A DNA stretch of 64,000 nucleotides from Allorhodopirellula solitaria (lineage in GTDB: Bacteria > Planctomycetota > Planctomycetia > Pirellulales > Pirellulaceae). The notes below the pieces were generated by a model. That model was not told the origin of the DNA and did no database searches. It was given only the letters and a program-made list of their open reading frames with translations. Made by a program: the position numbers and the translations under genes. Below are positions 1 to 64,000 of the stretch, piece by piece; position 1 is the first letter of the stretch; the number at the start of each line of letters is the position of its first letter. Location of the stretch: NCBI RefSeq assembly GCF_007859855.1, contig NZ_SJPK01000010.1, forward strand, positions 62,001 through 126,000, in the 5' to 3' direction.

Positions 1-248
1 TCGTCGACCATCGAATGGACATCTTCGCATCGCGACACGTCCGCTTTCACCAGCATCACGTCGGCATCGGCCGCCTTTCGCTCTGCGATCTGCTTGGCGA
101 CCTCGACAGCTTTTTCTTGCGAATTCAGAAAGTTGACTGCGACACTTGCGCCACGAGCAGCCAATTCCAGCGCGATCTCGCGCCCAATCCCTCGACTCGC
201 TCCGCTCACGAGAGCTCGCTTTCCCTTCAGATCTTGATTCATTTTCAT
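1..248 (-). CDS. FabG-like short-chain dehydrogenase/reductase (3' part outside window)
   Basis: The visible 82 codons start with ATG at 248, and this ATG overlaps the TGA stop of the upstream megasynthase as ATGA, so the two are very probably translationally coupled. The Rossmann glycine motif VSGASRGIG lies near residues 14-22. It is followed by a helix and the second strand VAVNF, as in FabG-type 3-oxoacyl-ACP reductases. A second in-frame ATG six bases downstream (242) is an alternative start. The catalytic Ser-Tyr-Lys region is beyond the window edge, so activity cannot be judged. Its position suggests a trans-acting ketoreductase, or a tailoring reductase, for the lipid or polyketide made by the neighbouring synthase. 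That role is inferred from context. Confidence 0.85.
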   Translation of the reverse strand, partial: MKMNQDLKGKRALVSGASRGIGREIALELAARGASVAVNFLNSQEKAVEVAKQIAERKAADADVMLVKADVSRCEDVHSMVD

Positions 249-3200
249 CCCAACCATCCAATTTGATAACCGACGAGTTCCAAGATGCAGTCGCCATTGA
301 GCCCCATTAGGCTGGCTCGGAGCGTGGCACCGTTTTCATCGTCACTCTCGCAGTCCACGATCACTCGGAGCGGTTCCCCCGGCACGGGCAAGCGGCCGAT
401 TTTGATCGTGTCGAATGAGATCGGCAGACTCGGTCGGCCGCCGACACGGTAGGCCAACATCCCCGCGGCATAGAGCACCGCGTCCATCGCGGCGGGCGAA
501 ATCACCCATCCTCGCAGCGGTCGATTCTCACCTGCGAGATGCGAGGGACTGGGCGTGACAATCACCCCCATGGCAGTTCGCCCATCGGCGGTGAAGCCGA
601 GTTCTCGCAGACATTGGAACTGCGGTCCGTGGTAAACGGGAGCGTCGATGGATTGATAGTGGACCACATTGTAGTCAGACGGCTCAGACCGTCTGGACTC
701 TCCATCAGCCGCTACTTCTCGCGACGGGCGGAGCCGTCGGTCGACATTGTAGTCAGACGGCTCCGACCGTCTGGACTCTCCATCAGCCGCCACTTCTCGC
801 GACGGGCGGAGCCGTCGGTCGACATTGTAGTCAGACGGCTCCGACCGTCTGGACTCTCCATCGGCCGATACTTCTCGCGACGGGCGGAGCCGTCGGTCGA
901 CATTGTAGTCAGACGGCTCCGACCGTCTGGACTCTACATCGGCCGCTACCTCTCGCGACGGGCGGAGCCGTCGGTCGACTTTGTAGTCAGACGGCTCCGA
1001 CCGTCTGGACTCTCCATCGGCCGCTACCTCTCGCGACGGGCGGAGCCGTCGGTCGACATTGTAGTCAGACGGCTCCGACCGTCTGGACTCATCATCAGCC
1101 GCCACTTCTCGCGACGGGCGGAGCCGTCGGTCGACATTGTAGTCAGACGGCTCCGACCGTCTGGACTCGCCATCGGCCGCTACTTCTCGCGACGGGCGGA
1201 GCCGTCGGTCGACATTGTAGTCAGACGGCTCCGACCGTCTGGACTCATCATCGGCCGCTACTTCTCGCGACGGGCGGAGCCGTCGGTCGACATTTTCTCC
1301 CAATTCGATGGTGGCACTGAAGTGTGGCCGCGAGGCTTCGACGAGACGTCCGTCGCGGCGTCGCAGGTCGCTGACGAGCGTCCATCGCTGGTGCGATGGC
1401 GAGGTGCTCTCCGGTGCAGCACCCTGCGCATTCACTGGCAGGAGTTCCACGGAGATGGGATCCGACGTCAGGCATTTCAGGGGACGATGGGCCTGCACGT
1501 CGTGCAATGCGATGACACCTCGGTTGGTTCCGGCTCGAGCAGCTTCGGCGAGCATCTCAATGGCGATCACGAACGGCAAGGTGGGACGTCCTTGCACCAA
1601 GTGCTCGCTCAAGAATCGATCGCTGGTAGGGTCAAGCGTGACGTTATGCGAGGCGAAGGACGCAGAGTCTTGCCATTGACTTCGGTCGCCTTCGGGATCG
1701 AGCATCGGTAGCGGCAGGCCGATTTCGCAACGATCGGAACGCCTCGAAAGCTCACTATCGCAGGAACACGTCTCCTCGCCTTCGGGAAAGAACTTCCGGA
1801 CGTATCTCCGGTCCGTAATCAGGACTTCCGTCGCATCGCCGCCACACTCGATCTCGTTAAGGAAGTGTTGCAGGCCCTCATGGGCGGGCATGAAATCCAT
1901 GCCGATCATGTCGAGGGCTAGTTTCGCCTCGGGTTTCGTGGCCATGCCGATGTCACCCCAAGCATGCCAATGAAACGTGACGCAGTGGGTATCGGGACGT
2001 TCTTCTTGCAGGTTGTCGATCAGTTTGGCCAGCATATCGTTGGCAGCAGAGTAGTCGGTATGCCCATTGGCTCCAAAGCGGCCACTGATGCTACCGAAGC
2101 CGATGAACCAATCGAGCGGATCGCGGCGAGTTGCGTTAGCCAAGGCGATACAGCCATCGATCTTAGCGCGGAAGCATTTCTCGACTTTGTCAGGGCGTTT
2201 GCGATCAAATCGGGCATCTTGACCGGCACCGGCACCCTGAATCACGCCGCGAATCGGACCATCGCTGTGGCGAATTTGCTCGATCAATCGATTAACAGCC
2301 TCAACGTCGGAGACATCGACGCTGTGATAGACGGCATCAATCGAGCGTCCCCGGCAGGCTTGCAAGGTTTGGTCGATCTCGATCGCCTTTTCGAGCTTCT
2401 GCCAAGTGGTGACGGGGTTGCCACCTTGAGCCTGGGTGCGGCTCATGACTTGGCGGCGTAGTGCCGGTCGATCCGTCGCCGCTTTCACACGGGTGGCCTC
2501 ATCGATCTGGGGGACCGGTGCAGTGCCGAGCAGATGCAGTTTCAATCCGTGCCGCGACGCCAGTTCCATGGCGGTCAGCGCCGTAATTCCGCGTCCGCCA
2601 CCGGCAACGATCCAATTGCCCCCAGGCGTAATCTGAGGCGATGTCGTGGACGAAGTCGAGGTTGGCAGGGGGCTGTAACACGCGGCGGTGGCGAAACGCT
2701 GTTCAGCCCCGACAGCGACTTCTTCATCGTAGGAAGGCACTGCGAGTTCGCGCCAAATGCCGGCCGTGACATCCGCGGCAGTAGCGTCCGGCAGCGGATC
2801 GATAATCAACATCGGCGTGTCGCGGTAACCGCGCATCCAAGCTTCGATCAACATCGCTTTGGTCAATCCGGACAGGCCGCCGGATTCGGACGAGACCAGA
2901 CCGGAGCGGTCGAAATGGAAGTTGCCAGCGGAGCGCACCACCGTCGCGAGCGTCGCGTCGGAGATGCGGTCTTCGTCAATCAGTCCCTGCATCCAGCGTT
3001 GGCACAATCGGAACGGATTGCTCAGTGCAGCCCCACGCCGTGACTGCCACACCGCAGCATCGGTCGTTGCCCAAACCGCGTCATCGTCATGGGGCGTCGT
3101 GATGAACAAGTGCGGCGAAACCCCGTCTGCCCACAGCGCGTCCAATCGAGCATCCAACTGTTCCGGCGACACCGATGAATCCAACTGCTCGATCGGGTAC

Positions 3201-6200
3201 TGCGACGAGCGAGAATCCGCTCGCCACCGTGCAAGAATCGCCCGAGAAATCGAATTATTGCCCAGCACCAATGCGGGACCGTGCCAGTCCGGACAGGTCG
3301 GCATGTTGGGCAGGCGCGGGGTAGGACGCATTGCCATCACGAACCGATGGGTTCCCGTCGCCGGGACCGGCTCGGCTAGCGTGGGTTCAACTCCGTTTTT
3401 TTTTTCGAGAGTCGACACGGAGACGGATCCCGACCCACCTTGCGACTCAGCCGTGGAGCCGATTTGCTCCCACACAAAGGCGCGAATGGATTCGAGTGTG
3501 GCGAAGTCAGCGAGTGACAAACCGGAATCCTGGAGCGACTCGAGCTGGTATTGTTGGGCCAACTCACCGAGTAACTGCGCCTTCTTGATACTATCGATCC
3601 CGAGTTCGCCCTCCATGTCGGCGTCCATGTCGATAATCGATTCATCGTATCCAGTTTGGTCAACGACCAGGTCGATCATCAAACGACGCAGGGACTCATC
3701 CGTATCGGCGACATCATGGTCCGCTTCGTCCCAGGGCTCCGGTGCAGCGTCCGCCACGATCTCCGGAGATGGCTCAGGAGCGGGATTTTCAGAATCCTGC
3801 TGCGTCGAAGCGGGGGCGAGAATCCCCAGGATATCGTTGAGCGTTTCGAACTGGGCAAGCTGCATTGATTGAACGTCGACCGGAGTGTCGGCCCACTGGA
3901 CGATCTCACCGATCAACTGCGCTTTCTTGATACTGTCGACTCCCAGTTCCGCTTCTAGATCCGCATCAAACTCGATGATATCCGGGTCGTAGCCGGTCAG
4001 GTCAACGGCTAAATCGAACAAGAACGAACGGGCACCTTGCAATTCGGGGGCAGACGAAGCGTCGACGGCGGGCACCGTTACCGAATCAGCCTGTGCCGCC
4101 GGGGCGGCTGTGGCAGACCGACCGTTTACTAGTGTATCGGTTGCCCGTGTTAAGGTTGCGTGTGTTTCGGTTGCGGGCGCGGGGGCGATTGCAGGTCTTG
4201 CAGAGCTGTCCGCTGCAGACGGCTTGGGCTCGGATGAAGGCGGGCGGCGACGGTTGCGCGTCACATCGACAACCTCAAACAGATTCTCATTCGAACCGGC
4301 TGCGGACTCAGGGGCAACGTGAGTTGACGAAATACCGCGAGCCGACGAGGGAAGTTGTCCCGGAGTGGGTGTCGTTTGAGCGTTCGCTGGGGATTGCTCA
4401 AAGGATTCGCAGGCCAAGTCGATGAGTCGTTGTTGCAGCCCGTATTCACGGCGGCGATCATCGGCACTGAGGCAGATCGCCCGCCCATCCACGGTCGCTT
4501 GGGCGAGCCGGGTGAGCACGTTGTCGGGGCCAACTTCAATCAACAAGCCGCAGCCTTCGGCGACGATCCGTTGCAGGGCGCCATTGAAACAAACCGGGCG
4601 CGTCAGTTGATGGATCAGGTTGTCCATCAGATCGGTCGGTTCAGCAAGAAAACGATTCGAGACCGCTGAGAGGAACCCTAATCGCGGCGGCATCAATAAC
4701 TGCCCGCCGAAGCGGGCACGCAACAGGTCCTGCGCCGGCTGCATCGCGGGCGTGTGGAATGCGGCGGGGACGTGAATCACCACGGCGGCCATTCCCGCTG
4801 CGATCAAATGTTCTTTGGCGGTTTGGATGTCCTGCTTTTCTCCCGCGATCACCGTGCTCAGGGGTGAATTGTGGTGCGAGATCACGGCGCCGAGTTTGTG
4901 CCGGTCGATCACGGCCTGGACCGCAGACGGTTCGCCGCGGACGGACAGCAATTGACCACCGACTTGGCGTGTCATGATCACGGCATCACTACGGCACTTG
5001 GCGAACTCAATCGCTTGGTCGATATCCATCACACCGGCCGCCCATGCCGCGGTGCATTCACCGAAGCTATGCCCGAGCACGACATCGGGGCGATATCCCC
5101 GATGGAACAGGGAATCTGTCATTGCCGCGCCAACGGCGAGCACCCACAACTGCGTCCACCACACATCGCGGCCGAGCTGTCCTTGGGGATCGGCCAAGCG
5201 ATCGCCGACCGGCTCGATGCCTCGATTTTGCAACCGCGCGTCGACGTCTCGCAGGAACGATCGTGCCCTCTCGGCGTACGATGCACGGGAGTCGGGTGAG
5301 AGCAGGCGTGGGACGGCAGGATATTGGGATCCCTGCCCGGGGAAGAGCCACCCCACACGACTGCCCGCGGACTCTCGACAGCGAATCCAGGCAAGATGTT
5401 TCGCGATGGCGGTCGTTCGCCGGTCCATCAACGGCCCCGCTACGATTGCCTCGGCAGCGGCAGCAACCTCCTTGGTGTCTCGGCCGACGATGGCAATGTC
5501 AATGAGGTTCCTCGTAGCCGATCCCTCGCGTGCGGAGAGAGTTCCAGCGAACGTATCGACTGCCGACGACAAGGTCGAGCGAGGAGGTAGCTCCGCGTTC
5601 GTGTTGCCGGCGAGCAATCTCAAATCCTGTTCGAGACGGCTAGGATCGCTCGATTGCAAGCGAATCTGCAGTCCCCCAGCAGGTGATTCGACCGGCCCAG
5701 TCACGACAGGGTTGCCAGTGGCCGGTTCCATCCGCTGCGAACCAGCGGAAGAGTTCGCAGGGTGTGTCTCGCGAGGGCGGGACATCGATGGGGCGGACGC
5801 TCGGATCATAGGAGTCGGAGTGGGCTGTTTGGCAATTTGATATTCGATTTGGTAACCGTCCTGCGCTGTCTCGCAGATCCGCTGGACTGGCGGTGCCGCC
5901 GGTGACTGTTCCATCGCGATCGTGGCGGCCAGCGTCCGGACGATTCCTTGTCCACCGCCGAGATGCCCCAACTGGGAGATCAATTTCGGCACCGATGTCT
6001 CCCGATAGGCCGCTGACTGCCGAGCCTCATCGGCGCGGGCTCGGGCCACGTCCTCGGTCCAACTCTCCGCAGCGTGCTCGAGGACGCCAAAAATGGGTTG
6101 GTTCTGTGCGACGGCATCGGAGAATCGCTGCAACATCATGATGGCAACTCCTTCGCCGGGGAAGATCTGAGACCCGTCTGCCGGTAGATCTTCGGGTTGA

Positions 6201-9200
6201 CCGGATTGGACCAACAGACACTTCCTGTGCAATTGTTCAAAGGCGACTAGGTCCATCGAGCGATGCGTCGTGCCGCACAGAACAGTGTCCACCTGTCCGC
6301 GTCGCAACTGTTCCATCGCCGTCACGATGGCGAGCCCACCGGACGCTTCGTCGGCGTCGACGGCGCAGGCGCCGCCCATCAGATCGAATGTCCGGGTGAG
6401 ACGTGAAGCGAGTGTGCTGGCGGTGAATCCACCGGTCTCGTCGAGCAAGGCGGGATAACGCTGCATCACAGCTTCGTGAAACTGCTCCACGATCGGCTGC
6501 ATCGTCTCATCGGACACCCCTTCCCGGCGGGCGATCTCGAGGAAGTGTTTGCGTACTTCCGGCAAGCGCAACCCGATTTGCAGTGCGTTGCTGAACTCGC
6601 CTCCAAAGATCGTACCGACGACGACTCCGACGCGAGTTCGGTCGACTGACCATGTTCCCCCGTCAAACTCCTCGATAGCCTGCGCGGCCGCTTGAATCAG
6701 CATCAACTGAGCGGGGTTGGCGTAGCGCACCGTTTTCGGTGGGATACGATATCCTTGGGCATCGAAATCGAAATCGCGGATGTAGCCACCCCGGCAGTGC
6801 GGGATTCGGCCATCGTAGTCCGCGCCAAGGGCAGCGGTCTGATCAACACCGATCCAGCCTCGATCGCGAGACCGCTGAGGCCAGCGTCCGGGAGGCGGGT
6901 CACCGATGCAGCTCTTGTCGGACTTTAGCCGCTCGGCGAGTTCAGCGAGATTCTTGGCACCCGGCAATACCAGGCCGCGCCCTACAATCGCGATCGGTTC
7001 GGGTACTTGCCGCTCGACTCCGCTGCGGCGAGACGTCTGGCCAGCCCGATCTGATTGCCGAATGACCACATGAGCATTCAGGCCACCGATACCGAACGCA
7101 TTGACGCCCGCGACCCGGGAACCGGAGGCATTGCGGCGGGGCCACGGCTCGATCGAATCGACGACGCGAACGGGGGAATCCGTCCAGTCATAGGTCTCAT
7201 TGGGCTGTTCAAAATGAATCGAAGGTGGCAGTTGCCCCTTTTGCATGGAGATCAAACATTTCACCATGCCGACCAGTCCAGCAGCTTCGAGTAGGTGCCC
7301 AAGATTGCTTTTGACACTTCCGATAGCCAATGCCGTTTGCGAAGGTGGGCGCGAGCCGGACTCCGGTTCGCTCCGCAGTATCGCCTTGAGAGTCTCGAGC
7401 TCGGTGGCGTCACCGACCTGGGTACTCGTCGCATGGCACTCCAGATAATCGACGTCCAAGGTTGCCTCTGCTGCGGAGGCCCCCCGGCGGATCGCGAGCT
7501 GTTGGCCTTCACTGCGAGGCGCCCACAGCCCCTTGCCTTTGCCGTCCGACGCGACACCGACACCCGCGACAGCAGCATGAATGGGCAGTCCAAGTCGCTC
7601 GGCGACACTGCGACGAACCAGCACGATGGCGACATAGCCTTCGCTGCTAATCAATCCGCTGGCGCGGCGATCAAACGGATAGCACCCCTCGTCACTGCAG
7701 GCACCTGACTGCGAGAACAAGGCAAGATTATCGACATTATTGAAAGTCGCCCCGCCCACCACGGCGACGTCCAAATGGTCCGCAGTAATCGCCGAGACAG
7801 CGTGATGGAGTGCAAGGAGCGACGAAGAACAGGCCGCATCAATGACTTCGCGGCGACCACGAAAACCGATCAAGCCAGCAGCAAGAGATGCGGCGCTGTA
7901 TGCGTTGAAACTGGGCGATCGATCGGACTGCCAGCTCGGCCGCCCCCGGCGAATGGCGGCGGTCAGATCGGCTTTGAGCCGATCGATGCCAGTAGAATCC
8001 ATGCGTTGGCCAAGATCCGTTTCTTCGATCAATTCTGAGGTCGCCGACGCGAGCGTGCTCATTGCCAGCGGACCACCGGATTGGGTTCCGCCACTATGGC
8101 CGACCAACACACCGGCCCGTTGGGGATCCAACCCGGCGAGGGCATCGATCGTTTCCACGCCAAAGGCGGACTGCACAGCTGCCATCGCAACCTGCGCGAA
8201 TTGTCGATGGGTTAGATCGAAATCGCCGACCGCGTTGATGCGCCGTTCCCGCTCCGCATCGAGCGGCTCGGGAGCGACACAGCCGCCGAGTTCTGTATAG
8301 GTTTTCCCTGGCAGATTTCGCTCGGTGTCGAAATACAGCGAGCGATCCAACCGATCCTCGGGCATCAGCGCGACGCCTGAGCGTCCCTGCCATAGTAGAT
8401 TGGCGAAATCGTGGGCGTTGTCCACGCCGCCGGGCAGGCGAACCTCGTATCCGCAGACAACGATCTCATCCCCATCGTGGTCGCTGCCCTCGGCGTGGGC
8501 AGTGGAGGGTGCGAATTCGCTCTCGGCAGTGCTTCCGCTCTTGGCAGTCTTCCCGCTCTCGGCAGCACTTCCGCTCCCCCGCGCCTGGCTGGCTTGTGGG
8601 ATAGTCTGCGTCTTGGGGTCAGCCGAATTGTCCGTGGAAACATCGCGTCTCGGCTTCCGCTCGGCGGCCGAGGACGTGAACGCTGACCAGTGACGCACCA
8701 TTTCCAATAGCTCGTCGGTACGAATTTCCGGCGTGGGCGCCAGCTCCGTTTCTGCAATCACGCGGTCAATGTGATGACGGCCGAAGGACGGATCGTCGCG
8801 GAAATAGGGCAAGAAAGTCTTCACGAATGGAGCTGCCATCCGATCAAGTTCGGATTTCTCGTCCGCATTGAGCCTGGGGGACGCTGGGCGATTACTCGGA
8901 CGGCGGCTCACACGTGTGGGCCGGCTGAGCCAAGCTTGGGTCGCGGTCCGAAAGGCCCCGTCCAAATCGCTCACCGTCGTGCCCGATTGGGAGGTCAAGT
9001 GATAGGTTTGGTCGTGATAGTGTGGTGTGGAAATGACAGCCAAGATCGCGTCGGCAATCCAATCAACGTCTACAATATTCTTTTGTTCAGTACCGTCAAA
9101 ACCGAGATTGCGAAACCATTGTCCATGATCGGGCAGCCCGAAGCGGGACGCCAACATTTGGTACATGGAGAATGCACCGTAGATCGTGCGATCACCTGAA

Positions 9201-9883
9201 ACCGGCGAAAGCCCCGTCCGGTCGATCACGATCGACGGGCGATAAATCGTCAAAGAATCGAGGTTTCCTGCTTGCCATGCTTCGCGGAGCATGGCTTCAG
9301 CCATACTTTTGCTGCGTTCGTAGTCATTGGCGAAACTCTGACCGATATCCAATTCGCTCTCGAGCACCGTCCCACTCCGCTGGCCACAAACGTAAGCGGT
9401 TGAGACATGGTGAAACCGCGACAGATTAGCTTCTCGGCAGAAGTCGAGGACATGAGCGGTCCCGTCGACGTTCGTTCGGTAGGGCTCGTTGTCCGCTGAT
9501 TCACTTGCCGGTGCAAAGCTCAAACTCGCGGCGCTGTGCAGGATTTGACGGCAGTTCTCGGCAATCCAACGCGTATTCTCGGTCAGCAACCCAAGGCCGG
9601 GTTGGTTCAAATCGCCTTGAAAGACTCGCGGCCGATCGAGGGCGACGTTCCACGCCTGTTCGAAGCGACTGAGAATCTGCTCGATCCGTTCAGCGGCGTT
9701 CTGAGTGCCCTTGCCACGGGCGATGACAGCGAGCGGTTGCCCCAGACGCAGCCACTGAGCCATCACGTATGAACCCACCATCCCAGTGGCCCCGGTCAAC
9801 AGCAACGTCCCCGTCGAGGTACTCTTGGAACGCAAGCTCGCCTCGCGAGGGATACTGTCTCTGGAATCGGAATCTCCACTCAC
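245..9883 (-). CDS. Iterative type I PKS / PUFA-synthase-like megasynthase (SDR-KS-KS(CLF)-AT-ACP-ACP-KR-DH)
   Basis: This 3212-residue protein carries a complete assembly module. Residues about 25-395 form an extended SDR like carboxylate or thioester reductases (GATGMVG at 31-37; Y188 and K192 in YERSK). KS1 starts near 470 and has the triad C685 (DAACSSS), H817 (HATST) and H863 (NLGHLLEAAG). A second KS starts near 960, but the nucleophile position is E1179 (VDADEASG), so it resembles a chain-length factor. The AT starts near 1513, with S1606 in GHSFGE. Two ACPs carry phosphopantetheine serines S1984 and S2098 in the DSIKKAQL motif typical of PUFA-synthase ACPs. The KR has GGGRGI near 2428 and Y2611. 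The C-terminal double hot-dog DH has H2761 (HxxxGxxxxP) and D3134. Residues 2864-3071 are an in-frame repeat insertion between the two hot-dog halves. No thioesterase, enoyl reductase or phosphopantetheinyl transferase is visible. The product is probably a long-chain, possibly reductively released, lipid (inferred). Confidence 0.92.
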   Translation of the reverse strand: MSGDSDSRDSIPREASLRSKSTSTGTLLLTGATGMVGSYVMAQWLRLGQPLAVIARGKGTQNAAERIEQILSRFEQAWNVALDRPRVFQGDLNQPGLGLLTENTRWIAENCRQILHSAASLSFAPASESADNEPYRTNVDGTAHVLDFCREANLSRFHHVSTAYVCGQRSGTVLESELDIGQSFANDYERSKSMAEAMLREAWQAGNLDSLTIYRPSIVIDRTGLSPVSGDRTIYGAFSMYQMLASRFGLPDHGQWFRNLGFDGTEQKNIVDVDWIADAILAVISTPHYHDQTYHLTSQSGTTVSDLDGAFRTATQAWLSRPTRVSRRPSNRPASPRLNADEKSELDRMAAPFVKTFLPYFRDDPSFGRHHIDRVIAETELAPTPEIRTDELLEMVRHWSAFTSSAAERKPRRDVSTDNSADPKTQTIPQASQARGSGSAAESGKTAKSGSTAESEFAPSTAHAEGSDHDGDEIVVCGYEVRLPGGVDNAHDFANLLWQGRSGVALMPEDRLDRSLYFDTERNLPGKTYTELGGCVAPEPLDAERERRINAVGDFDLTHRQFAQVAMAAVQSAFGVETIDALAGLDPQRAGVLVGHSGGTQSGGPLAMSTLASATSELIEETDLGQRMDSTGIDRLKADLTAAIRRGRPSWQSDRSPSFNAYSAASLAAGLIGFRGRREVIDAACSSSLLALHHAVSAITADHLDVAVVGGATFNNVDNLALFSQSGACSDEGCYPFDRRASGLISSEGYVAIVLVRRSVAERLGLPIHAAVAGVGVASDGKGKGLWAPRSEGQQLAIRRGASAAEATLDVDYLECHATSTQVGDATELETLKAILRSEPESGSRPPSQTALAIGSVKSNLGHLLEAAGLVGMVKCLISMQKGQLPPSIHFEQPNETYDWTDSPVRVVDSIEPWPRRNASGSRVAGVNAFGIGGLNAHVVIRQSDRAGQTSRRSGVERQVPEPIAIVGRGLVLPGAKNLAELAERLKSDKSCIGDPPPGRWPQRSRDRGWIGVDQTAALGADYDGRIPHCRGGYIRDFDFDAQGYRIPPKTVRYANPAQLMLIQAAAQAIEEFDGGTWSVDRTRVGVVVGTIFGGEFSNALQIGLRLPEVRKHFLEIARREGVSDETMQPIVEQFHEAVMQRYPALLDETGGFTASTLASRLTRTFDLMGGACAVDADEASGGLAIVTAMEQLRRGQVDTVLCGTTHRSMDLVAFEQLHRKCLLVQSGQPEDLPADGSQIFPGEGVAIMMLQRFSDAVAQNQPIFGVLEHAAESWTEDVARARADEARQSAAYRETSVPKLISQLGHLGGGQGIVRTLAATIAMEQSPAAPPVQRICETAQDGYQIEYQIAKQPTPTPMIRASAPSMSRPRETHPANSSAGSQRMEPATGNPVVTGPVESPAGGLQIRLQSSDPSRLEQDLRLLAGNTNAELPPRSTLSSAVDTFAGTLSAREGSATRNLIDIAIVGRDTKEVAAAAEAIVAGPLMDRRTTAIAKHLAWIRCRESAGSRVGWLFPGQGSQYPAVPRLLSPDSRASYAERARSFLRDVDARLQNRGIEPVGDRLADPQGQLGRDVWWTQLWVLAVGAAMTDSLFHRGYRPDVVLGHSFGECTAAWAAGVMDIDQAIEFAKCRSDAVIMTRQVGGQLLSVRGEPSAVQAVIDRHKLGAVISHHNSPLSTVIAGEKQDIQTAKEHLIAAGMAAVVIHVPAAFHTPAMQPAQDLLRARFGGQLLMPPRLGFLSAVSNRFLAEPTDLMDNLIHQLTRPVCFNGALQRIVAEGCGLLIEVGPDNVLTRLAQATVDGRAICLSADDRRREYGLQQRLIDLACESFEQSPANAQTTPTPGQLPSSARGISSTHVAPESAAGSNENLFEVVDVTRNRRRPPSSEPKPSAADSSARPAIAPAPATETHATLTRATDTLVNGRSATAAPAAQADSVTVPAVDASSAPELQGARSFLFDLAVDLTGYDPDIIEFDADLEAELGVDSIKKAQLIGEIVQWADTPVDVQSMQLAQFETLNDILGILAPASTQQDSENPAPEPSPEIVADAAPEPWDEADHDVADTDESLRRLMIDLVVDQTGYDESIIDMDADMEGELGIDSIKKAQLLGELAQQYQLESLQDSGLSLADFATLESIRAFVWEQIGSTAESQGGSGSVSVSTLEKKNGVEPTLAEPVPATGTHRFVMAMRPTPRLPNMPTCPDWHGPALVLGNNSISRAILARWRADSRSSQYPIEQLDSSVSPEQLDARLDALWADGVSPHLFITTPHDDDAVWATTDAAVWQSRRGAALSNPFRLCQRWMQGLIDEDRISDATLATVVRSAGNFHFDRSGLVSSESGGLSGLTKAMLIEAWMRGYRDTPMLIIDPLPDATAADVTAGIWRELAVPSYDEEVAVGAEQRFATAACYSPLPTSTSSTTSPQITPGGNWIVAGGGRGITALTAMELASRHGLKLHLLGTAPVPQIDEATRVKAATDRPALRRQVMSRTQAQGGNPVTTWQKLEKAIEIDQTLQACRGRSIDAVYHSVDVSDVEAVNRLIEQIRHSDGPIRGVIQGAGAGQDARFDRKRPDKVEKCFRAKIDGCIALANATRRDPLDWFIGFGSISGRFGANGHTDYSAANDMLAKLIDNLQEERPDTHCVTFHWHAWGDIGMATKPEAKLALDMIGMDFMPAHEGLQHFLNEIECGGDATEVLITDRRYVRKFFPEGEETCSCDSELSRRSDRCEIGLPLPMLDPEGDRSQWQDSASFASHNVTLDPTSDRFLSEHLVQGRPTLPFVIAIEMLAEAARAGTNRGVIALHDVQAHRPLKCLTSDPISVELLPVNAQGAAPESTSPSHQRWTLVSDLRRRDGRLVEASRPHFSATIELGENVDRRLRPSREVAADDESRRSEPSDYNVDRRLRPSREVAADGESRRSEPSDYNVDRRLRPSREVAADDESRRSEPSDYNVDRRLRPSREVAADGESRRSEPSDYKVDRRLRPSREVAADVESRRSEPSDYNVDRRLRPSREVSADGESRRSEPSDYNVDRRLRPSREVAADGESRRSEPSDYNVDRRLRPSREVAADGESRRSEPSDYNVVHYQSIDAPVYHGPQFQCLRELGFTADGRTAMGVIVTPSPSHLAGENRPLRGWVISPAAMDAVLYAAGMLAYRVGGRPSLPISFDTIKIGRLPVPGEPLRVIVDCESDDENGATLRASLMGLNGDCILELVGYQIGWLG
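671..1294. repeat. Eight tandem 78-bp palindromic (BIME-like) units inside the megasynthase DH region
   Basis: Eight units start at 671, 749, 827, 905, 983, 1061, 1139 and 1217, each exactly 78 bp. Every unit holds two inverted repeats, AGACGG-N6-CCGTCT and CGACGG-N6-CCGTCG. The second is nearly the reverse complement of the first (15 of 18 bases), so a unit is a pair of opposed REP-like palindromes. The length is a multiple of three, so the host frame stays open and gains 26 residues per unit, containing VDRRLRPSREVAAD and SRRSEPSDYN. The opposite strand is also open throughout. Units differ by only a few substitutions, which suggests recent amplification. Confidence 0.95.
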
Positions 9884-10351
9884 GCGTTCGCCTCCCCGAA
9901 CGAGAGACGTGCTGGTGCCCAGTCGATGTACCTCATCAGCATGAAATTGGCTTTTCGCAGAGGATGAATGGGAGAAGAGAGACGAGACAGTTCATCATAA
10001 TCACCAAAATGGGGAGCCAAGGCAAATCTTGAGGTCGGTTTTGACATCGCTGTAGCTGCCTACGGATTATTCGTCTCGGACGGATTGTGGGGGATGAAAC
10101 CAGGCGAGCGGGCGAACCAGCCTCGCCATGGGACTGAGGGGGAAACTTGCGAACGCCACAGTGCTCTGATCCGGTCGGGCAGCACCCGCGAAGCTGCCTA
10201 CAGTGTGAAGATAGGACAGATAGAGAGTCTGTCCAGCTCCTGTTGTCCGTAAGATGCCCGAATTCTGGTGAAAAACAACGGCTGAGCAATTGGGTCAACC
10301 GAACACAGTAGGTGAATACCCATTTCACTCAAGCTCGGACGAGTTGCGGAT
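9884..10351. other. Divergent intergenic region, no convincing gene
   Basis: This 468-bp stretch separates the minus-strand megasynthase from the plus-strand lipoprotein gene and should hold both promoters. No clear sigma-70 pair, operator or RNA structure was recognised. A minus-strand frame across 9936-10328 is open, but its translation shows no domain, no signal peptide and no obvious ribosome binding site. Confidence 0.5.
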
Positions 10352-11485
10352 ATGAAGAACGAAATCCATCGAGTGTCGTTGGGTCTGCTAGCGTTGATGA
10401 CGCTAGGAGGCTGTGCGTCATTCAACGATTGCTATTACGAGAAAACGCAGCGAGTGCGTGCACTCAAGGAGTACATCCATTGCGGGCAGCCGGACTGTGC
10501 CGAGTTCGCTCGCGATTACAAGGCAGGCTGGATTGATGGCTTCTACGAAGTCGCAACGGGGGGGAGCGATTGCCCACCCGCGGTCGCCCCAGAGCGATAC
10601 TACAAACCCGAGCAGATTCTGAAGTACTGTGACAAGAAGCGTCACGATTACTACAGTGGCTGGCAGGACGGAGCGGCACGAGCGTCGCAGTTCCCAGACA
10701 CTCACTATCTGAGAATCTACGAGACGAGTGAATGCCCCTTCCCACGTTGCGAGAAACCGTGCAGCGACGGGCAGTGTGGTCCTTGCCGCGAGGCGTTCGT
10801 CGGGATGTCCGCCACGACGGAAATGATCGAGACCGCCCCCACGCCGTCCACCACAGTGCCCGCTCCGACGACCACGGTACCGGCTCCGACGACGACCGTG
10901 CCCGCTGCAATGCCGACTCTGCCTGCCGAGTTTGAGTACAGCGAGGACATCGATTTGCATTCGAGTTCGAATCAAACGATCCAGCCACAACGCGACTCAG
11001 CCCTGAACCTGACGAGCCCCAAGAGCAACGAGCTCGACGGTCCATCGGTCGGAACAGCGGCGGAATCGGTTGCCCTGCCGCTGCCGAAACCCAGCGCCAA
11101 CACGCTGACCGATATCCCAACGCTGCCGCTGATTCCCCCCGCCCCGGCACCGGAACCCGCTGCGGTTCCGATGCCCGCTGCTGAGCAAACCCCCGCTGCT
11201 GCGGACGTGATCGCTGCGACACAGGCTGCGGAATCCGAAGAGGCTCCATTGGTTTCGATTCCAGGATACCGGGCCACCTCGGAGTGGAGCCGACCGACTG
11301 CTCAACCGACTCAGGCTAAACCTGTTGGCTTTATCCGCATGGTCGAGCCGATCCAAGCGGCTCCGAAATCGAGCCCAGTGATCGAAGGTGCCGAACCCAT
11401 CGTGATTGTTGATGCACCCTATCAACGATTTCAGATGAGTGATTCCGAAACCGAAGACAAAGCCGTTATCAAACTCGTCGAATGA
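10352..11485 (+). CDS. Secreted lipoprotein of unknown function with Pro/Thr-rich linker
   Basis: The 377-residue product begins with a lipoprotein signal peptide ending in TLGGC (lipidated Cys near residue 21). The Cys-rich N-terminal half contains two related segments, YKAGWIDGFYEVATGG and YYSGWQDGAARAS, an internal duplication. After about residue 165 it becomes a low-complexity linker with tandem PAPTTTV repeats and then Ala/Pro-rich sequence, suggesting a surface-exposed or periplasm-spanning tail. The last four bases overlap the open frame of the polysaccharide export gene that follows, so the two are probably one operon and may act together in exopolysaccharide export. I do not recognise a family with a known activity. 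Confidence 0.8.
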   Translation: MKNEIHRVSLGLLALMTLGGCASFNDCYYEKTQRVRALKEYIHCGQPDCAEFARDYKAGWIDGFYEVATGGSDCPPAVAPERYYKPEQILKYCDKKRHDYYSGWQDGAARASQFPDTHYLRIYETSECPFPRCEKPCSDGQCGPCREAFVGMSATTEMIETAPTPSTTVPAPTTTVPAPTTTVPAAMPTLPAEFEYSEDIDLHSSSNQTIQPQRDSALNLTSPKSNELDGPSVGTAAESVALPLPKPSANTLTDIPTLPLIPPAPAPEPAAVPMPAAEQTPAAADVIAATQAAESEEAPLVSIPGYRATSEWSRPTAQPTQAKPVGFIRMVEPIQAAPKSSPVIEGAEPIVIVDAPYQRFQMSDSETEDKAVIKLVE

Positions 11486-11550
11486 TTCGCGAGTCCCTTT
11501 TTGACCTCACATCCCAATTATTCAATCCTGTATTGCGAAGGGATTCAGCA

Positions 11551-12876
11551 ATGATTCGCTCGAGTCAACATCACCCCATCACCGCGTCAATTGCCGTTAC
11601 GGCGTTGATCACCATCACGGCGCTGTCGAGCACCGGATGTCATATTCACTCCGTCGCGTCGGCTCGTAATTCGATCCCAGCCCATCGGCTCGATCCGAAT
11701 CTGTTCGGTTGCTCGCGAGAAGCCCTGGCTCCGCTGCCATACTCCTCGTTGGGGCAGGTCAAGCCGGAACAGCACATCATCGGCGCAGGCGATACGCTGT
11801 CGGTCTATGTGTACGGCGTCTTCCCCGCTAACGAAGAAGAAACCCCGGTCCAGCAGCGGGCCCAGTCACTCAACCAGCGGTACTATCCACCGCGTGGTAC
11901 CGTGGTCGGTCCTCTGACCGGTCTGCCGACGCGGGTGGAAGGCAACGGCACGATTGATATGCCGCTGATCGGTGACATCTCGATCTCCGGCCTGACCTTG
12001 CCGGAAGCCGTGGCCAAGATCAAACAGGCCTACTACGACGAGAACGTGCTGCAGGAAGGGAAAGAACGCGTCACCGTTGACTTGCTGATCCCACGGGTTC
12101 GCAGGATCGTGGTGTTGCGACAAGACTCGCCCGCTCCCCAGGTTTCCCTGACTCCGCCCGGAGTGGTCGACCAAGTGCACCGCGGCAGTGGCGAGGTCAT
12201 CGATTTGCCAATGTACGAAAACGACGTCCTGCATGCTCTCGGTGCCACGGGCGGATTGCCCGGCACCGATGCCGCACGCGAACTGTATGTCATCCGCAAT
12301 GGGGCGGGAATCAATACCCAATTCCTCAGCGGCAGTTCGCTGCAAGGCTTGGTCAGTGGTGGAGAAGGGGGCGAGTGCAATCCAGGCGTGATTCGCATCC
12401 CCTTGGTCGGCTGCCCCTGTGACGGGATCCCCTTCACACCCGCCGATGTGGTCCTCAACGATGGCGACACGATCTATATCCCCCGTCGTGATGAGTACTT
12501 CATCACCGGTGGCTTGTTGCCAGGGGCTCGTGTGCCATTGCCACGCGATAAAGACGTCGACGTGCTCGAAGCAATTGCCCTGGCGACCGGGTCTCCTGGT
12601 GGACCTCTCGGCCTGAGCGGTGCTGTTTTGGCCGGTGGCACTCCCGGTTACGTTCGCGAAGCGACGCAAGTGATGATTCTGCGAACGCTTCCCGATGGGC
12701 GTCAAATCAACATCCGCGTCGATTTGGACCGGGCCATCAACGACCAGAAGCAACGTATTCGCATCATGCCTGACGACGTCGTGATGCTGCATCAGAAACC
12801 AGGGGCCGCGTTCTTCAACACGTTCCTCAACTTCTTCAGCGGTGATTCCTTGTTAATCACAGCTGTAGATAACTGA
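11551..12876 (+). CDS. Polysaccharide biosynthesis/export outer-membrane lipoprotein (Wza-like, SLBB)
   Basis: The mature N-terminus begins HSVASARNS and leads into the Poly_export core: HIIGAGDTLSVYVYG, then GTIDMPLIGDISISGLTL with EAVAKIKQAY. These are hallmarks of Wza-family outer-membrane export proteins. Later SLBB-like segments include GDTIYIPRRDEYFITGGLL and the C-terminal DDVVMLHQKPG. The frame is open from 11482, but ATG 11551 is preferred: it follows a GAAGG sequence and starts a typical signal peptide with an STGC lipidation site at C30, giving 441 residues. In this family the protein forms the outer-membrane part of a capsule or exopolysaccharide channel and partners an inner-membrane chain-length kinase or Wzc, which is not in this window. 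A strong terminator follows. Confidence 0.88.
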   Translation: MIRSSQHHPITASIAVTALITITALSSTGCHIHSVASARNSIPAHRLDPNLFGCSREALAPLPYSSLGQVKPEQHIIGAGDTLSVYVYGVFPANEEETPVQQRAQSLNQRYYPPRGTVVGPLTGLPTRVEGNGTIDMPLIGDISISGLTLPEAVAKIKQAYYDENVLQEGKERVTVDLLIPRVRRIVVLRQDSPAPQVSLTPPGVVDQVHRGSGEVIDLPMYENDVLHALGATGGLPGTDAARELYVIRNGAGINTQFLSGSSLQGLVSGGEGGECNPGVIRIPLVGCPCDGIPFTPADVVLNDGDTIYIPRRDEYFITGGLLPGARVPLPRDKDVDVLEAIALATGSPGGPLGLSGAVLAGGTPGYVREATQVMILRTLPDGRQINIRVDLDRAINDQKQRIRIMPDDVVMLHQKPGAAFFNTFLNFFSGDSLLITAVDN

Positions 12877-12906
12877 GCCGGATAATCCTCCGAATCGTTA
12901 CTCTCG

Positions 12907-12940
12907 AAACACCGCGGCGTTCTCGTCGCGGTGTTTTTTT
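12907..12940 (+). terminator. Rho-independent terminator after the polysaccharide export gene
   Basis: A perfect 10-bp stem (AAACACCGCG at 12907-12916 pairing with CGCGGTGTTT at 12927-12936) has a 10-nt loop. Seven consecutive T follow the GTG, partly within the stem. It lies 30 bp beyond the export gene stop and ends the lipoprotein/export operon. Confidence 0.9.
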
Positions 12941-13100
12941 GTGTCGGATCCGGCAGGCAATGGCGAATCGATCATAGCCCCGACGCTTTTCGCGACCTAT
13001 GATCAATCACGACGCTTGGACGCCAGCCAATCGCGTATCCGGATTGGCTCCACGCCGACTTCCCTCGGCCGCTTCTCTGTTCCTACTTCTATACACTGCG

Positions 13101-14495
13101 ATGCTCAATCAAATTTCCTTGAAGATCGGCTGTGTCCTCATCACCGGCCTGCTCATCGCCATGTTGGTGCATCAAAAGCAATCTCGGCCCGCTGGGTCGG
13201 CGAACGCTTCGCTGGAACAGACCGAGCGAGCGGAGCAGGCTGCCCTGGAACTCGGTAAAATCGGCGAGGGCTCTGACGCGGCAGGTTCGGACGGGGCAGC
13301 CAACGAGCCGGGGGATGCAATGCCAGACAGTCCGCAAACCCAGGTTGCTCTGCGGGTGGGAAAGATCGCCTCGACCCCTGAACGCAGCGAGATCCATCGC
13401 ATCCAGACGCTGCCGATGATGGAGTCGGAAATCCGTCGTTTGTATGCCCGCGCCAAAGCGTCATCCTGCCGGATGGTAACCGCCGGTGGCTCGGTGCAGC
13501 CCAACTCCCCACCGCCGCTGCCCGGTCAAGCATCAACAATCGGCCGTGTGCCATCTATCACCGTTGGCTTGGAAATGGCCAGAGAGGGCCGTAGCAAACT
13601 GCCGACGGTAACACGCAGCCAGGTTGATGAGTATTTCCGAAAACATCGTCTCTCGATACAGCCCGTGGTTTATGCGGATCCCACCGGGCAGTACTACTTC
13701 GGCACCGATTGTCAGGCGGCGTTCTTTGAGAGCGAACGACCGGGGATCGCGATCCAGCCCGAACCCATGATCGAATCAGCGGTCGCACGGTTCCGTTCGC
13801 TGGGGGTCTTTTCATCTGCCCAGAGCGAGGATTCGCGTTTTGCAAAGAGTTCGCCGGCTGGTTCCCAACCCGATGCTGGCCGAACCCTGGTGATGGCGTT
13901 CACGTTCGAAAAGGGCGACCAACTCGTCTCGGGCGTCGGTGCGGCCAACCGTCAAAGCACGGAGTTGTTGTTTTTTCACCTACCTGACCACACCTCGGTA
14001 AACGTCGATCAGCCGAGAGGGCGAGCTAGCGATCCCGAGGTACCAATGGACGTGTTCATCACCAGCGATGATCGGCGAACATTGAACCGGCTCGATCTGC
14101 AGTCAACCGACATCAACTCACCTATGCCTACCATCTCGGCTGACATCCGGTTCGACAAAATGATTCTCTTGGGCATGTACCCAGCTGAACCGGTTGTCAC
14201 CAAGATCCACTATCGCGCCGCTGGAGTCGTCTCGATGGAACTTGTAACGAAGATGATGCAAGGGTCCGGTGATCGTTCGAGCATGTCGCTCAGTGAGATT
14301 CTCGATCAGTTCGCTTTGCTCTCTCAGTCGCGGTCGACGCCCGACTCAGTAACCCGCGCCGCGGGGACAGGCAGCGAAACGGCGGGCCCGAGCGACGCTT
14401 CGGATGAGTCGTGGTACCAGGAGATGTCGCGGCGCAAATACGATTCGCTGAATCGCTCCTTGCAGCCGATCGAAAAGAACGACGCTCCGTTTTGA
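13101..14495 (+). CDS. Membrane-anchored hypothetical protein
   Basis: The frame is open from 12999, but the ATG at 13101 (MLNQISLKIG) begins just before a single hydrophobic segment, CVLITGLLIAMLV, that looks like a signal anchor. This start gives 464 residues. The rest is soluble, with low-complexity Ala/Gly-rich stretches, and no domain or catalytic motif was recognised. A central region (PGQASTIGRVPSITVGLE onward) alternates predicted strands and helices. The gene lies between the polysaccharide export gene, from which it is separated by a terminator, and a dolichol/phytol-kinase-like gene 27 bp downstream, with which it may be cotranscribed. The function is unknown and the start is uncertain. 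Confidence 0.7.
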   Translation: MLNQISLKIGCVLITGLLIAMLVHQKQSRPAGSANASLEQTERAEQAALELGKIGEGSDAAGSDGAANEPGDAMPDSPQTQVALRVGKIASTPERSEIHRIQTLPMMESEIRRLYARAKASSCRMVTAGGSVQPNSPPPLPGQASTIGRVPSITVGLEMAREGRSKLPTVTRSQVDEYFRKHRLSIQPVVYADPTGQYYFGTDCQAAFFESERPGIAIQPEPMIESAVARFRSLGVFSSAQSEDSRFAKSSPAGSQPDAGRTLVMAFTFEKGDQLVSGVGAANRQSTELLFFHLPDHTSVNVDQPRGRASDPEVPMDVFITSDDRRTLNRLDLQSTDINSPMPTISADIRFDKMILLGMYPAEPVVTKIHYRAAGVVSMELVTKMMQGSGDRSSMSLSEILDQFALLSQSRSTPDSVTRAAGTGSETAGPSDASDESWYQEMSRRKYDSLNRSLQPIEKNDAPF

Positions 14496-14522
14496 TCGCG
14501 AACCAGCCTAGATAGAACCATC

Positions 14523-15272
14523 GTGCTGCCTACCAACTACCTGATCTCGCTGGTCATTCACGACATCATCCTGGCTGCCACGTGTTATGTGACGGGGTGG
14601 TGTGTGCTGCGATACCAGGTGAGGGTCAATTACACTCGCAAGATCAACCATTTTCTGTTGATGTTGATCCCATTCGTGCTGGCATGGTGGTTCCCCTACA
14701 CTCCTAGTTTAGCCACGACGGTCACGAGTTTGGTCGGGTTTGTGGTGATGACGGGCGTGTTCGCGAAGCCGATTCGAGATCGCGTTCCGCTCGTTGCCAC
14801 GGCTTTCGCCGCCGTCGACCGTCCCGAGGACCGGCCGCATACCCTCGCTTGGATTCTCAGCCAGGCGGTTGGCGCCTATCTCGTGATCATCGTTGTCTTT
14901 TCGATGCTGAGATGGTTCGATGCCGCCGAATTGGTTGCCATCCCGCTGCTCGTCAACGGCATAGGTGATGGGTTGGCCGAGCCGATCGGTGTCCGCTTCG
15001 GCCGTCACCGATACCACGTCCCCTCTCTCGCGCCGGGCAGGTGCTACACCCGGTCCTACGAGGGAAGCGCGTGCGTGTGGCTAACCTCAATGATCGTCGT
15101 TTTGGGTCTGCTGCCCATTCTCTCGTGGCCGGTTTTCATCGGGCTGATTATCTCGATACCGCCGGTCATGACACTCACCGAAGCGTTCTCACCGCACTCG
15201 TGGGACGCGCCATTCATGTACGCAATCGGCGGCGCCTGCATCGGCTTCGTCTTGTTGATCACTGGCGGATGA
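14523..15272 (+). CDS. Dolichol/phytol-kinase-like integral membrane protein
   Basis: The 249-residue protein starts at GTG 14523 and is almost entirely transmembrane, with about seven hydrophobic segments. The conserved signature is GDGLAEPIGVRFGRHRY followed about 15 residues later by RSYEGS. This matches the GD-x-A-(E/S)-x-G ... EGS pattern of the dolichol kinase/phytol kinase/CDP-archaeol group, which transfer phosphate from CTP to polyprenols or use CTP-activated lipids. The likely role is phosphorylation or activation of a polyprenol or another lipid alcohol at the membrane. The substrate cannot be deduced. Placement just after cell-surface export genes fits a lipid-carrier role, but this is only contextual. 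Confidence 0.75.
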   Translation: MLPTNYLISLVIHDIILAATCYVTGWCVLRYQVRVNYTRKINHFLLMLIPFVLAWWFPYTPSLATTVTSLVGFVVMTGVFAKPIRDRVPLVATAFAAVDRPEDRPHTLAWILSQAVGAYLVIIVVFSMLRWFDAAELVAIPLLVNGIGDGLAEPIGVRFGRHRYHVPSLAPGRCYTRSYEGSACVWLTSMIVVLGLLPILSWPVFIGLIISIPPVMTLTEAFSPHSWDAPFMYAIGGACIGFVLLITGG

Positions 15273-15341
15273 ACACCAACCAATGAGCCGAAGGCCGTCA
15301 GGCCTCGGGTAGCACCCACCCGCTTCCATCACCGGTTTTCA

Positions 15342-16553
15342 TCACGCGAACCGTTCGGTGATTTGGTCGGCGGCGCGGCGTAGATCCGCATCATCGTCGA
15401 AGGCCGCTTCCATTTTTCGAATCGCGTGCAAGACGGTCGAATGATCCCGACCACCGAATGCGTCACCGATCTGCGAGAGACTCGAGTCGGTCAGTTGACG
15501 TGACAACCACATGGCGAGGGAACGGGCGCGGACAATATTCTGCCTCCGCGACCCGCTCCGCATCTCCGACGACTTGACGCCGAGGCTTCTCGCTACCGCC
15601 GAGGTGATTGATTTGATCGAGACGGATTCTTGCTCACCGACCGGTCCACCCGCCGAGGCCAACGCTTCGGCACAAACCGGCGACGCGTTCATCCGGCACC
15701 ACATAGCGACCTGTTTGACCCCCGCTTCGAGCTCCCGCACGCTCACGTTCGTCGGCAGTCCGCCGTCGAGCAACGCCCAAGTGTCCGGTTCGGCATCGGG
15801 AAGATGGGTCAGGATCAACTCCCGCAAGATCGCCTTGCGGGCGTCGCCTTCGGGCGGTCGCAATTCCACCGTCAGGCCGGGCAACGTGCGGCTGACCAGG
15901 GGCGGCCTCAAACCACGAATTTCCGAGGGCAACCGGCGACAGGTCACAATCGTGATCCGCCCGGCCGCGTCGCGGGCCTCGAGCCGCGCCGCGAGCTCTT
16001 CCTGGGCAGGCGCCTTGTCCGCGATCAAATGCAAGTCATCGATCACCCACACGCAAGCATCATCGAGATTCTTGCGCATTCGCGGCATGTCTTTGGAATC
16101 AATCGAAGAGGCGAACTCGCGAGCGAAATCGACCGCCGGTTGGTAGAGGACGCGTGAGGACAGGACCTTGCTGGTCACGCCGGCGGTCGCTGAGCTGCGT
16201 CCCGAACCGCTGCTCTCGGCAGGGGCTGCCGGATCGCTCAATTGGTCCCACACCGAGTCGATCCCAATCCGTTGGGCCAGGTGCAGTGCCAAGGCGGTTT
16301 TGCCCACCCCGGGCGGTCCGACCAACAGTAGTGGGCGGGCGATCTCGAGCAGCGGGGAAACGGTTTGGTCACAGACATAACCCGCTAATCGGTTCTCTCG
16401 CCCATAGTAAAACAGCGGTGTGACCGGCCGCACCACCGGTGCTTCACGCCGCCGCCGGCGCAGCGACGGACGCTCCAGCGGGAAGGACGAGACGGCGGGC
16501 GGTGATGGAGTGACCACGAGGCTTTCACTAACAATGAGAAACAAGCCTCCCAT
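15342..16553 (-). CDS. dnaA: DnaA-family replication initiator (short, divergent)
   Basis: The 403-residue product has the two diagnostic parts of DnaA. The AAA+ domain has a Walker A GPPGVGKT at residues 79-86 and a Walker B IDDLHLIAD at 171-179, close to the IDD-hQFhA of DnaA. The C-terminal DNA-binding domain IV carries the signature FGGRDHSTVLHAIRKME after ARSLAMWLSRQLT. The N-terminal domain I/II of typical DnaA (about 450-470 residues in all) is reduced to about 45 Arg/Pro-rich residues, so the DnaB-contacting KH-like domain appears missing. It is third in a minus-strand operon after a membrane hypothetical and a cysteine desulfurase, not beside dnaN or recF. It could be the main initiator or a paralogue. 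Confidence 0.82.
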   Translation of the reverse strand: MGGLFLIVSESLVVTPSPPAVSSFPLERPSLRRRRREAPVVRPVTPLFYYGRENRLAGYVCDQTVSPLLEIARPLLLVGPPGVGKTALALHLAQRIGIDSVWDQLSDPAAPAESSGSGRSSATAGVTSKVLSSRVLYQPAVDFAREFASSIDSKDMPRMRKNLDDACVWVIDDLHLIADKAPAQEELAARLEARDAAGRITIVTCRRLPSEIRGLRPPLVSRTLPGLTVELRPPEGDARKAILRELILTHLPDAEPDTWALLDGGLPTNVSVRELEAGVKQVAMWCRMNASPVCAEALASAGGPVGEQESVSIKSITSAVARSLGVKSSEMRSGSRRQNIVRARSLAMWLSRQLTDSSLSQIGDAFGGRDHSTVLHAIRKMEAAFDDDADLRRAADQITERFA

Positions 16554-16582
16554 TCTACGCAGCTTCGCGGCACTCCGCTAGC

Positions 16583-16680
16583 TTTTCCACTTAGTTTTCC
16601 ACATGTGCAAAACCTCCAGAAGGCTGTATTTTCCTGGAAATGATGTCGATAGCTCGATTTATCTCAGCTTCAGTGGAAAA
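16583..16680. promoter_or_regulatory. Cluster of DnaA-box-like 9-mers upstream of the dnaA homologue
   Basis: Three 9-mers close to the TTATCCACA consensus lie just upstream of the dnaA homologue: TTTTCCACT (16583-16591), TTTTCCACA (16595-16603) and, on the opposite strand, AGTGGAAAA (16672-16680). They sit in the short gap and in the last codons of the upstream cysteine desulfurase gene. Autoregulation by DnaA is a plausible reading. An origin is not supported by any other evidence here. Confidence 0.45.
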
Positions 16681-17763
16681 CTTAGACACCCCGAAACGTA
16701 GGGCAGCATCGACCGCCGACTTGGGTGCTCCCATGGCGATCAACACATGGCTCGGTGGGCTGCTGCCGCTGCTGCAGGCCGACCCGCTGCTGCAGGCGAC
16801 GCCAGCGAGATCGAGCGACATTAAGATTTTTTGCCGGTCGGTGCCCGGAAGCGACAGGCAGGTGGTCGACCCAATCCGGGCAGCAGACCCTCCGTGCACT
16901 ACCACTGCCCGATGGCGGCGGCAGAGTTCGTTCTCGAGTAGGTCGCGGAGACCAGCCATGTGGATGGCGGCGGCGGGTTGCTCCTCGACCGCAATCGCAG
17001 TGGCCTCGGCAGCAGCGATCACGAGCGGGACCGGTTCGGTTCCCGGCCGCGTGCTCAGTTGCTGTTCACCGCCGTGGATCGATGGCCGGACGGTCACTCC
17101 GGGAGCCATCCAGAGGAACCCAACGCCCGCCGGACCGTGATATTTATGGGGTGTGAACGTCACCGCCGCGGCCCCCCATTGGCTCAGATCCACCGGCACC
17201 TTGCCAATCGACTGGGTGGCATCGACGTGGAGCAGCGCACCGTACTGGCGGCAGAGTTCGCTGATCTCAGCAATCGGCTCGATCACGCCCGTCTCATTGT
17301 TGGCCGACATGACCGACACCAGGGCGACGGGGATGCCCTGACGTTGCGTTTCGACCAGCGACCTCTCGAGCTGATCCAAGCACAGGACTCCGCTGTCATC
17401 GACTCCGATCGATGCGACCGGTCGGCCCTGTCGCTCGCACTGGGCCGCCGCGGCCAGCACGCTGGGGTGCTCCACCGCACTGACGAGGACGGCGCCGTCC
17501 TCGGGACCGAGGCCAGCAACGGCGAGGTTGTTCGCCTCGGTACCGCCGCTGGTCACGATCAGCCTCGCCGCATCAACGCGTGTCAGATCGCTGCCGAGTG
17601 ATTGCCCGATGCGGTCGAGAGCCGATTCGAGCTTTGCTCGAGCGCGGCGACCAAACTGGTGCTGGCTCGACGCATTCGCCGGCCCCGTTTTCCAGGCCTC
17701 GATGAGCACGTCGGCAACGCGTCGGTCCAGTGCCGTGGTGGCGTTGTTATCGAGATATATCAT
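16591..17763 (-). CDS. Cysteine desulfurase (NifS/IscS family)
   Basis: The 390-residue aminotransferase class V enzyme begins MIYLDNNATT, the standard N-terminus of NifS/IscS proteins. It has the PLP lysine K207 in TPHKYHGPAG, and H-D pairs in AVEHPSV and LLHVDATQS. The catalytic loop cysteine is C330 in SSGSACSSGS, equivalent to the persulfide Cys of IscS. It converts cysteine to alanine and supplies persulfide sulfur for Fe-S clusters, thiolated tRNA or cofactors. The ATG overlaps the TGA of the upstream membrane hypothetical by four bases, and the stop is 37 bp before the dnaA homologue. No iscU or sufE partner is visible nearby, so I do not assign a specific symbol. Confidence 0.93.
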   Translation of the reverse strand: MIYLDNNATTALDRRVADVLIEAWKTGPANASSQHQFGRRARAKLESALDRIGQSLGSDLTRVDAARLIVTSGGTEANNLAVAGLGPEDGAVLVSAVEHPSVLAAAAQCERQGRPVASIGVDDSGVLCLDQLERSLVETQRQGIPVALVSVMSANNETGVIEPIAEISELCRQYGALLHVDATQSIGKVPVDLSQWGAAAVTFTPHKYHGPAGVGFLWMAPGVTVRPSIHGGEQQLSTRPGTEPVPLVIAAAEATAIAVEEQPAAAIHMAGLRDLLENELCRRHRAVVVHGGSAARIGSTTCLSLPGTDRQKILMSLDLAGVACSSGSACSSGSSPPSHVLIAMGAPKSAVDAALRFGVSKFSTEAEINRAIDIISRKIQPSGGFAHVEN

Positions 17764-18479
17764 GGTTCGGATGGGAGGTTGGTAGCAGTCTGACGCCTGT
17801 CCTGGGCGGCCTCAGCCATCAAGGCGTCAGCCAAATCATCGCGGCCAGCCGCCCGCATATCGTCGATCAACGACGCATACTCTTGCCGCAGATAGTGATC
17901 TTGAGTCGCTCGCAACGCATCAACATCGTCGATCGGGCGGACCAATTCCAGCAATCGCGGCATCAAAATGTACAGCTCTCGCTGGGCCAGTGTGGCGATG
18001 GTAGGCCACAACACGCGAGCCAGTTGCGGGTGTTTTTGGCTCCACTGGCTCCAAAAAAGCCCACTCGTTCGGCGGAGTCGGAGCTGGCTGAGCAACAGGG
18101 CCGCGTCATCGTCGAAGCGCTCCCCGGCACCGCGCCGCAGCGAGACGAGATGCCATACCGAGGGCGGCGTCGACGGTGGCGAAATCCATTTCTTCTGGCT
18201 CAGCAGTCGGGCTGTTGCGGGAGTGCTGCGGGTCCGTTTAATCGGGGTGATCTGCCAATGAATAATAGGGATTTCGTAAAATGAAAAACGCCGCGAACGA
18301 AAATGAGTCGGGGAAAATTCTTCTCCCTCGACATACCCCATCGTGCGGACAATGCCCCATAGCACGACGCCAAAAACGATCGCAGAAACCAGCGTAATCC
18401 AGATCTGGGATCCACTGATGCGGCGGGAGGGGGACGGCGTGTTCAGGCGACAATACTCAGGTAGGTGGCGAAAAGACAA
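17760..18479 (-). CDS. Hypothetical single-pass membrane protein
   Basis: The 239-residue product has one hydrophobic segment near residues 27-45 (WITLVSAIVFGVVLWGIV) that would anchor it with a short basic N-terminus inside. The remainder is Arg-rich and soluble, and ends in a helical region (LRQEYASLIDDMRAAGRDDL). No family was recognised. It is the first gene of the operon leading to the cysteine desulfurase (four-base ATGA overlap) and the dnaA homologue. It diverges from scpB, with a gap of about 170 bp if scpB starts at 18649. Confidence 0.7.
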   Translation of the reverse strand: MSFRHLPEYCRLNTPSPSRRISGSQIWITLVSAIVFGVVLWGIVRTMGYVEGEEFSPTHFRSRRFSFYEIPIIHWQITPIKRTRSTPATARLLSQKKWISPPSTPPSVWHLVSLRRGAGERFDDDAALLLSQLRLRRTSGLFWSQWSQKHPQLARVLWPTIATLAQRELYILMPRLLELVRPIDDVDALRATQDHYLRQEYASLIDDMRAAGRDDLADALMAEAAQDRRQTATNLPSEP

Positions 18480-18648
18480 GGCTCAGGCGTGTGACGAAAA
18501 GACGAGGCCGGAGGCCGACACAATGATCTATTTCCTTTTGCCCTTTTTCACGTTGCAGCCCCTCATGTGTCTAGAGATGCAACGGAGACTTGGCCATGAT
18601 ACGGTCAATCAACATGTAATCGGCAGGGCATTTCCCATTCCAACCAGT

Positions 18649-19944
18649 ATGAATCCTTACAGTGCTCCTTGGCAACGCGTGACCTCGCTTGGCGGCCGGG
18701 TCACAGCCGCCACCGCGTTTCCGCCCCTTACCGCCCCACGGCGGCGCGGGCCTGCCAATGTCCCGCATACTGATCACTCGCCTGGCAGCGACGGACAACG
18801 TGCATTCCAACGCGACGCCGAAGACCGGTTGGCCGAGCCGACCGAGCCCCACAAGCCGACCGAGGAGGAGGCCGGCGGCGCCGAGGCGGGCCCAGACACT
18901 CTCGATGCGTCGGTCGCCCGTAGCCGGGTCGAGGCGTTGCTCTTGATCGCAAAATCCCCGCTGAATTACCGTAAAATTGCCTCGCTGGCGGGACTCGAGG
19001 ATGCGACGCAGGCGCGGACGCTTGTCGCCGAACTGAACGAACTCTACGATTCCCTCGGCCGGGCTTTTCGCATTGAACAGCTCGCGGGGGGCTGCCGGAT
19101 GATGACCCGTTCGTTCGTCGCGCCCTGGTTGAGAAGACTCGGCGTTTTAGCTCCAGCCATTCGCTTGAGTTGGCCGATGATGGAAACGCTCGCAGTGGTG
19201 GCGTATCGCCAAGACGTCACGCGGGCGGATGTCGAAAGCGTTCGTGGAGTCGCTTGCGGAGAGATCCTGCGGCAATTGATGCAGCTCGATTTAGTCCGAA
19301 TTAGTGGCCGCAGTGAAGATCTCGGACGACCCTATCTCTACGGTACCACGAAACGTTTTCTAAAAATCTGTGGATTGCCAACGATTAATGCCTTGCCAGC
19401 GATTGACTCACAGAGATTCTGTGATGATGTTTCTGGTAACCTAATCGCTACAGAAAATGATGGCGATTCTGAACTTTCCCCTGCTATCGAACCGGTCGAC
19501 GAGACCGCTTCCCAAGTCCCCAAGGAGTCTGACGTGAGTCTCGCAGTGACCGACGCTCTCGCCACCGATTCGGTGTTGTCTCATTTCGCAACCGGCGTCG
19601 CCGACGCGGCCACGGAGTCGTTTGATGACGTGACTGCCTCCGCATCGAGCGATGCGGCGCCCGCAGCCGTTATCGAAGACGAAGAGGACGACCTCTACGA
19701 ACATGGTCTCGATGTCGACGATGACGAGGACTTCGTAGACGATGATGAAGATGATTGGGACGACGACGAGGATGAAGATGCCGACGAGGATGATGACCTC
19801 GACGACGATGACGACGAAGACATCGATGAGGACGATAGCTGGGAAGAAGTCGACGATGACGACGCCGACGAAGATTGGGACGACGAAGACGACAGCGACG
19901 AGGAAGATGACGACGACGATTGGGATGACGACGACGATGACTAG
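18649..19944 (+). CDS. scpB: Segregation and condensation protein B (ScpB) with long acidic tail
   Basis: The ScpB tandem winged-helix region is clear. It runs from RVEALLLIAKSPLNYRKIAS through LSWPMMETLAVVAYRQDVTR and IRQ-type motifs to GRPYLYGTTKRFL, where the conserved GRP-x-(L/Y)-Y-GTT box closes the domain. ScpB joins ScpA and SMC in the bacterial condensin that organises and segregates chromosomes. The open frame extends back to 18343, but that would overlap the divergent neighbour, so ATG 18649 (MNPYSAPWQ) is chosen, giving 431 residues. After the domain come about 90 variable residues and then about 85 residues made almost wholly of Asp and Glu. ScpB proteins are usually near 200 residues, so this tail is a large addition. 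No scpA is in the window. Confidence 0.88.
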   Translation: MNPYSAPWQRVTSLGGRVTAATAFPPLTAPRRRGPANVPHTDHSPGSDGQRAFQRDAEDRLAEPTEPHKPTEEEAGGAEAGPDTLDASVARSRVEALLLIAKSPLNYRKIASLAGLEDATQARTLVAELNELYDSLGRAFRIEQLAGGCRMMTRSFVAPWLRRLGVLAPAIRLSWPMMETLAVVAYRQDVTRADVESVRGVACGEILRQLMQLDLVRISGRSEDLGRPYLYGTTKRFLKICGLPTINALPAIDSQRFCDDVSGNLIATENDGDSELSPAIEPVDETASQVPKESDVSLAVTDALATDSVLSHFATGVADAATESFDDVTASASSDAAPAAVIEDEEDDLYEHGLDVDDDEDFVDDDEDDWDDDEDEDADEDDDLDDDDDEDIDEDDSWEEVDDDDADEDWDDEDDSDEEDDDDDWDDDDDD

Positions 19945-20103
19945 GCGGCGATCGGCTCGTCGAAGAACTGTTCATCCCGCAGCGAGTCATGTGACTGGTT
20001 CTGGGCCAAACCGCAGATAAAACCTTGCCCGCACCGCAGAGGACGAGGCTACGAGTCCCTCACAAAACGCAGTGGACGAGGCGACGAGTCCCTCGCAAAA
20101 TGT

Positions 20104-20136
20104 AGTGGACAACGCGACGAACTGGTCATTACCCAC
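20104..20136 (+). repeat. Dispersed 33-bp intergenic module, copy 1
   Basis: The module begins AGTGGACAACGCGACG and ends CATTACCCAC. Near-identical copies lie at 27611-27643 and 44800-44832, always intergenic, and related halves occur at 26233 and 35369. It is probably the end unit of a non-autonomous mobile element. Confidence 0.7.
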
Positions 20137-20194
20137 AAGTATCCCGTTAGGGATGATAGAGAATATCCGTAGGTCAGCGCAGCGCCACCTACGA

Positions 20195-20273
20195 AGTTTC
20201 AATAAGTGGCGTAAGCTTCCAGCTTGCGGTCGGCGAAAATCGCAAGCTGGAAGCTTACGCCACTTTTGAAACT
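20195..20273. repeat. Long hairpin between convergent genes (possible bidirectional terminator)
   Basis: A perfect 25-bp inverted repeat (20204-20228 with 20241-20265) surrounds a 12-nt loop. Past a single unpaired base it extends by eight more pairs (20195-20202 with 20266-20273). The arm contains GTAAGCTTCCAGCTTGCG. It lies just before the stop of the minus-strand permease and 250 bp after scpB. There is no long T-run, so termination is only a possibility. Confidence 0.75.
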
Positions 20274-20275
20274 CG

Positions 20276-22603
20276 TCACCGGTCACTTGCGCGGCGGCAC
20301 TGGAGCGTCTGCTCGATGAGAGCCTTGTAATATGGCCCCAATCCGACGTAAAAGTCGATTCGATCCTCGTACCGCCCATAATAGGTGTCTGTCCCTGTGC
20401 CCCAAATGTCCACCGGGACGCCAAAGGTGTAGAAATCGGCCGAGGACGGTGGACCGTCATCGACTCGGTGGCTCAGTAACGAGTGCACGGCGTAGTCGAC
20501 ATTTCGATCGGCCCGGCGACGCTCGAGCCGGGGAAAGTAGTTCCCACCGTCCACGTAGGTTCCCGCAAACATTTTTGGCGGACCGCGTCGGGATTGGTAG
20601 AGTCGCCACTCCATCGCCAACGCCATCCGCCAGGACTCCTCGCGTAGGTCCTCGGACGCCATCGCATCCAATGCATCCTCAATCGCGGGCGTCACCATCG
20701 CCAAGGTCTCGGCATCGACGTGGAGGTTCAAGACACGATTGTACAACGTGTTAAGAGCAGCCCTTTCATCTGGATCGGCGTATAGGAGCACCTCGGTCGG
20801 GCGGACTGCACCGTCAAGCACCGCCAACCGGGCTGCCTTGGACCACTCGAGCATCCGCTGCGCCGATTGAATCGATTCGAGCAACGCGTCGGTGTTATTG
20901 CTGCCATGCAGGTTCAAGGATTCGAGTGTGCGGGTACGGAGCATCAACGGACTATCAACCAAATTGCCATCGACCTCGATCGGCAAGGGATGCGTCGCCA
21001 GCCACGGTTTCAGGTAGCCTGCGATCGTGGGGACGCTTTGCGGTTGGGAGGTCCATGCAAACGCCTTCGGCATCGGCTTGGCCATCATCTCCGCTCGCCA
21101 CTCGGGCAGCTCTCGCGGCATGCCGCCGAAACGAACCACGAAAAAGGTCGTGGGGACGACAAGAACCGCGAGCAGGATATAGCCGCTCACCCGCAACTGG
21201 GTCGTCCAGCGATACGCGTCTTTGAGCCAATCGCCCGTCATCCGCCACGAGGCAACCACCAGCGGAATAGCGGCAAGGGCCACATAGCTGAGGTAGCCTG
21301 AATAGTGATCCAAGAACGGCATCGAGGCGAACAAAATCGCGAGCGTGAGCAGGGGTGCAACGAAAAATGCCAGCGTGCTGCGAGACATCCACATCGAGGA
21401 AAGCAGACCACAGGCAAATCCGAGCAGACAACAACTCCGCGTGATCGTTTGCCAAGGACGGGTGCGAAAACCTGCCCCTAAATAATGTACCAGCAGCAGC
21501 ACCAACACCATCGCCAAGGCAGGTGCCACGATTCGCGACCACCACACATGCCGCTTAGGAAACCCGCGATCGGCTAGGAAAAAGTGTCGCCTGGAAATGG
21601 AGTCGGGATAGAAACACAGGCATCCCATCCAGGTGCAAACCAACACCAAAACCACCGACACGATCAACGGCATGTTATCGCTACTGACCCAGGGCCGTGT
21701 CAGGCCAAAGAGAAAAGTACGCAGCCAGAACGCGGTCATCAGGAGCACCGCGACGATGGCCAGACCGATCAGCGGCCGGGACTGCTGCCGCCACGCCTGC
21801 CACAGGAATGCGCGCCACATGGCTGGCCGCGACGCCTCACCGAGCATGGCGCTCGGCGCATACGGCTGATCGTCGCGTTCGGCGAGCCCCGGCGGCGGCC
21901 CCGCTGACTTGCGAGACCGACGACGCGCCAACCGCCGACGCGCAGGCAGCAATGGCATCAGTATGAGAAACGCCGTGTAGGCGATCGTGATCAACACACG
22001 ACCGATCGACCACAGATGATGGGGATCCTCATGGCTGTCCCACCAGGCCTCTACCCATTGCATCGCATAGAACAGGCCCACGATGGTGGGGACCAGAATG
22101 ATCAAGCCGCGAAGCGGCGACCGGCAGAGGTAGGCCAGAAAAAACCCGGTGAACAAAAGCTCGAGGCTGAAGAACGCGAAACCTCGAATCGCGTCGCTCT
22201 GCAGCATCGATTCCACCGTCAGCGGCAAGACGGATTCCCACACCGAGATCGTCATCCACAGCAGCAGCGAACTGAATACCCACGAGACGCCCACGGCAAT
22301 CACCCCGACAAGCGACTTCGAGACCACCACCAGCGGCCAGGGCACGGGGAGCGAGCGAAGCCAACCCAGCGTCCCGGACTCCTCTTCGCTGCCGACCAGC
22401 ATCGGCGGCACGCCGAGAGCCATCAAGTTGGGCATGAGAATCCACAACGCGATGGTGTAGTAAATATTGGAGGGGCTGGCGTTGGCCCAGATCGTGAACC
22501 AAATCATCAGCTGGAACACCAGCGTTCCCACCAAGATCGCTGTCGCCAGCGACGCGATCATCCGTGTGTCCTTCCACAGCAGATGCCGAAGTGCGACGTT
22601 CAT
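20276..22603 (-). CDS. ABC transporter permease (ABC-2 type) with C-terminal soluble region
   Basis: The 775-residue protein has about a dozen hydrophobic segments in two clusters, residues 15-225 and 285-490. They are separated by a basic cytoplasmic stretch (ARRRLARRRSRKS). The pattern is that of large ABC-2-type permeases associated with regulated drug or lipid exporters. Residues from about 500 form a soluble extracytoplasmic or cytoplasmic domain with no recognised motif. The start ATG overlaps the stop of the ATPase gene by four bases, so the two subunits are made together. The substrate is unknown. Regulation by the GntR protein at the head of the operon suggests induction by cell-envelope stress or small molecules, as in YtrABC-type systems (inference). 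Confidence 0.82.
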   Translation of the reverse strand: MNVALRHLLWKDTRMIASLATAILVGTLVFQLMIWFTIWANASPSNIYYTIALWILMPNLMALGVPPMLVGSEEESGTLGWLRSLPVPWPLVVVSKSLVGVIAVGVSWVFSSLLLWMTISVWESVLPLTVESMLQSDAIRGFAFFSLELLFTGFFLAYLCRSPLRGLIILVPTIVGLFYAMQWVEAWWDSHEDPHHLWSIGRVLITIAYTAFLILMPLLPARRRLARRRSRKSAGPPPGLAERDDQPYAPSAMLGEASRPAMWRAFLWQAWRQQSRPLIGLAIVAVLLMTAFWLRTFLFGLTRPWVSSDNMPLIVSVVLVLVCTWMGCLCFYPDSISRRHFFLADRGFPKRHVWWSRIVAPALAMVLVLLLVHYLGAGFRTRPWQTITRSCCLLGFACGLLSSMWMSRSTLAFFVAPLLTLAILFASMPFLDHYSGYLSYVALAAIPLVVASWRMTGDWLKDAYRWTTQLRVSGYILLAVLVVPTTFFVVRFGGMPRELPEWRAEMMAKPMPKAFAWTSQPQSVPTIAGYLKPWLATHPLPIEVDGNLVDSPLMLRTRTLESLNLHGSNNTDALLESIQSAQRMLEWSKAARLAVLDGAVRPTEVLLYADPDERAALNTLYNRVLNLHVDAETLAMVTPAIEDALDAMASEDLREESWRMALAMEWRLYQSRRGPPKMFAGTYVDGGNYFPRLERRRADRNVDYAVHSLLSHRVDDGPPSSADFYTFGVPVDIWGTGTDTYYGRYEDRIDFYVGLGPYYKALIEQTLQCRRASDR

Positions 22604-23607
22604 GACAGAGCCTCCAGAGGCCGGGACAGGGCGGCGTCATCCTCGACGACTGGACGGGTTGCCCGATCATCGCAGATCGCAATGAAAATCTCTTCGAGCG
22701 TGGCTCGCTGAGCCGACAGCTTGGTCGCGCCCGCCGAGGGTGGGAAATCATCACGCCAATCGTCGGGTAAGTTCTTGACGATCCAGCGAATTTGGCGGCC
22801 GGTATGGACCTCCGTCAGCACCTCCCCGCGGGGCACCGGCACCACAGAACCGAGCGAATCCACTGTCGCTGTTACCATCTGCACCTCCGTTTTCAGCTCC
22901 TCCAAAGGCGCGACGACTTTCAGTTGTCCGTGGTGCAGGATCGCGACCCAATCGGCAACCCGCTCCACCTCGCTGATCTGGTGACTCGAGAGCAACACCG
23001 TGCGACCCACGGCCGCTCGGTCGACCATCGATTCCAAGAACTGACGGCGCACCATCGGATCGAGACCACTGGTGGGCTCATCGAGAATCAGCAACTCCGG
23101 GTCATGCCCGATCGCCAGTGCCAAGGCGACCTTCGCTCGCTGGCCCTTGCTCAAGTTTTTAATTTTTGTTTCCGCCGGGACGTTGAACTCCGCCAGCAGT
23201 TGTTGATAGCGAGTCAGGAAACCCTTCGGGTAGAACGCCGATGTGAACCAGCCGATTTCTGGCGGCGTCATCCACTCATAGAGCGCCGGCGCGTCCGACA
23301 CGTAGCCGATCTTCCGGCGGATCTCCATCGATTCAAAATCACAGTCGCGACCGAGCACCGAGGCATGACCGTAGTCGGCGGACTCGTAACCCGTCAGGAT
23401 CTTGATCAAAGTGGACTTGCCCGCACCATTCTCGCCGAGCAATGCAAACACAACGCCACTGGGGACATCGAGGCTGACGTCATGCAGGGCAACGGTCTGC
23501 TGGAACCGCTTGTAAACACTCTTGAGTGAGAGCACTGAGTTGCGTGCAGCCATGTTCTGGGTAGCCATATTCATCGACGGAGTTCCCCGCAAGAAAGAAA
23601 AGGTCAT
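22600..23607 (-). CDS. ABC transporter ATP-binding protein
   Basis: The 335-residue ATPase shows a full nucleotide-binding domain: Walker A GENGAGKST, Q-loop region, signature LSKGQRAKV (the LSGGQ equivalent), Walker B LLILDEPTSGLD and the switch histidine in LLSSHQISEVE. About 100 C-terminal residues follow. It energises the downstream permease, whose start codon overlaps this stop by four bases. Its own ATG overlaps the stop of the GntR gene by four bases. A closer start (MNMATQN) is possible, because residues before LSLKSVYKRF are not conserved in such proteins. Confidence 0.92.
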   Translation of the reverse strand: MTFSFLRGTPSMNMATQNMAARNSVLSLKSVYKRFQQTVALHDVSLDVPSGVVFALLGENGAGKSTLIKILTGYESADYGHASVLGRDCDFESMEIRRKIGYVSDAPALYEWMTPPEIGWFTSAFYPKGFLTRYQQLLAEFNVPAETKIKNLSKGQRAKVALALAIGHDPELLILDEPTSGLDPMVRRQFLESMVDRAAVGRTVLLSSHQISEVERVADWVAILHHGQLKVVAPLEELKTEVQMVTATVDSLGSVVPVPRGEVLTEVHTGRQIRWIVKNLPDDWRDDFPPSAGATKLSAQRATLEEIFIAICDDRATRPVVEDDAALSRPLEALS

Positions 23608-23984
23608 TGAGATTGACGCTGGAGCTCTTGTTCAAAGAGTGTCCGCAGTTCGCCAGCGGACATGCCGCCGGCCAGGGCATCGGCCAGCAGCCTCTCGAGG
23701 GCATTGGCAACGAGCGTATTGCGGGCCTTCGTGCAGCGGTCCAGTGCATCTCGCCGTACCGCCAAGCCCCGGCCGCGAACCACCTCGAGCACCCGGTCGG
23801 CCTGCAACTGCTGATAGGCCCGCTGGATCGTGTTGGGATTGATCGCCAGCTCGTTGGCCAGGTGCCGCACGCTCGGCACCATCTGCCCACCGCTGAGCAC
23901 GCCGTCAGCGACCGCCAGCTTGACCTGACGGATCAGCTGCTCGTAGATCGGCACCCCATTGGCACTATCGATGGAAAAGAACAT
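23604..23984 (-). CDS. GntR-family transcriptional regulator (YtrA type)
   Basis: From ATG 23984 the product is 126 residues, the normal size for the short YtrA subfamily. The winged helix is visible: PIYEQLIRQVKLAVADGVL, PSVRHLANELAINPNTIQRAYQQL, VVRGRGLAV. It is followed by a short dimerisation helix pair. The frame is open further upstream to 24176, but that extension has no homology features and would cross the promoter and operator described at 24013-24049. It is the first gene of the regulator-ATPase-permease operon and probably represses it, responding to an unknown ligand. Confidence 0.9.
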   Translation of the reverse strand: MFFSIDSANGVPIYEQLIRQVKLAVADGVLSGGQMVPSVRHLANELAINPNTIQRAYQQLQADRVLEVVRGRGLAVRRDALDRCTKARNTLVANALERLLADALAGGMSAGELRTLFEQELQRQSQ

Positions 23985-24012
23985 CGCCTGAAAACCCTTC
24001 TGACTAAGTGTG

Positions 24013-24049
24013 TTGGTGATATGGTACACCAAACCCCCGATACAGTCAA
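24013..24049 (-). promoter_or_regulatory. Promoter and candidate operator of the GntR/ABC operon
   Basis: Reading the minus strand, TTGACT (24049-24044) is followed after 17 bp by TACCAT (24026-24021), a good sigma-70 pair about 37 bp before the GntR start codon. A perfect inverted repeat TTGGTG-N8-CACCAA (24013-24032) covers the -10 element. This is where an autoregulating GntR repressor would bind. Confidence 0.7.
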
Positions 24050-24206
24050 CAGCCCGCCTGCTTCGTCGAATACGACATTGATTACTCTCCCCATCCCAAA
24101 CAGCCCCGGTAGGGCGCCAATCTGGGTGCTCTCGCACGCTAGGGGCTTGGGATGTTAAGCTAGCTTCTTCCCTCACACCTTCCCCTTACCGACGACCTGC
24201 CCGCTA

Positions 24207-26180
24207 ATGACTTCCCAGCCTGCCGATAATTCTCAGAGTGGCTCGATCGATCACGTGTTGAGCGAAGACCGTGTTTTCCCGCCGCCTGCGGAATTCACTC
24301 AAAACGCCGTGATCTCCAGCGTGCAGCAGTATGACGAGATGGCTGCCGCTGCTCGCGATACGCCCGACGAGTTCTGGCGGCAGGAGGCGCTCGAGCACTT
24401 GCACTGGTTCGAACCGTTCAGCGACGTCTGCCAATGGGATGCTCCTGATGCGAAGTGGTTCGTCGGTGGCAAAACCAATGCGTGCTACAACTGCGTCGAT
24501 GCTCACGTCGAGGCCGGCCGAGGCGACAAGACTGCGATCATCTGGGAAGGCGAACCCGGCGACGCTCGCACGCTGACGTACCGTGAACTGCAGAGAGAGG
24601 TTGCCAAGTGTGCCGAGGCATACGAGCAACTCGGCGTGGGCGAAGGAGATGTGGTCAGCATCTACATGCCCATGACCCCGGAACTCGCCATCGCGATGTT
24701 GGCCTGTGCGCGCATCGGCGCGATCCACTCGGTAATCTTCGCAGGCTTCAGTGCCGAATCGATTGCCGACCGCAACAATGACGCATCCGCGAAACTGGTC
24801 ATTACCTCCGACGGGCTGTATCGCCGCGGGAAAGTCTTGCCGCTCAAAGAGACCGTCGACGAAGCACTCGCTAAATCGACAACTGTCGAAAAGTGCTTGG
24901 TTCTCCGCCGCACGGGAGGCGATGAGACGCCGATGACGGAGGGACGCGACGTTTGGTGGCATGACGTGGTTGACACACAGCCCGGAGAGCTAGCCGCCAA
25001 ACCGCTCGACAGCGAAACCCCTCTGTTTATCCTCTACACGTCCGGCAGCACGGGCAAGCCTAAGGGAATCCTGCACACCACGGCCGGCTACAACCTGTGG
25101 GCGCGGCGGACGTTCGAGTGGGTCTTCGATTACCGTGATGACGATATCTATTGGTGCACGGCAGATTGTGGCTGGATCACCGGCCACTCTTACATCGTGT
25201 ATGGCCCGATGACGGCGGGGGCAACCTGTTTGATGTACGAGGGAGCGCCGAACCATCCAGCCGAAGACCGGTTCTGGGATCTGGTCGAGCGGCACAAAGT
25301 CACGGTGCTCTACACGGCCCCCACGGCGGTGCGCGCCTTCATCAAATGGGGTGATGAGCATGTCGACAAACATGATCTCTCCAGCCTGCGACTGCTCGGC
25401 AGCGTCGGCGAAGGCATCAACCCCGAAGCTTGGATGTGGTACCACAACAAGATCGGCGGCGGTCGCTGCCCGATCGTCGATACGTGGTGGCAAACCGAGA
25501 CGGGCGGCATCATGATGAGCCCACTGCCGGGAATCACCCCTACCAAACCGAGTTCCTGCACCAAGCCCCTGCCGGGCGTGATGCCTAAAATCGTTGACGA
25601 GCTCGGCAACGAAGTCGACAGTGAACACGGGGGCAAGCTCTGCATCTCGAAACCCTGGCCGGGAATGCTCCGGGGCATCTGGGGTGATCGTGAACGCTTC
25701 ATCGAGCAGTACTTCAGCGACGTGCCCGGACAGTACCTCACCGGCGACAATGCACGCTGCGATCGCGACGGGTATTACTGGATCATGGGCCGGATCGACG
25801 ACGTGATCAATGTTTCGGGCCACCGCCTGAGCACGATCGAAGTCGAGAGCGCATTGGTATCGCACCCCCATGTGTGCGAGGCGGCGGTGGTAGGACGCCC
25901 GGACGACCTGAAAGGGCAAGCGATCGCTGCGTTCGTAACGACAACGGGCCGCGACACCGACGACGAATTCCTGAAAGAGCTCAAGCAGCACGTGCGCAAG
26001 CAAATCGGAGCTCTGGCACAGCCTGATGATATTCGAATCACCTCGGGATTGCCGAAGACTCGTAGCGGCAAGATCATGCGCCGACTGCTCCGCGACGTTG
26101 CCGCGGGACGTGAATTGGTCGGTGACACCTCGACACTGGAGGATTTGGCCTCCATCGCTCAACTGCAAGACTCAGAGTGA
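24207..26180 (+). CDS. acs: Acetyl-CoA synthetase (AMP-forming)
   Basis: At 657 residues this is the usual Acs length. The order of motifs matches: FVGGKTNACYNCVDAH near the N-terminus, the P-loop-like TSGSTGKPKGI, the acetate-pocket region GWITGHSYIVYGP, WWQTETGG, YLTGDNARCDRDGYYWIMGR and the C-terminal KTRSGKIMRR with the regulatory acetylation lysine K622. It converts acetate, ATP and CoA to acetyl-CoA. It diverges from the GntR/ABC operon with about 220 bp between starts. The following 450 bp are repeats, so it is probably monocistronic. Confidence 0.97.
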   Translation: MTSQPADNSQSGSIDHVLSEDRVFPPPAEFTQNAVISSVQQYDEMAAAARDTPDEFWRQEALEHLHWFEPFSDVCQWDAPDAKWFVGGKTNACYNCVDAHVEAGRGDKTAIIWEGEPGDARTLTYRELQREVAKCAEAYEQLGVGEGDVVSIYMPMTPELAIAMLACARIGAIHSVIFAGFSAESIADRNNDASAKLVITSDGLYRRGKVLPLKETVDEALAKSTTVEKCLVLRRTGGDETPMTEGRDVWWHDVVDTQPGELAAKPLDSETPLFILYTSGSTGKPKGILHTTAGYNLWARRTFEWVFDYRDDDIYWCTADCGWITGHSYIVYGPMTAGATCLMYEGAPNHPAEDRFWDLVERHKVTVLYTAPTAVRAFIKWGDEHVDKHDLSSLRLLGSVGEGINPEAWMWYHNKIGGGRCPIVDTWWQTETGGIMMSPLPGITPTKPSSCTKPLPGVMPKIVDELGNEVDSEHGGKLCISKPWPGMLRGIWGDRERFIEQYFSDVPGQYLTGDNARCDRDGYYWIMGRIDDVINVSGHRLSTIEVESALVSHPHVCEAAVVGRPDDLKGQAIAAFVTTTGRDTDDEFLKELKQHVRKQIGALAQPDDIRITSGLPKTRSGKIMRRLLRDVAAGRELVGDTSTLEDLASIAQLQDSE

Positions 26181-26632
26181 TTGCGAGGCGTTGGCTATGA
26201 CCTAAGATGGGACGAGTCCCGTCAAAACGCGTAGTGGACGAGGCCACGAGTCCTGTCAGTTACCCACAAAACCGGATCCCCTGTCAGCTTGTCTGACAGG
26301 AATCCCGGTTTTGTGATAACCCGCATGTATCCTGAAGGAAGCGTTCTTGAGCCCCAGCTGGGCGGCCCTCATGTTCGCCGCAATCCTGCCGTTGGGATGG
26401 CATGTGCAAATAGAGCCGCCCCGTTGGGGCTAACGCGAGGTGGTGGCGTCTGAAACCCCAGGCGTTGCCTGGGGCTTTCATAGAACTGCCCCGTTGGGGC
26501 GTTGTCATGAGCTATCTTCAGCAATCGATAGAATGCTGCACTGGTGGGTAACTGACAGGACTCGTCGCCACGTCCACTCCATTTAGCGTGGACGATTGAT
26601 TCGCGACGCTTATCACTGGACAATCTGCAGCC
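26181..26632. other. Repeat-derived intergenic region between acs and the EamA transporter
   Basis: Nearly all of the interval is palindromic sequence, described as the element at 26233-26578. Just before it is a further GGGACGAGTCC half-repeat (about 26211). Inside it are two nested hairpins and several copies of CCCCGTTGGGGC. No gene is supported. Confidence 0.7.
26233..26578. mobile_element. MITE-like element with 35-bp terminal inverted repeats
   Basis: The ends 26233-26267 and 26544-26578 are inverted copies differing at two of 35 positions. Both carry the AGTGGACG...TCCTGTCAGTTACCCAC pattern. Between them are a hairpin of two stacked stems (26268-26312; AAAACCGG pairs with CCGGTTTT and CCTGTCAG with CTGACAGG) and GC-rich palindromes. 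There is no transposase, so any movement would depend on one elsewhere. I could not identify a target-site duplication. Confidence 0.65.
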
Positions 26633-27553
26633 ATGACATGGATGGTATTGACGCTGATTTCGGCGTCGCTGCTGGGACTCTACGACGTTACCAAAAAGGT
26701 ATCTGTACGCGGCAATGCGGTCCCAATCGTGCTGCTGCTGAGTGTGTGCGTGGGCGCCCTGATCTGGTCTGCACTGCTGCTCCTGCAGACGGCCCTGCCC
26801 GCCATGGACTGGCCCGACTGGCTGCGTGTCGATGCGATCGACCGCTGGGGCCATCTCGCCCTGGCAGGCAAATCCGTCTTGGTCGGCGTCTCCTGGACGC
26901 TGGCCTTTCATGCTTTGAAGGCACTTCCGCTTTCAATCGCTGCGCCGATCCGGTCGACGAGTCCGCTATGGACACTCTTCATCGCGATCGCGTTCCTGGG
27001 GGAACGCCCGACGCCGCTGCAGTGGCTCGGCATCGCAATCGTGTTGGGGTCTTTTTGGGCCCTGTCGATCGTGGGCTCGCAGGAGGGTATCCGCTTCCGC
27101 ACGGACCGCGCGGTGTGGTGGATGGTTGCCGCGACCATCCTCGGCGCGATCAGTTCGGTATACGACAAGATTCTATTGCAGGAATTCGGCTACAGCCCGG
27201 CGACCGTGCAAGCTTGGTTCAGCGTCTACCTCGTGCCGGTGATGGTGCCGCTAGCGGTGCGTTGGTATCGCGAGCAAAACGCGGACATTCCCCGGCCGAC
27301 AGCCCCCTTTGAATTCCGTCGCTCGATTCTGCTCATCAGCCCCCTGCTGCTGGCGGCCGACATGGCCTACTTCACCGCCCTATCGGACCCCGAGGCATTA
27401 CTGTCGGTGGTTTCACCGCTGCGTCGCGCGAGCGTGATCGTGACGCTGATCGCGGGCAGCCGCATGAGTGGAGAATACAACCTCTGGCGTAAAATCGCCT
27501 GCGTACTCGGTATCCTGGTCGGCGTTATCCTGCTGATGATGTTCGGCAGTTAG
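26633..27553 (+). CDS. EamA/DMT-family membrane transporter
   Basis: The 306-residue protein has about ten hydrophobic segments arranged as two similar halves, the two-EamA-domain topology of the drug/metabolite transporter superfamily. Typical features are the small-residue N-terminal helix (LTLISASLLGLYDVTKK), the mid-protein sequence IAAPIRSTSPLWTLFIAIAF followed by GERPTPLQWLGIAIVLGS, and the matching C-terminal VVSPLRRASVIVTLIAG. The substrate cannot be predicted. It is flanked on both sides by repeat-filled intergenic DNA, so it is probably expressed alone. Confidence 0.88.
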   Translation: MTWMVLTLISASLLGLYDVTKKVSVRGNAVPIVLLLSVCVGALIWSALLLLQTALPAMDWPDWLRVDAIDRWGHLALAGKSVLVGVSWTLAFHALKALPLSIAAPIRSTSPLWTLFIAIAFLGERPTPLQWLGIAIVLGSFWALSIVGSQEGIRFRTDRAVWWMVAATILGAISSVYDKILLQEFGYSPATVQAWFSVYLVPVMVPLAVRWYREQNADIPRPTAPFEFRRSILLISPLLLAADMAYFTALSDPEALLSVVSPLRRASVIVTLIAGSRMSGEYNLWRKIACVLGILVGVILLMMFGS

Positions 27554-27962
27554 GAAACGCGTCAGCAACGCGTGATCAATAAGTGGCGAATTTTGCGAGA
27601 TCTTTTCTGGAGTGGACGAGGCGACGAGCTGTTGATTACCCACAAGTCTTCGTACGCCGAAGGCGTTTTAGAAAATAGCCGGTGGTTTGAGCGCAAGCGA
27701 ACACCACCGGAAACGTCGCGAAACACGCGTGCCAACCCCGAATGGGGTTGAAGATCATTCACAACGAGGCCTGCGACCCACTTCGGGGTCGACGTTCCAT
27801 CTTCAACGAACAACCGCAGGCGGCGCTGCGCTTACCTACGGCTATTCTCTTCAATCCCTTTCGGGATACTTGTGGATTATCCCCAGGCTTGCTCCCCCCC
27901 GTGCTTGTCACACGCCGAAGCGGTGTTTTGAAATTAGAAAACCGCGGCATCGACACGCGGAC
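27554..27962. other. Repeat-derived intergenic region between the EamA and DUF4173 genes
   Basis: The interval between convergent genes contains four parts. The dispersed 33-bp module lies at 27611-27643. A CCGGTGGT/ACCACCGG palindrome at 27679-27710 is followed by AAACGTC. Two CCCCGAATGGGG-like palindromes come next. A segment at about 27887-27957 matches, in inverted orientation, part of the element at 44762-45158 (for example TTTTGAAATTAGAAAACCGC). No gene is supported. Confidence 0.7.
27611..27643 (+). repeat. Dispersed 33-bp intergenic module, copy 2
   Basis: It begins AGTGGACGAGGCGACGAGCT and ends GATTACCCAC, differing from the copy at 44800-44832 at two or three positions. Confidence 0.75.
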
Positions 27963-29723
27963 TCAATACCACTGCATCGCGTAGTCGCGAAACCTTCCCA
28001 TCGCGATTTCTCCCGACGCCGGATCCTGCCGGTACTCACGCCACTTGGATTCCTCCTCCTTCAACCGCCTGTAAAGCAGCGTCTTGCTGTACTGGTACCG
28101 ATGCCAACTCCATGGGGTGGACGTAGCATAAGACTCAATCTGGCGTTGTCGTTTTGCGAGCATGGCACGCACCCCATCACGAATGATCTCATCGGGATGA
28201 TCGACCAAATCCAACAGCGGAAAAACACCTTCGTCATCGATCGGCTTGACCGCAATCATGACCGCTGGCGGGAGGTAGTCGCCGGCGACCTGGCTCGCGT
28301 TGTACCGGTGGGCAACGTAGTCAACCGGAAACAAGCAATACAGTACGATCGCCAGCGATAACGCGATCAGTTGAGACTGGATCAACCACGACAGCGAGCG
28401 GCGCCGCACGATCTTGAAGATCACCAAACCAAAGCCGACCAGGACCAGTGTGATGCCGAAGAATCCAACCGTTCGCATCCGGGTCAGGCCGTTGTAGCCA
28501 ACATAGATGAACAAGCGGTTGTAAACGGCCATGGCTAGCAGCAGGTTCATCCCAGACCAGATCCATGCGAGCATCCGCAGTCGTTCGATTCGCGGATCAC
28601 GAAACATGGCCTCGTGAAAGACCAGAGATAGAGTGAAGGTTGCCAGAGCGAGCGCGACGGTCAGCCAAGCTGCTCCTTCGTGAGCGTAGCCGGCATAGTA
28701 AAAACCCGCGGGGAATTCCCGCCGCCACAACGTACTGAACTCGAAGACGAGATACGCAGCAAACAACCCGATCAACGCGACCAGCATGTTGCGGAAGGGA
28801 GCGTACAGTGGACTCTTGACTTCACCCGTCGTTACCGCGCCGACATCGGCTACGTCAGACGGGGGCCCGCCAACGAGCCGCTTGACCAAGTCGTCGGCGC
28901 CGGGAACGAGGGGGCGGAGCAGCCCTGCACCCACCAAAAACGCCAAAACGCAAAACGGGAGCTCCCAGACCGAGACCTGTGAAAAGAAATTAAAAAATCG
29001 CTCGAGGGAGTCGCCGGCCCAGTTCGACACCCAGTCGACCAAATCGGGGTTGGCGAGGACAAAGATGCCGCTGAAGAGCAACACAGCAGCGGCGGGCAGC
29101 AGGACCGACAGCCACAGAGGTCGCGTCGACGCCAGCCGCCTCGCCATCGAGACCGAGCGCAGTTGCGGGAGACGTTCGGCGCCGAGAAACGCAGCGAAGA
29201 CGAGAGTCGTCAGGGTGCGCAGGAGCGTCGGCAGCCAACCCGAGAGAGTGAGCACCAAGGCGACGAAGATGACCACGGTCGCGAGCGTTAACGGGACCGA
29301 ACCCTCCCAGCCCAAGCGGAGAATCGCCACGACCAACAACGCCCCGGCGAGGAGAGCAGCGACCCAGCCGGCGGATTCGCTGTCGCTGCGCGCGACCAAT
29401 TCCGCCCTACCACCCGCGTCCTCGGTGCTGGCCGCGTCCTCGATGCTGGCCGCGCCCTCGATGCCGCTACCGACCTCGCCATCCAGTCTCCGCTCTCGCA
29501 ATCGATGCACGACGACGGCGGCCACCAACGCGACGGCGAAAAAGGCAGCCAGAGCGAAGTACCCCCGACCGCGAAAAACGAACAGATCGGCGGCGATCGT
29601 CCACACCACCACCATCAACAGTTCCGAGGCAATCGCGCGGATTCGGCCGGCCCCTTCCCGATCGGCTGCAGTGTGGGCTGGCGCTGATTCGCTCGAATCA
29701 GGAAGGTTCGCATCGTGAGACAT
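27963..29723 (-). CDS. DUF4173-type integral membrane protein
   Basis: The 586-residue protein is dominated by about a dozen transmembrane segments. An Ala/Glu-rich loop of about 45 residues lies near residue 80 (EGAASIEDAASTEDAGG). The C-terminal half contains the pattern ERLRMLAWIWSGMNLLLAMA ... RLFIYVGYNGLTRMR, which fits the RM-x(n)-Y-x-x-(Y/E)-GLTxxR motif of DUF4173 proteins. About 100 soluble residues follow the last membrane segment. The biochemical function of this family is unknown to me. It is transcribed toward the EamA gene and diverges from yajC-secDF. There is no sign of an operon partner. Confidence 0.75.
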   Translation of the reverse strand: MSHDANLPDSSESAPAHTAADREGAGRIRAIASELLMVVVWTIAADLFVFRGRGYFALAAFFAVALVAAVVVHRLRERRLDGEVGSGIEGAASIEDAASTEDAGGRAELVARSDSESAGWVAALLAGALLVVAILRLGWEGSVPLTLATVVIFVALVLTLSGWLPTLLRTLTTLVFAAFLGAERLPQLRSVSMARRLASTRPLWLSVLLPAAAVLLFSGIFVLANPDLVDWVSNWAGDSLERFFNFFSQVSVWELPFCVLAFLVGAGLLRPLVPGADDLVKRLVGGPPSDVADVGAVTTGEVKSPLYAPFRNMLVALIGLFAAYLVFEFSTLWRREFPAGFYYAGYAHEGAAWLTVALALATFTLSLVFHEAMFRDPRIERLRMLAWIWSGMNLLLAMAVYNRLFIYVGYNGLTRMRTVGFFGITLVLVGFGLVIFKIVRRRSLSWLIQSQLIALSLAIVLYCLFPVDYVAHRYNASQVAGDYLPPAVMIAVKPIDDEGVFPLLDLVDHPDEIIRDGVRAMLAKRQRQIESYATSTPWSWHRYQYSKTLLYRRLKEEESKWREYRQDPASGEIAMGRFRDYAMQWY

Positions 29724-29812
29724 CGCCGCTGACCGCTACAAAATAGGCAAGAGAAGAGAGTGAATGCCCGTCTATCGTACTGTCCTCCGTCGGTCAATGT
29801 TTAGCTGGGCTT

Positions 29813-30505
29813 GTGGCGATTTTTGGCCTTCCATATCATGCCGCATTGACTTTCCCGCCTGATGTTGTGGTTTCCGCCCCAACCGCGACCCTTTCCTGCA
29901 TCCCTCCGGTGCCCGGACCCATTGTTTTGATACCACGCTTGGACCCCATTTTCATTGAAAAAGCCAACGAATTCCTGACGGGCACGCCTGTCGGGCGTGC
30001 CTCAGATTGGGCTGCGCGATTGGCGTCGCCCGACACATGGATCACGCAAGCGATGCTGCTGGCCCAGGACGGTGGGGCCGAAGGTGCCAAGCCAGTTGGT
30101 CCACAAAATATTTGGGAAGCATTTTTTGCTTCGCCCCTGCCGCTGATCGCTGGCTTGGCGATGATCTGGTACGTGACGTGGTTTCTGCCGGAAAAACGCA
30201 AGCGTCAGAACGAGACCAATTTGCTCGCCTCGCTGACCAAAAATGATCGTGTTGTCACCATCGGAGGGCTGCACGGGACCGTTGTCTCGGCGACCGCCGA
30301 TAGTGATGTGATCACGTTGAAGATTGACGAAGCGGGAACGACCCGTATCAAAGTCAATCGCTCGGCCGTCGCGGCCATCACCGAACACGCCAAAGGCAAA
30401 CCGCTTGGAAAAGACGGCAAGCCCGGCACCGCACAACAGCCCGGTAAAGTCACCCGTGGCGAATCTCCGTCCAAAAACGCGTCCGGCGAGGAGTCGTCGG
30501 ACTAG
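29813..30505 (+). CDS. yajC: Sec translocase accessory protein YajC
   Basis: The YajC core occupies about residues 100-190: one membrane helix (LIAGLAMIWYVTWFLP), the EKRKRQNE basic turn, then the small beta domain with NDRVVTIGGLHGTVVS and ITLKI. It binds SecDF and supports protein export. YajC is normally about 100 residues. Here, with the GTG start at 29813, about 90 Pro/Ala-rich residues precede the core, and a start at ATG 30053 (MLLAQDGG) would give a more ordinary protein. A Lys/Gly/Pro-rich tail ends the protein. secDF follows after 41 bp, the classical yajC-secDF arrangement. Confidence 0.88.
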   Translation: MAIFGLPYHAALTFPPDVVVSAPTATLSCIPPVPGPIVLIPRLDPIFIEKANEFLTGTPVGRASDWAARLASPDTWITQAMLLAQDGGAEGAKPVGPQNIWEAFFASPLPLIAGLAMIWYVTWFLPEKRKRQNETNLLASLTKNDRVVTIGGLHGTVVSATADSDVITLKIDEAGTTRIKVNRSAVAAITEHAKGKPLGKDGKPGTAQQPGKVTRGESPSKNASGEESSD

Positions 30506-30546
30506 CCGTTTTCTCGTTCTCAATCACCGTCTTTCGAAAAATCACG

Positions 30547-33500
30547 ATGGATCTTCTTTCCTCTCGCCTCGACTGTGTCGTCTCCTCCGCAAGCAATATC
30601 GCGTGGGACACCTCGACCAGCCTCATGGCTCTGCTCGCACAAACGGATTCCGCAGTCGCGGGCGAAGTCACCCGAGGCATGGACACCGCCAAATGGGTGG
30701 CTCTCCTCGTCGCGGCCGCTGTCCTGATCCTGCCCTTCGTATTCGGTGGCTGGCTGGCCAGAGCTCTGAAAATGCCGGGCTACGGCACACGCTTCGGTTT
30801 CATCCTGGTCGCCCTGATCGGTAGCGGTGTGACGCTGTGGAACCGACTGCCCGGCCTCGGTGTCGACCTTCGCGGCGGTACGATCTTGGTCTACGAGATC
30901 GACCCGGAGAAACAGGAAGAACTCCGCCAAAACAACTCACCGATTTCCAGCCAGGATCTCGTCGAACCGCTCACCCGACGGATCAACCCGTCGGGCACGC
31001 AGGAGATCGTGATCCGCCCGTACGGCGAATCGCAAATCGAAATCATCGTCCCCGCAGTGGACGATCGTGAGGTCGCCCGGATCAAGAAGCTCGTCGAGGA
31101 AGCCGGCGTGCTGCGTTTCGCGATCCTCGCCAACGATCGCGACCACGCCGCCATCATTACTCAGGCCATCGAGCAGTCCGAGTCCAACGATCCCGCTGTC
31201 GCCACCGCCGTTCAAGTCGGTGATATCGATGATGGCCTCTATGGCCGGTGGGTGAAAATGGGCCGGGAATCGAAAACCGTCGACGACGTGCGGCCGATGC
31301 GGATGTCCACCTTCGGCACGACGATCCGAAACCCGAACACGGGTGCCATCCTGCAGATCCCCAGCGATTTGCCGGGCGCCGACGACGAACCCGAAGTCCT
31401 GCGGGTCGCCAAATGGCTGAAAACCCAGCCGTTTGCGAACATCGAAGTGCTGATGATCATCAACCCGCTGCTGGACATCCAGGGCAGCGACTTATCCTAT
31501 GCCGCCAGCACGTTTGATGAACACGGCGGCCCCGCGGTCGCATTTAACCTAACCGATCTCGGTTCGGGACGATTCCGTGCCCTGACGCAGAACAATTCGC
31601 CCGAAGGCACGCACCAACGACAACTCGGCATCATTCTCGATGATACGCTGTTGTCGGCACCCAATATTCGCCAGGCGATTTCCAAAGAAGGCCGAATCAC
31701 GGGCAACTTCACCCGCGAGGAGGTCGACGGTCTCGTGCAGATTCTCAAAGCGGGACAGTTGCCAGCAACGGTAACGAAACAGCCGATCGCCGAGAACCAA
31801 ATTGACGCCACGCTCGGAGCCGACACCATCGACAAGGGTGTCTTCGCGATCCAACTGTCGTTCGGCTTGGTGCTGATCTTTATCCTCTGCTACTACCGGT
31901 TCTCAGGTTTGATCGCGTGCATCGCACTGATCATGAACCTGATGCTCATCCTGGCCACGATGGTCTTCATCAACCAACCGATGACCCTGCCGGGACTCGC
32001 TGGTTTGGTGTTGACGGTCGGTATGTCCGTTGACGCCAACGTGCTGATTTTTGAGCGTATTCGGGAGGAGCGGAAGAAGGGGGCGAAAGACCGGATGGCC
32101 ATCCGCAACGGCTTCGCCCGCGCCACGACGACCATTGTCGACGCCAACCTGACGACGCTGATCACGGCGATCGTGCTCTACGCGATCGGCACTGACCAGA
32201 TCCGCGGCTTTGCCGTCACGCTGATCCTGGGGATTTTGTTCTCGATGTTCACCGCGATCTATGTTTCGCGAACGCTCTTCGACCTGGCTGAACGCCGAGG
32301 CTTGCTCTCGCTTTCCATGTCCGACACTGTCAATTCAATTCGCTCGTCGATTTCCGGTGGTGGCCAGATCAACTTCATGAGCGTTAGACGGACGATGCTG
32401 ATCGTTTCGGCAGTCTTCGTGACCGCGGGCATCGTCGCTCTCTATGAGCGTGGCCGCGGTATTCTCGACATCGATTTCGCTGGCGGGTCCTCGGTCCAGT
32501 TCCGAGTCGACGCCCCAACCGAGACCGACGAGGTTCGGCAGATCATGAACGAGGCGTTCACCACCGACGACGCGGAACCGATTCAGTTCACCGTTAACGG
32601 TGTTAGCATGGACGGCGCGGCCGAAAACACTGTCTTCAAAGTTGACTCATCGGTCGATGACGTCGACCTGCTCAAGCAGGCCATCGTGGACGGATTCGCC
32701 AAAGACCAACGCGTCGGCCTCTCCACCTACCAAATCGAAATCACGCCTGCGGATCTCGCCCCCGAAGGGCGAAACGAAGCGGCCCAACCGGCCGCCGACA
32801 CCACCGGCGCGGCCGCCACACCGAGCCAAGCAGACCAATCGCAGTGGGAATCGAATCGAAACGGCGTCATGCTGACGGCATTCCAAGCGAGCGATGAACC
32901 TGCGACCGAAGATTCGACAAGCGGCTCGGAAGAGCCCGAGATGCGTGAGATCGAAGTGCCCGGCTACACCTACAGCACCTCCGACATCTCGCTCGGCATC
33001 GAAGGCAGTGAAAAGGACGCCGGGATCAACGAAGCCGGCTTGCTGGAAGCACTCGTCCAAGCTGCCGCTGAAGCCAAGACCCCGCTCAATGAACGCGGTG
33101 TCCGCCTGAAACCCATCGGCGAAGATACCGAGGAATGGTCTAGCGGGTCGGCGCTCCCTTACGCGAACTGGCAAGTACAATTGCCGCTCACGGGTGATAA
33201 CGCGATTGCCGTCATGACGCAGCTCGAAGAGAACCTCGGCAGCGATCCGGTTTGGATCAGCAGTAGCAGCGTGGGCTCTCGTGTGGCGGGCGACATGGTC
33301 GGCCGTGCTCTCGGTGCACTCTTTGCATCGCTGCTGTGCATCATCGGCTACATTTGGTTTCGGTTCCAGCGAGTCGTCTACGGCGTCGCCGCTGTCGTTG
33401 CCCTGCTGCACGATATCATCATCACACTCGGTGCGATCGCCATGAGCTTCTGGCTTGCCGACTACCTCGGGTTCTTGCTGATCGACCCGTTCAAGATCTC

Positions 33501-33846
33501 GCTGACGGTAGTTGCCGCTCTGCTGACAATCGTGGGCTACTCGCTCAACGACACGATCGTTGTCTTTGACCGTATCCGGGAAACCAAGGGCAAAGCACCG
33601 AAGCTCACGCAGGAAATGGTCAACACCAGCATCAACGACACGCTTAGCCGAACGTTGCTAACCTCGATGACGACACTGATCGTGGTCGTGTTGCTTTACG
33701 CGATCGGCGGGGCAGGCATTCACGCCTTTGCGTTCGCGTTGGTCGTCGGCGTGACGGTCGGTACCTACAGCTCGATCTTCATCGCCAGCCCCGTGTTGCT
33801 GTACCTGGTCAATCGCCAAGACCAGAAAGCTGCAGCGGCGAAGTAA
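30547..33846 (+). CDS. secDF: Fused protein-export protein SecDF
   Basis: The 1099-residue polypeptide joins SecD and SecF. The SecD half has the N-terminal helix, LPGLGVDLRGGTILVYEI, the large periplasmic P1 domain and the GLVLTVGMSVDANVLIFERIREE membrane motif near residues 480-510. The SecF half begins near residue 610 with RRTMLIVSAVFVTAGIVAL and GILDIDFAGGSSVQFRV, and ends with IVGYSLNDTIVVFDRIRE. A long insert in the SecF periplasmic region, including a Gln/Ser/Glu-rich stretch near residues 740-800, makes it larger than typical fusions of about 750 residues. It uses the proton gradient to pull proteins through SecYEG. Confidence 0.96.
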   Translation: MDLLSSRLDCVVSSASNIAWDTSTSLMALLAQTDSAVAGEVTRGMDTAKWVALLVAAAVLILPFVFGGWLARALKMPGYGTRFGFILVALIGSGVTLWNRLPGLGVDLRGGTILVYEIDPEKQEELRQNNSPISSQDLVEPLTRRINPSGTQEIVIRPYGESQIEIIVPAVDDREVARIKKLVEEAGVLRFAILANDRDHAAIITQAIEQSESNDPAVATAVQVGDIDDGLYGRWVKMGRESKTVDDVRPMRMSTFGTTIRNPNTGAILQIPSDLPGADDEPEVLRVAKWLKTQPFANIEVLMIINPLLDIQGSDLSYAASTFDEHGGPAVAFNLTDLGSGRFRALTQNNSPEGTHQRQLGIILDDTLLSAPNIRQAISKEGRITGNFTREEVDGLVQILKAGQLPATVTKQPIAENQIDATLGADTIDKGVFAIQLSFGLVLIFILCYYRFSGLIACIALIMNLMLILATMVFINQPMTLPGLAGLVLTVGMSVDANVLIFERIREERKKGAKDRMAIRNGFARATTTIVDANLTTLITAIVLYAIGTDQIRGFAVTLILGILFSMFTAIYVSRTLFDLAERRGLLSLSMSDTVNSIRSSISGGGQINFMSVRRTMLIVSAVFVTAGIVALYERGRGILDIDFAGGSSVQFRVDAPTETDEVRQIMNEAFTTDDAEPIQFTVNGVSMDGAAENTVFKVDSSVDDVDLLKQAIVDGFAKDQRVGLSTYQIEITPADLAPEGRNEAAQPAADTTGAAATPSQADQSQWESNRNGVMLTAFQASDEPATEDSTSGSEEPEMREIEVPGYTYSTSDISLGIEGSEKDAGINEAGLLEALVQAAAEAKTPLNERGVRLKPIGEDTEEWSSGSALPYANWQVQLPLTGDNAIAVMTQLEENLGSDPVWISSSSVGSRVAGDMVGRALGALFASLLCIIGYIWFRFQRVVYGVAAVVALLHDIIITLGAIAMSFWLADYLGFLLIDPFKISLTVVAALLTIVGYSLNDTIVVFDRIRETKGKAPKLTQEMVNTSINDTLSRTLLTSMTTLIVVVLLYAIGGAGIHAFAFALVVGVTVGTYSSIFIASPVLLYLVNRQDQKAAAAK

Positions 33847-33860
33847 GTAACGAGCAACTT

Positions 33861-33896
33861 GGAAACCGGCTATACTCTGAGCCGGTTTTCCTTTTT
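33861..33896 (+). terminator. Rho-independent terminator after secDF
   Basis: GGAAACCGGCT (33861-33871) pairs with AGCCGGTTTTCC (33880-33891, one extra T bulged), followed by TTTTT. It lies 15 bp after the secDF stop and 18 bp before the next gene, separating the two units. Confidence 0.85.
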
Positions 33897-33913
33897 GCTC
33901 AGTATGTTGCTCC

Positions 33914-35350
33914 ATGATCTATCCCCGCGTCGCCAGCCTCAAAACCAGCGAGGCTTTCCGAAGCCATTTATCGCAGTCGTCGATCGAACTGCCCTTTGAT
34001 GACCATGTCCTCTCCGGGCCGGATTCGCCTCTGGCACGCCCGCTTCAGGTGCACGGACGCTCGATCGGCAACCGATTCTGCATCCTGCCCATGGAGGGCT
34101 GGGACGGGACCGAGGACGGCAAGCCCACCGATCTGACGCGGCGGCGATGGCGGAACTTTGGACTCAGCGGAGCGAAACTGATCTGGGGAGGTGAAGCGGT
34201 CGCGGTCCGGCGTGATGGGCGCGCCAACCCCAATCAACTGCTGATCAATGAACGCAATCTCAGCGAGATCGCCGAACTTCGCGAACTCCTCGTCTCCGCC
34301 CACGCGGAACAGTTCGACTGCACCGACGACCTCATGGTCGGTATCCAGCTGACCCATTCCGGGCGGTACGCGCGCCCCAATGACAAGAAAAAAGCTGAGC
34401 CGCGGGTGCCGCAGCGCAACCGCGTTCTCGACCGCCGTGTCGGCGTGAGTGACGACTCCGCTGTCATGTCCGATGACGACATCAGTGGCTTGGTAGACGA
34501 TTTCATCACCGCCGCAGTGGCTGCCGAGCGGGCCGGGTTCACGTTTGTGGACATCAAGCATTGCCATGGCTACCTCGGCCACGAACTGCTCGCGGCGGTC
34601 GACCGACCGGGCCGGTACGGTGGCAGCTTTGAAAATCGCACCCGCTTCCTACGCGACATCGTCGACGGCATTGGCGCCGCAACGTCGGGGCTGAACATCG
34701 GCGTGCGGCTGAGCGTGTTCGACTTCGTTCCCTACTGCCCCGGTGAAGACCGCATCGGCATCCCCGAACCCGAGAGCGAAGCCAACAAGGTGTTTGGAGC
34801 AACCCTCGACGGCGAGGGAATCGATCTGACCGAGCCCGGTCGATTGATCGAGCTGATGCAGGAAATCGGCATCCGCATGGTCTGCACGACCGCGGGCAGC
34901 CCGTATTACAACCCACACATCCAACGCCCTGCGTTCTTCCCGCCGAGCGACGGATACCAGCCACCGGAAGATCCGCTCGCTGGTGTCGCCCGCCAGATCG
35001 CGGCCGTCGCCGAACTGAAGCAACAGCACCCTGAAATGACCTTCATCGGATCGGGCTACACGTATCTGCAAGATTACCTCCCTCAGGTCGGCCAAGCCGT
35101 TGTGAATCGCGGCATGGCCGATTCGATCGGCCTCGGACGCATGGTCCTGTCCTACCCCGAACTGCCCGCCGATGTGATCGCTGGCAGCGACTGGCAGCGC
35201 AAGAAAGTCTGCCGCACCTTCAGTGACTGCACCACCGCGCCGCGCGAGGGCATCCTCAGCGGCTGCTACCCGCTGGATCCGTTCTACAAAAAACGACCTG
35301 AACGCGAATTGCTCAAAGCGGCCAAGGCGAAATTAAGCAACACACGATGA
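33914..35350 (+). CDS. NADH:flavin oxidoreductase, Old Yellow Enzyme family
   Basis: The 478-residue protein shows the FMN-binding TIM-barrel landmarks of the family. These are the first strand [15 protein letters not shown], the substrate-binding [26 protein letters not shown] (the H-x-Y-L segment) and the phosphate-binding [13 protein letters not shown] later barrel segment, [14 protein letters not shown], leads to [19 protein letters not shown] with the conserved GR. Members reduce activated C=C bonds or act as 2,4-dienoyl-CoA-reductase-like enzymes. The C-terminal Fe-S and second FAD domains of dienoyl-CoA reductase are absent. It is separate from secDF, with a terminator between them. 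Confidence 0.9.
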
Positions 35351-35368
35351 ATAAGTGTCGGTTTTAGC

Positions 35369-35419
35369 AGTGGACGAGGCGACGAGTCCCGCGGCTTTGG
35401 ACTCGTCGCCTCGTCCACT
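35369..35419. repeat. Perfect 21-bp palindrome of the GGACGAGGCGACGAG family
   Basis: The arms 35369-35389 and 35399-35419 are perfect inverted copies around a 9-nt loop. They begin AGTGGACGAGGCGACGAGTC and end TCCACT. The palindrome sits just after the OYE gene between convergent genes, where it could stop transcription. Its arm is the end sequence of the larger elements at 26233-26578 and 44762-45158. Confidence 0.85.
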
Positions 35420-35516
35420 ACGACAGAAATTGATCGTGCGTTGCTAAAGACGTAGATGCGCGGCGAGCTTTTGACGCCGCCGCGGTCTCTTGATCGCCGG
35501 GAGGCCATGGCGGCAA

Positions 35517-35843
35517 TTAGTCCGGGACGTCAACTTTGTCGTCACCTACAACCTGATGAACAGGCATGTCAGCGTCAGCATGTTCAAGCAAGCGCGCTTT
35601 GGCAAGCAACGCCCAAACAAATGCCGGGATGAACACTGCGAAAAAGAAAAGGTACCCGAGCACAAGAGGCAGCGGCCCCGCGATGGGTAGATGGATCAGC
35701 AGAAGTGCGATCGCTCCAGCAACGCCAAGCACTCCGAGAAGGACGAAGGAAGGGTCGATCGCTCGACGCTGTGTCCACTGAAGCATGGCGACAATCCACC
35801 TAACTGGCGAGATCAAGCTAGTGGTGAATCTACCAGTCGACAT
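35517..35843 (-). CDS. Small hypothetical membrane protein
   Basis: The frame from ATG 35843 gives 108 residues with two strong hydrophobic segments, FVLLGVLGVAGAIALLLI and GYLFFFAVFIPAFVWALLA. A charged tail (LEHADADMPVHQVV) follows. A start at ATG 35786 (MLQWTQRR) would give 89 residues and keep both membrane helices. The frame is open further upstream, but that part crosses a palindromic repeat and has no protein-like features. No family is recognised. The membrane-protein pattern and the lack of any competing frame are the only support. Confidence 0.55.
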   Translation of the reverse strand: MSTGRFTTSLISPVRWIVAMLQWTQRRAIDPSFVLLGVLGVAGAIALLLIHLPIAGPLPLVLGYLFFFAVFIPAFVWALLAKARLLEHADADMPVHQVVGDDKVDVPD

Positions 35844-35976
35844 CGCGCCGGACCATTTAAATCGGGAGGAAACATTCCGCATCACTTCATTGAGGTTCAG
35901 CCGACGGAAATCCACAGCAAACGCTCTGCGATTCACCCGAAAGCTGCTCAACGCGGAAGGCGCTATGGAGAAGCGG

Positions 35977-36007
35977 CCGGTGGCCTGCGCGTCGCACACA
36001 CCACCGG
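35977..36007. repeat. CCGGTGG/CCACCGG palindrome, dispersed repeat
   Basis: CCGGTGG (35977-35983) pairs with CCACCGG (36001-36007) and is followed by AAACGTC. The same arrangement, including the trailing AAACGTC, is at 27679-27710. It lies between two genes transcribed in the same (minus) direction. Confidence 0.6.
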
Positions 36008-36038
36008 AAACGTCTTCACCCGACGTATTGACCAGGCG

Positions 36039-36815
36039 TTAGGAAACCTTGGCCTTGGTGCGGGCTTCCCGCAGACCACGACTGAGGATATCCCGCAGCA
36101 TCGGAGAGTAATCTTCGTACTTGTTCTGGTCCGGAGCACCGTTGCTGAACTGATAGATTGCATCCCGAGGCTTGACGCCGAGTGCGATCAGGGTGCTGCA
36201 TACGGTGGCGTAGTCGCCGTTGCGGACGACCATACTCGGCCGACCGGGGCCGACCGGTGCGCGGGCAAAGACCTTGCTAGCGACGGCCAGGAACTTGACG
36301 GGCGAATCGAGAGTCTGCAGTGTCAGCAGGCGACGGGCCAACTGCACGCGAGGGTCCTCGGGGTCGTTGAGGTTACGGGCACCGATGATATTCAGCCCCT
36401 CCTGCAACTCAACGACCTCTTGCCGTTCATCGGCATGGATCGCGTAGCCAGCTTTGGCGTCGGCGAGGATAATGTTACAACCCTCGTAGCGATTTTTGGC
36501 AAATTCGCTATGAGCCTTTTCGAGAGCCTTCCGCGACGACGTGCATCGCAGCAGGTCCATTGCGAGTTGACCCCGCGAGCGTTGGCCGAAGAGGGGGTTC
36601 ACGGTCGCACGATTCGTCAAGCCAACGAAGAGACCGTTCTGATTGACACCCAACCAGGTGCCGCCGGCTTTTTGATCGATTCCACAGAGTACACGAGGTT
36701 TTCCCGATTGAATCGACGGAGTTTGACTCGGCCGATCCACATACTCCTCGCGGTTTGCCGCGACGAGGATAGGACTTTCGGGGACCAAACGGTACTGAAC
36801 AGCTAGTAAGCACAT
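36039..36815 (-). CDS. NRDE-family protein (TANGO2-like, putative Ntn-hydrolase fold)
   Basis: The diagnostic motif is AANREEYVDRPS at residues 19-30, the NRDE box of the TANGO2/DUF833 family (here NREE). It is followed by GGTWLGVNQNGLFVGLTNR, also conserved. The frame is open from a TTG at 36830, but ATG 36815 is preferred because it puts Cys at position 2 (MCLLAVQY), the invariant N-terminus of the family and the proposed nucleophile if the protein is an N-terminal nucleophile hydrolase. The length is then 258 residues. The cellular role in bacteria is unknown; human TANGO2 is linked to lipid or heme handling. Gene neighbours give no clue. Confidence 0.85.
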   Translation of the reverse strand: MCLLAVQYRLVPESPILVAANREEYVDRPSQTPSIQSGKPRVLCGIDQKAGGTWLGVNQNGLFVGLTNRATVNPLFGQRSRGQLAMDLLRCTSSRKALEKAHSEFAKNRYEGCNIILADAKAGYAIHADERQEVVELQEGLNIIGARNLNDPEDPRVQLARRLLTLQTLDSPVKFLAVASKVFARAPVGPGRPSMVVRNGDYATVCSTLIALGVKPRDAIYQFSNGAPDQNKYEDYSPMLRDILSRGLREARTKAKVS

Positions 36816-37171
36816 CAGGGAGACATCCAACTTTCAAAGATCAGTGATTTCCAGTCTCACGCACGCAATCGCCCTCGCTCGAGAGCTCGATGCCCCGAAT
36901 GAGAGCCTGGTGTGATTCACGTGCGACACAATGTAACTACGCACTCATCGATGACACACCCCCTAATGGGTGGTTTGGTGATCTTTTATTGCCGGCAATG
37001 GCAGAGTTTGCCGATTGGGAAGCGAAATCCCCATGGTTTCACGTCCGCTTGGCGCCCATGATTACCTTGACGCTCCCGCGGCGAGGTTTCTATACTCTCG
37101 CCCGCATCGCAGCGCACCGAGGGCGTTTGCGACCACGGAATTTTTCTCTAACGGTTTGGACCGACCCCCCC
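36816..37171. other. Intergenic region carrying the promoter of the TPR-like gene
   Basis: This 356-bp divergent region holds a recognisable promoter at 37067-37096 for the plus-strand gene. The plus frame of that gene is open back to 36890, but the promoter lies inside this open stretch, so it is untranslated. Nothing else was recognised. Confidence 0.6.
37067..37096 (+). promoter_or_regulatory. Sigma-70-type promoter
   Basis: TTGACG (37067-37072) and TATACT (37091-37096) are 18 bp apart, matching the consensus at five of six positions in each hexamer. They lie 76 bp upstream of ATG 37172, which supports that start for the anchored TPR-like gene. Confidence 0.75.
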
Positions 37172-38320
37172 ATGAATAGCGAGCGACGCCATGAACTCCA
37201 GGAGAACGAGCTAGCCTCGGCCATCGACCGGATCAATACCAAGATCGAGCCTTATTCGAAACCGATCGCAGCGGTGTTGGCGATTGCATTCATCGGGCTG
37301 CTCGCATGGGGGTTCTACTCGAGCATGCAGGCTGAGCAGCGCAGCGATGCAACCTACCAATTGATGGAGGGCTCAGTTCGAGGCGACAGCGAAATGCTGG
37401 CCACTGTGGCGGCGACTTACCCCGAGACGCCGATGGCGGCCTGGGCCCGGCTGTATCAAGGCAGCCAAAAGATGGCGGCAGGGATCAACTCCCTCTTCTC
37501 CAGCCGTGACGAAGCCGAAGAACTCCTCGCCGAAGCCAGCTCAGCCTACGAAGAGGCGCTGTCGCTGAGCGACGACAATAACATTCTCATCCAATCGCGG
37601 GCCCACTATGGCTTGGCTCGAATTGCCGAGTCGCTGGGCGATACCGACGAGGCGATCGCTCAATACGAGGCCACGATGGAGGCCGGCGAATCCGAGGCGA
37701 TGACGACGGAAGCTCAACAGCGCATCGCCCTGCTGTCGAAACCGGCGGCGGAATCGTTCCTGACGTGGTTTGACGAACAAGACTTCACCCCGGCCGACCC
37801 CAGCCTGCCACCGGCACTGCCGTCGGACCAGATGTTGCCAGACCTGCCCGATCTGGACTTCCCCGAGATCGAAACCTCGACTGGACCGGAGCCCGCAGCC
37901 GCCACCGAGGAAGCGATGGACCAGCCCGCTGCCCAAGACGGCGCCGGTGAGAGCGAACCTGCCGGCAACGAGGAAGCTGCCAGCGACGCTGAGCCCGCCG
38001 CCGACGAACCGACTGCAGAGGAAACCGCCACCGAGGAAAACGCGGCAGAAGAACCGGCCACTGAAGAACCGACTGCGGACGAACCCGCCGTCGAGGAAGC
38101 AAGCACCGAGCCGGAAGCGGCCATGGAAGAGGAGGCTCCTGCCGACGCCGAACCTGAAGCCGACGCCGAACCCGCAGCCGACTCGGACCCAGAGCCTGCG
38201 GCGGAGCCAGCAGACGCTCCAGCGGAAGAACCTTCCGACGCCCCCGCCGAGACGGATTCCGAATCGAGCGGTGACGAGGGTGACGACGCCGTTGGCCTGG
38301 AAGCCCCCTCAAACTCTTGA
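37172..38320 (+). CDS. Membrane-anchored TPR-like protein with Ala/Glu/Pro-rich tail
   Basis: From ATG 37172 the product is 382 residues. A short polar N-terminus leads to one membrane helix (PIAAVLAIAFIGLLAWGFYS, near 31-50). Helical repeats resembling YfgM/TPR proteins follow (YPETPMAAWARLYQGSQKM, then ILIQSRAHYGLARIAESLG with DTDEAIAQYEATME). The last 150 residues are a low-complexity tail of Ala, Glu, Pro and Asp with repeated EEPT/ADEPA elements. YfgM-like proteins act around the Sec translocon, but similarity here rests only on topology. A good promoter lies upstream. The stop overlaps the TTG start of rluD, so the two genes are coupled. Confidence 0.75.
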   Translation: MNSERRHELQENELASAIDRINTKIEPYSKPIAAVLAIAFIGLLAWGFYSSMQAEQRSDATYQLMEGSVRGDSEMLATVAATYPETPMAAWARLYQGSQKMAAGINSLFSSRDEAEELLAEASSAYEEALSLSDDNNILIQSRAHYGLARIAESLGDTDEAIAQYEATMEAGESEAMTTEAQQRIALLSKPAAESFLTWFDEQDFTPADPSLPPALPSDQMLPDLPDLDFPEIETSTGPEPAAATEEAMDQPAAQDGAGESEPAGNEEAASDAEPAADEPTAEETATEENAAEEPATEEPTADEPAVEEASTEPEAAMEEEAPADAEPEADAEPAADSDPEPAAEPADAPAEEPSDAPAETDSESSGDEGDDAVGLEAPSNS

Positions 38321-39423
38321 GCATCCCCTGCGACGATGACCGCGCGGCGCCCGGCCCAGATCGGGGCGGGCAACACGGTCGCTATCCCGCCCGCCCGCTG
38401 GCCGAATCGGATCAGGTGGTACGGGAATTCGTCGTTCCCGATTCTGCCGACGGCGCGCGAATCGACCTGTTCTTGACTCAGGTCTGTGACGGGCACAGCC
38501 GCTCGCAAATCCGCCTGGCGGTGCAAGACGACGGCGGCGAGGTCGACGGACGAATCGTACGGCCGAGCTTCAAGGTTCGCAGCGGGCAACGCATTCGTTT
38601 TCGACTGCCGACCGAGTCGAGCGACGACACGGTGCCCGAAAACATTCCGCTGGATATTCTCTATGAAGATGATGGCATGGTCGTCATCAACAAACCGGCG
38701 GGCATGGTGGTCCACCCGGCCCGCGGGAACTGGACGGGAACACTCACGAGCGCTTTGGCATTCCGCTTTCAATCACTTTCCGATGTCGGTGGTCCGACAC
38801 GTCCGGGAATCGTTCACCGGCTTGATCGCGACACCTCAGGCGTGATCGTCGTCGCCAAGAACAACGCGGCCCATCTTCATCTCGCGGCGCAGTGGCACGA
38901 CCGACTCGTCAAGAAGACCTACCTTGCCCTGACGGCAGGGCGCTTGGATCGCGACCGAGATTGGATTCACGCCCCAATTGGTCGACATCCTTATCAACGT
39001 GACAAACAGGCGATTCGCGAGCACCACGAATCGAGCAAAGAAGCGTCCACCTTTTACGAGGTCACGGCCAGACACGGTCGAGTGACGCAGGTCAAAGTCT
39101 CCCCCAAAACAGGCCGAACGCACCAAATTCGCGTGCACCTGGCTCATATCGGCTGCCCTATTCTCTGCGATCGATTGTATGCAGGCCACGCGGTGCTCAC
39201 CCGTGCGGCCCTATCGCGGGCTGCGGGCAGACCACTCGCAGCGGATCCAGATTCCGGGGCCGGTGCCGGTGCGCGATCCGCGGACGACGATGAAATCATC
39301 CTGAATCGCCAGGCCCTGCACGCTCATCAATTGACCCTGCTGAACCCGCAGTCACAAACCGAAATGACCTTCACAGCCCCCTTACCCGCCGACTTACGGC
39401 GTGTTATTGACCTACTCGATTGA
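38317..39423 (+). CDS. rluD: Ribosomal large-subunit pseudouridine synthase, RluD type
   Basis: The protein has an N-terminal S4 RNA-binding domain (GARIDLFLTQVC ... SRSQIRLAVQDDGGEVDGR). The RluA-family catalytic domain follows, with VINKPAGMVVHPARGNWTGT, the active-site HRLDRDTSG (catalytic D170) and KTGRTHQIRVHLAHIGCPI. It isomerises specific uridines in 23S rRNA, and the RluD type modifies helix 69. The start appears to be TTG 38317, overlapping the previous stop as TTGA, and gives 368 residues. About 30 residues before the S4 domain are not conserved, so a later GTG is possible. A Gly/Ala/Asp-rich insertion lies near residue 310. Confidence 0.92.
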   Translation: MSIPCDDDRAAPGPDRGGQHGRYPARPLAESDQVVREFVVPDSADGARIDLFLTQVCDGHSRSQIRLAVQDDGGEVDGRIVRPSFKVRSGQRIRFRLPTESSDDTVPENIPLDILYEDDGMVVINKPAGMVVHPARGNWTGTLTSALAFRFQSLSDVGGPTRPGIVHRLDRDTSGVIVVAKNNAAHLHLAAQWHDRLVKKTYLALTAGRLDRDRDWIHAPIGRHPYQRDKQAIREHHESSKEASTFYEVTARHGRVTQVKVSPKTGRTHQIRVHLAHIGCPILCDRLYAGHAVLTRAALSRAAGRPLAADPDSGAGAGARSADDDEIILNRQALHAHQLTLLNPQSQTEMTFTAPLPADLRRVIDLLD

Positions 39424-39628
39424 ACCTCGGTTCGTGTTTCTGCGCGAGTCCGAGTATACTGCGTTGAGAAATAGAAAGAGTGTGGCGGATTGCGAACCAT
39501 CGACACGCATTTGCTTCTGTACTCCTTCTAAGGAAAAGCGAATCGGAAGCTCTCGTATCGACGATCCTGGCGACCGACTACGCGTTGAATCAAGGTGACA
39601 AGGAAGCCGCCACAATCGGCCGATAGCC

Positions 39629-40750
39629 ATGCCAGCGACCACGCGTTTCGAACCCACCCCCACGGTGACCTGCCTCGGCACTCCCTCGCAAACGAGTGAC
39701 CCGAAGCTGGTCAACCGTTACGACGAACTCACCCGAGACCGCAAGGTATCGTGGACGGGACACTACCGGCTATTGCGGATGCTCGGCCGGGGTGGCCAGG
39801 GCGAGGTTTACCTCACCGAGTACCGGGGCACCGACGGGTTTACCGTTCCCGTGGCGATGAAGATCTTCTCGCCCGAACGCTTCAAGGATGCCCGCTCCTA
39901 CGACGAAGCGATGCACCGGGTGGCGTCCATCGCCGCGCGCGTGGCGATGATCCAGCACGATAATTTGCTCGATGTGCAGAACTTTTTCGAGCGAGACCGC
40001 ATCCGTGTGATGCTGATGGAATGGATCGACGGCTACGACCTTCGCCAACTCGTCATGCCGCCCTGTCTCGAACTGCTCCGAGACTACGTCCACCCGAAAC
40101 GCTGGCGATACATCAACGATGTCATCATGACCGAGGGCGTCGAGCAATCCCGCTTCAAAGCCGGGGTTGCGGTGGCGATCGTCCGGGAATGCCTCGCCGC
40201 CTTAGCTGCCTTGCATCGCGAGGGCATCGTCCATGGCGACGTCAAACCCGCCAACATCATGCTCAAACGCAGTGGACACGCCAAATTGATCGACATGGGC
40301 TCGTCGATCGACTTCCGCAATCCGCCCAACGACCGCGAGTGTACCCCGATTTACGCAGCCCCCGAGGTGCTTGAAAACCGCCCCGCGACTCCTCGCAGCG
40401 ACTTGGCGAGCCTCGGCTATGTCCTGATCGAACTGCTCGCCGGGGTCAATCCCTGCTCAGGGATGACCAGTTTGTCCGAATTCTTGAAAGCCAAATGGGA
40501 GCTGCCCAAAAACCTCGAACGCATCTTGCCCGAAGAGGTTCTTCGCAATCAATTGTTGATGAACTTTTTGCGCGGCCTGATCGCGCCCGACCCCAGTCTG
40601 CGATTCATCAGTGCCGAAGAGGCGGAGCATGTCGAACAGGGCGGGGCGGCGGCGTTCCATCGCCAGTTAATCCTCAGTAACATGTCGACCGAGTACGACA
40701 ACGACATCCGTCTTTGGCTCGAAGAACTCCGACATCTCGAAAACGACTGA
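39629..40750 (+). CDS. Serine/threonine protein kinase-like protein
   Basis: The 373-residue protein contains one kinase domain. It has the glycine loop MLGRGGQGEVYL near 51-62, K78 in VAMKIF, and the catalytic loop HGDVKPANIM with D204, K206 and N209. The metal motif is DMG instead of DFG (IDMGSSIDF), and the activation segment ends AAPEVLE. The catalytic Asp, Lys and Asn are kept, so activity is possible despite the HRD-to-HGD and DFG-to-DMG changes. No transmembrane or sensor region follows, unlike PknB-type kinases, so it is a soluble Hanks-type kinase. The inositol-monophosphatase-family gene begins 5 bp after its stop and is almost certainly cotranscribed. Confidence 0.92.
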   Translation: MPATTRFEPTPTVTCLGTPSQTSDPKLVNRYDELTRDRKVSWTGHYRLLRMLGRGGQGEVYLTEYRGTDGFTVPVAMKIFSPERFKDARSYDEAMHRVASIAARVAMIQHDNLLDVQNFFERDRIRVMLMEWIDGYDLRQLVMPPCLELLRDYVHPKRWRYINDVIMTEGVEQSRFKAGVAVAIVRECLAALAALHREGIVHGDVKPANIMLKRSGHAKLIDMGSSIDFRNPPNDRECTPIYAAPEVLENRPATPRSDLASLGYVLIELLAGVNPCSGMTSLSEFLKAKWELPKNLERILPEEVLRNQLLMNFLRGLIAPDPSLRFISAEEAEHVEQGGAAAFHRQLILSNMSTEYDNDIRLWLEELRHLEND

Positions 40751-40755
40751 TCCCC

Positions 40756-41550
40756 ATGGACAACGATCACCTGCACGTCGCTCTGGCCGCTGCTCGCGCA
40801 GGAGCGAAGGAGCTGATGGCGCGATACGAAAATCGCGTGGTGAGCGAGAAAGCCCCCAAGGACCTCGTCACCGACGCCGACCTGGCCGCCCAGAGCGCCA
40901 TCCGAGCGATCCTCGAAAGCTCCTACCCGAGCTACGCGTTCGTGGGTGAGGAAGAGGGCGAGAATGATCCGCCCGCCGCAGTCCGTGCCGGCGACGTCGA
41001 TGCGCCCCCCTGCTGGGTTGTCGACCCACTCGACGGCACCGTCAACTATGTCCACGGGCTGCATGGGTTCGCAGTCTCAATCGGCTTGTACGCGCGGGGC
41101 AAGATGAGACTCGGGGTGATCTACGATCCGATCAGGCAAGATTGCTTTACCGCCATCGACGGCCAAGGCGCACGCTGCAACGATCGATTGATGAAGAGCA
41201 GCGACGCCGATTCGCTCGATACCAGCCTCGTGGCCTGCAGCTTTCGCGCGGGTGTGACCCCCGACTCACCCGAAGTGGGGCGGTTTCTGCGGGCGCTCGA
41301 ACAATGCCAATCATTGCGGCGACTTGGCTCCTGTGCGCTGAACATGTGCTACGTCGCTGACGGCAGACTCGACGCCTACTGGGCAACCAACGTGGCAGCT
41401 TGGGATTCCGCTGCCGGAACGGTCATTGCCCGCGAAGCCGGCGCGGTGCTGACGGCCCACGACGGCGGCCGGTTTGACGACTGGGCCCCCAAATTCGTGG
41501 TCGCCGCCACGCCCGACCTCCACTTCAAACTGGTCGAACTGCTCCGCTGA
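40756..41550 (+). CDS. suhB: Inositol monophosphatase family protein
   Basis: The 264-residue enzyme from ATG 40756 shows the metal-binding signature of the family: EEEGEN, then CWVVDPLDGTVNYVHGLHGF with the DPLDGT motif, and the C-terminal WDSAAGTVIAREAGAVLT. It hydrolyses inositol phosphates or related sugar phosphates in a Mg-dependent way. In many bacteria the SuhB homologue also aids rRNA antitermination. It starts 5 bp after the kinase gene. The symbol refers to family membership, since substrate preference (for example histidinol phosphate or PAP) cannot be read from the sequence. Confidence 0.9.
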   Translation: MDNDHLHVALAAARAGAKELMARYENRVVSEKAPKDLVTDADLAAQSAIRAILESSYPSYAFVGEEEGENDPPAAVRAGDVDAPPCWVVDPLDGTVNYVHGLHGFAVSIGLYARGKMRLGVIYDPIRQDCFTAIDGQGARCNDRLMKSSDADSLDTSLVACSFRAGVTPDSPEVGRFLRALEQCQSLRRLGSCALNMCYVADGRLDAYWATNVAAWDSAAGTVIAREAGAVLTAHDGGRFDDWAPKFVVAATPDLHFKLVELLR

Positions 41551-41687
41551 GTGGACTGCTCGGCTGAGTGGGCTCGCAAAAGAGCGACTGACAGATTCGA
41601 ACTGCACCGGGCAACTCTGGACTGTTAAAATCAGGGACTGACGGCTGATTGCTGTATTGCGTTTTTATTCCTCCGCTGCGAACCCGC

Positions 41688-41888
41688 ATGTCTGCCAAAC
41701 TGCCTAAGAAAGCGATCTGCAAATGGGATCGCGATACGTTGGAGCAGGCCCTCCCCTTACTCGCCGACCAGATCGCTGGAGCTACGCTGGTGTGCCGCAA
41801 ATGCGGTCGCGCCGCTCAAGAGAAACGCTTGCTTTGCAAACCGCTCAAGCTAAATTCGCTCAGGCAGGGAAAGGATGCCAAGGATTGA
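41688..41888 (+). CDS. Small Cys-containing hypothetical protein
   Basis: From ATG 41688 the product is 66 residues. It is basic and contains CRKCGRAAQEKRLLC, a CxxC pair plus a third Cys that could belong to a minimal zinc-binding site. An upstream in-frame ATG at 41649 adds 13 residues. Its stop overlaps the TTG start of the following lipoprotein gene as TTGA, which supports real translation and coupling. The function is unknown. Confidence 0.65.
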   Translation: MSAKLPKKAICKWDRDTLEQALPLLADQIAGATLVCRKCGRAAQEKRLLCKPLKLNSLRQGKDAKD

Positions 41889-43303
41889 TCACGTTGCCAC
41901 TGCGTAGCCGCCTGCGGTTCCCCACGACCCTGCTCGCCTTGATTCCGCTGTTGGCAACCGGGTGCCGCCCCGCCGACCCACCGCCAAGGGCAGAGGTGAG
42001 TTCGGTCCCTCAGGTCGATGCAGAGACGCGTTTGCATAACGTATTCCGTCGCTACCAGGTGACGTCGTACTACCACGATGATGGGGAAGTCGTCCTGCAG
42101 GCTCCGGGAGCGAAATCGTTCCGCTCCAGCGAAACGGAAACCGCTCCGCTGAAGGTCCACTTCACACCCCATGATCTCAGGGTTGAAGCCTACACCGCGC
42201 GCATTCGCGTGCTGGCGAGCCCCGACACTTCCGATCACGACCGTGAACAGATCGAGATGCATGCTTGGTTTGATGAACCCGAGAGTTCGCATTTTGACGC
42301 TCAGGTTCTCCGCCAGACTTGGCGATCGGCGATGGCGGATCGTTTGCCCCTCCAACGAGTCTTAGCGGACGAGGTGCTGCGGGCACGGCTCTCGGCGGGA
42401 TTGGCTGGGCCGCCGCCCCAACTGGAGTGGCTGCTCGCTGACGACCCGATGCAAAAACTGTTCACACCGGAGACAAAATTCGAGTGGATTGACTCGGCGT
42501 CGCTCGACGGCGCGTCGCTGCAACGCATCGCGGCGACATCGCGATCGGAGCGTTTTGTTTTCTGGATCGATCCAACGACGAGCTTGATCAGACGTGTCGA
42601 ATTGCCGCTCCCCGATCTCGCGGGAAACGGTGCTGGGATTGATCGCAGCGATTGGTCACTTCGACTGGAACTGCTTTCAGCAACCTTTGAGCCGCCGCGA
42701 TCCGGTCAAGCCTCGACATTTCCCTATCCTCCCCGCGACCCCAAATGGGTTGGTGCCTTCGTGCCGCTCCCGCCGCCACCACCTTCCGGGCTGATCGGCC
42801 GTCAAGTCTCACTGGCGTCCTTAGCGGACCCCGTGACGAGCCCCGGCGAACGTCGTTTTCTGCTCATTGCGATCCCGCCCGACGATGCATCCGACCGATC
42901 CGCCTGGCTGCGTTCTTGGATGCCAGCGGTACCCGCCCTGGCCTCTGCTCAGTCGGGAAAAACCCAAGTCATCGTGGTCTCCGCCGATCGCGAGGTTAGC
43001 GATGCCCTGCGCGGACTCCCCGCCTCCGCCGTCACCATCGTCGACCCTCGCGGCGCCAGCAAACTGACTCGACAGCTTCGGCTGGACGCCGGTGCGATGG
43101 CGCTTGTGCAGCCCGCTGCAGACGGCCAGACGGGCAAGGTTCTGCTGACCGAAACGGCAATCAACTCCAGCACCCTATCGAACACGTTTGCCGTCATTCG
43201 CGATGCCATGGCTGGCATCAACGTGCCCGACCGTATCCACCGAGACTACGACGCCATCGTTGCCGACTACCAGGATCGACTGGAGAAACAACGGGCGCAG
43301 TAA
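41885..43303 (+). CDS. Lipoprotein of unknown function with a C-terminal thioredoxin-like region
   Basis: TTG 41885 follows an AAGGA ribosome binding site and gives a 472-residue product. Its signal peptide (PTTLLALIPLLATGC) ends in a clear lipobox with Cys near residue 27. The frame is open upstream to 41723, but that would run through the previous gene. The mature protein has an N-terminal region with strand-rich segments (YYHDDGEVVLQAPGAKS, EQIEMHAWFDEPE). The C-terminal part, RRFLLIAIPPDD ... QVIVVSADREVSDALRGL, resembles a thioredoxin or peroxiredoxin fold but lacks a CxxC. The likely location is the periplasmic face of a membrane. No function is assigned. Confidence 0.8.
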   Translation: MITLPLRSRLRFPTTLLALIPLLATGCRPADPPPRAEVSSVPQVDAETRLHNVFRRYQVTSYYHDDGEVVLQAPGAKSFRSSETETAPLKVHFTPHDLRVEAYTARIRVLASPDTSDHDREQIEMHAWFDEPESSHFDAQVLRQTWRSAMADRLPLQRVLADEVLRARLSAGLAGPPPQLEWLLADDPMQKLFTPETKFEWIDSASLDGASLQRIAATSRSERFVFWIDPTTSLIRRVELPLPDLAGNGAGIDRSDWSLRLELLSATFEPPRSGQASTFPYPPRDPKWVGAFVPLPPPPPSGLIGRQVSLASLADPVTSPGERRFLLIAIPPDDASDRSAWLRSWMPAVPALASAQSGKTQVIVVSADREVSDALRGLPASAVTIVDPRGASKLTRQLRLDAGAMALVQPAADGQTGKVLLTETAINSSTLSNTFAVIRDAMAGINVPDRIHRDYDAIVADYQDRLEKQRAQ

Positions 43304-43478
43304 GGCAGCCTTGAGCAACGCGGCCGCACTTGCCGGTCGATTCTTGAGTGGGTTGGATTGAGAAGGGCATTCACACTGTGGATCGAACGCCTGAAGTCGG
43401 CTATCCGAGACCGAAACACTGACTAAACTACAGGCCGCTGTTCATTTTTCACTAACCCGCCTGTAGATCGAATCGCTC

Positions 43479-44459
43479 ATGGCCACTTATCTCGTAACCG
43501 GTTGCGCTGGATTTATCGCCAACGAAGTCGCCGCCCAACTGATCCAAGCTGGGCACAAGGTCATCGGCATCGACAACGTCAATGACTACTATGACGTGCG
43601 GCTGAAGGAACATCGACTGGAGCGATTGCAATCACACACTCCCGAGCAGTTCGAACTAGTTCGTGGCGACATCGAGGACATTGCCACGCTGCGGGAACTT
43701 TTTGACGGCAACCAATTCGACGGTGTGTTGAATCTCGCGGCCCGCGCCGGCGTGCGATACAGCATGGAAAATCCACACGTGTACATGACCACCAATGCGA
43801 TGGGCAGCCTGAATTTGCTCGAGCAGATGCAGCAGCACGGTGTGAAAAAATACGTTTTAGCATCGACGTCGTCCTTGTACGCCGGGCAGCCGATGCCCTT
43901 TGTCGAAACACTGCCCGTCAACACGCCGATCTCGCCTTACGCAGCGAGCAAGAAAGCGGCCGAGGCGATGGCCTATGCCTATCATCACCTCTATGACATC
44001 GATGTATCGGTGTGCCGCTATTTCACGGTCTACGGACCGGCCGGCCGGCCGGATATGTGTATTTTTCGATTCATCAAATGGATTGACGAAGGCACTCCGA
44101 TTGAACTCTTCGGTGATGGCGAGCAGTCTCGCGACTTCACCTACGTTTCCGATATCGCTGCTGGCACGATCGCGGCACTCCAACCGGTCGGGTACGAGGT
44201 CGTCAACCTCGGCGGTGGCGGGACGCCGGTTTCACTCAACACGATCATCTCGATGCTCGAGGAACGGCTCGGCAAGAAAGCCAAAATCGAGCACAAGACG
44301 TTTCACAAAGCCGACATCAAGATTACCTCGGCGGATATTTCAAAAGCCCATGACCTGCTTGGCTGGACGCCGCAGGTCGAGCTCGACGAAGGGATCGACG
44401 CGTCAGTGAACTGGTATCTGGAGCACCAACCTTGGTCGGGGCAACTTCAGCTGCCCTGA
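43479..44459 (+). CDS. NAD-dependent sugar-nucleotide epimerase (UDP-glucuronate 4-epimerase-like)
   Basis: The 326-residue extended SDR has the N-terminal nucleotide motif VTGCAGFIA (residues 6-14). NVNDYYDVRLKEHRLERL follows, typical of UDP-glucuronate 4-epimerases. It also has LNLAARAGVRYSMENP, the Ser site in ASTSSLYAG, the catalytic YAASK near residue 153, and CRYFTVYGPAGRPDM. This group interconverts C4 epimers of UDP-sugars for surface polysaccharides. The exact substrate is a best guess from the N-terminal motif. It is bounded by repeat DNA downstream and stands alone. Confidence 0.92.
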   Translation: MATYLVTGCAGFIANEVAAQLIQAGHKVIGIDNVNDYYDVRLKEHRLERLQSHTPEQFELVRGDIEDIATLRELFDGNQFDGVLNLAARAGVRYSMENPHVYMTTNAMGSLNLLEQMQQHGVKKYVLASTSSLYAGQPMPFVETLPVNTPISPYAASKKAAEAMAYAYHHLYDIDVSVCRYFTVYGPAGRPDMCIFRFIKWIDEGTPIELFGDGEQSRDFTYVSDIAAGTIAALQPVGYEVVNLGGGGTPVSLNTIISMLEERLGKKAKIEHKTFHKADIKITSADISKAHDLLGWTPQVELDEGIDASVNWYLEHQPWSGQLQLP

Positions 44460-44522
44460 GCGGCCGCTGCACAACCTTTGCGGGGGGACGCTCGATTGGG
44501 CTTACGCAGGTTTATGACTTTA

Positions 44523-44549
44523 CCCTCTCCAAACGAAGTTTGGGGAGGG
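44523..44549 (+). repeat. Hairpin downstream of the epimerase gene
   Basis: CCCTCTCCAAAC pairs with GTTTGGGGAGGG around GAA. It lacks a T-tract but could weakly terminate. Related CCCTCCCC/GGGAGGG arms recur at about 44623-44695, so it is also part of a repeat. Confidence 0.6.
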
Positions 44550-44761
44550 TCGACGGGCGAAGCCTCGTCGGAGAGGGGCCGAGCACTGGCAAAACGCATC
44601 CATTGCCGTGAAACGGCGACTGAGCCCTCCCCGAGAAACTCGCTGAAGGCTCGTTTCTCGACCCTCCCCAGCTGCGCTCGGGAGGGTGAAGTTCAGGACA
44701 GAAACGACCTCCAAGAAATCAACCGAAACTGACGTCAATCCCATGTTTTGAACAGCGCACC

Positions 44762-45158
44762 CTAGTGGTCTGTCACAGTTAAAAGTTAGGGTTGATCGTA
44801 GTGGACGAGGCGACGAGCTGGTCATTACCCACAAAACCAGATCCCCTGTCAGCTCGTCTGACAGGAATCACCGTTTTGTGATTAGATCAAGATGGAGCAT
44901 TCACCCCGCTCCCATGCGGGCTTGCCCCGCATGACAGCAAAGTTTATCGACTTGGTTTCCTGTCAGACAAGCTGACAGGGGAACGTGTGTCGATACCGCG
45001 GTTTTCTAATTTCAAAACGTCGCTTCCCGTGTGACAAGCACACGGGGGAGCAAACTAATGGGTAATCAACAAGAGGCGACGAGTCCTTGGATTTGACGCC
45101 AGTTCAGGACTCGTCGCCTCGTCCACTACCCTAAGAATAAGTCGTGACAGACCACTAG
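44762..45158. mobile_element. MITE-like element with perfect 15-bp terminal inverted repeats
   Basis: CTAGTGGTCTGTCAC (44762-44776) and its exact reverse complement (45144-45158) bound 397 bp. The TA inside each terminal CTAG fits the TA target duplication of IS630/Tc1-mariner elements. Subterminal inverted arms (TTAGGGT plus GTGGACGAGGCGACGAG) and several nested hairpins, including CCTGTCAG-N5-CTGACAGG twice in opposite orientation, fill the interior. No transposase is encoded. Related segments occur at 26233-26578 and 27887-27957. Confidence 0.75.
44800..44832 (+). repeat. Dispersed 33-bp intergenic module, copy 3 (inside the MITE-like element)
   Basis: It begins AGTGGACGAGGCGACGAGCT and ends CATTACCCAC, the best match to the copies at 20104 and 27611. 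An inverted partial copy closes the same element (GGGTAATCAA near 45061). Confidence 0.75.
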
Positions 45159-45214
45159 GCCGGCACGGGAGCCTGTTTTGCTGCAACTCGATCAGCGGGT
45201 AGGCAACGGGGCGT

Positions 45215-45652
45215 TCACTGCCACGGCAGGGGCGGCGGCGACGGGCGCAGCATCGCCGCGGCAGCGGCTTCGGCGGGCACCTCCAATGCTCGGTGCTCCC
45301 TCAGGTCCACGAACACCCAACGCGTGCTCGCCCGGCACAGCAATTTCTCATCGGCAGGGCGGCAGATCAGATAGTTTCGCGTGCAGGCGTAACGGTGAAT
45401 GCCGCTCAACCAAGTTCGAATCACGATCGCATCACCACCGAAAGCGGCGGCGCGGTAGGTGATCTGGTGATCGCGGACCACCCATCCCAGCCCTTTATCC
45501 AGGGCCTCGGCAGCGTCCCAGCCTGTCGCCGCATTATGATCGCGGGCCGCCCATAGCGTCCATTGCAGGTATCTCAGGTTATGCACATGAGCCTGGGCAT
45601 CGACTTCGTCGTCGGTGACCGTATGGTGGAAGTCAAAGTAATCCGAAGGCAT
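45215..45652 (-). CDS. Acyl-CoA thioesterase, 4HBT hot-dog family
   Basis: The 145-residue protein has the single hot-dog domain of the YbgC/4HBT family: the N-terminal HHTVTDDEVDAQAHVHNLRYLQW segment with the Asp/Asn near the start of the helix, then ITYRAAAFGGDAIVIRTWL. It hydrolyses acyl-CoA or acyl-ACP thioesters. A Pro-rich tail of about 15 residues ends it. It is transcribed toward the MITE-like element and is not in an operon with msrA. Another 4HBT protein is at 49765-50175. Confidence 0.85.
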   Translation of the reverse strand: MPSDYFDFHHTVTDDEVDAQAHVHNLRYLQWTLWAARDHNAATGWDAAEALDKGLGWVVRDHQITYRAAAFGGDAIVIRTWLSGIHRYACTRNYLICRPADEKLLCRASTRWVFVDLREHRALEVPAEAAAAAMLRPSPPPLPWQ

Positions 45653-45915
45653 ATGGAGAACGCACGATCTGGAGGAAAAATGGAGGGGTGCTACCTATCA
45701 TCGGCGAGGAGACAGCACGACTTTTGCTAAGAGCCTATCCGAAAAAGGGAGCCCCAAAGAGGCCTGCTCCGCTTCGGCGAACTACGAGAAAGGCCATCGA
45801 AATACGGCAAAAACCGAGAATCCTACCAGCCCGATCGATCCCTCAGGCACGCAACAGCGTAAAATAGCTCACACAAAGTCCCGAACAAACCGGCCCGCTC
45901 GACTGGAGTTTTCTG

Positions 45916-46623
45916 ATGTCCTGCCGCTCTCGCACGCTCAAATCGATCTCTCGCGCGCCTCGCGTGATGGTCGCGCTGACAATTTTCTTGGCAATAATCA
46001 CCGCTCACGCGCTCACCCCGATCGCCCGTGCCGACGAAAGCGATGCACCGGCTGCTAGCCCCGAGACCGAAGAACCTGAACAAGCCGTCGCGATCCTCGC
46101 GGGGGGCTGTTTCTGGTGCACCGAAGCGGTCTTTGAACGCATGGACGGGGTCAACGATGTCGTTTCGGGATACATCGGCGGCACCGTTCCTCTGCCTACC
46201 TATGAACAGGTCTGCACGGGAAGAACTGGCCACGCCGAGGCATCGCAAATTTTCTACGACCCGGCCAAGACCTCCTTCGCGGAACTGCTCAAGGTGTTCT
46301 TCAAGACCCACGATCCGACCACGCTCAATCGCCAGGGCGTCGATGAGGGAACCCAGTACCGCAGCGCCATTTTCTATCAAAACGATGAACAGAAGAAGAT
46401 CGCGGCCGAATACATCCGTGAACTCGACGAAAAAGGTGGGTTTCGAAACCCCATCGTCACGCAGCTCTCCGAGCCGAGCAAGTTTTACGTCGCCGAAGAA
46501 AAACACCAAGACTATTTCCGAAAACACCCCTACGCCGCCTACTGCCAACGTGTGGTGCTGCCCAAGGTGCGCAAGTTCAACTACAACTTTCGCGATAAGA
46601 TCAAGCCGGAACTGAAAAAGTAA
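45916..46623 (+). CDS. msrA: Peptide methionine sulfoxide reductase A (exported)
   Basis: The MsrA core begins AVAILAGGCFWCTEAVFE, with the catalytic Cys at residue 65 in GCFWC, and continues with VVSGYIGG, DPTTLNRQGVDEGTQYRSAIFY and HQDYFRKHP, all standard for the family. It reduces methionine-S-sulfoxide. A basic N-terminus and hydrophobic stretch (VMVALTIFLAIITAHALTPI) followed by ARADES give a signal peptide with a likely AxA cleavage near residue 40, so the enzyme acts outside the cytoplasm. A repeat element begins at the base after the stop. Confidence 0.95.
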   Translation: MSCRSRTLKSISRAPRVMVALTIFLAIITAHALTPIARADESDAPAASPETEEPEQAVAILAGGCFWCTEAVFERMDGVNDVVSGYIGGTVPLPTYEQVCTGRTGHAEASQIFYDPAKTSFAELLKVFFKTHDPTTLNRQGVDEGTQYRSAIFYQNDEQKKIAAEYIRELDEKGGFRNPIVTQLSEPSKFYVAEEKHQDYFRKHPYAAYCQRVVLPKVRKFNYNFRDKIKPELKK

Positions 46624-46941
46624 GGTTCATCCGACGGAAGCGTGCGCAGAGCACAGCGGAAGGTTTTTCGAGGCATGGCTCTCGTATCCAATGATCGTTC
46701 AAAAATGCGTCCCTGACGAACAAACGCTCGCCAGGGACCGACAACACCATTGGCGTACCGCTTTTGCAGGGAAACGCTGGCGACCGAGATATCCCTTGCC
46801 AAGCCAGCACCTCGGCAGAGCTCGGCTCCGTTTCTCCCGCCAGTGCCAGTCTAACTTTGATAATCACATCCCTCAAATAAATCCTTCGATACGGGAGCCA
46901 TGCCTTGAAAACCTCGGGCGCACGCTTCCGTCGGATGAGCC
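46624..46941. mobile_element. Inverted-repeat element between msrA and the NtrC-type regulator
   Basis: The ends 46624-46688 and 46888-46941 are imperfect inverted copies. Shared blocks are CATCCGACGGAAGCGTGCGC, GAGGCATGGCTC-like and CGTATC. The left arm has about 11 extra bases. The whole spans 318 bp, starts immediately after the msrA stop and contains no credible gene. It is probably a non-autonomous mobile repeat of a different family from the GTGGACGAGG elements. Confidence 0.65.
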
Positions 46942-47080
46942 AAGAGTAATCCCTCTCACGAAGGGAGATTGCAGCAAAATCCTATCGGCAGGAACCCTAG
47001 GTTTTTCTGACGTCGTGCGTTAAGTTTTTCAGTGGTCCCCCACTGTCCGTCACTCTTTCGCACGATGTTTTGGTAGCTCG
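46942..47080 (+). other. Upstream region of the NtrC-type regulator
   Basis: This 139-bp gap should carry the promoter of the regulator gene. I saw no clear sigma-54 GG-N10-GC element and no strong -10/-35 pair. A CCCTAGG palindrome is present near 46997. Confidence 0.4.
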
Positions 47081-48520
47081 ATGAATCCGGAATCCGATGC
47101 CCCCGCCGAGCTGGATCATGGCGACTTTCGCGTTCTCGTTGTTGATAACGAAGCCGCTCACGCCCGGGCGATGACCGAGAGCCTGGAGAAGGTTGGATAT
47201 CGCTGCGAGGTCGCGACCAGTGGGCCGCAAGCAGCGGATTGGATCCAACGCGATACCTTCGATATCGTGATCACCGACATGGTGATGAACGATATCGATG
47301 GCATGAAAGTGCTCAAACTGGCGCGCGAACGCTTGCCTGATTGTGAAATCGTGATGGTGACCGGGCACGCCACGGTCCCGATCGCGGTCGAGGCCATGCA
47401 GAAAGGGGCATTTAGTTTTCTAGAGAAGCCGATCACACCGTCAGGGCTGCGGGCGATCGCTGGCAAGGCGGCTGAGAAGATCGCACTTCGCCGCCAGAAC
47501 ACGGAGCTGATGCAGCGACTCGATGAACGATTCGGGTTCGAAGGAATCATCTACACCAGCGATAAGATGCAGACGGTCATCGATCGCCTGAAACGGATCG
47601 CGGCCACCGACGCAACCGTCTTGATCACCGGTGAGAGCGGTACAGGGAAGGAAATGGTGGCCCAAGCCATCCACCAGAACAGCCCGCGACGGAATAAGCG
47701 AATCGTCGCGTTGAACACGCGAGCGGTCTCCGAAAGTCTTGTCGAGAGCGAACTCTTTGGCCATGTCAAAGGCTCCTTCACCGATGCGGTCTCCGACCGC
47801 GAGGGCGCCTTTGAATACGCCAACGGCGGGACCTTATTTCTCGACGAAGTCGGTGACATGCCCATGAGCACGCAGATCAAATTACTGCGGGTGCTCGAGG
47901 AGAACCAGATCACCCGCGTCGGTGGCAACAAAACGATCAAGGTCAACGTGCGTTTGATCTCGGCCACCAATCGACCGCTCGAAGAAATGATCGACGCAGG
48001 CACGTTTCGCAACGATCTGTATTTCCGCCTCAAGGTGGTCACCATCGAATTGCCGGCGCTGCGTGAACGACGCGATGATGTGATCCCGCTGATGGATCAC
48101 TTTCGAAAAATGTTCCTCCGCCGGCACGGTAAACCCGCAGCCCACTTCTCTCCCTCGGTCACCAAGAAGTTCTATGCGTATGACTGGCCGGGAAACATCC
48201 GTCAGCTCCGGAACTTTGTCGAAACCATGGTGGTTTTGGATACCGACGGTTCACTCGACGAGGACGACCTGCCGCCGGAATTGACCGATGAAACCGCTGG
48301 CGACGGCGACGACTCGCAGTCACCATCGGGACTGCTGACCGGTCCAGACGCATTGATTGGAGAGTCGCTTGCCACGATCGAGAGATGGGCGATTGAAGAA
48401 ACGCTGAAATACACCGGTGACAACCGGGAGAAGGCAGCCAAGATCCTATCGATCGCTCCGCGGACGCTCTATCGCCGTCTCGATGACTATAAAAAGAAAG
48501 ACGGGGAATCGTCCGCGTGA
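47081..48520 (+). CDS. NtrC-type sigma-54-dependent response regulator
   Basis: The 479-residue protein has a receiver domain (D66 phosphoacceptor in IVITDMVMND, K116 in LEKPI), an AAA+ domain with Walker A GESGTGKE (184-191) and Walker B GGTLFLDEVGDM, and an ENRNALR-type arginine region. The C-terminal Fis-type helix-turn-helix is NREKAAKILSIAPRTLYRRL. The sigma-54 contact loop is GSFTDA (231-236) rather than the canonical GAFTGA. No histidine kinase is adjacent, so it is an orphan regulator. Its stop overlaps the GTG start of the BioF-type gene by four bases. Confidence 0.93.
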   Translation: MNPESDAPAELDHGDFRVLVVDNEAAHARAMTESLEKVGYRCEVATSGPQAADWIQRDTFDIVITDMVMNDIDGMKVLKLARERLPDCEIVMVTGHATVPIAVEAMQKGAFSFLEKPITPSGLRAIAGKAAEKIALRRQNTELMQRLDERFGFEGIIYTSDKMQTVIDRLKRIAATDATVLITGESGTGKEMVAQAIHQNSPRRNKRIVALNTRAVSESLVESELFGHVKGSFTDAVSDREGAFEYANGGTLFLDEVGDMPMSTQIKLLRVLEENQITRVGGNKTIKVNVRLISATNRPLEEMIDAGTFRNDLYFRLKVVTIELPALRERRDDVIPLMDHFRKMFLRRHGKPAAHFSPSVTKKFYAYDWPGNIRQLRNFVETMVVLDTDGSLDEDDLPPELTDETAGDGDDSQSPSGLLTGPDALIGESLATIERWAIEETLKYTGDNREKAAKILSIAPRTLYRRLDDYKKKDGESSA

Positions 48521-49752
48521 CCGACGGTCCGCTGGCGAACTTCGCCGCCGCACTCGAACAGATGACCGCGCAGGGACGGCGGCGGCAGGTCCAACCGGTT
48601 TATCTGGATGGCCCCTGGCTCATCGACGCCGGTGGCCAGCGGCGGCTCAACTTCGGCGGCAATGACTATCTCGGTGTCGTCGCTGACGCATTGGTCTCGG
48701 TCGGTCAGGACAGAGGCGGTGGCACCGCAGGGGAGGCCGCGGGCGTTCCCGGTGGCGCAGCGGCAAGCGCTCTCGTTTGCGGCTGGACACCCCATCACGA
48801 GCGATTAGCAAAGGCGATCGCTACCGCGGAAAACTGTGAGGCGGCGGTGATTTTCCCCTCCGGCTACGCTGCCTGCAGCGGCTGCGTGGCCACGCTCTGC
48901 CGCGCGGGAGACTTGATTTTGAGCGACGAGCTCAATCATGCGTCTCTGATCGATGGCTGCCGCGCCTCTCGAGCGCAGTGCCTGGTGTACCCACACCGCG
49001 ACGTCGCTGCAGTCAGCGAGATCCTCTCGCAACGACGCAGTGAGTTCAACCAGGTTTGGATTGTGACCGACGGTGTTTTTAGCATGGACGGCGATGTCGC
49101 CCCGTTGGGCGAACTCGTGGACCTGGCTGATCAACATGACGCTCAGCTGCTCGTTGACGAAGCTCATGGGACTGGCGTTCTCGGTGCACGCGGCAGCGGG
49201 TTATGCGAAGCCGTTGGCTTGCAAGAACGAATCGGAATCCGCATCGGAACGCTCAGCAAAGCGGTCGGCCATCAAGGCGGCTTTGTCACCGGGCCACGGG
49301 TCGTGATCGATTACCTGATTCAGTTCTGTCGACCACTGATATTCAGCACCGCACTGGCTCCCACCGCAGCAGCGGGAGCCTGCCGAGTGATCGAGCAAAT
49401 GGAAGCCTGGCAGGAGCGGCGGAAACACCTGACCAGGCTCGCTCAGCACGCGCGAGGCCGCCTCCACAACGAGACCACGCTCATGCCCTGCAGGGATTGG
49501 AGCGAACTCGAATCGGGCATCCCGATCGTGCCCCTGATCGTCGGCAGCGACCAGCGTGCCGTCGACCTGAGCAGACGACTCGGCGAGCAAGGTTACTATG
49601 TGCCGGCCATCCGCCCACCCACGGTGCCCGAAGGCACTGCCCGGTTGCGGCTATCCCTGTCGGCGGCCCACCAGCAGGAACATGTCGATGCTCTCATCGA
49701 CACCGTCATCGGCATCCTCAAGCACCCCATGGGTGCGAAACCAGCCTCCTGA
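48517..49752 (+). CDS. bioF: 8-amino-7-oxononanoate synthase / alpha-oxoamine synthase
   Basis: The GTG start at 48517 overlaps the regulator stop (GTGA). The 411-residue PLP enzyme has the BioF/KBL landmarks: RLNFGGNDYLGV, FPSGYAACSG, SDELNHASLIDGCRAS, TDGVFSMDGDVAPLGEL, LLVDEAHGTGVLG and the PLP-lysine K248 in GTLSKAVGHQGGF. It condenses an acyl thioester with an amino acid; in biotin synthesis this is pimeloyl-ACP plus alanine. The closely related serine- or glycine-condensing members cannot be excluded. No other biotin genes are in the window, so the symbol is provisional. Coupling to a sigma-54 regulator is unusual for biotin synthesis. Confidence 0.82.
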   Translation: MTDGPLANFAAALEQMTAQGRRRQVQPVYLDGPWLIDAGGQRRLNFGGNDYLGVVADALVSVGQDRGGGTAGEAAGVPGGAAASALVCGWTPHHERLAKAIATAENCEAAVIFPSGYAACSGCVATLCRAGDLILSDELNHASLIDGCRASRAQCLVYPHRDVAAVSEILSQRRSEFNQVWIVTDGVFSMDGDVAPLGELVDLADQHDAQLLVDEAHGTGVLGARGSGLCEAVGLQERIGIRIGTLSKAVGHQGGFVTGPRVVIDYLIQFCRPLIFSTALAPTAAAGACRVIEQMEAWQERRKHLTRLAQHARGRLHNETTLMPCRDWSELESGIPIVPLIVGSDQRAVDLSRRLGEQGYYVPAIRPPTVPEGTARLRLSLSAAHQQEHVDALIDTVIGILKHPMGAKPAS

Positions 49753-49764
49753 TGAGAGAGTCAG

Positions 49765-50175
49765 CTAGCCAAGGTCGGGCAACCTTGCAGGCTTGCCGCG
49801 ACGATCAACGCAGGCGATCATGGAATCCGCTTCAACCAACAGCGAATCGCCACGGTGGATTCGATAACGATGGCGCATTCGCACCTTGCGAACCTCGAGC
49901 ACGTCGGTCGTGACCGTCAATAGATCGTCGAAGTCGGCCGGGGCGTAGTAGCGAACCTTCATTTCGGTCACCACCAACATCTTGCCGCTGTCCTCGATCG
50001 CTTTGTAATCATGGCCAATGCTGCGGAGCATTTCGACACGGCCGCGCTCGAAATAATTCAGGTAGTTCGCGTGATGGACCCGGCGCTGACCGTCGGTTTC
50101 CTGATAGGCCACGCGTAACTCAAGCTGATGTCGCAGCAGGCTGCTGGAGTCATCCGGCTCACTCGCAACAATCAC
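49765..50175 (-). CDS. Acyl-CoA thioesterase, YbgC/4HBT family
   Basis: The 136-residue single hot-dog protein has the YbgC pattern. An N-terminal strand (LELRVAYQETDG) with catalytic-type Asp is followed by RRVHHANYLNYFERGRVEML and the long helix-turn into KVRYYAPADFDDLLTVTTDVLEV. It hydrolyses acyl-CoA or acyl-ACP thioesters. The next gene upstream on this strand (the DUF59 protein) ends one base before its frame begins, so the two are cotranscribed. It converges with bioF. Confidence 0.88.
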   Translation of the reverse strand: MIVASEPDDSSSLLRHQLELRVAYQETDGQRRVHHANYLNYFERGRVEMLRSIGHDYKAIEDSGKMLVVTEMKVRYYAPADFDDLLTVTTDVLEVRKVRMRHRYRIHRGDSLLVEADSMIACVDRRGKPARLPDLG

Positions 50176-50176
50176 C

Positions 50177-50497
50177 TTAAAAGATGCCCAGGTGATCGCG
50201 GGCTTCCTCGGTCATGCACTCGGGCGACCATGCCGGTTCCATCACCACTTTGACCTCACAGAGATCAACCTCTTCGAGCGACTCCGCGGCTGCCTTCGTC
50301 CCGGCTACCAATTGCGGTCCGGCCGGACACATGGGGCTGGTCAAAGTCATTTCGACGTTCACGTCGTGATGACCATCCTCTTTTTCATCGCCCACGGCGA
50401 CGACGTACACCAAGCCAAGGTCGACGATGTTGACGTACAATTCAGGGTCGATCACCTCTTTAAGGGCTTCGCGAACCTTATCTTCGGCTAATGCCAT
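50177..50497 (-). CDS. MIP18/DUF59-family iron-sulfur assembly factor
   Basis: The 106-residue domain has the family features VREALKEVIDPELYVNIVDLGLVY near the N-terminus and the conserved Cys motif LTSPMCPAGPQL. VVMEPAWSPECMTEEAR follows. Bacterial members such as SufT help assemble or deliver Fe-S clusters. The frame is open to 50548, but ATG 50497 (MALAEDKV) fits the family length. Two alternative in-frame starts are ATG 50518 and GTG 50548. The 4HBT gene follows immediately. The cysteine desulfurase at 16591-17763 is the only other sulfur-related gene in the window. Confidence 0.85.
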   Translation of the reverse strand: MALAEDKVREALKEVIDPELYVNIVDLGLVYVVAVGDEKEDGHHDVNVEMTLTSPMCPAGPQLVAGTKAAAESLEEVDLCEVKVVMEPAWSPECMTEEARDHLGIF

Positions 50498-50571
50498 TTC
50501 ACCATTCCAGTAACACATATGCGGAGGGAAGAGTTCATCCCCTAGCACAATAGAACGGCCCGGCGGCTAGG

Positions 50572-50976
50572 TCAATGATTGCTGGCGAGATCGCCAGTCG
50601 AAGGATCGATCGCACACCAGGGACGAATCGTTTGGATCGTGGAGGGGCCCATGCCCGGGATGCTCTCGATGTCCGCCCAACTTTCCATGGAGGGCTGGGC
50701 GCGGCGGTATCTGATGATGCGTTCGGCCATCTTGGGGCCAATCTGAGGGAGCAAACCGAGCTCCTGTGCCGTGGCGTCATTCAAACGCAATCGGATCAAG
50801 GGGCTCGCACGAGAAGGCTCGTCCGGCTGCACACCGGAGGCCGGCTCGGACAGCGGTCCAAGGCCGGTCACTGCACCGATCTTTGGCCCGATCGCAAAAG
50901 CCAGCCCCACAACGACGAGCATCCAGTTGAAACTGGTGGTCTGGAGCGGTCCTCGTGTCGTGCTGATCCCGTTCAC
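50572..50976 (-). CDS. ComEA-like helix-hairpin-helix membrane protein
   Basis: The 134-residue protein has an N-terminal membrane anchor (FNWMLVVVGLAFAIG). After a Pro/Ser linker comes a C-terminal helix-hairpin-helix pair, RLRLNDATAQELGLLPQIGPKMAERIIRYR then SMESWADIESIPGMGPSTIQ. This fits the small ComEA group, which binds DNA non-specifically at the cell surface during natural transformation. The topology places the HhH outside the cytoplasm. The protein is shorter than ComEA of Bacillus (about 200 residues) and lacks its linker domain. No other competence genes are nearby. Confidence 0.82.
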   Translation of the reverse strand: MNGISTTRGPLQTTSFNWMLVVVGLAFAIGPKIGAVTGLGPLSEPASGVQPDEPSRASPLIRLRLNDATAQELGLLPQIGPKMAERIIRYRRAQPSMESWADIESIPGMGPSTIQTIRPWCAIDPSTGDLASNH

Positions 50977-51080
50977 ATCGCCTCCATCGGCAGTCGAAAA
51001 GTAACCGATTTCACTTCAGTTTAGGCGATGCCGACGCCCGCATGCAAACAAGAAGAGAGGGAGCAGTCACCACCAGTTTG

Positions 51081-51638
51081 CTAGCAAATTGATTGACGGA
51101 CCATCGATATCGCCACACCGAGGACGTCAACGGTAGGCTCGAGAGCCGCCTCCCAGACACGCAGTGATACTTCCCCGCCCGCCTGCTGACAGACAGCAAC
51201 GCTGCCCTCGCGACGCTCTCGGTTGGGATCGACAATCAGGTAGTCACCATCGCGAATCCCCTTGTCAATGAAGGAACCGCCGGACACCTGGACCACAAAA
51301 CAATCTTCGGTGGCTAGAACTTTCCCGAGGTCAATCACGTCGTTGGGGCCATCTCCGCGACGCGACGGATGCTCCGAGAGGATCCCCATCAACGGCATCG
51401 CTGTGGCGCTGCGAGCATGCTCGTCGGTCAATTCGATCGCTCGCGACTTGTTTGCCTTGCGAGTGATCAGCCCTTTCTTCTCGAGGGCACGCAAGTGACA
51501 CATGACGCCATTGGGGCTCTTGATCCCGAAATGCTCTCCAATCTCACGCACAGTGGGGCCGTAGCCGCGCTGTTGGATCAGCGAGCGAATCAGTTCGTAA
51601 ACGTGTTGTTGACGGTCGGTAAGTTGGGGTTTATCCAT
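51081..51638 (-). CDS. lexA: LexA-family SOS repressor homologue, apparently not self-cleaving
   Basis: The 185-residue product has the LexA winged helix (LTDRQQHVYELIRSLIQQRG, PTVREIGEHFGIKSPNGV, LRALEKKGLITR) and an S24-type C-terminal domain with VSGGSFIDKGIRDGDYLIVDP, including catalytic-position S122. The normal Ala-Gly scissile bond is absent: the stretch aligned to VAAGE is LSEHP (87-91). The general-base lysine that follows EVTV in E. coli LexA is R160 in EVSLRVW. About 24 C-terminal-domain residues are also missing. This predicts DNA binding without RecA-stimulated autocleavage. The start ATG 51638 is the first in frame before LTDRQQ. Confidence 0.85.
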   Translation of the reverse strand: MDKPQLTDRQQHVYELIRSLIQQRGYGPTVREIGEHFGIKSPNGVMCHLRALEKKGLITRKANKSRAIELTDEHARSATAMPLMGILSEHPSRRGDGPNDVIDLGKVLATEDCFVVQVSGGSFIDKGIRDGDYLIVDPNRERREGSVAVCQQAGGEVSLRVWEAALEPTVDVLGVAISMVRQSIC

Positions 51639-51666
51639 GTATTCTCTAAGGACGTAAATCGGAACG

Positions 51667-51727
51667 TGAACTCAATGACCTGCTCTCGCCAGCCCCGCTG
51701 GGGAAGGGAACGTATCCGTTGAGTTCA
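51667..51727. promoter_or_regulatory. Inverted repeat upstream of lexA
   Basis: TGAACTCAA (51667-51675) pairs with TTGAGTTCA (51719-51727), with a small CCCC-GCT-GGGG hairpin between. It begins 29 bp upstream of the lexA start codon and could be an operator or a transcript leader hairpin. No bona fide LexA box was recognised in the 225-bp gap. Confidence 0.4.
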
Positions 51728-51863
51728 GTGTGGGGATATCAGCCGTGCAGGCGTTCGCACTGATCCATCGAAATTCGAATCAATGAGAATGCCAAACCGG
51801 CTGAGTCAATCCGACAGCCCGCTAGCGGCACGTGACTGACAACATGGGTGCAAATACCGTGCC

Positions 51864-52652
51864 TTAACTGTTCGCTCCCCCCCAGTAGTACAGGGTGAAC
51901 GCGATTCCAACGGGAATGCACCAGTAGGCGAACCAGTGCAATCGATCCTCTTGGCTCCACCGGATCAGCCATTTCAAGGCGGCGATACCGACGATGAATG
52001 CGGTCAGTGCGCCGAGAATGAGAGTGAACAGGGGCAACTCACTGGCCGCTTCGCTACCGTCGACCAGGTCCTTGATGGCCAGCGTCACGGCGCCGCAGAT
52101 TGCTGGGATGGCCAACAGGAACGAGAACGTCACCGAGTCCTCCTTGCTCAAGCCCAGCAAACGCCCAGCGAAAATAGTCGAACCACTCCGGCTGATCCCT
52201 GGCAGAATCGCAGCGGCTTGGAAACAGCCCACCAGGAACGCTCCCGCCCAACTCAGATGGCTGTACTTTCCCGACCGGGCCGGCAGTTTCCCCAACGCTA
52301 TCAACAGGATGCCGGTGCAGATCAGCATGGGCGCGGCCACCTGCGGGGACTCGGTCAACCAAGGAAACAGTTTTTTGATCGTCAGCCCAATCACGACGGC
52401 CGGAATCGTGCCCACGACCATCAGTCCGATCACGCGGCGATCTCGTGAGATGAGATCCAGGATCCGCCGCCAATAAACAACAAGAATGGAACCGAGCGTG
52501 CCCGCGTGCAGGATAATGACGAGCGTTGCCGATTCGCCGAGCCCGCCCAGCAGATCGTTGAGGATAACGAGGTGCCCCGAGGAACTGATGGGCAAGAACT
52601 CTGCAATCCCTTGGACGACAGCGAGTACGAAAACACGGAGAAGATCAGTCAC
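51864..52652 (-). CDS. uppP: Undecaprenyl-diphosphatase UppP (BacA)
   Basis: The 262-residue polytopic protein has both catalytic signatures of the UppP family: ACTIVE-loop EFLPISSSGHLVI near residues 18-30 and GISRSGSTI near 150-158. About eight hydrophobic segments are present. It dephosphorylates undecaprenyl diphosphate on the outer face of the membrane to regenerate undecaprenyl phosphate for cell-wall and polysaccharide synthesis, and overexpression gives bacitracin resistance. A DUF368 gene starts 135 bp away in the opposite direction, and the product of that family recycles the same lipid. Confidence 0.96.
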   Translation of the reverse strand: MTDLLRVFVLAVVQGIAEFLPISSSGHLVILNDLLGGLGESATLVIILHAGTLGSILVVYWRRILDLISRDRRVIGLMVVGTIPAVVIGLTIKKLFPWLTESPQVAAPMLICTGILLIALGKLPARSGKYSHLSWAGAFLVGCFQAAAILPGISRSGSTIFAGRLLGLSKEDSVTFSFLLAIPAICGAVTLAIKDLVDGSEAASELPLFTLILGALTAFIVGIAALKWLIRWSQEDRLHWFAYWCIPVGIAFTLYYWGGANS

Positions 52653-52787
52653 GTCGTCGAAATCTCAAAAAAGTGCGATTTGGGATGCGGCATTGCAAGG
52701 GACATGTAGCAAACTACCTTAGCCAGGATCCAGTCCCACCTCGGCGACTGAATTTTTCCGCACATCTTCTCGGTAGCGAACTCAACT

Positions 52788-53801
52788 GTGACGAACCCTT
52801 CTGATATTGATGATTGTGAGGCTTCCCCCGCGACCGTTGCAGGGGACTCGCGCCCGCCGACCGCGTCGATCGGCCGGGACGCCGTCAATATTTTTCGCGG
52901 GTTCTGCATGGGGGCCGCCGACACAGTCCCCGGGGTTAGCGGCGGCACGATTGCCTTGATCCTCGGGCATTACGACCGGCTGATCGCCGCCATCAGCCAG
53001 ATCGATAGCGACGCTGTCAAACTGTTGCTGAGTGGCCAATTTCGTGCCCTCTCACGAAAAATCGACCTGCGTTTCCTGGCTGCCCTGGCAATCGGCATCG
53101 TCGTCGGGATCGGGGCCCTCGCGGGCCTGATGCACTGGCTCCTGCAGCACCGCATGAACGAAACCATGGCGGTGTTCTTTGGGCTGGTGCTGGCCAGTGT
53201 GTGGGTGGTCCGGCGCAACGTCGCGATCTGGACCCCAGGACGCTTTCTCGCCATGGTCGTCGGGACCGTCGCCGCGTTGGCGATCTCACAGATCCCCGCC
53301 AGCCCCGGTGAGATCAACCTGGGATATCTGTTCCTGAGCGCTGCAGTGGCGATCTGCGCCATGATCCTACCCGGCATTAGCGGCGCGTTCATCCTCTTGC
53401 TGCTCGGTGTCTACGAGCCCGTCATCGGAATGGTGAAGCAATTCTTCCAACTCGACATCGATCCGCTGCTGATCATCCGCCTGACCGTCTTCACGCTCGG
53501 CTGTGGCTTCGGCTTACTGGCGTTCTCGCGGCTACTCAACTATCTGCTCAGTCACCACCGCGACGTCACCATGGCGACCTTGATCGGACTCATGATCGGC
53601 TCGATCGGCCGACTCTGGCCGCTCCAAGCTGTTACACCGGAGACAGCCGAACTCGAACTCAAATATCAAGAAACCGTCTTCATCACCCCGGCGCAGTACG
53701 ACGGCAGCCTGATCCTGCTGATCGCATTGGCACTCATCGCGGGAGGCGTCGTGCTAATCGCTGACCGGGTGACCCAACGGCTGACCGGGTTGTCGGATTA
53801 G
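52788..53801 (+). CDS. popT: DUF368 (PopT-type) undecaprenyl-phosphate translocase
   Basis: The 337-residue protein starts at GTG 52788 and has about nine hydrophobic segments. It carries the family signatures RGFCMGAADTVPGVSGGTIA near residues 37-56 and ILPGISGAFILLLLGVYEPVI near 190-210. DUF368 proteins have been reported to return undecaprenyl phosphate across the cytoplasmic membrane (PopT). The divergent gene, 135 bp away, is uppP, whose product makes that lipid. The pairing supports the assignment, but specificity here is inferred from family and context. Confidence 0.9.
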   Translation: MTNPSDIDDCEASPATVAGDSRPPTASIGRDAVNIFRGFCMGAADTVPGVSGGTIALILGHYDRLIAAISQIDSDAVKLLLSGQFRALSRKIDLRFLAALAIGIVVGIGALAGLMHWLLQHRMNETMAVFFGLVLASVWVVRRNVAIWTPGRFLAMVVGTVAALAISQIPASPGEINLGYLFLSAAVAICAMILPGISGAFILLLLGVYEPVIGMVKQFFQLDIDPLLIIRLTVFTLGCGFGLLAFSRLLNYLLSHHRDVTMATLIGLMIGSIGRLWPLQAVTPETAELELKYQETVFITPAQYDGSLILLIALALIAGGVVLIADRVTQRLTGLSD

Positions 53802-53866
53802 CGAGACGCGCAAGCGGTCGTGGAAAATGGCCCCGGCATCTCAGCCCTATCAAGCGATAACCTGCC

Positions 53867-55063
53867 TCAGGAATCTTGAAGGAGCTCGCTGAACTGCGTC
53901 GACGTGCCCACCTTCAAACGCGCGACATCGTTGACGTCGCAGAGATCGTCAGGTTTCAGAAACAGATGGCCGAGCGAGCTAACATCCTCCTCACTGGAGA
54001 TCGCGTCGCTCTCCGCCCCCGCGCCACCTGCCACAAAGAACCAATCCTGGGTCGTGACCGCGACATTTCTCTCACCCAGACTAGTCAGAATCCCGTCTTG
54101 AGCACTCGCGTCTTCCTGCGGCTGACGGGCCGCCCACGCCTCTGGGCTGAGCGGAGAACGGGTGGGCCGGTTGGCGAGAGTGGCGATCAGGTCGGGCAAT
54201 CGGTCAGCGGAAGTCACATTGGGATTTCGGATCCCAACGCCTGAGATCCCCGCTTCGAACGAGCTTGCGATCAACGGCACCTGCAGGTGGCACGACCTCA
54301 GCGGGCCCGCCCGATGCCCGACTGCGCCGTTTTGTCCGAGTGAAAAGCCACTGGTCCCCGCCAACACAATCGCGTCCTGACCGGCAGCGGGGGCGACGTC
54401 GTGCAACAGTCCGAAGAGAGCGTCGATGAGTCGGATCTGGCAGCCGTAGGTGCGCATCCATGCCATCACAAGATCGGGATCGTCGCTCGCTTCTAACGCG
54501 AAGTGGGGCGGCTGCCAATCAGGAAAGATCGCGGGCAAGTTCGATCGCCCATCGAGCTCCCCCGCGTCGGCGAACTCCCGTTCGAGCGATTCCGATGCGT
54601 CCAGCGGCTCGAGGTCAGCTTCGTCGAGTTGGTCGACGGGAAAGAGATCGCGGGGCGCGTCCCAGCCGCGGGTCAGGAAGCGGCTATGCAGCCACACGTG
54701 CGGATTGTCGGCCAGCTGCTCGGCTGCGATCGCTGCGAGTGATGCGAACAGGGTTTCCTCCATCGTATCAGCGACACGGCCATCGGCCGGTGGGGGGATC
54801 ACGATCAACTCGCCGATTGCATCGGCAGAAGGCAATTTACTGAGACGCTCATCGTCGGTCACAACAACCATGTCGTGCGCTGGAAACCGGTCGTGGGACA
54901 GCCAACGATCGAGCTGCCGGACTGGATCGGCCACCGGTGTCACGACCCGGTCCCATGTCGTTCCAGTCGCCGACAAGGCGTCGATCGACTCGGTGCGGTT
55001 CCAAGACGATCCGTAGCACGAGAGCGCCGCCGGGGCGAAACCTTCCAACGTGAGCAACAACAT
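53867..55063 (-). CDS. Sulfatase-fold protein lacking catalytic residues
   Basis: The 398-residue sequence follows the sulfatase plan. It begins MLLLTLEGFAPAALSCYGS, like the N-terminal strand and CYGN helix of sulfatases, followed by ESIDALSATGTTWDRV. Later come LAGTSGFSLGQNGAVGH and LRSCHLQVPLI, like the sulfatase TSDHG...LGEHG...VPLI segment. The formylglycine motif C/S-x-P-x-R is not present. The first metal-binding Asp pair is replaced (LEGF for DDLR) and the DHG is lost. It is probably inactive as a sulfatase and may be a binding or structural protein. There is no signal peptide, unlike secreted planctomycete sulfatases. Confidence 0.72.
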   Translation of the reverse strand: MLLLTLEGFAPAALSCYGSSWNRTESIDALSATGTTWDRVVTPVADPVRQLDRWLSHDRFPAHDMVVVTDDERLSKLPSADAIGELIVIPPPADGRVADTMEETLFASLAAIAAEQLADNPHVWLHSRFLTRGWDAPRDLFPVDQLDEADLEPLDASESLEREFADAGELDGRSNLPAIFPDWQPPHFALEASDDPDLVMAWMRTYGCQIRLIDALFGLLHDVAPAAGQDAIVLAGTSGFSLGQNGAVGHRAGPLRSCHLQVPLIASSFEAGISGVGIRNPNVTSADRLPDLIATLANRPTRSPLSPEAWAARQPQEDASAQDGILTSLGERNVAVTTQDWFFVAGGAGAESDAISSEEDVSSLGHLFLKPDDLCDVNDVARLKVGTSTQFSELLQDS

Positions 55064-55177
55064 GAAATACTTCTTGGGGAGGAGCTTGACGAGAAAGCCT
55101 GGTTTTTAAAGGATCCAGTGGTCCTTCGGCGAGCGGGCAAAACTACATCGATGCCGGCGGCGGAGCGATTCGGTCTG

Positions 55178-55516
55178 CTAACCCGGGGGCCAGCTCATTT
55201 TCCTGCCGCCCAAGAGGTGAAAATGCAGATGCGGGACTTCCTGGCCACCGTCCTCTCCGCAATTGACGATCAACCGGTAGCCACCACCGAGCCCCTCGGC
55301 CGCGGCGATCTGGGACGCGGCGACGACGCACCGTCCCATCACGGCTTCATCCTCGACCGTGAGATCCGCAAGCGAGACAATCTCCCGCTTGGGGATCACC
55401 AATACATGCACGGGAGCCTTGGGCGAGATATCCCGGAACGCCAAACAGTCATCGTCTTCGTATACGATGTCGGCAGGGATTTCCCGGGCGATGATTTTGC
55501 TGAATATACTTGACAT
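55178..55516 (-). CDS. HIT-family (HinT-like) nucleotide-binding hydrolase
   Basis: From ATG 55516, 112 residues begin SSIFSKIIAREIPADIVYED, the usual N-terminus of HinT proteins. The histidine triad is present as HLHFHLLGG. These enzymes cleave purine nucleoside phosphoramidates. The frame is open to 55564, but a good GGAG site precedes 55516 and the length then matches the family. It lies 114 bp upstream-side of the sulfatase-fold gene and diverges from radC. Confidence 0.92.
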   Translation of the reverse strand: MSSIFSKIIAREIPADIVYEDDDCLAFRDISPKAPVHVLVIPKREIVSLADLTVEDEAVMGRCVVAASQIAAAEGLGGGYRLIVNCGEDGGQEVPHLHFHLLGGRKMSWPPG

Positions 55517-55580
55517 AGGCTCCATTTCAAAAAAGTGGCGTCCAATCCAACCAATTTCATGCAATGATGGAGAGGGGCCG

Positions 55581-56528
55581 ATGAGCGAACTGCGACGGAC
55601 GCGATATCAAAGCGTACTCTATCCGCTCACACAGCGCAAACGGTTCCGGCGCAGCGAAATGTCGGAAATTGTTGGCGAGGAAACAAGTGGGTTTGTCACT
55701 CGCACGGTCAACGAGGTCGTCCGGGCTGGCGTGCTCACGACGGTCAAACAAGACGACGAGATCCATTATGAATGGACCAGCCCGAACCCGGTTGTCGCGG
55801 TCGACCAATGGATCGACCGTCGCATCCACGGCGATCAAGTCAAAGAGACGCCGGAACAAGAACGCCCCCGAGAGCGTCTTCTACGACTCGGCGCAGCATC
55901 GCTGTCAGATGCCGATTTGCTCGCGATCTTGATCCGCGTCGGCATCGTCGGGGAATCGGCTGTCACGGGTGGTCACAAGCTCGCCAATCGCTTCCACGAG
56001 GAACTCGACCGACTCCGAGACACGGGCTTGCCTGAACTCCGCGATATCACGCCCGCGGTCACCAAAGCGAGCTACTGTCAAATCATGGCAGCGCTCGAAC
56101 TCGGCCGGCGAGCCTCGGAATCGGCGCGTCAGCGTCCCGCCGAGATTCACAAGATCACGTCGACGATCGAAGCGACACAGTACTGCGCGGAAAAATTCGC
56201 CTATCTCGCTGGCGATGCAGTCCAAGAAGAATTCCACATCGTCACACTCGACACCAAGCACAAACCGATCCGCTCGCACCGCATTACCGTCGGCACGCTC
56301 GACGCCTCATTGGTCCATCCCCGCGAGGTGTTCCGCCCCGCGATCCGCGACGCGGCCGCCGCCGTGCTGCTGGTTCACAATCATCCCTCAGGCGATCCCA
56401 CGCCGAGCCGCGAAGACCATGCGGTGACCGATCGGTTGACCGAAGCGGGCAAACTCATCGGCATCGTCGTTCTCGACCATATTGTCGTCGCGAGGCAGCG
56501 TTGCGTCAGCATCCGCGAAGATTCTTAG
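55581..56528 (+). CDS. radC: RadC-family protein with N-terminal winged-helix-like extension
   Basis: The C-terminal JAB/MPN domain is clear: LVHNHPSGDPTPSREDHAVTDRL gives the HxHPSGxxxPSxxD metal motif. The upstream helical region (RPRERLLRLGAASLSDADLLAILIRVG) is also typical of RadC. ATG 55581 gives 315 residues, against about 225 for E. coli RadC. The extra N-terminal 85 residues (RYQSVLYPLTQRKRFRRSEMSEIVGEE) look like a winged helix, so it may bind DNA. The older label as a DNA-repair protein is not well supported in any species. Its stop overlaps the convergent secreted hypothetical by four bases. Confidence 0.9.
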   Translation: MSELRRTRYQSVLYPLTQRKRFRRSEMSEIVGEETSGFVTRTVNEVVRAGVLTTVKQDDEIHYEWTSPNPVVAVDQWIDRRIHGDQVKETPEQERPRERLLRLGAASLSDADLLAILIRVGIVGESAVTGGHKLANRFHEELDRLRDTGLPELRDITPAVTKASYCQIMAALELGRRASESARQRPAEIHKITSTIEATQYCAEKFAYLAGDAVQEEFHIVTLDTKHKPIRSHRITVGTLDASLVHPREVFRPAIRDAAAAVLLVHNHPSGDPTPSREDHAVTDRLTEAGKLIGIVVLDHIVVARQRCVSIREDS

Positions 56529-58507
56529 CGAACCGCGATTGAGATCCAGCCCTGACTGAGGTCGATGGCCGAGATCCGCAGCACCCGCCCTGCCAAGCTC
56601 GGTACCTTAGCGGTGTCGGGGATCGAGAACGTGCGGCGCAACATTTCCTTTGGAAAGAGCTCGTTAAAACTCTCCTGCATATTCGTCTTGATCGCTGTTT
56701 GGCTGATCGTCAAGCGGCGGTTGCCGGGGAAGGATAGTTCGACAACGTCGTCCCGGCGCAGCCACATCTCGCCGTCCTCGCTGCGAACGGGGCGATAGGT
56801 TGCAGTGGCCTGGAGCGTCCGATCCATCTCGCGGCCCCCTTGGGCAAAACGTGTGCCGCGTAGTCCAAGACGCAAAGCTTGATTGTCCGCCTCGATGAAA
56901 ACTGGCCGAAAGCTTGCCAAGTCAACTTCGTAGTCCTCTCGATCGGGAGTATCATCGGCCGCCCCGACGGCGTCGGGGCTGTTGCGGAGTTCGAGATCGA
57001 GTGTCTCGGCGAGTTGCCCGATCCGATCTGGCGTGAATGTCTGCCCGGCGAGCAGTTGAGAGATCGAGTTATCGATCACGCTTTGGTGCACCTGCACAGC
57101 CGCGAGATACCGCCCCGGTAACACGCCGGCGCCATCGTGCGACCACAGCGAGTCCAGTGCCGGCGGCTCGGTCGGGGCGGACAAGCCATGTTTCCTCTGG
57201 AGGTTCGCTTGCGCGTAGACACTGTCTGAACGCGATCCGATCGTGCGAATCAACTCCGGAAAATCGAGCCGGTGCAACCAGGGGTTCACGACCGAGTCGA
57301 GCCCGGGAAAGGTTCGGCCTGCCATCTCGGCGGTCTGCTCATCAAATTGGCTGTGGACCTGGGTCCGCAATTTTTCGCGGGAGATCGCTTCGGCGAGCGG
57401 GCGTTGTTCCGCCGCTTGCTGGCTGGCGATCCGCCGCACGATCCTCAACGGGTGATTGATCCGGCTGATCTGGGTGGACAGTTCTGCGGTGGAAACAGTC
57501 TGGCCGAGCTGGACGCCTTTCTCGGTGATCGCCAGCTGGCGCGCCGCGTAGACTCGCCCCGTGCCGGTCGTGTCGAGCGTGATTGGTTTGTGGTACCCGC
57601 GAGCGGTCGTTGAAAACCGACCGTCCATCCGAATCAACAGCCGCACGTATCCCTCGGCAGGCAAAAGTTGCCCGGTCACGTTCCCGTCGACCCGGGCCTG
57701 ACCGATCATCCGGGTCCCCAAAATGCAATCATTGACCACATTGGGAGTGTGGACCGGCCGCACGATCGCATCGGCCACGGCTTGACCGTCTACCCACCCG
57801 CGAATGTTCCAGTGGTTGTAGTGCGACTGGACTTGGCTGATCAGTTCGCTCGCTTGATTGGCGTCCGCGAGTCCGCCGAGGATCAAATCGACCTGGGCGA
57901 CTTCTTCGGGCGACAAGTCGCTCCATCCTCTCGATTCTTGCCCAGGGTCCGCGTCATCTCCGTCCGCGGTCGCAGGGGAGGTGCTGTCATCGTCGGAATC
58001 AAGCGACATCATTTCCGCCAAGACATCGAGCTGGCGCTGCACCGCGACCAGACCGCGTTTCGGATCGGAGTACCGAAGGGCGGCGATGTATCGCTGGACC
58101 ACATCCCTCAGCGAGACGATCGGTTCCACTTCCAGACCCGGGTGAACATCACGGAGGCGAGACTCCAACTCCACCGCGGCGCGGCCCCGCTGGCCGACGG
58201 ACTCACCCGTTTGGATCGCCTCGGTCAACGGGCCAAGGTTCAAATAACGCATCCACGCTGCTGCATTCTCCGCACCGGCCCGGCCCTGCAGCGAAGCGGC
58301 ACACTCATCGATGGCGTCGAGAACTGCCGCCTCGGCCTCTGGTAAACGAGGCAACCGCTCAGGGTCTAACTCTGCTCGAGCCCACGCAATTTCGGCGGCA
58401 ATCGAACCAATGGGCTGATCCGCAGAGCAAACCGAAGCCAAGGGGCTCGGCAGCGGAGCAGACCCGCCAACCAGGAGGGTTGCTGTGAACAATAATTGCT
58501 TGAGCAT
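56525..58507 (-). CDS. Large secreted hypothetical protein
   Basis: ATG 58507 gives 660 residues beginning with a signal peptide (LKQLLFTATLLVGGSAPL). An alternative TTG start 15 bases upstream adds five residues. The mature protein is a mix of helical (EAAVLDAIDECAASLQGRAG) and strand-rich segments. A central region (DGQAVADAIVRPVHTPNVVND) and the C-terminal LGLRGTRFAQGGREMDRTLQATATYR could form beta-barrel or propeller-like structure. No domain is recognised. It has no paired neighbour, since radC converges on it. Confidence 0.75.
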   Translation of the reverse strand: MLKQLLFTATLLVGGSAPLPSPLASVCSADQPIGSIAAEIAWARAELDPERLPRLPEAEAAVLDAIDECAASLQGRAGAENAAAWMRYLNLGPLTEAIQTGESVGQRGRAAVELESRLRDVHPGLEVEPIVSLRDVVQRYIAALRYSDPKRGLVAVQRQLDVLAEMMSLDSDDDSTSPATADGDDADPGQESRGWSDLSPEEVAQVDLILGGLADANQASELISQVQSHYNHWNIRGWVDGQAVADAIVRPVHTPNVVNDCILGTRMIGQARVDGNVTGQLLPAEGYVRLLIRMDGRFSTTARGYHKPITLDTTGTGRVYAARQLAITEKGVQLGQTVSTAELSTQISRINHPLRIVRRIASQQAAEQRPLAEAISREKLRTQVHSQFDEQTAEMAGRTFPGLDSVVNPWLHRLDFPELIRTIGSRSDSVYAQANLQRKHGLSAPTEPPALDSLWSHDGAGVLPGRYLAAVQVHQSVIDNSISQLLAGQTFTPDRIGQLAETLDLELRNSPDAVGAADDTPDREDYEVDLASFRPVFIEADNQALRLGLRGTRFAQGGREMDRTLQATATYRPVRSEDGEMWLRRDDVVELSFPGNRRLTISQTAIKTNMQESFNELFPKEMLRRTFSIPDTAKVPSLAGRVLRISAIDLSQGWISIAVR

Positions 58508-58593
58508 AGGACATTTCGTCAAGTTACAGGCCGGATAACCCCCGCAGTCTAACTAATCTGCCAGCAAAAGCACGGCCCACCAGCACCGGAATC

Positions 58594-59691
58594 TTAACGA
58601 ATCAGCGCGACTTCGATCTCCAGCCCTGGGCCAAATCCCAGCATCAGCCAAGGCCGAGGGACCGCGCTCCGAGCGAACTGTTCCAGCACCATGCCCAGGG
58701 TCGCTGAGGACATGTTGCCGTGCTGTCGCAGTACGCTGCGTGATATTTGCAACTGTTCCGGTGCCAGACCGAGCGAGGTTTCGACGGCATCGAGGATGCG
58801 CACCCCTCCCGGGTGGACAGCCCACCCGCCGATGGAACCCAGGTCCAAACCGTGATCGGCTAACCAACCGCTGAGGTAACTTGCGAGGCTGGCTTCGATC
58901 AGCCCAGGGACGCTGGCGCGGAGCGTCATTTCGAACCCATGATTGCCGATCGACCATGTCATCGCATCGCGACTCTCGGGAACCAAGCACGACCCGGTCG
59001 CTAGGATTTCAGGGGTGGGGTCTTGTCGATGGTCGGCCGCGAAATCGCGTCCCGCCACGACCGCTGCGGCCGCACCATCAGCAAACAGTGACCCCGAAAC
59101 GATGCGTTGAGCATCGTATCCGTATTGATAATGCAGCGAACACAGCTCCACGCTGCTGATCAACACGCAGGCTGCCGGATCGGCCGCGACCAGCCCGCGG
59201 GCGGTGCGGAAGGCGTTGATCAGGGCATGGCAGCCCATGAACCCAATCTGCACACGCTGAGTGGTCGCTGGCAGGCCTAAGCCCTGGATCAAATCGATGT
59301 CGAACCCAGGAGCACCAAACCCCGTGCAGGTAACCGTGATCAGGTGGGTGAATTGCTCTCCATGGCAACCGGCCTGCTCGACCGCGCGGGCCGCAGCGGC
59401 CTGCGCCAGCGGCCCCGACTCTTGGACGAAACGTTGATTTCGCGCGTCGGTGGTGGGCCCGTGCGAGTCGACACTCAACGCTTGATAAAACGACTGGGTC
59501 ACCGTTCCCGGAGTGGGTTCATCCAACAGTACGCTGCCGCGGGTCTCCACGCCTGCCCGTCGGAAGAGCTTCTCGACCGTGTCCGCCTCGCGTGGAGTGC
59601 GGCAGGACATCCGCTGCGCTTGCGCCGTTGCCAACGCTCGGTCGGCTTGATGGCGCGGTGTTGCTGAGGCAACGGAAAGAAGGTGAGCCAT
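58594..59691 (-). CDS. Type III polyketide synthase (chalcone/stilbene-synthase family)
   Basis: The 365-residue enzyme has the chalcone-synthase catalytic triad: C154 (GFMGCHALINAF), H293 (GWAVHPGG) and N326 (RQHGNMSSAT). The GFGAPGFD and LFADGAAAAVV segments are also standard for this family. It condenses acyl-CoA starters with malonyl-CoA without an ACP. The adjacent FAD-dependent oxidoreductase, in the same direction and 9 bp away, probably modifies the product (an alkylpyrone, resorcinol or quinone), as in other bacterial type III PKS operons. The product is not predictable from sequence alone. Confidence 0.93.
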   Translation of the reverse strand: MAHLLSVASATPRHQADRALATAQAQRMSCRTPREADTVEKLFRRAGVETRGSVLLDEPTPGTVTQSFYQALSVDSHGPTTDARNQRFVQESGPLAQAAAARAVEQAGCHGEQFTHLITVTCTGFGAPGFDIDLIQGLGLPATTQRVQIGFMGCHALINAFRTARGLVAADPAACVLISSVELCSLHYQYGYDAQRIVSGSLFADGAAAAVVAGRDFAADHRQDPTPEILATGSCLVPESRDAMTWSIGNHGFEMTLRASVPGLIEASLASYLSGWLADHGLDLGSIGGWAVHPGGVRILDAVETSLGLAPEQLQISRSVLRQHGNMSSATLGMVLEQFARSAVPRPWLMLGFGPGLEIEVALIR

Positions 59692-59700
59692 GCTTGACGT

Positions 59701-61056
59701 TCATTGGTGGTGGTGAGGATCGAGGTGCTGAGAATCGAGGTGCTGAGCGGTTTGTTCGAAGGTTGCCCCCCGCGCCAGACCACGTGTTATCGGAATCGCC
59801 AGCCACGGGGCGTGAGCCAGCCCCAGGCGGGCCGCTCGCCGCAGCCACGCCGAACGCATCGCACGGGTCACGCCACCGCAAAGGATGCGCCGCTTACGCT
59901 GAAGTGCTTGCAATTTGTGTTGCCAAAGATTTGCCAGGTCGGATCGAGCGGAAGCACCGTTCCATAAATCCGCGATCGCCAAACCGCTTTCGATCGCCCA
60001 GGTCATCCCCTCGCCCGTCATCGGCTCGACATACCCCGCGCAATCACCAATCAGCACCACCCCGTCACGACCGGCGCAACGAGAGCGACGTAGAGGGGGC
60101 GCGGTCATCAAATCAGCCTCGTCCCTCAACCACGCAAAAACTTGCTGGCCCATGTTAGCTGAGATTTCCGGGTGGCTCATCAGGAGCGCCGCCAAGCGAT
60201 CGGCGGGAGCACCGGAACTAGCCTCGCCAAGACGATCGCCGGCCTGGCCGCTCGGCCGCTGCCGTCGGGATCGCAGCGCCGCCGCGATATCAATAGCCCC
60301 GCCCGGCAATCGCACCAATCCGACATAGCCCTCGTCACCGCACACCATCTGAATTTCACCGTCCGCGAGATTCCACTGGCGGGCGAGCTGATGCCCTCCA
60401 GGCAGGTGGGCAGCAACCCCCAGCGGACCGTGGGGCGGTTGCCGCCATGGCAATTGCCACCTTGGCACATGCGGTGCGGATTCGCCGCCCGGCTGTCCCC
60501 CAGCAAACACTCCGCTCAGCCCAGTCGCCACGACGACCAAGTCAAACTCGTCGGTCAACTGCCAGTCACGGCACGATCCCATGTGATTGATGGGCCGGTA
60601 CCGAATACGCGTTTGCGAGTTCGTAGTGGAGACGACCTGAGCCTCGCACGGCTGCCACACGCGGACGCCAGCCCGCTTGGCTTGATCCAATAGCAACGGG
60701 TCCAGCACACTGCGGGAGATCGCGACCCCTGCCGCAACAGGCAAGCGAACCGCTGCACCGCCGCATGGAATGGGCTGAGACCCCGTCGGTGAAGGCCGGG
60801 TCTGCAGGTACCCCACCCACTGATTCGTGGGCGTGCCCAGCTCGCGAACCCGTTCTCCGGCACCAATGGCGTCGAGAGCCTGCAGGCCTGAGGCGCCGAG
60901 ACAGCAACCACAGATTTTCTCCCGAGGAAACACTGCCCTCTCGGCGAGCGTGACGGCGTGACCCAAGTGGGCCAGCCGGATCGCGGCCGTACTGCCAGCC
61001 ACGCCGGCACCGATAACGAGCACCTGCGAGGGCGAAGATCGGTCAGGGAGAGTCAT
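59701..61056 (-). CDS. FAD-dependent oxidoreductase (geranylgeranyl-reductase/monooxygenase-like)
   Basis: ATG 61056 gives 451 residues beginning with a dinucleotide fold, VLVIGAGVAGSTAAIRLAHLGH. It has the family-specific RAVFPREKICGCCLGASGLQ after the fold (the CCGC-like segment of this group) and the C-terminal FAD motif GDCAGYVEPMTGEGMTWAIESG. It closely resembles enzymes in the geranylgeranyl-reductase/PHBH group that hydroxylate or reduce polyketides and quinones. The frame is open to 61134, but ATG 61056 is the natural start of the Rossmann region. It precedes the type III PKS by 9 bp in one operon, so it probably oxidises the PKS product. Confidence 0.88.
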   Translation of the reverse strand: MTLPDRSSPSQVLVIGAGVAGSTAAIRLAHLGHAVTLAERAVFPREKICGCCLGASGLQALDAIGAGERVRELGTPTNQWVGYLQTRPSPTGSQPIPCGGAAVRLPVAAGVAISRSVLDPLLLDQAKRAGVRVWQPCEAQVVSTTNSQTRIRYRPINHMGSCRDWQLTDEFDLVVVATGLSGVFAGGQPGGESAPHVPRWQLPWRQPPHGPLGVAAHLPGGHQLARQWNLADGEIQMVCGDEGYVGLVRLPGGAIDIAAALRSRRQRPSGQAGDRLGEASSGAPADRLAALLMSHPEISANMGQQVFAWLRDEADLMTAPPLRRSRCAGRDGVVLIGDCAGYVEPMTGEGMTWAIESGLAIADLWNGASARSDLANLWQHKLQALQRKRRILCGGVTRAMRSAWLRRAARLGLAHAPWLAIPITRGLARGATFEQTAQHLDSQHLDPHHHQ

Positions 61057-61167
61057 GGCAAAGCCTAGAGATGTCAAATCGTTGGGGTTCCAGCCGATTT
61101 CCTGACGCAGTTTTCGTTCCCCTCTTCGCCCCACCGGGGCAATTCGATGATAGGCGGTGCCCGTTAC

Positions 61168-61518
61168 TCAGCTGGCGGTGAGTTCTCGCAGCGGCTTCGG
61201 CGCCAACCCTGCCGAGCGGAACAAGCGGCTGAGGCCGGACATCGTCTGGTGCCAGAGTAGCAGGATTTCGGGCGTGCCGAGGGGGGTGGCATCGCCGCGA
61301 TCGAGCCCCTGCTCACTGACCCGAATCTCCGGTGCCAAAGTGAGCAGCGCCTCGATGGCGAGGTGCGCGTGCCGATCTCCGTCGCTCAAGTCAGCATCGT
61401 CATAGATCCAGCCATGGGGTTTCATGACCAAGTCCATCAAATGCATCGCGGCCGCTTGGCTGTCCATCGCTTCGACGACAACGCTGCGGTTTCCACACTG
61501 AACGTAATACTTAGCCAT
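61168..61518 (-). CDS. Conserved-looking hypothetical small protein
   Basis: ATG 61518 follows a GAAGAGA ribosome binding site and gives 116 residues. The N-terminal part (YYVQCGNRSVVVEAMDSQAA) looks like a beta-sheet nucleotide- or signal-binding domain, with VMKPHGWIYDDADLSDGD after it. No known domain is recognised. It diverges from ffh (228 bp) and follows the FAD oxidoreductase gene. A role with the PKS pair is possible but not supported by motif. Confidence 0.7.
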   Translation of the reverse strand: MAKYYVQCGNRSVVVEAMDSQAAAMHLMDLVMKPHGWIYDDADLSDGDRHAHLAIEALLTLAPEIRVSEQGLDRGDATPLGTPEILLLWHQTMSGLSRLFRSAGLAPKPLRELTAS

Positions 61519-61745
61519 GATAGAGGTCTCTTCCGTGATAGGGGCGATTGGGCAATCAAAAACGAGCCGTGACACCGTGTGAGATGCTCTTGGCTCGACA
61601 GTGAATAGGATCGCCGGTGGGTGGACACCTTTGGTCACCGCCACAATTTTCTAGAAATAGCGGCTGTCCATTTACAAAAACCCCCAGTGATGCGTAAACT
61701 GTCGGGCTTTCCGTTACCCTCGCCGACTCTGCGTACCCCTCGCCC

Positions 61746-63218
61746 GTGTTCGATTCCCTCTCTGAAGGCCTGCAATCCGCTTTCAAAAGCTTGTCTGGAA
61801 AAGGCAAGCTGACCGAGGGCAATATGCGCGACGGCCTGAAAATCGTCGAACAATCGCTGCTCGAATCCGACGTCAGCTACAGTGTCGTGAAGGAATTCAT
61901 GGCCCATGTGAGCGAGAAAGCTCTCGGCAAACGGGTCTTGCTCAGCCTTCGCCCGCACGAGGAATTGGTGCGGATCGTCCACGAGGAACTCATCGAGACC
62001 CTCGGTCCTGTCGACCCGTCGCTGCATCTCAAAGCCGACCGCCCGACCGTGCTGATGCTGTGCGGATTGCAAGGAAGCGGTAAAACGACGACCTGCGGCA
62101 AATTGACGCAGATGCTCCGCGAGCAGCAGATCGAGCCGTTGCTCGTCGCCGCTGACCTTCAACGTCCTGCCGCGATCGAGCAGCTCAAAATTATCGGTGA
62201 ACAGCTCGGCGTGCCCGTTCACACCGAGACCGACCACCAAGACCCTGTGAAGGTCTGCCAGAACGGTGTCGACCGCGCTCGCCGCGACGGCAACCGCGTG
62301 GTGATCCTCGATACCGCCGGGCGATTGGCGATCGACGAAGAGCTGATGGCCCAGCTCAAGCGAATCGACAAGAAAGTTGGCCCCGATCAGGTTTATCTCG
62401 TTGTCGACGGCATGACGGGTCAAGACGCGGTCAACAGTGCGGGCGCGTTCAACGATGCTCTCGAGCTCGATGGCGTCGTCATGACCAAGCTCGATGGTGA
62501 CGCCCGCGGTGGTGCGCTGCTGTCTGTCAAACAGGTGACCGGCGTCCCGATCAAATTCATTGGTACCGGCGAGCGATTTGACGCGCTCGAGCCATTCCGC
62601 CCCGAGGGCATGGCCGGCCGTATCTTGCAGATGGGCGACATGGTCGCGGCAGCCCGCGAAGCCCACCGAATTGTCGACGAAAGTGAACGTGAGTCACTCG
62701 AAGAGAAAATGGCCTCCGGCCAGTTCTCGCTCGACGACTTCAAAAACTTGATGCAGAAAGTCGCTCAGCCCGGGCTGATGGGGCGCATGATGGGCATGAT
62801 GCCCGGGATGTCCCAATTCAAAGAGGCGCTCGACAGCGAAGAGGCTGGCGGCCAGATGAAACAGATCATCGGCGCGATCAACTCGATGACGCCTGCCGAA
62901 CGCAAAAACCCAAAGCTAATCGATGCAGCCCGACGAACCCGCATCGCCGCTGGAGCGGGAGTGCAATCTTCGTCGATCACTCAGTTGATCAAACAGTTCG
63001 ACACCATGAAACCGATCATGCAAATGATGTCGGGCAAGGGTGGTGGCGATCGGATGGCGATGCTCCGTCAGTTGCAAAGTGGAGCGATGCCGGGCATGGG
63101 CGGGGGTGGCGCCAAAATCAAACAATCCACCGGCAAACGCCTGTCGCCCGCCGAGCGGGAAAAACAACGCAAAGAACGCGAGAAGCTCAAACGCAAGATG
63201 AAACGGAAACGTCGCTGA
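61746..63218 (+). CDS. ffh: Signal recognition particle protein Ffh (SRP54)
   Basis: GTG 61746 starts a 490-residue Ffh. The helical N domain precedes the NG GTPase with GLQGSGKTTTCGKLT, DLQRPAAIEQL, LDTAGRL, TKLDGDARGG and GTGERFDALEPF. The C-terminal M domain is Met-rich (GLMGRMMGMMPGM, DRMAMLRQLQSGAMPGMGG). It ends in a Lys/Arg-rich tail (KQRKEREKLKRKMKRKRR). It binds signal peptides and the SRP RNA and targets proteins to SecYEG. rpsP and trmD follow on the same strand, as in many bacteria. Confidence 0.97.
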   Translation: MFDSLSEGLQSAFKSLSGKGKLTEGNMRDGLKIVEQSLLESDVSYSVVKEFMAHVSEKALGKRVLLSLRPHEELVRIVHEELIETLGPVDPSLHLKADRPTVLMLCGLQGSGKTTTCGKLTQMLREQQIEPLLVAADLQRPAAIEQLKIIGEQLGVPVHTETDHQDPVKVCQNGVDRARRDGNRVVILDTAGRLAIDEELMAQLKRIDKKVGPDQVYLVVDGMTGQDAVNSAGAFNDALELDGVVMTKLDGDARGGALLSVKQVTGVPIKFIGTGERFDALEPFRPEGMAGRILQMGDMVAAAREAHRIVDESERESLEEKMASGQFSLDDFKNLMQKVAQPGLMGRMMGMMPGMSQFKEALDSEEAGGQMKQIIGAINSMTPAERKNPKLIDAARRTRIAAGAGVQSSSITQLIKQFDTMKPIMQMMSGKGGGDRMAMLRQLQSGAMPGMGGGGAKIKQSTGKRLSPAEREKQRKEREKLKRKMKRKRR

Positions 63219-63283
63219 GCACCACGGTGATTCTCTGCGTTTTGTGATCAATCGAACCGAAACCCATGTTAACAGTGCCTGTT

Positions 63284-63364
63284 CGAAAAGGGGTCTGACC
63301 CTCTTCGGCGTGGCCACAAATTCAATGAAATCGACTTGCCTCCAAAGGGTCAGACCCCTTTTCG
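63284..63364. repeat. REP-like perfect 19-bp inverted repeat in the ffh-rpsP gap
   Basis: The arm CGAAAAGGGGTCTGACCCT (63284-63302) and its exact reverse complement (63346-63364) flank 43 bp. AGGGTCAGACCCCTTTT-type palindromes are known bacterial REP elements, often linked to RAYT transposases. It lies 37 bp upstream of the rpsP start and 65 bp after ffh, so it would be in the shared transcript. Confidence 0.8.
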
Positions 63365-63401
63365 GATAGGCGCTAATTATCTTTTTGGAGACCTGACCGA
63401 G

Positions 63402-63830
63402 ATGGCTGTCAAAATTCGCATGAAAAAAATGGGACGCACTCATCGTCCTTTCTTTCGTGTTTGTGCAATGGATCAACGCAAACCGCGTGATGGACGCGTG
63501 ATCGAGGAACTCGGCTTCTACGACCCGATGTGCCCCGAAACCGACGCGCGTGCCCAACTCAAGAGCGACCGCATCGATTATTGGATCAGCGTCGGTGCTC
63601 AACCGAGCGAGAAGTGCGCGACCCTGATCAAGAAGTACGGCACCGAAGGCACGCACCTCGATGCCCAACGTGAGGCACTCGAGCGACTTGGACGCCGCAA
63701 GGACTATACCCCGGCGCCCGTTACCGCTGCTCCTCAGCCCAAAGCGGAAGCTCCTAAGCCAGAAGAGCCTGCACCTGCTGCTGAAGAGTCGCCTGCGGCT
63801 TCCGAAGCCGAAACGACTGCCTCCGAGTAA
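63402..63830 (+). CDS. rpsP: 30S ribosomal protein S16 with C-terminal extension
   Basis: ATG 63402 follows a GGAG about 15 bp upstream and starts MAVKIRMKKMGRTHRPFFRV, the S16 N-terminus. VIEELGFYDPMC and the mid-protein ERxxYWxSVGAQPS segment complete the ribosomal domain, which normally ends near residue 85. Here 142 residues are encoded, and the last 50 are Pro/Ala/Glu-rich (APQPKAEAPKPEEPAPAAEE). The frame is open back to a TTG at 63336 inside the REP arm, which is rejected. The gene is between ffh and trmD, the conserved order, although rimM is missing between it and trmD. Confidence 0.96.
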   Translation: MAVKIRMKKMGRTHRPFFRVCAMDQRKPRDGRVIEELGFYDPMCPETDARAQLKSDRIDYWISVGAQPSEKCATLIKKYGTEGTHLDAQREALERLGRRKDYTPAPVTAAPQPKAEAPKPEEPAPAAEESPAASEAETTASE

Positions 63831-63852
63831 GCTGTCCGGCGAGTAAAACCCT

Positions 63853-64000
63853 GTGAGGATTGACGTTGTTACCCTGTTCCCGGCGATTTTTGACGGTTAC
63901 CTGACGCAAAGTTTGTTGCACAAGGCAATCGTCCGAGGGCTGGTCGACATCCAACGTCATGATCTGCGGCAGTGGGCCGAAAACGTACCTCATCGCAAAG
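63853..64000 (+). CDS. trmD: tRNA (guanine-37-N1)-methyltransferase TrmD (5' part)
   Basis: The visible 49 codons begin at GTG 63853, 22 bp after rpsP, and read MRIDVVTLFPAIFDGYLTQS then LLHKAIVRGLVDIQRHDLRQ. This is the canonical TrmD N-terminus (MxIDVxTLFP, SxxxRAxxxGLxxxxxxxLRDW). It methylates G37 of tRNAs using S-adenosylmethionine and prevents frameshifting. The rest of the gene lies beyond the window. The order ffh-rpsP-trmD is a widely conserved translation and export cluster. Confidence 0.9.
   Translation, partial: MRIDVVTLFPAIFDGYLTQSLLHKAIVRGLVDIQRHDLRQWAENVPHRK

Follow-up and report, generated by a model that had tools for sequence, protein, structure and literature searches.

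A tandem array of palindromic repeats is read in frame inside the dehydratase (DH) domain of a megasynthase gene of Allorhodopirellula solitaria, in the 64,000-nucleotide stretch of genomic DNA analysed here (called the window below). We put a probability of about 0.8 on the reading that this array is a frame-safe REPIN-like satellite, derived from a repeat family that burst in this one genome, which grew in a permissive linker of the DH and is tolerated there. The features concerned are listed in Table 1.

Table 1. Features of the megasynthase gene and of the repeat array (positions in the window)
Feature	Position	Strand	Remarks
Type-I megasynthase gene, 3,212 aa	245..9883	-	Pfam
DH C-terminal hot-dog half	245..670	-	Residues 3072-3212, Asp3134, plus stop codon
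Array, 8 x 78 bp	671..1294	-	Residues 2864-3071; consensus NVDRRLRPSREVAADGESRRSEPSDY; predicted disordered
REP-A of the first unit, GTAG tag and palindrome	671..700	+	Recurs every 78 bp
REP-B of the first unit, inverted, GTCG-tagged palindrome	718..745	-	17-nt spacer at 701-717
DH N-terminal hot-dog half	1295..1639	-	Residues 2749-2863, PKS_DH_N, His2761

TRF reports a period of 78 bp, 8.1 copies, 96% matches, no indels and a score of 1146 over positions 666-1294, and from position 671 on the sequence divides into eight units in register (671-748 to 1217-1294), all mutually distinct, with 2-6 base differences per pair. Read on the plus strand, each unit begins with a GTAG-tagged palindrome of 30 nt, which is followed by a spacer of 17 nt, an inverted palindrome of 28 nt and 3 further nt. 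The palindrome with the terminal GTAG (GTAGTCAGACGGCTCCGACCGTCTG) is present in the array, whereas its inverted partner is tagged GTCG instead and ends, on the plus strand, in the complement of this tag. Each REP of the array folds into a hairpin, one unit folded as RNA having a computed energy of -34.8 kcal/mol, and no known structured RNA matched at the Rfam gathering score in positions 1-10000 of the window. A CRISPR was ruled out, because the spacer repeats along with the whole 78-bp unit and unrelated spacers are not seen. A first-pass annotation of this DNA had described eight near-identical units of opposed REP-like palindromes adding 208 residues in frame, and both statements agree with the unit comparison and with the position of the array in the minus-strand open reading frame. 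Its further statement that neither strand has stops applies to the coding frame, which is open on the minus strand together with two plus-strand frames, but not to the three other frames, which are closed by 8, 6 and 16 stops.

In the megasynthase, Pfam recognizes NAD_binding_4, a ketoacyl synthase (two stretches), an acyl transferase, two ACP stretches, a KR and PKS_DH_N. On the NCBIfam models PKS_plus_SDR and PfaA the protein falls far short of the cut-offs, so we call it only a PUFA/PKS-like type-I megasynthase. The DH matches the profile of the CurK DH (E = 1.3e-5), and the best PDB matches of its predicted fold are PKS dehydratases (best E = 6e-11). By sequence and by model it has the two halves and the His2761 and Asp3134 of a double hot-dog PKS dehydratase, both residues having been noticed as intact in the first pass; the histidine sits in an HxxxGxxxxP motif. 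An AlphaFold model of this DH, built on a 9-sequence alignment with eight orthologues, has a mean pLDDT of 65.3 and a pTM of 0.62 over its whole length. The array spans model residues 175-382 and residues 182-375 are below 50, with values mostly of 34-42 over the array compared with mostly 82-96 over both DH halves. Since this region of low confidence is flanked by confident halves, the array is predicted to form a disordered excursion between them. The earlier placement of the array between the hot-dog halves is thus borne out by Pfam, the predicted structure and the fold matches, and the structure prediction that had been proposed as a check for a surface loop yields, in this model, a disordered loop between folded halves.

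The palindromes, which the first-pass annotation suggested looking for elsewhere in the genome, are abundant there, and outside this genome the REP family is almost absent from those searched. The exact REP-A pattern GTAGYCAGACGG-N3..8-CCGTCTG occurs 163 times in it (G000) and the reversed control pattern 0 times, which places the array beyond chance. Among the other 12 species of the genus (the sample being 13 genomes, one per species) the pattern occurs twice in G007 and 0 times in the remaining 11, and only two of 199 genomes drawn from the family Pirellulaceae, this one and G007, contain any exact match. BLAST with the 78-bp unit gave 233 matches in this genome, a similarity search with a family unit gave 10 in G007, some of them half units, and the encoded array peptide, searched at E up to 1e-5, matched one of 60 genomes, this genome itself. 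High copy number, dispersal and units paired in opposite orientation are all found, as in GTAG-tagged REP/BIME families.

Sequences were sampled in 31 stretches around listed repeats and 9 around transposases. The 31 REP-targeted stretches contain 32 REP arrays with periods of 75-191 bp (L069:1313-1463, not a REP array, was removed from a list of 33), a lower bound for the genome because further REP places lie outside these stretches, and 29 of the 32 could not be tied to a gene. Their periods leave remainders of 0, 1 and 2 on division by three in 12, 9 and 11 cases, which indicates that arrays arise in all frame classes. Spacers are alike within one array and differ between arrays, several arrays sharing related spacers. 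Growth in place is seen at L083:6435-7583, where this genome has six units of 191 bp and G007, at the site with matching flanks (L125), a single decayed REP pair. Two arrays on different contigs, L079:3942-4359 and L081:4266-5108, have a nearly identical 90-bp unit, as if an array or a unit had been copied, and four arrays with nearly the same 82-bp unit lie within about 6 kb at L073:3553-9614 (contig C15).

REPINs were reportedly described by Bertels and Rainey in 2011. In the strict sense the term applies to RAYT-linked elements, and the association with RAYTs also appears in Di Nocera et al. (2013; PMC3733652). The genome has 16 Y1_Tnp matches, and none has a tagged REP within 1.5 kb by regular expression; the nearest REP-like sequences seen are, for one of them, an 18-bp match at a distance of about 2.3 kb and, for a second, an exact REP at about 3.8 kb (C1:493300). 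As no RAYT adjoins a tagged REP, the strict RAYT-linked class was set aside and we call the unit REPIN-like only; mobilization by a RAYT would be hypothetical. At L099 (C20:1622-6637) a stretch of about 5 kb holds three matches to Y1 (RAYT-like) transposases, none of them beside this REP family.

Two other arrays are read in frame. The first, 6 x 114 bp (C10:60190-60872, L075:8191-8873), lies 1.1-1.8 kb before the start of the window, in a 705-codon acyltransferase-like open frame that neighbours the megasynthase gene, and shares its REP reading frame with the DH array (VDRRLRPS ... RRSEPS). The 705-codon frame holds an HHxxxDG motif; Pfam found nothing in it, the sole NCBIfam match, to a wax-ester synthase, scored far under the cut-off, and its orthologues in G007, G008 and G010 are repeat-free and also close to the megasynthase gene. 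The second, 9 x 90 bp (C2:753765-754607, the L081 array mentioned above), makes up the C-terminal part of a 506-codon frame, the first 160-180 residues of which are matched in all 12 congeners. The three arrays encode 208, 228 and 281 residues (DH, acyltransferase and C-terminal array, respectively) and all have periods divisible by three, a property which is partly built in, because other periods can hardly stay open in a gene. Chance can also leave a frame open across an array, and the frames of 414 and 240 aa at L077, which are largely repeats, were taken as examples of this. Three arrays followed by long ORFs (L084, L087 and L093; Pfam was run on the downstream ORFs of the first two) were judged to precede the gene proper or to coincide with its start. 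They are not counted as coding, because in the common REP frame their variable columns show no bias between codon positions (5/5/5, 1/1/0 and 7/5/7, respectively) and no synonymous excess was found in any of the six frames. None of the other open frames that span an array can be assigned to a gene on the present evidence. In the window itself, GAC-rich tandem repeats at 19750-19941 occupy the 3' end of ORF 18343-19944 and would encode an acidic tail if this ORF is a gene.

The differences between units suggest that the in-frame arrays are translated. Variable columns fall at codon position 3 in 6 of 8 cases for the DH array, 6 of 12 for the acyltransferase array and 6 of 9 for the C-terminal array, that is 18 of 29, compared with 64 of 177 in 11 control arrays (54/59/64 over the three positions; one-sided Fisher test, p = 0.008). 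This test covers 15 of the 32 arrays, those in which a constant period allowed the units to be separated; L065 yielded just two units. The frame of the C-terminal array was fixed after its phase counts had been seen. That array and its relative L079 (5/1/0) then left the pool of 13 clean arrays in the common REP frame (65/62/65 before their removal), so that L079 ended up outside both the test group and the control. When the two mid-gene arrays only are compared with all 13 other arrays, the counts are 12 of 20 and 65 of 192 (p = 0.02). Synonymous changes number 6 of 10, 5 of 13 and 7 of 11 in the DH, acyltransferase and C-terminal arrays (2.8, 3.5 and 3.4 expected; p = 0.034, 0.25 and 0.023), together 18 of 34 with 9.7 expected (combined p = 0.009). 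The acyltransferase array alone is not significant, either for codon position (p = 0.18) or for synonymous changes, and four control arrays read in six frames gave no synonymous excess in 24 tests, the lowest p being 0.12. The codon-position signal, with its 29 columns, is modest, and the case for translation of the arrays and for removal of amino-acid changes by selection is a fair one without being strong. A translated array peptide under weak purifying selection is thus supported, short of proof.

The DH flanks were matched in 17 of the 60 genomes searched, including this one. The linker was compared in ten close orthologues, in three more (L145, L147 and L148, from Rubripirellula obstinata, Stieleria tagensis and a MAG) and in others aligned, more distant matches being partly read. 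The linker peptides of three congeners are identical to those in records of Neorhodopirellula pilleata, Aporhodopirellula aestuarii and Rhodopirellula europaea, which places the present genome in the Rhodopirellula group of Planctomycetes. From HFSA to YHG the ten close orthologues have 40-51 residues and no array, and the array was not found in the three others or in the rest of those aligned. The linker varies freely in sequence and length among the orthologues examined, and the conserved unrelated 200-residue domain that had been named as evidence against the first-pass reading was looked for and not found in those read. Excluding the array, the protein described here has about 25 residues between the same motifs, compared with 40-51 in the orthologues, so the array was not simply added to a linker that otherwise stayed as it was; native linker was either lost or short beforehand. 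In G007, the closest relative by the megasynthase gene (72% over the DH C-terminal half), the DH linker holds a REP-like trace that agrees at 20 of 24 bases and keeps the frame (shuffle test, p about 0.016), which is not significant after correction because it is one of nine orthologues tested; as an ancestral trace it was set aside as suggestive only. Alignment A1 omits L044, a near-duplicate of L043, A2 omits L151, which matches in two pieces in different frames, and A3 additionally omits L150.

A plausible course of events would begin with a burst of the REP family in this genome, the GTAG-tagged REP and its inverted partner serving as the starting pair. Such a pair, either already present in the variable linker that joins the two hot-dog halves of the DH or inserted there, would have multiplied in place, a duplication of 78 bp giving a unit divisible by three; this duplication may have occurred by slippage, by unequal recombination or with the help of a transposase. 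Since the unit is 78 bp long and its reading frame is stop-free, gains and losses of units keep the gene in frame, and the array would from then on behave as a frame-safe minisatellite. Its product would be a disordered loop of 208 residues, charged and rich in Arg, Ser and Glu, which the DH would tolerate. The simplest filter would be frame plus fold, frame-safe units surviving in flexible linkers or tails.

The first-pass annotation had also envisaged an expansion on its way to inactivating the DH, and more generally, relaxed selection on the DH, or on the pathway as a whole, could be letting the satellite accumulate in a gene that is being lost. Arrays in two neighbouring genes are what relaxed selection on a pathway predicts, and the gene seems dispensable in the genus, since the DH query is unmatched in 2 of 12 congeners (G001 and G012) and weak in a third (G003). 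Decay is nevertheless unlikely: the 3,212-aa frame has no internal stop, the DH keeps 99 of the 103 positions that are invariant in seven orthologues, like the orthologues themselves in the same test (93-99% kept), both mid-gene arrays have periods divisible by three, as 12 of the 32 arrays do, and the changes between units lean synonymous. We see no sign of decay in the DH sequence, which leaves the idea of an inactivating expansion unsupported, and the enzyme is probably still active.

It is also conceivable, though less probable still, that the array itself is selected, repeat linkers in the two neighbouring enzymes tuning spacing, docking or stability with an adjustable copy number. The common REP frame of the two arrays and the codon-position bias are in line with this proposal. 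However, a peptide that simply has to leave folding undisturbed would be expected to show the bias just as well, the third in-frame array belongs to an unrelated gene, 29 of the 32 arrays found were not tied to genes, and the orthologue linkers vary freely. Finally, although a 62-contig draft (6.8 Mb) could miscount units, a 624-bp array exceeds a short read and the family is highly repetitive, an array collapsed, expanded or misplaced in assembly is very improbable, given that all eight units differ, that among the matches listed no second site aligns with at least 70 bases of the unit at more than 83%, and that the frame continues on both sides at a site about 62 kb inside a 216-kb contig.

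The satellite grown and tolerated in the linker, which remains our preferred reading, can be compared with known systems. Di Nocera et al. (2013; PMC3733652) report GTAG-tagged REP families in Planctomycetes and R. baltica, and intragenic GTAG and CGTC REPs in several species, the larger intragenic clusters encoding 43-82 residues. The BIME/REP assignment of the first pass therefore stands as regards the family and its in-frame growth, but the accompanying remark that such elements are almost always intergenic needs qualifying in the light of that paper. The array resembles the GTAG-tagged REP/BIME/REPIN families described there in its short palindromes with terminal GTAG, their opposite pairing with the tags outside, their many copies and their tandem clusters, some of them intragenic; it differs in the GTCG tag of the partner REP and in that none of the transposase genes has this REP at its side. 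The same source describes Rickettsia palindromic elements, likewise palindromic repeats in frame inside protein genes, with a CGTC end. Compared by description, the present repeats have GTAG and GTCG ends and form whole tandem arrays, and identity with the Rickettsia elements was ruled out by these end tags. Prokaryotic coding satellites, characterized in PMC6749651 as tandem repeats with a unit divisible by three and likely read as amino-acid repeats, are similar in this respect, but as described there they differ from the coding arrays found here, which stem from a dispersed palindromic element that also forms arrays with no gene assigned. Neither a tandem REP array in a megasynthase nor this family was found in the titles and abstract beginnings of the open-access papers that the literature searches listed. 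Intragenic REPs are thus already known, and what is new here is a large tandem variant, with three cases in one genome and built-in controls.

A bolder proposal, which we consider improbable, is that REPIN-like satellites act as frame-safe linker generators that in this species have replaced the native linkers of two neighbouring enzymes in a lipid/polyketide-looking cluster, providing a reversible spacer tunable by copy number; if this were true, linker length could vary while the gene stays intact, with possible effects on how the enzymes behave from cell to cell. As it stands, a dispersed palindromic repeat is apparently becoming coding sequence at a scale of 208-281 residues, above the 43-82 residues of the intragenic clusters given in PMC3733652, and natural controls are provided by the arrays of the same family to which no gene could be assigned and by a relative with about ten copies. 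With these, one can test how a selfish repeat turns into protein that is tolerated, and whether satellites that persist in genes are filtered by a unit length compatible with the frame.
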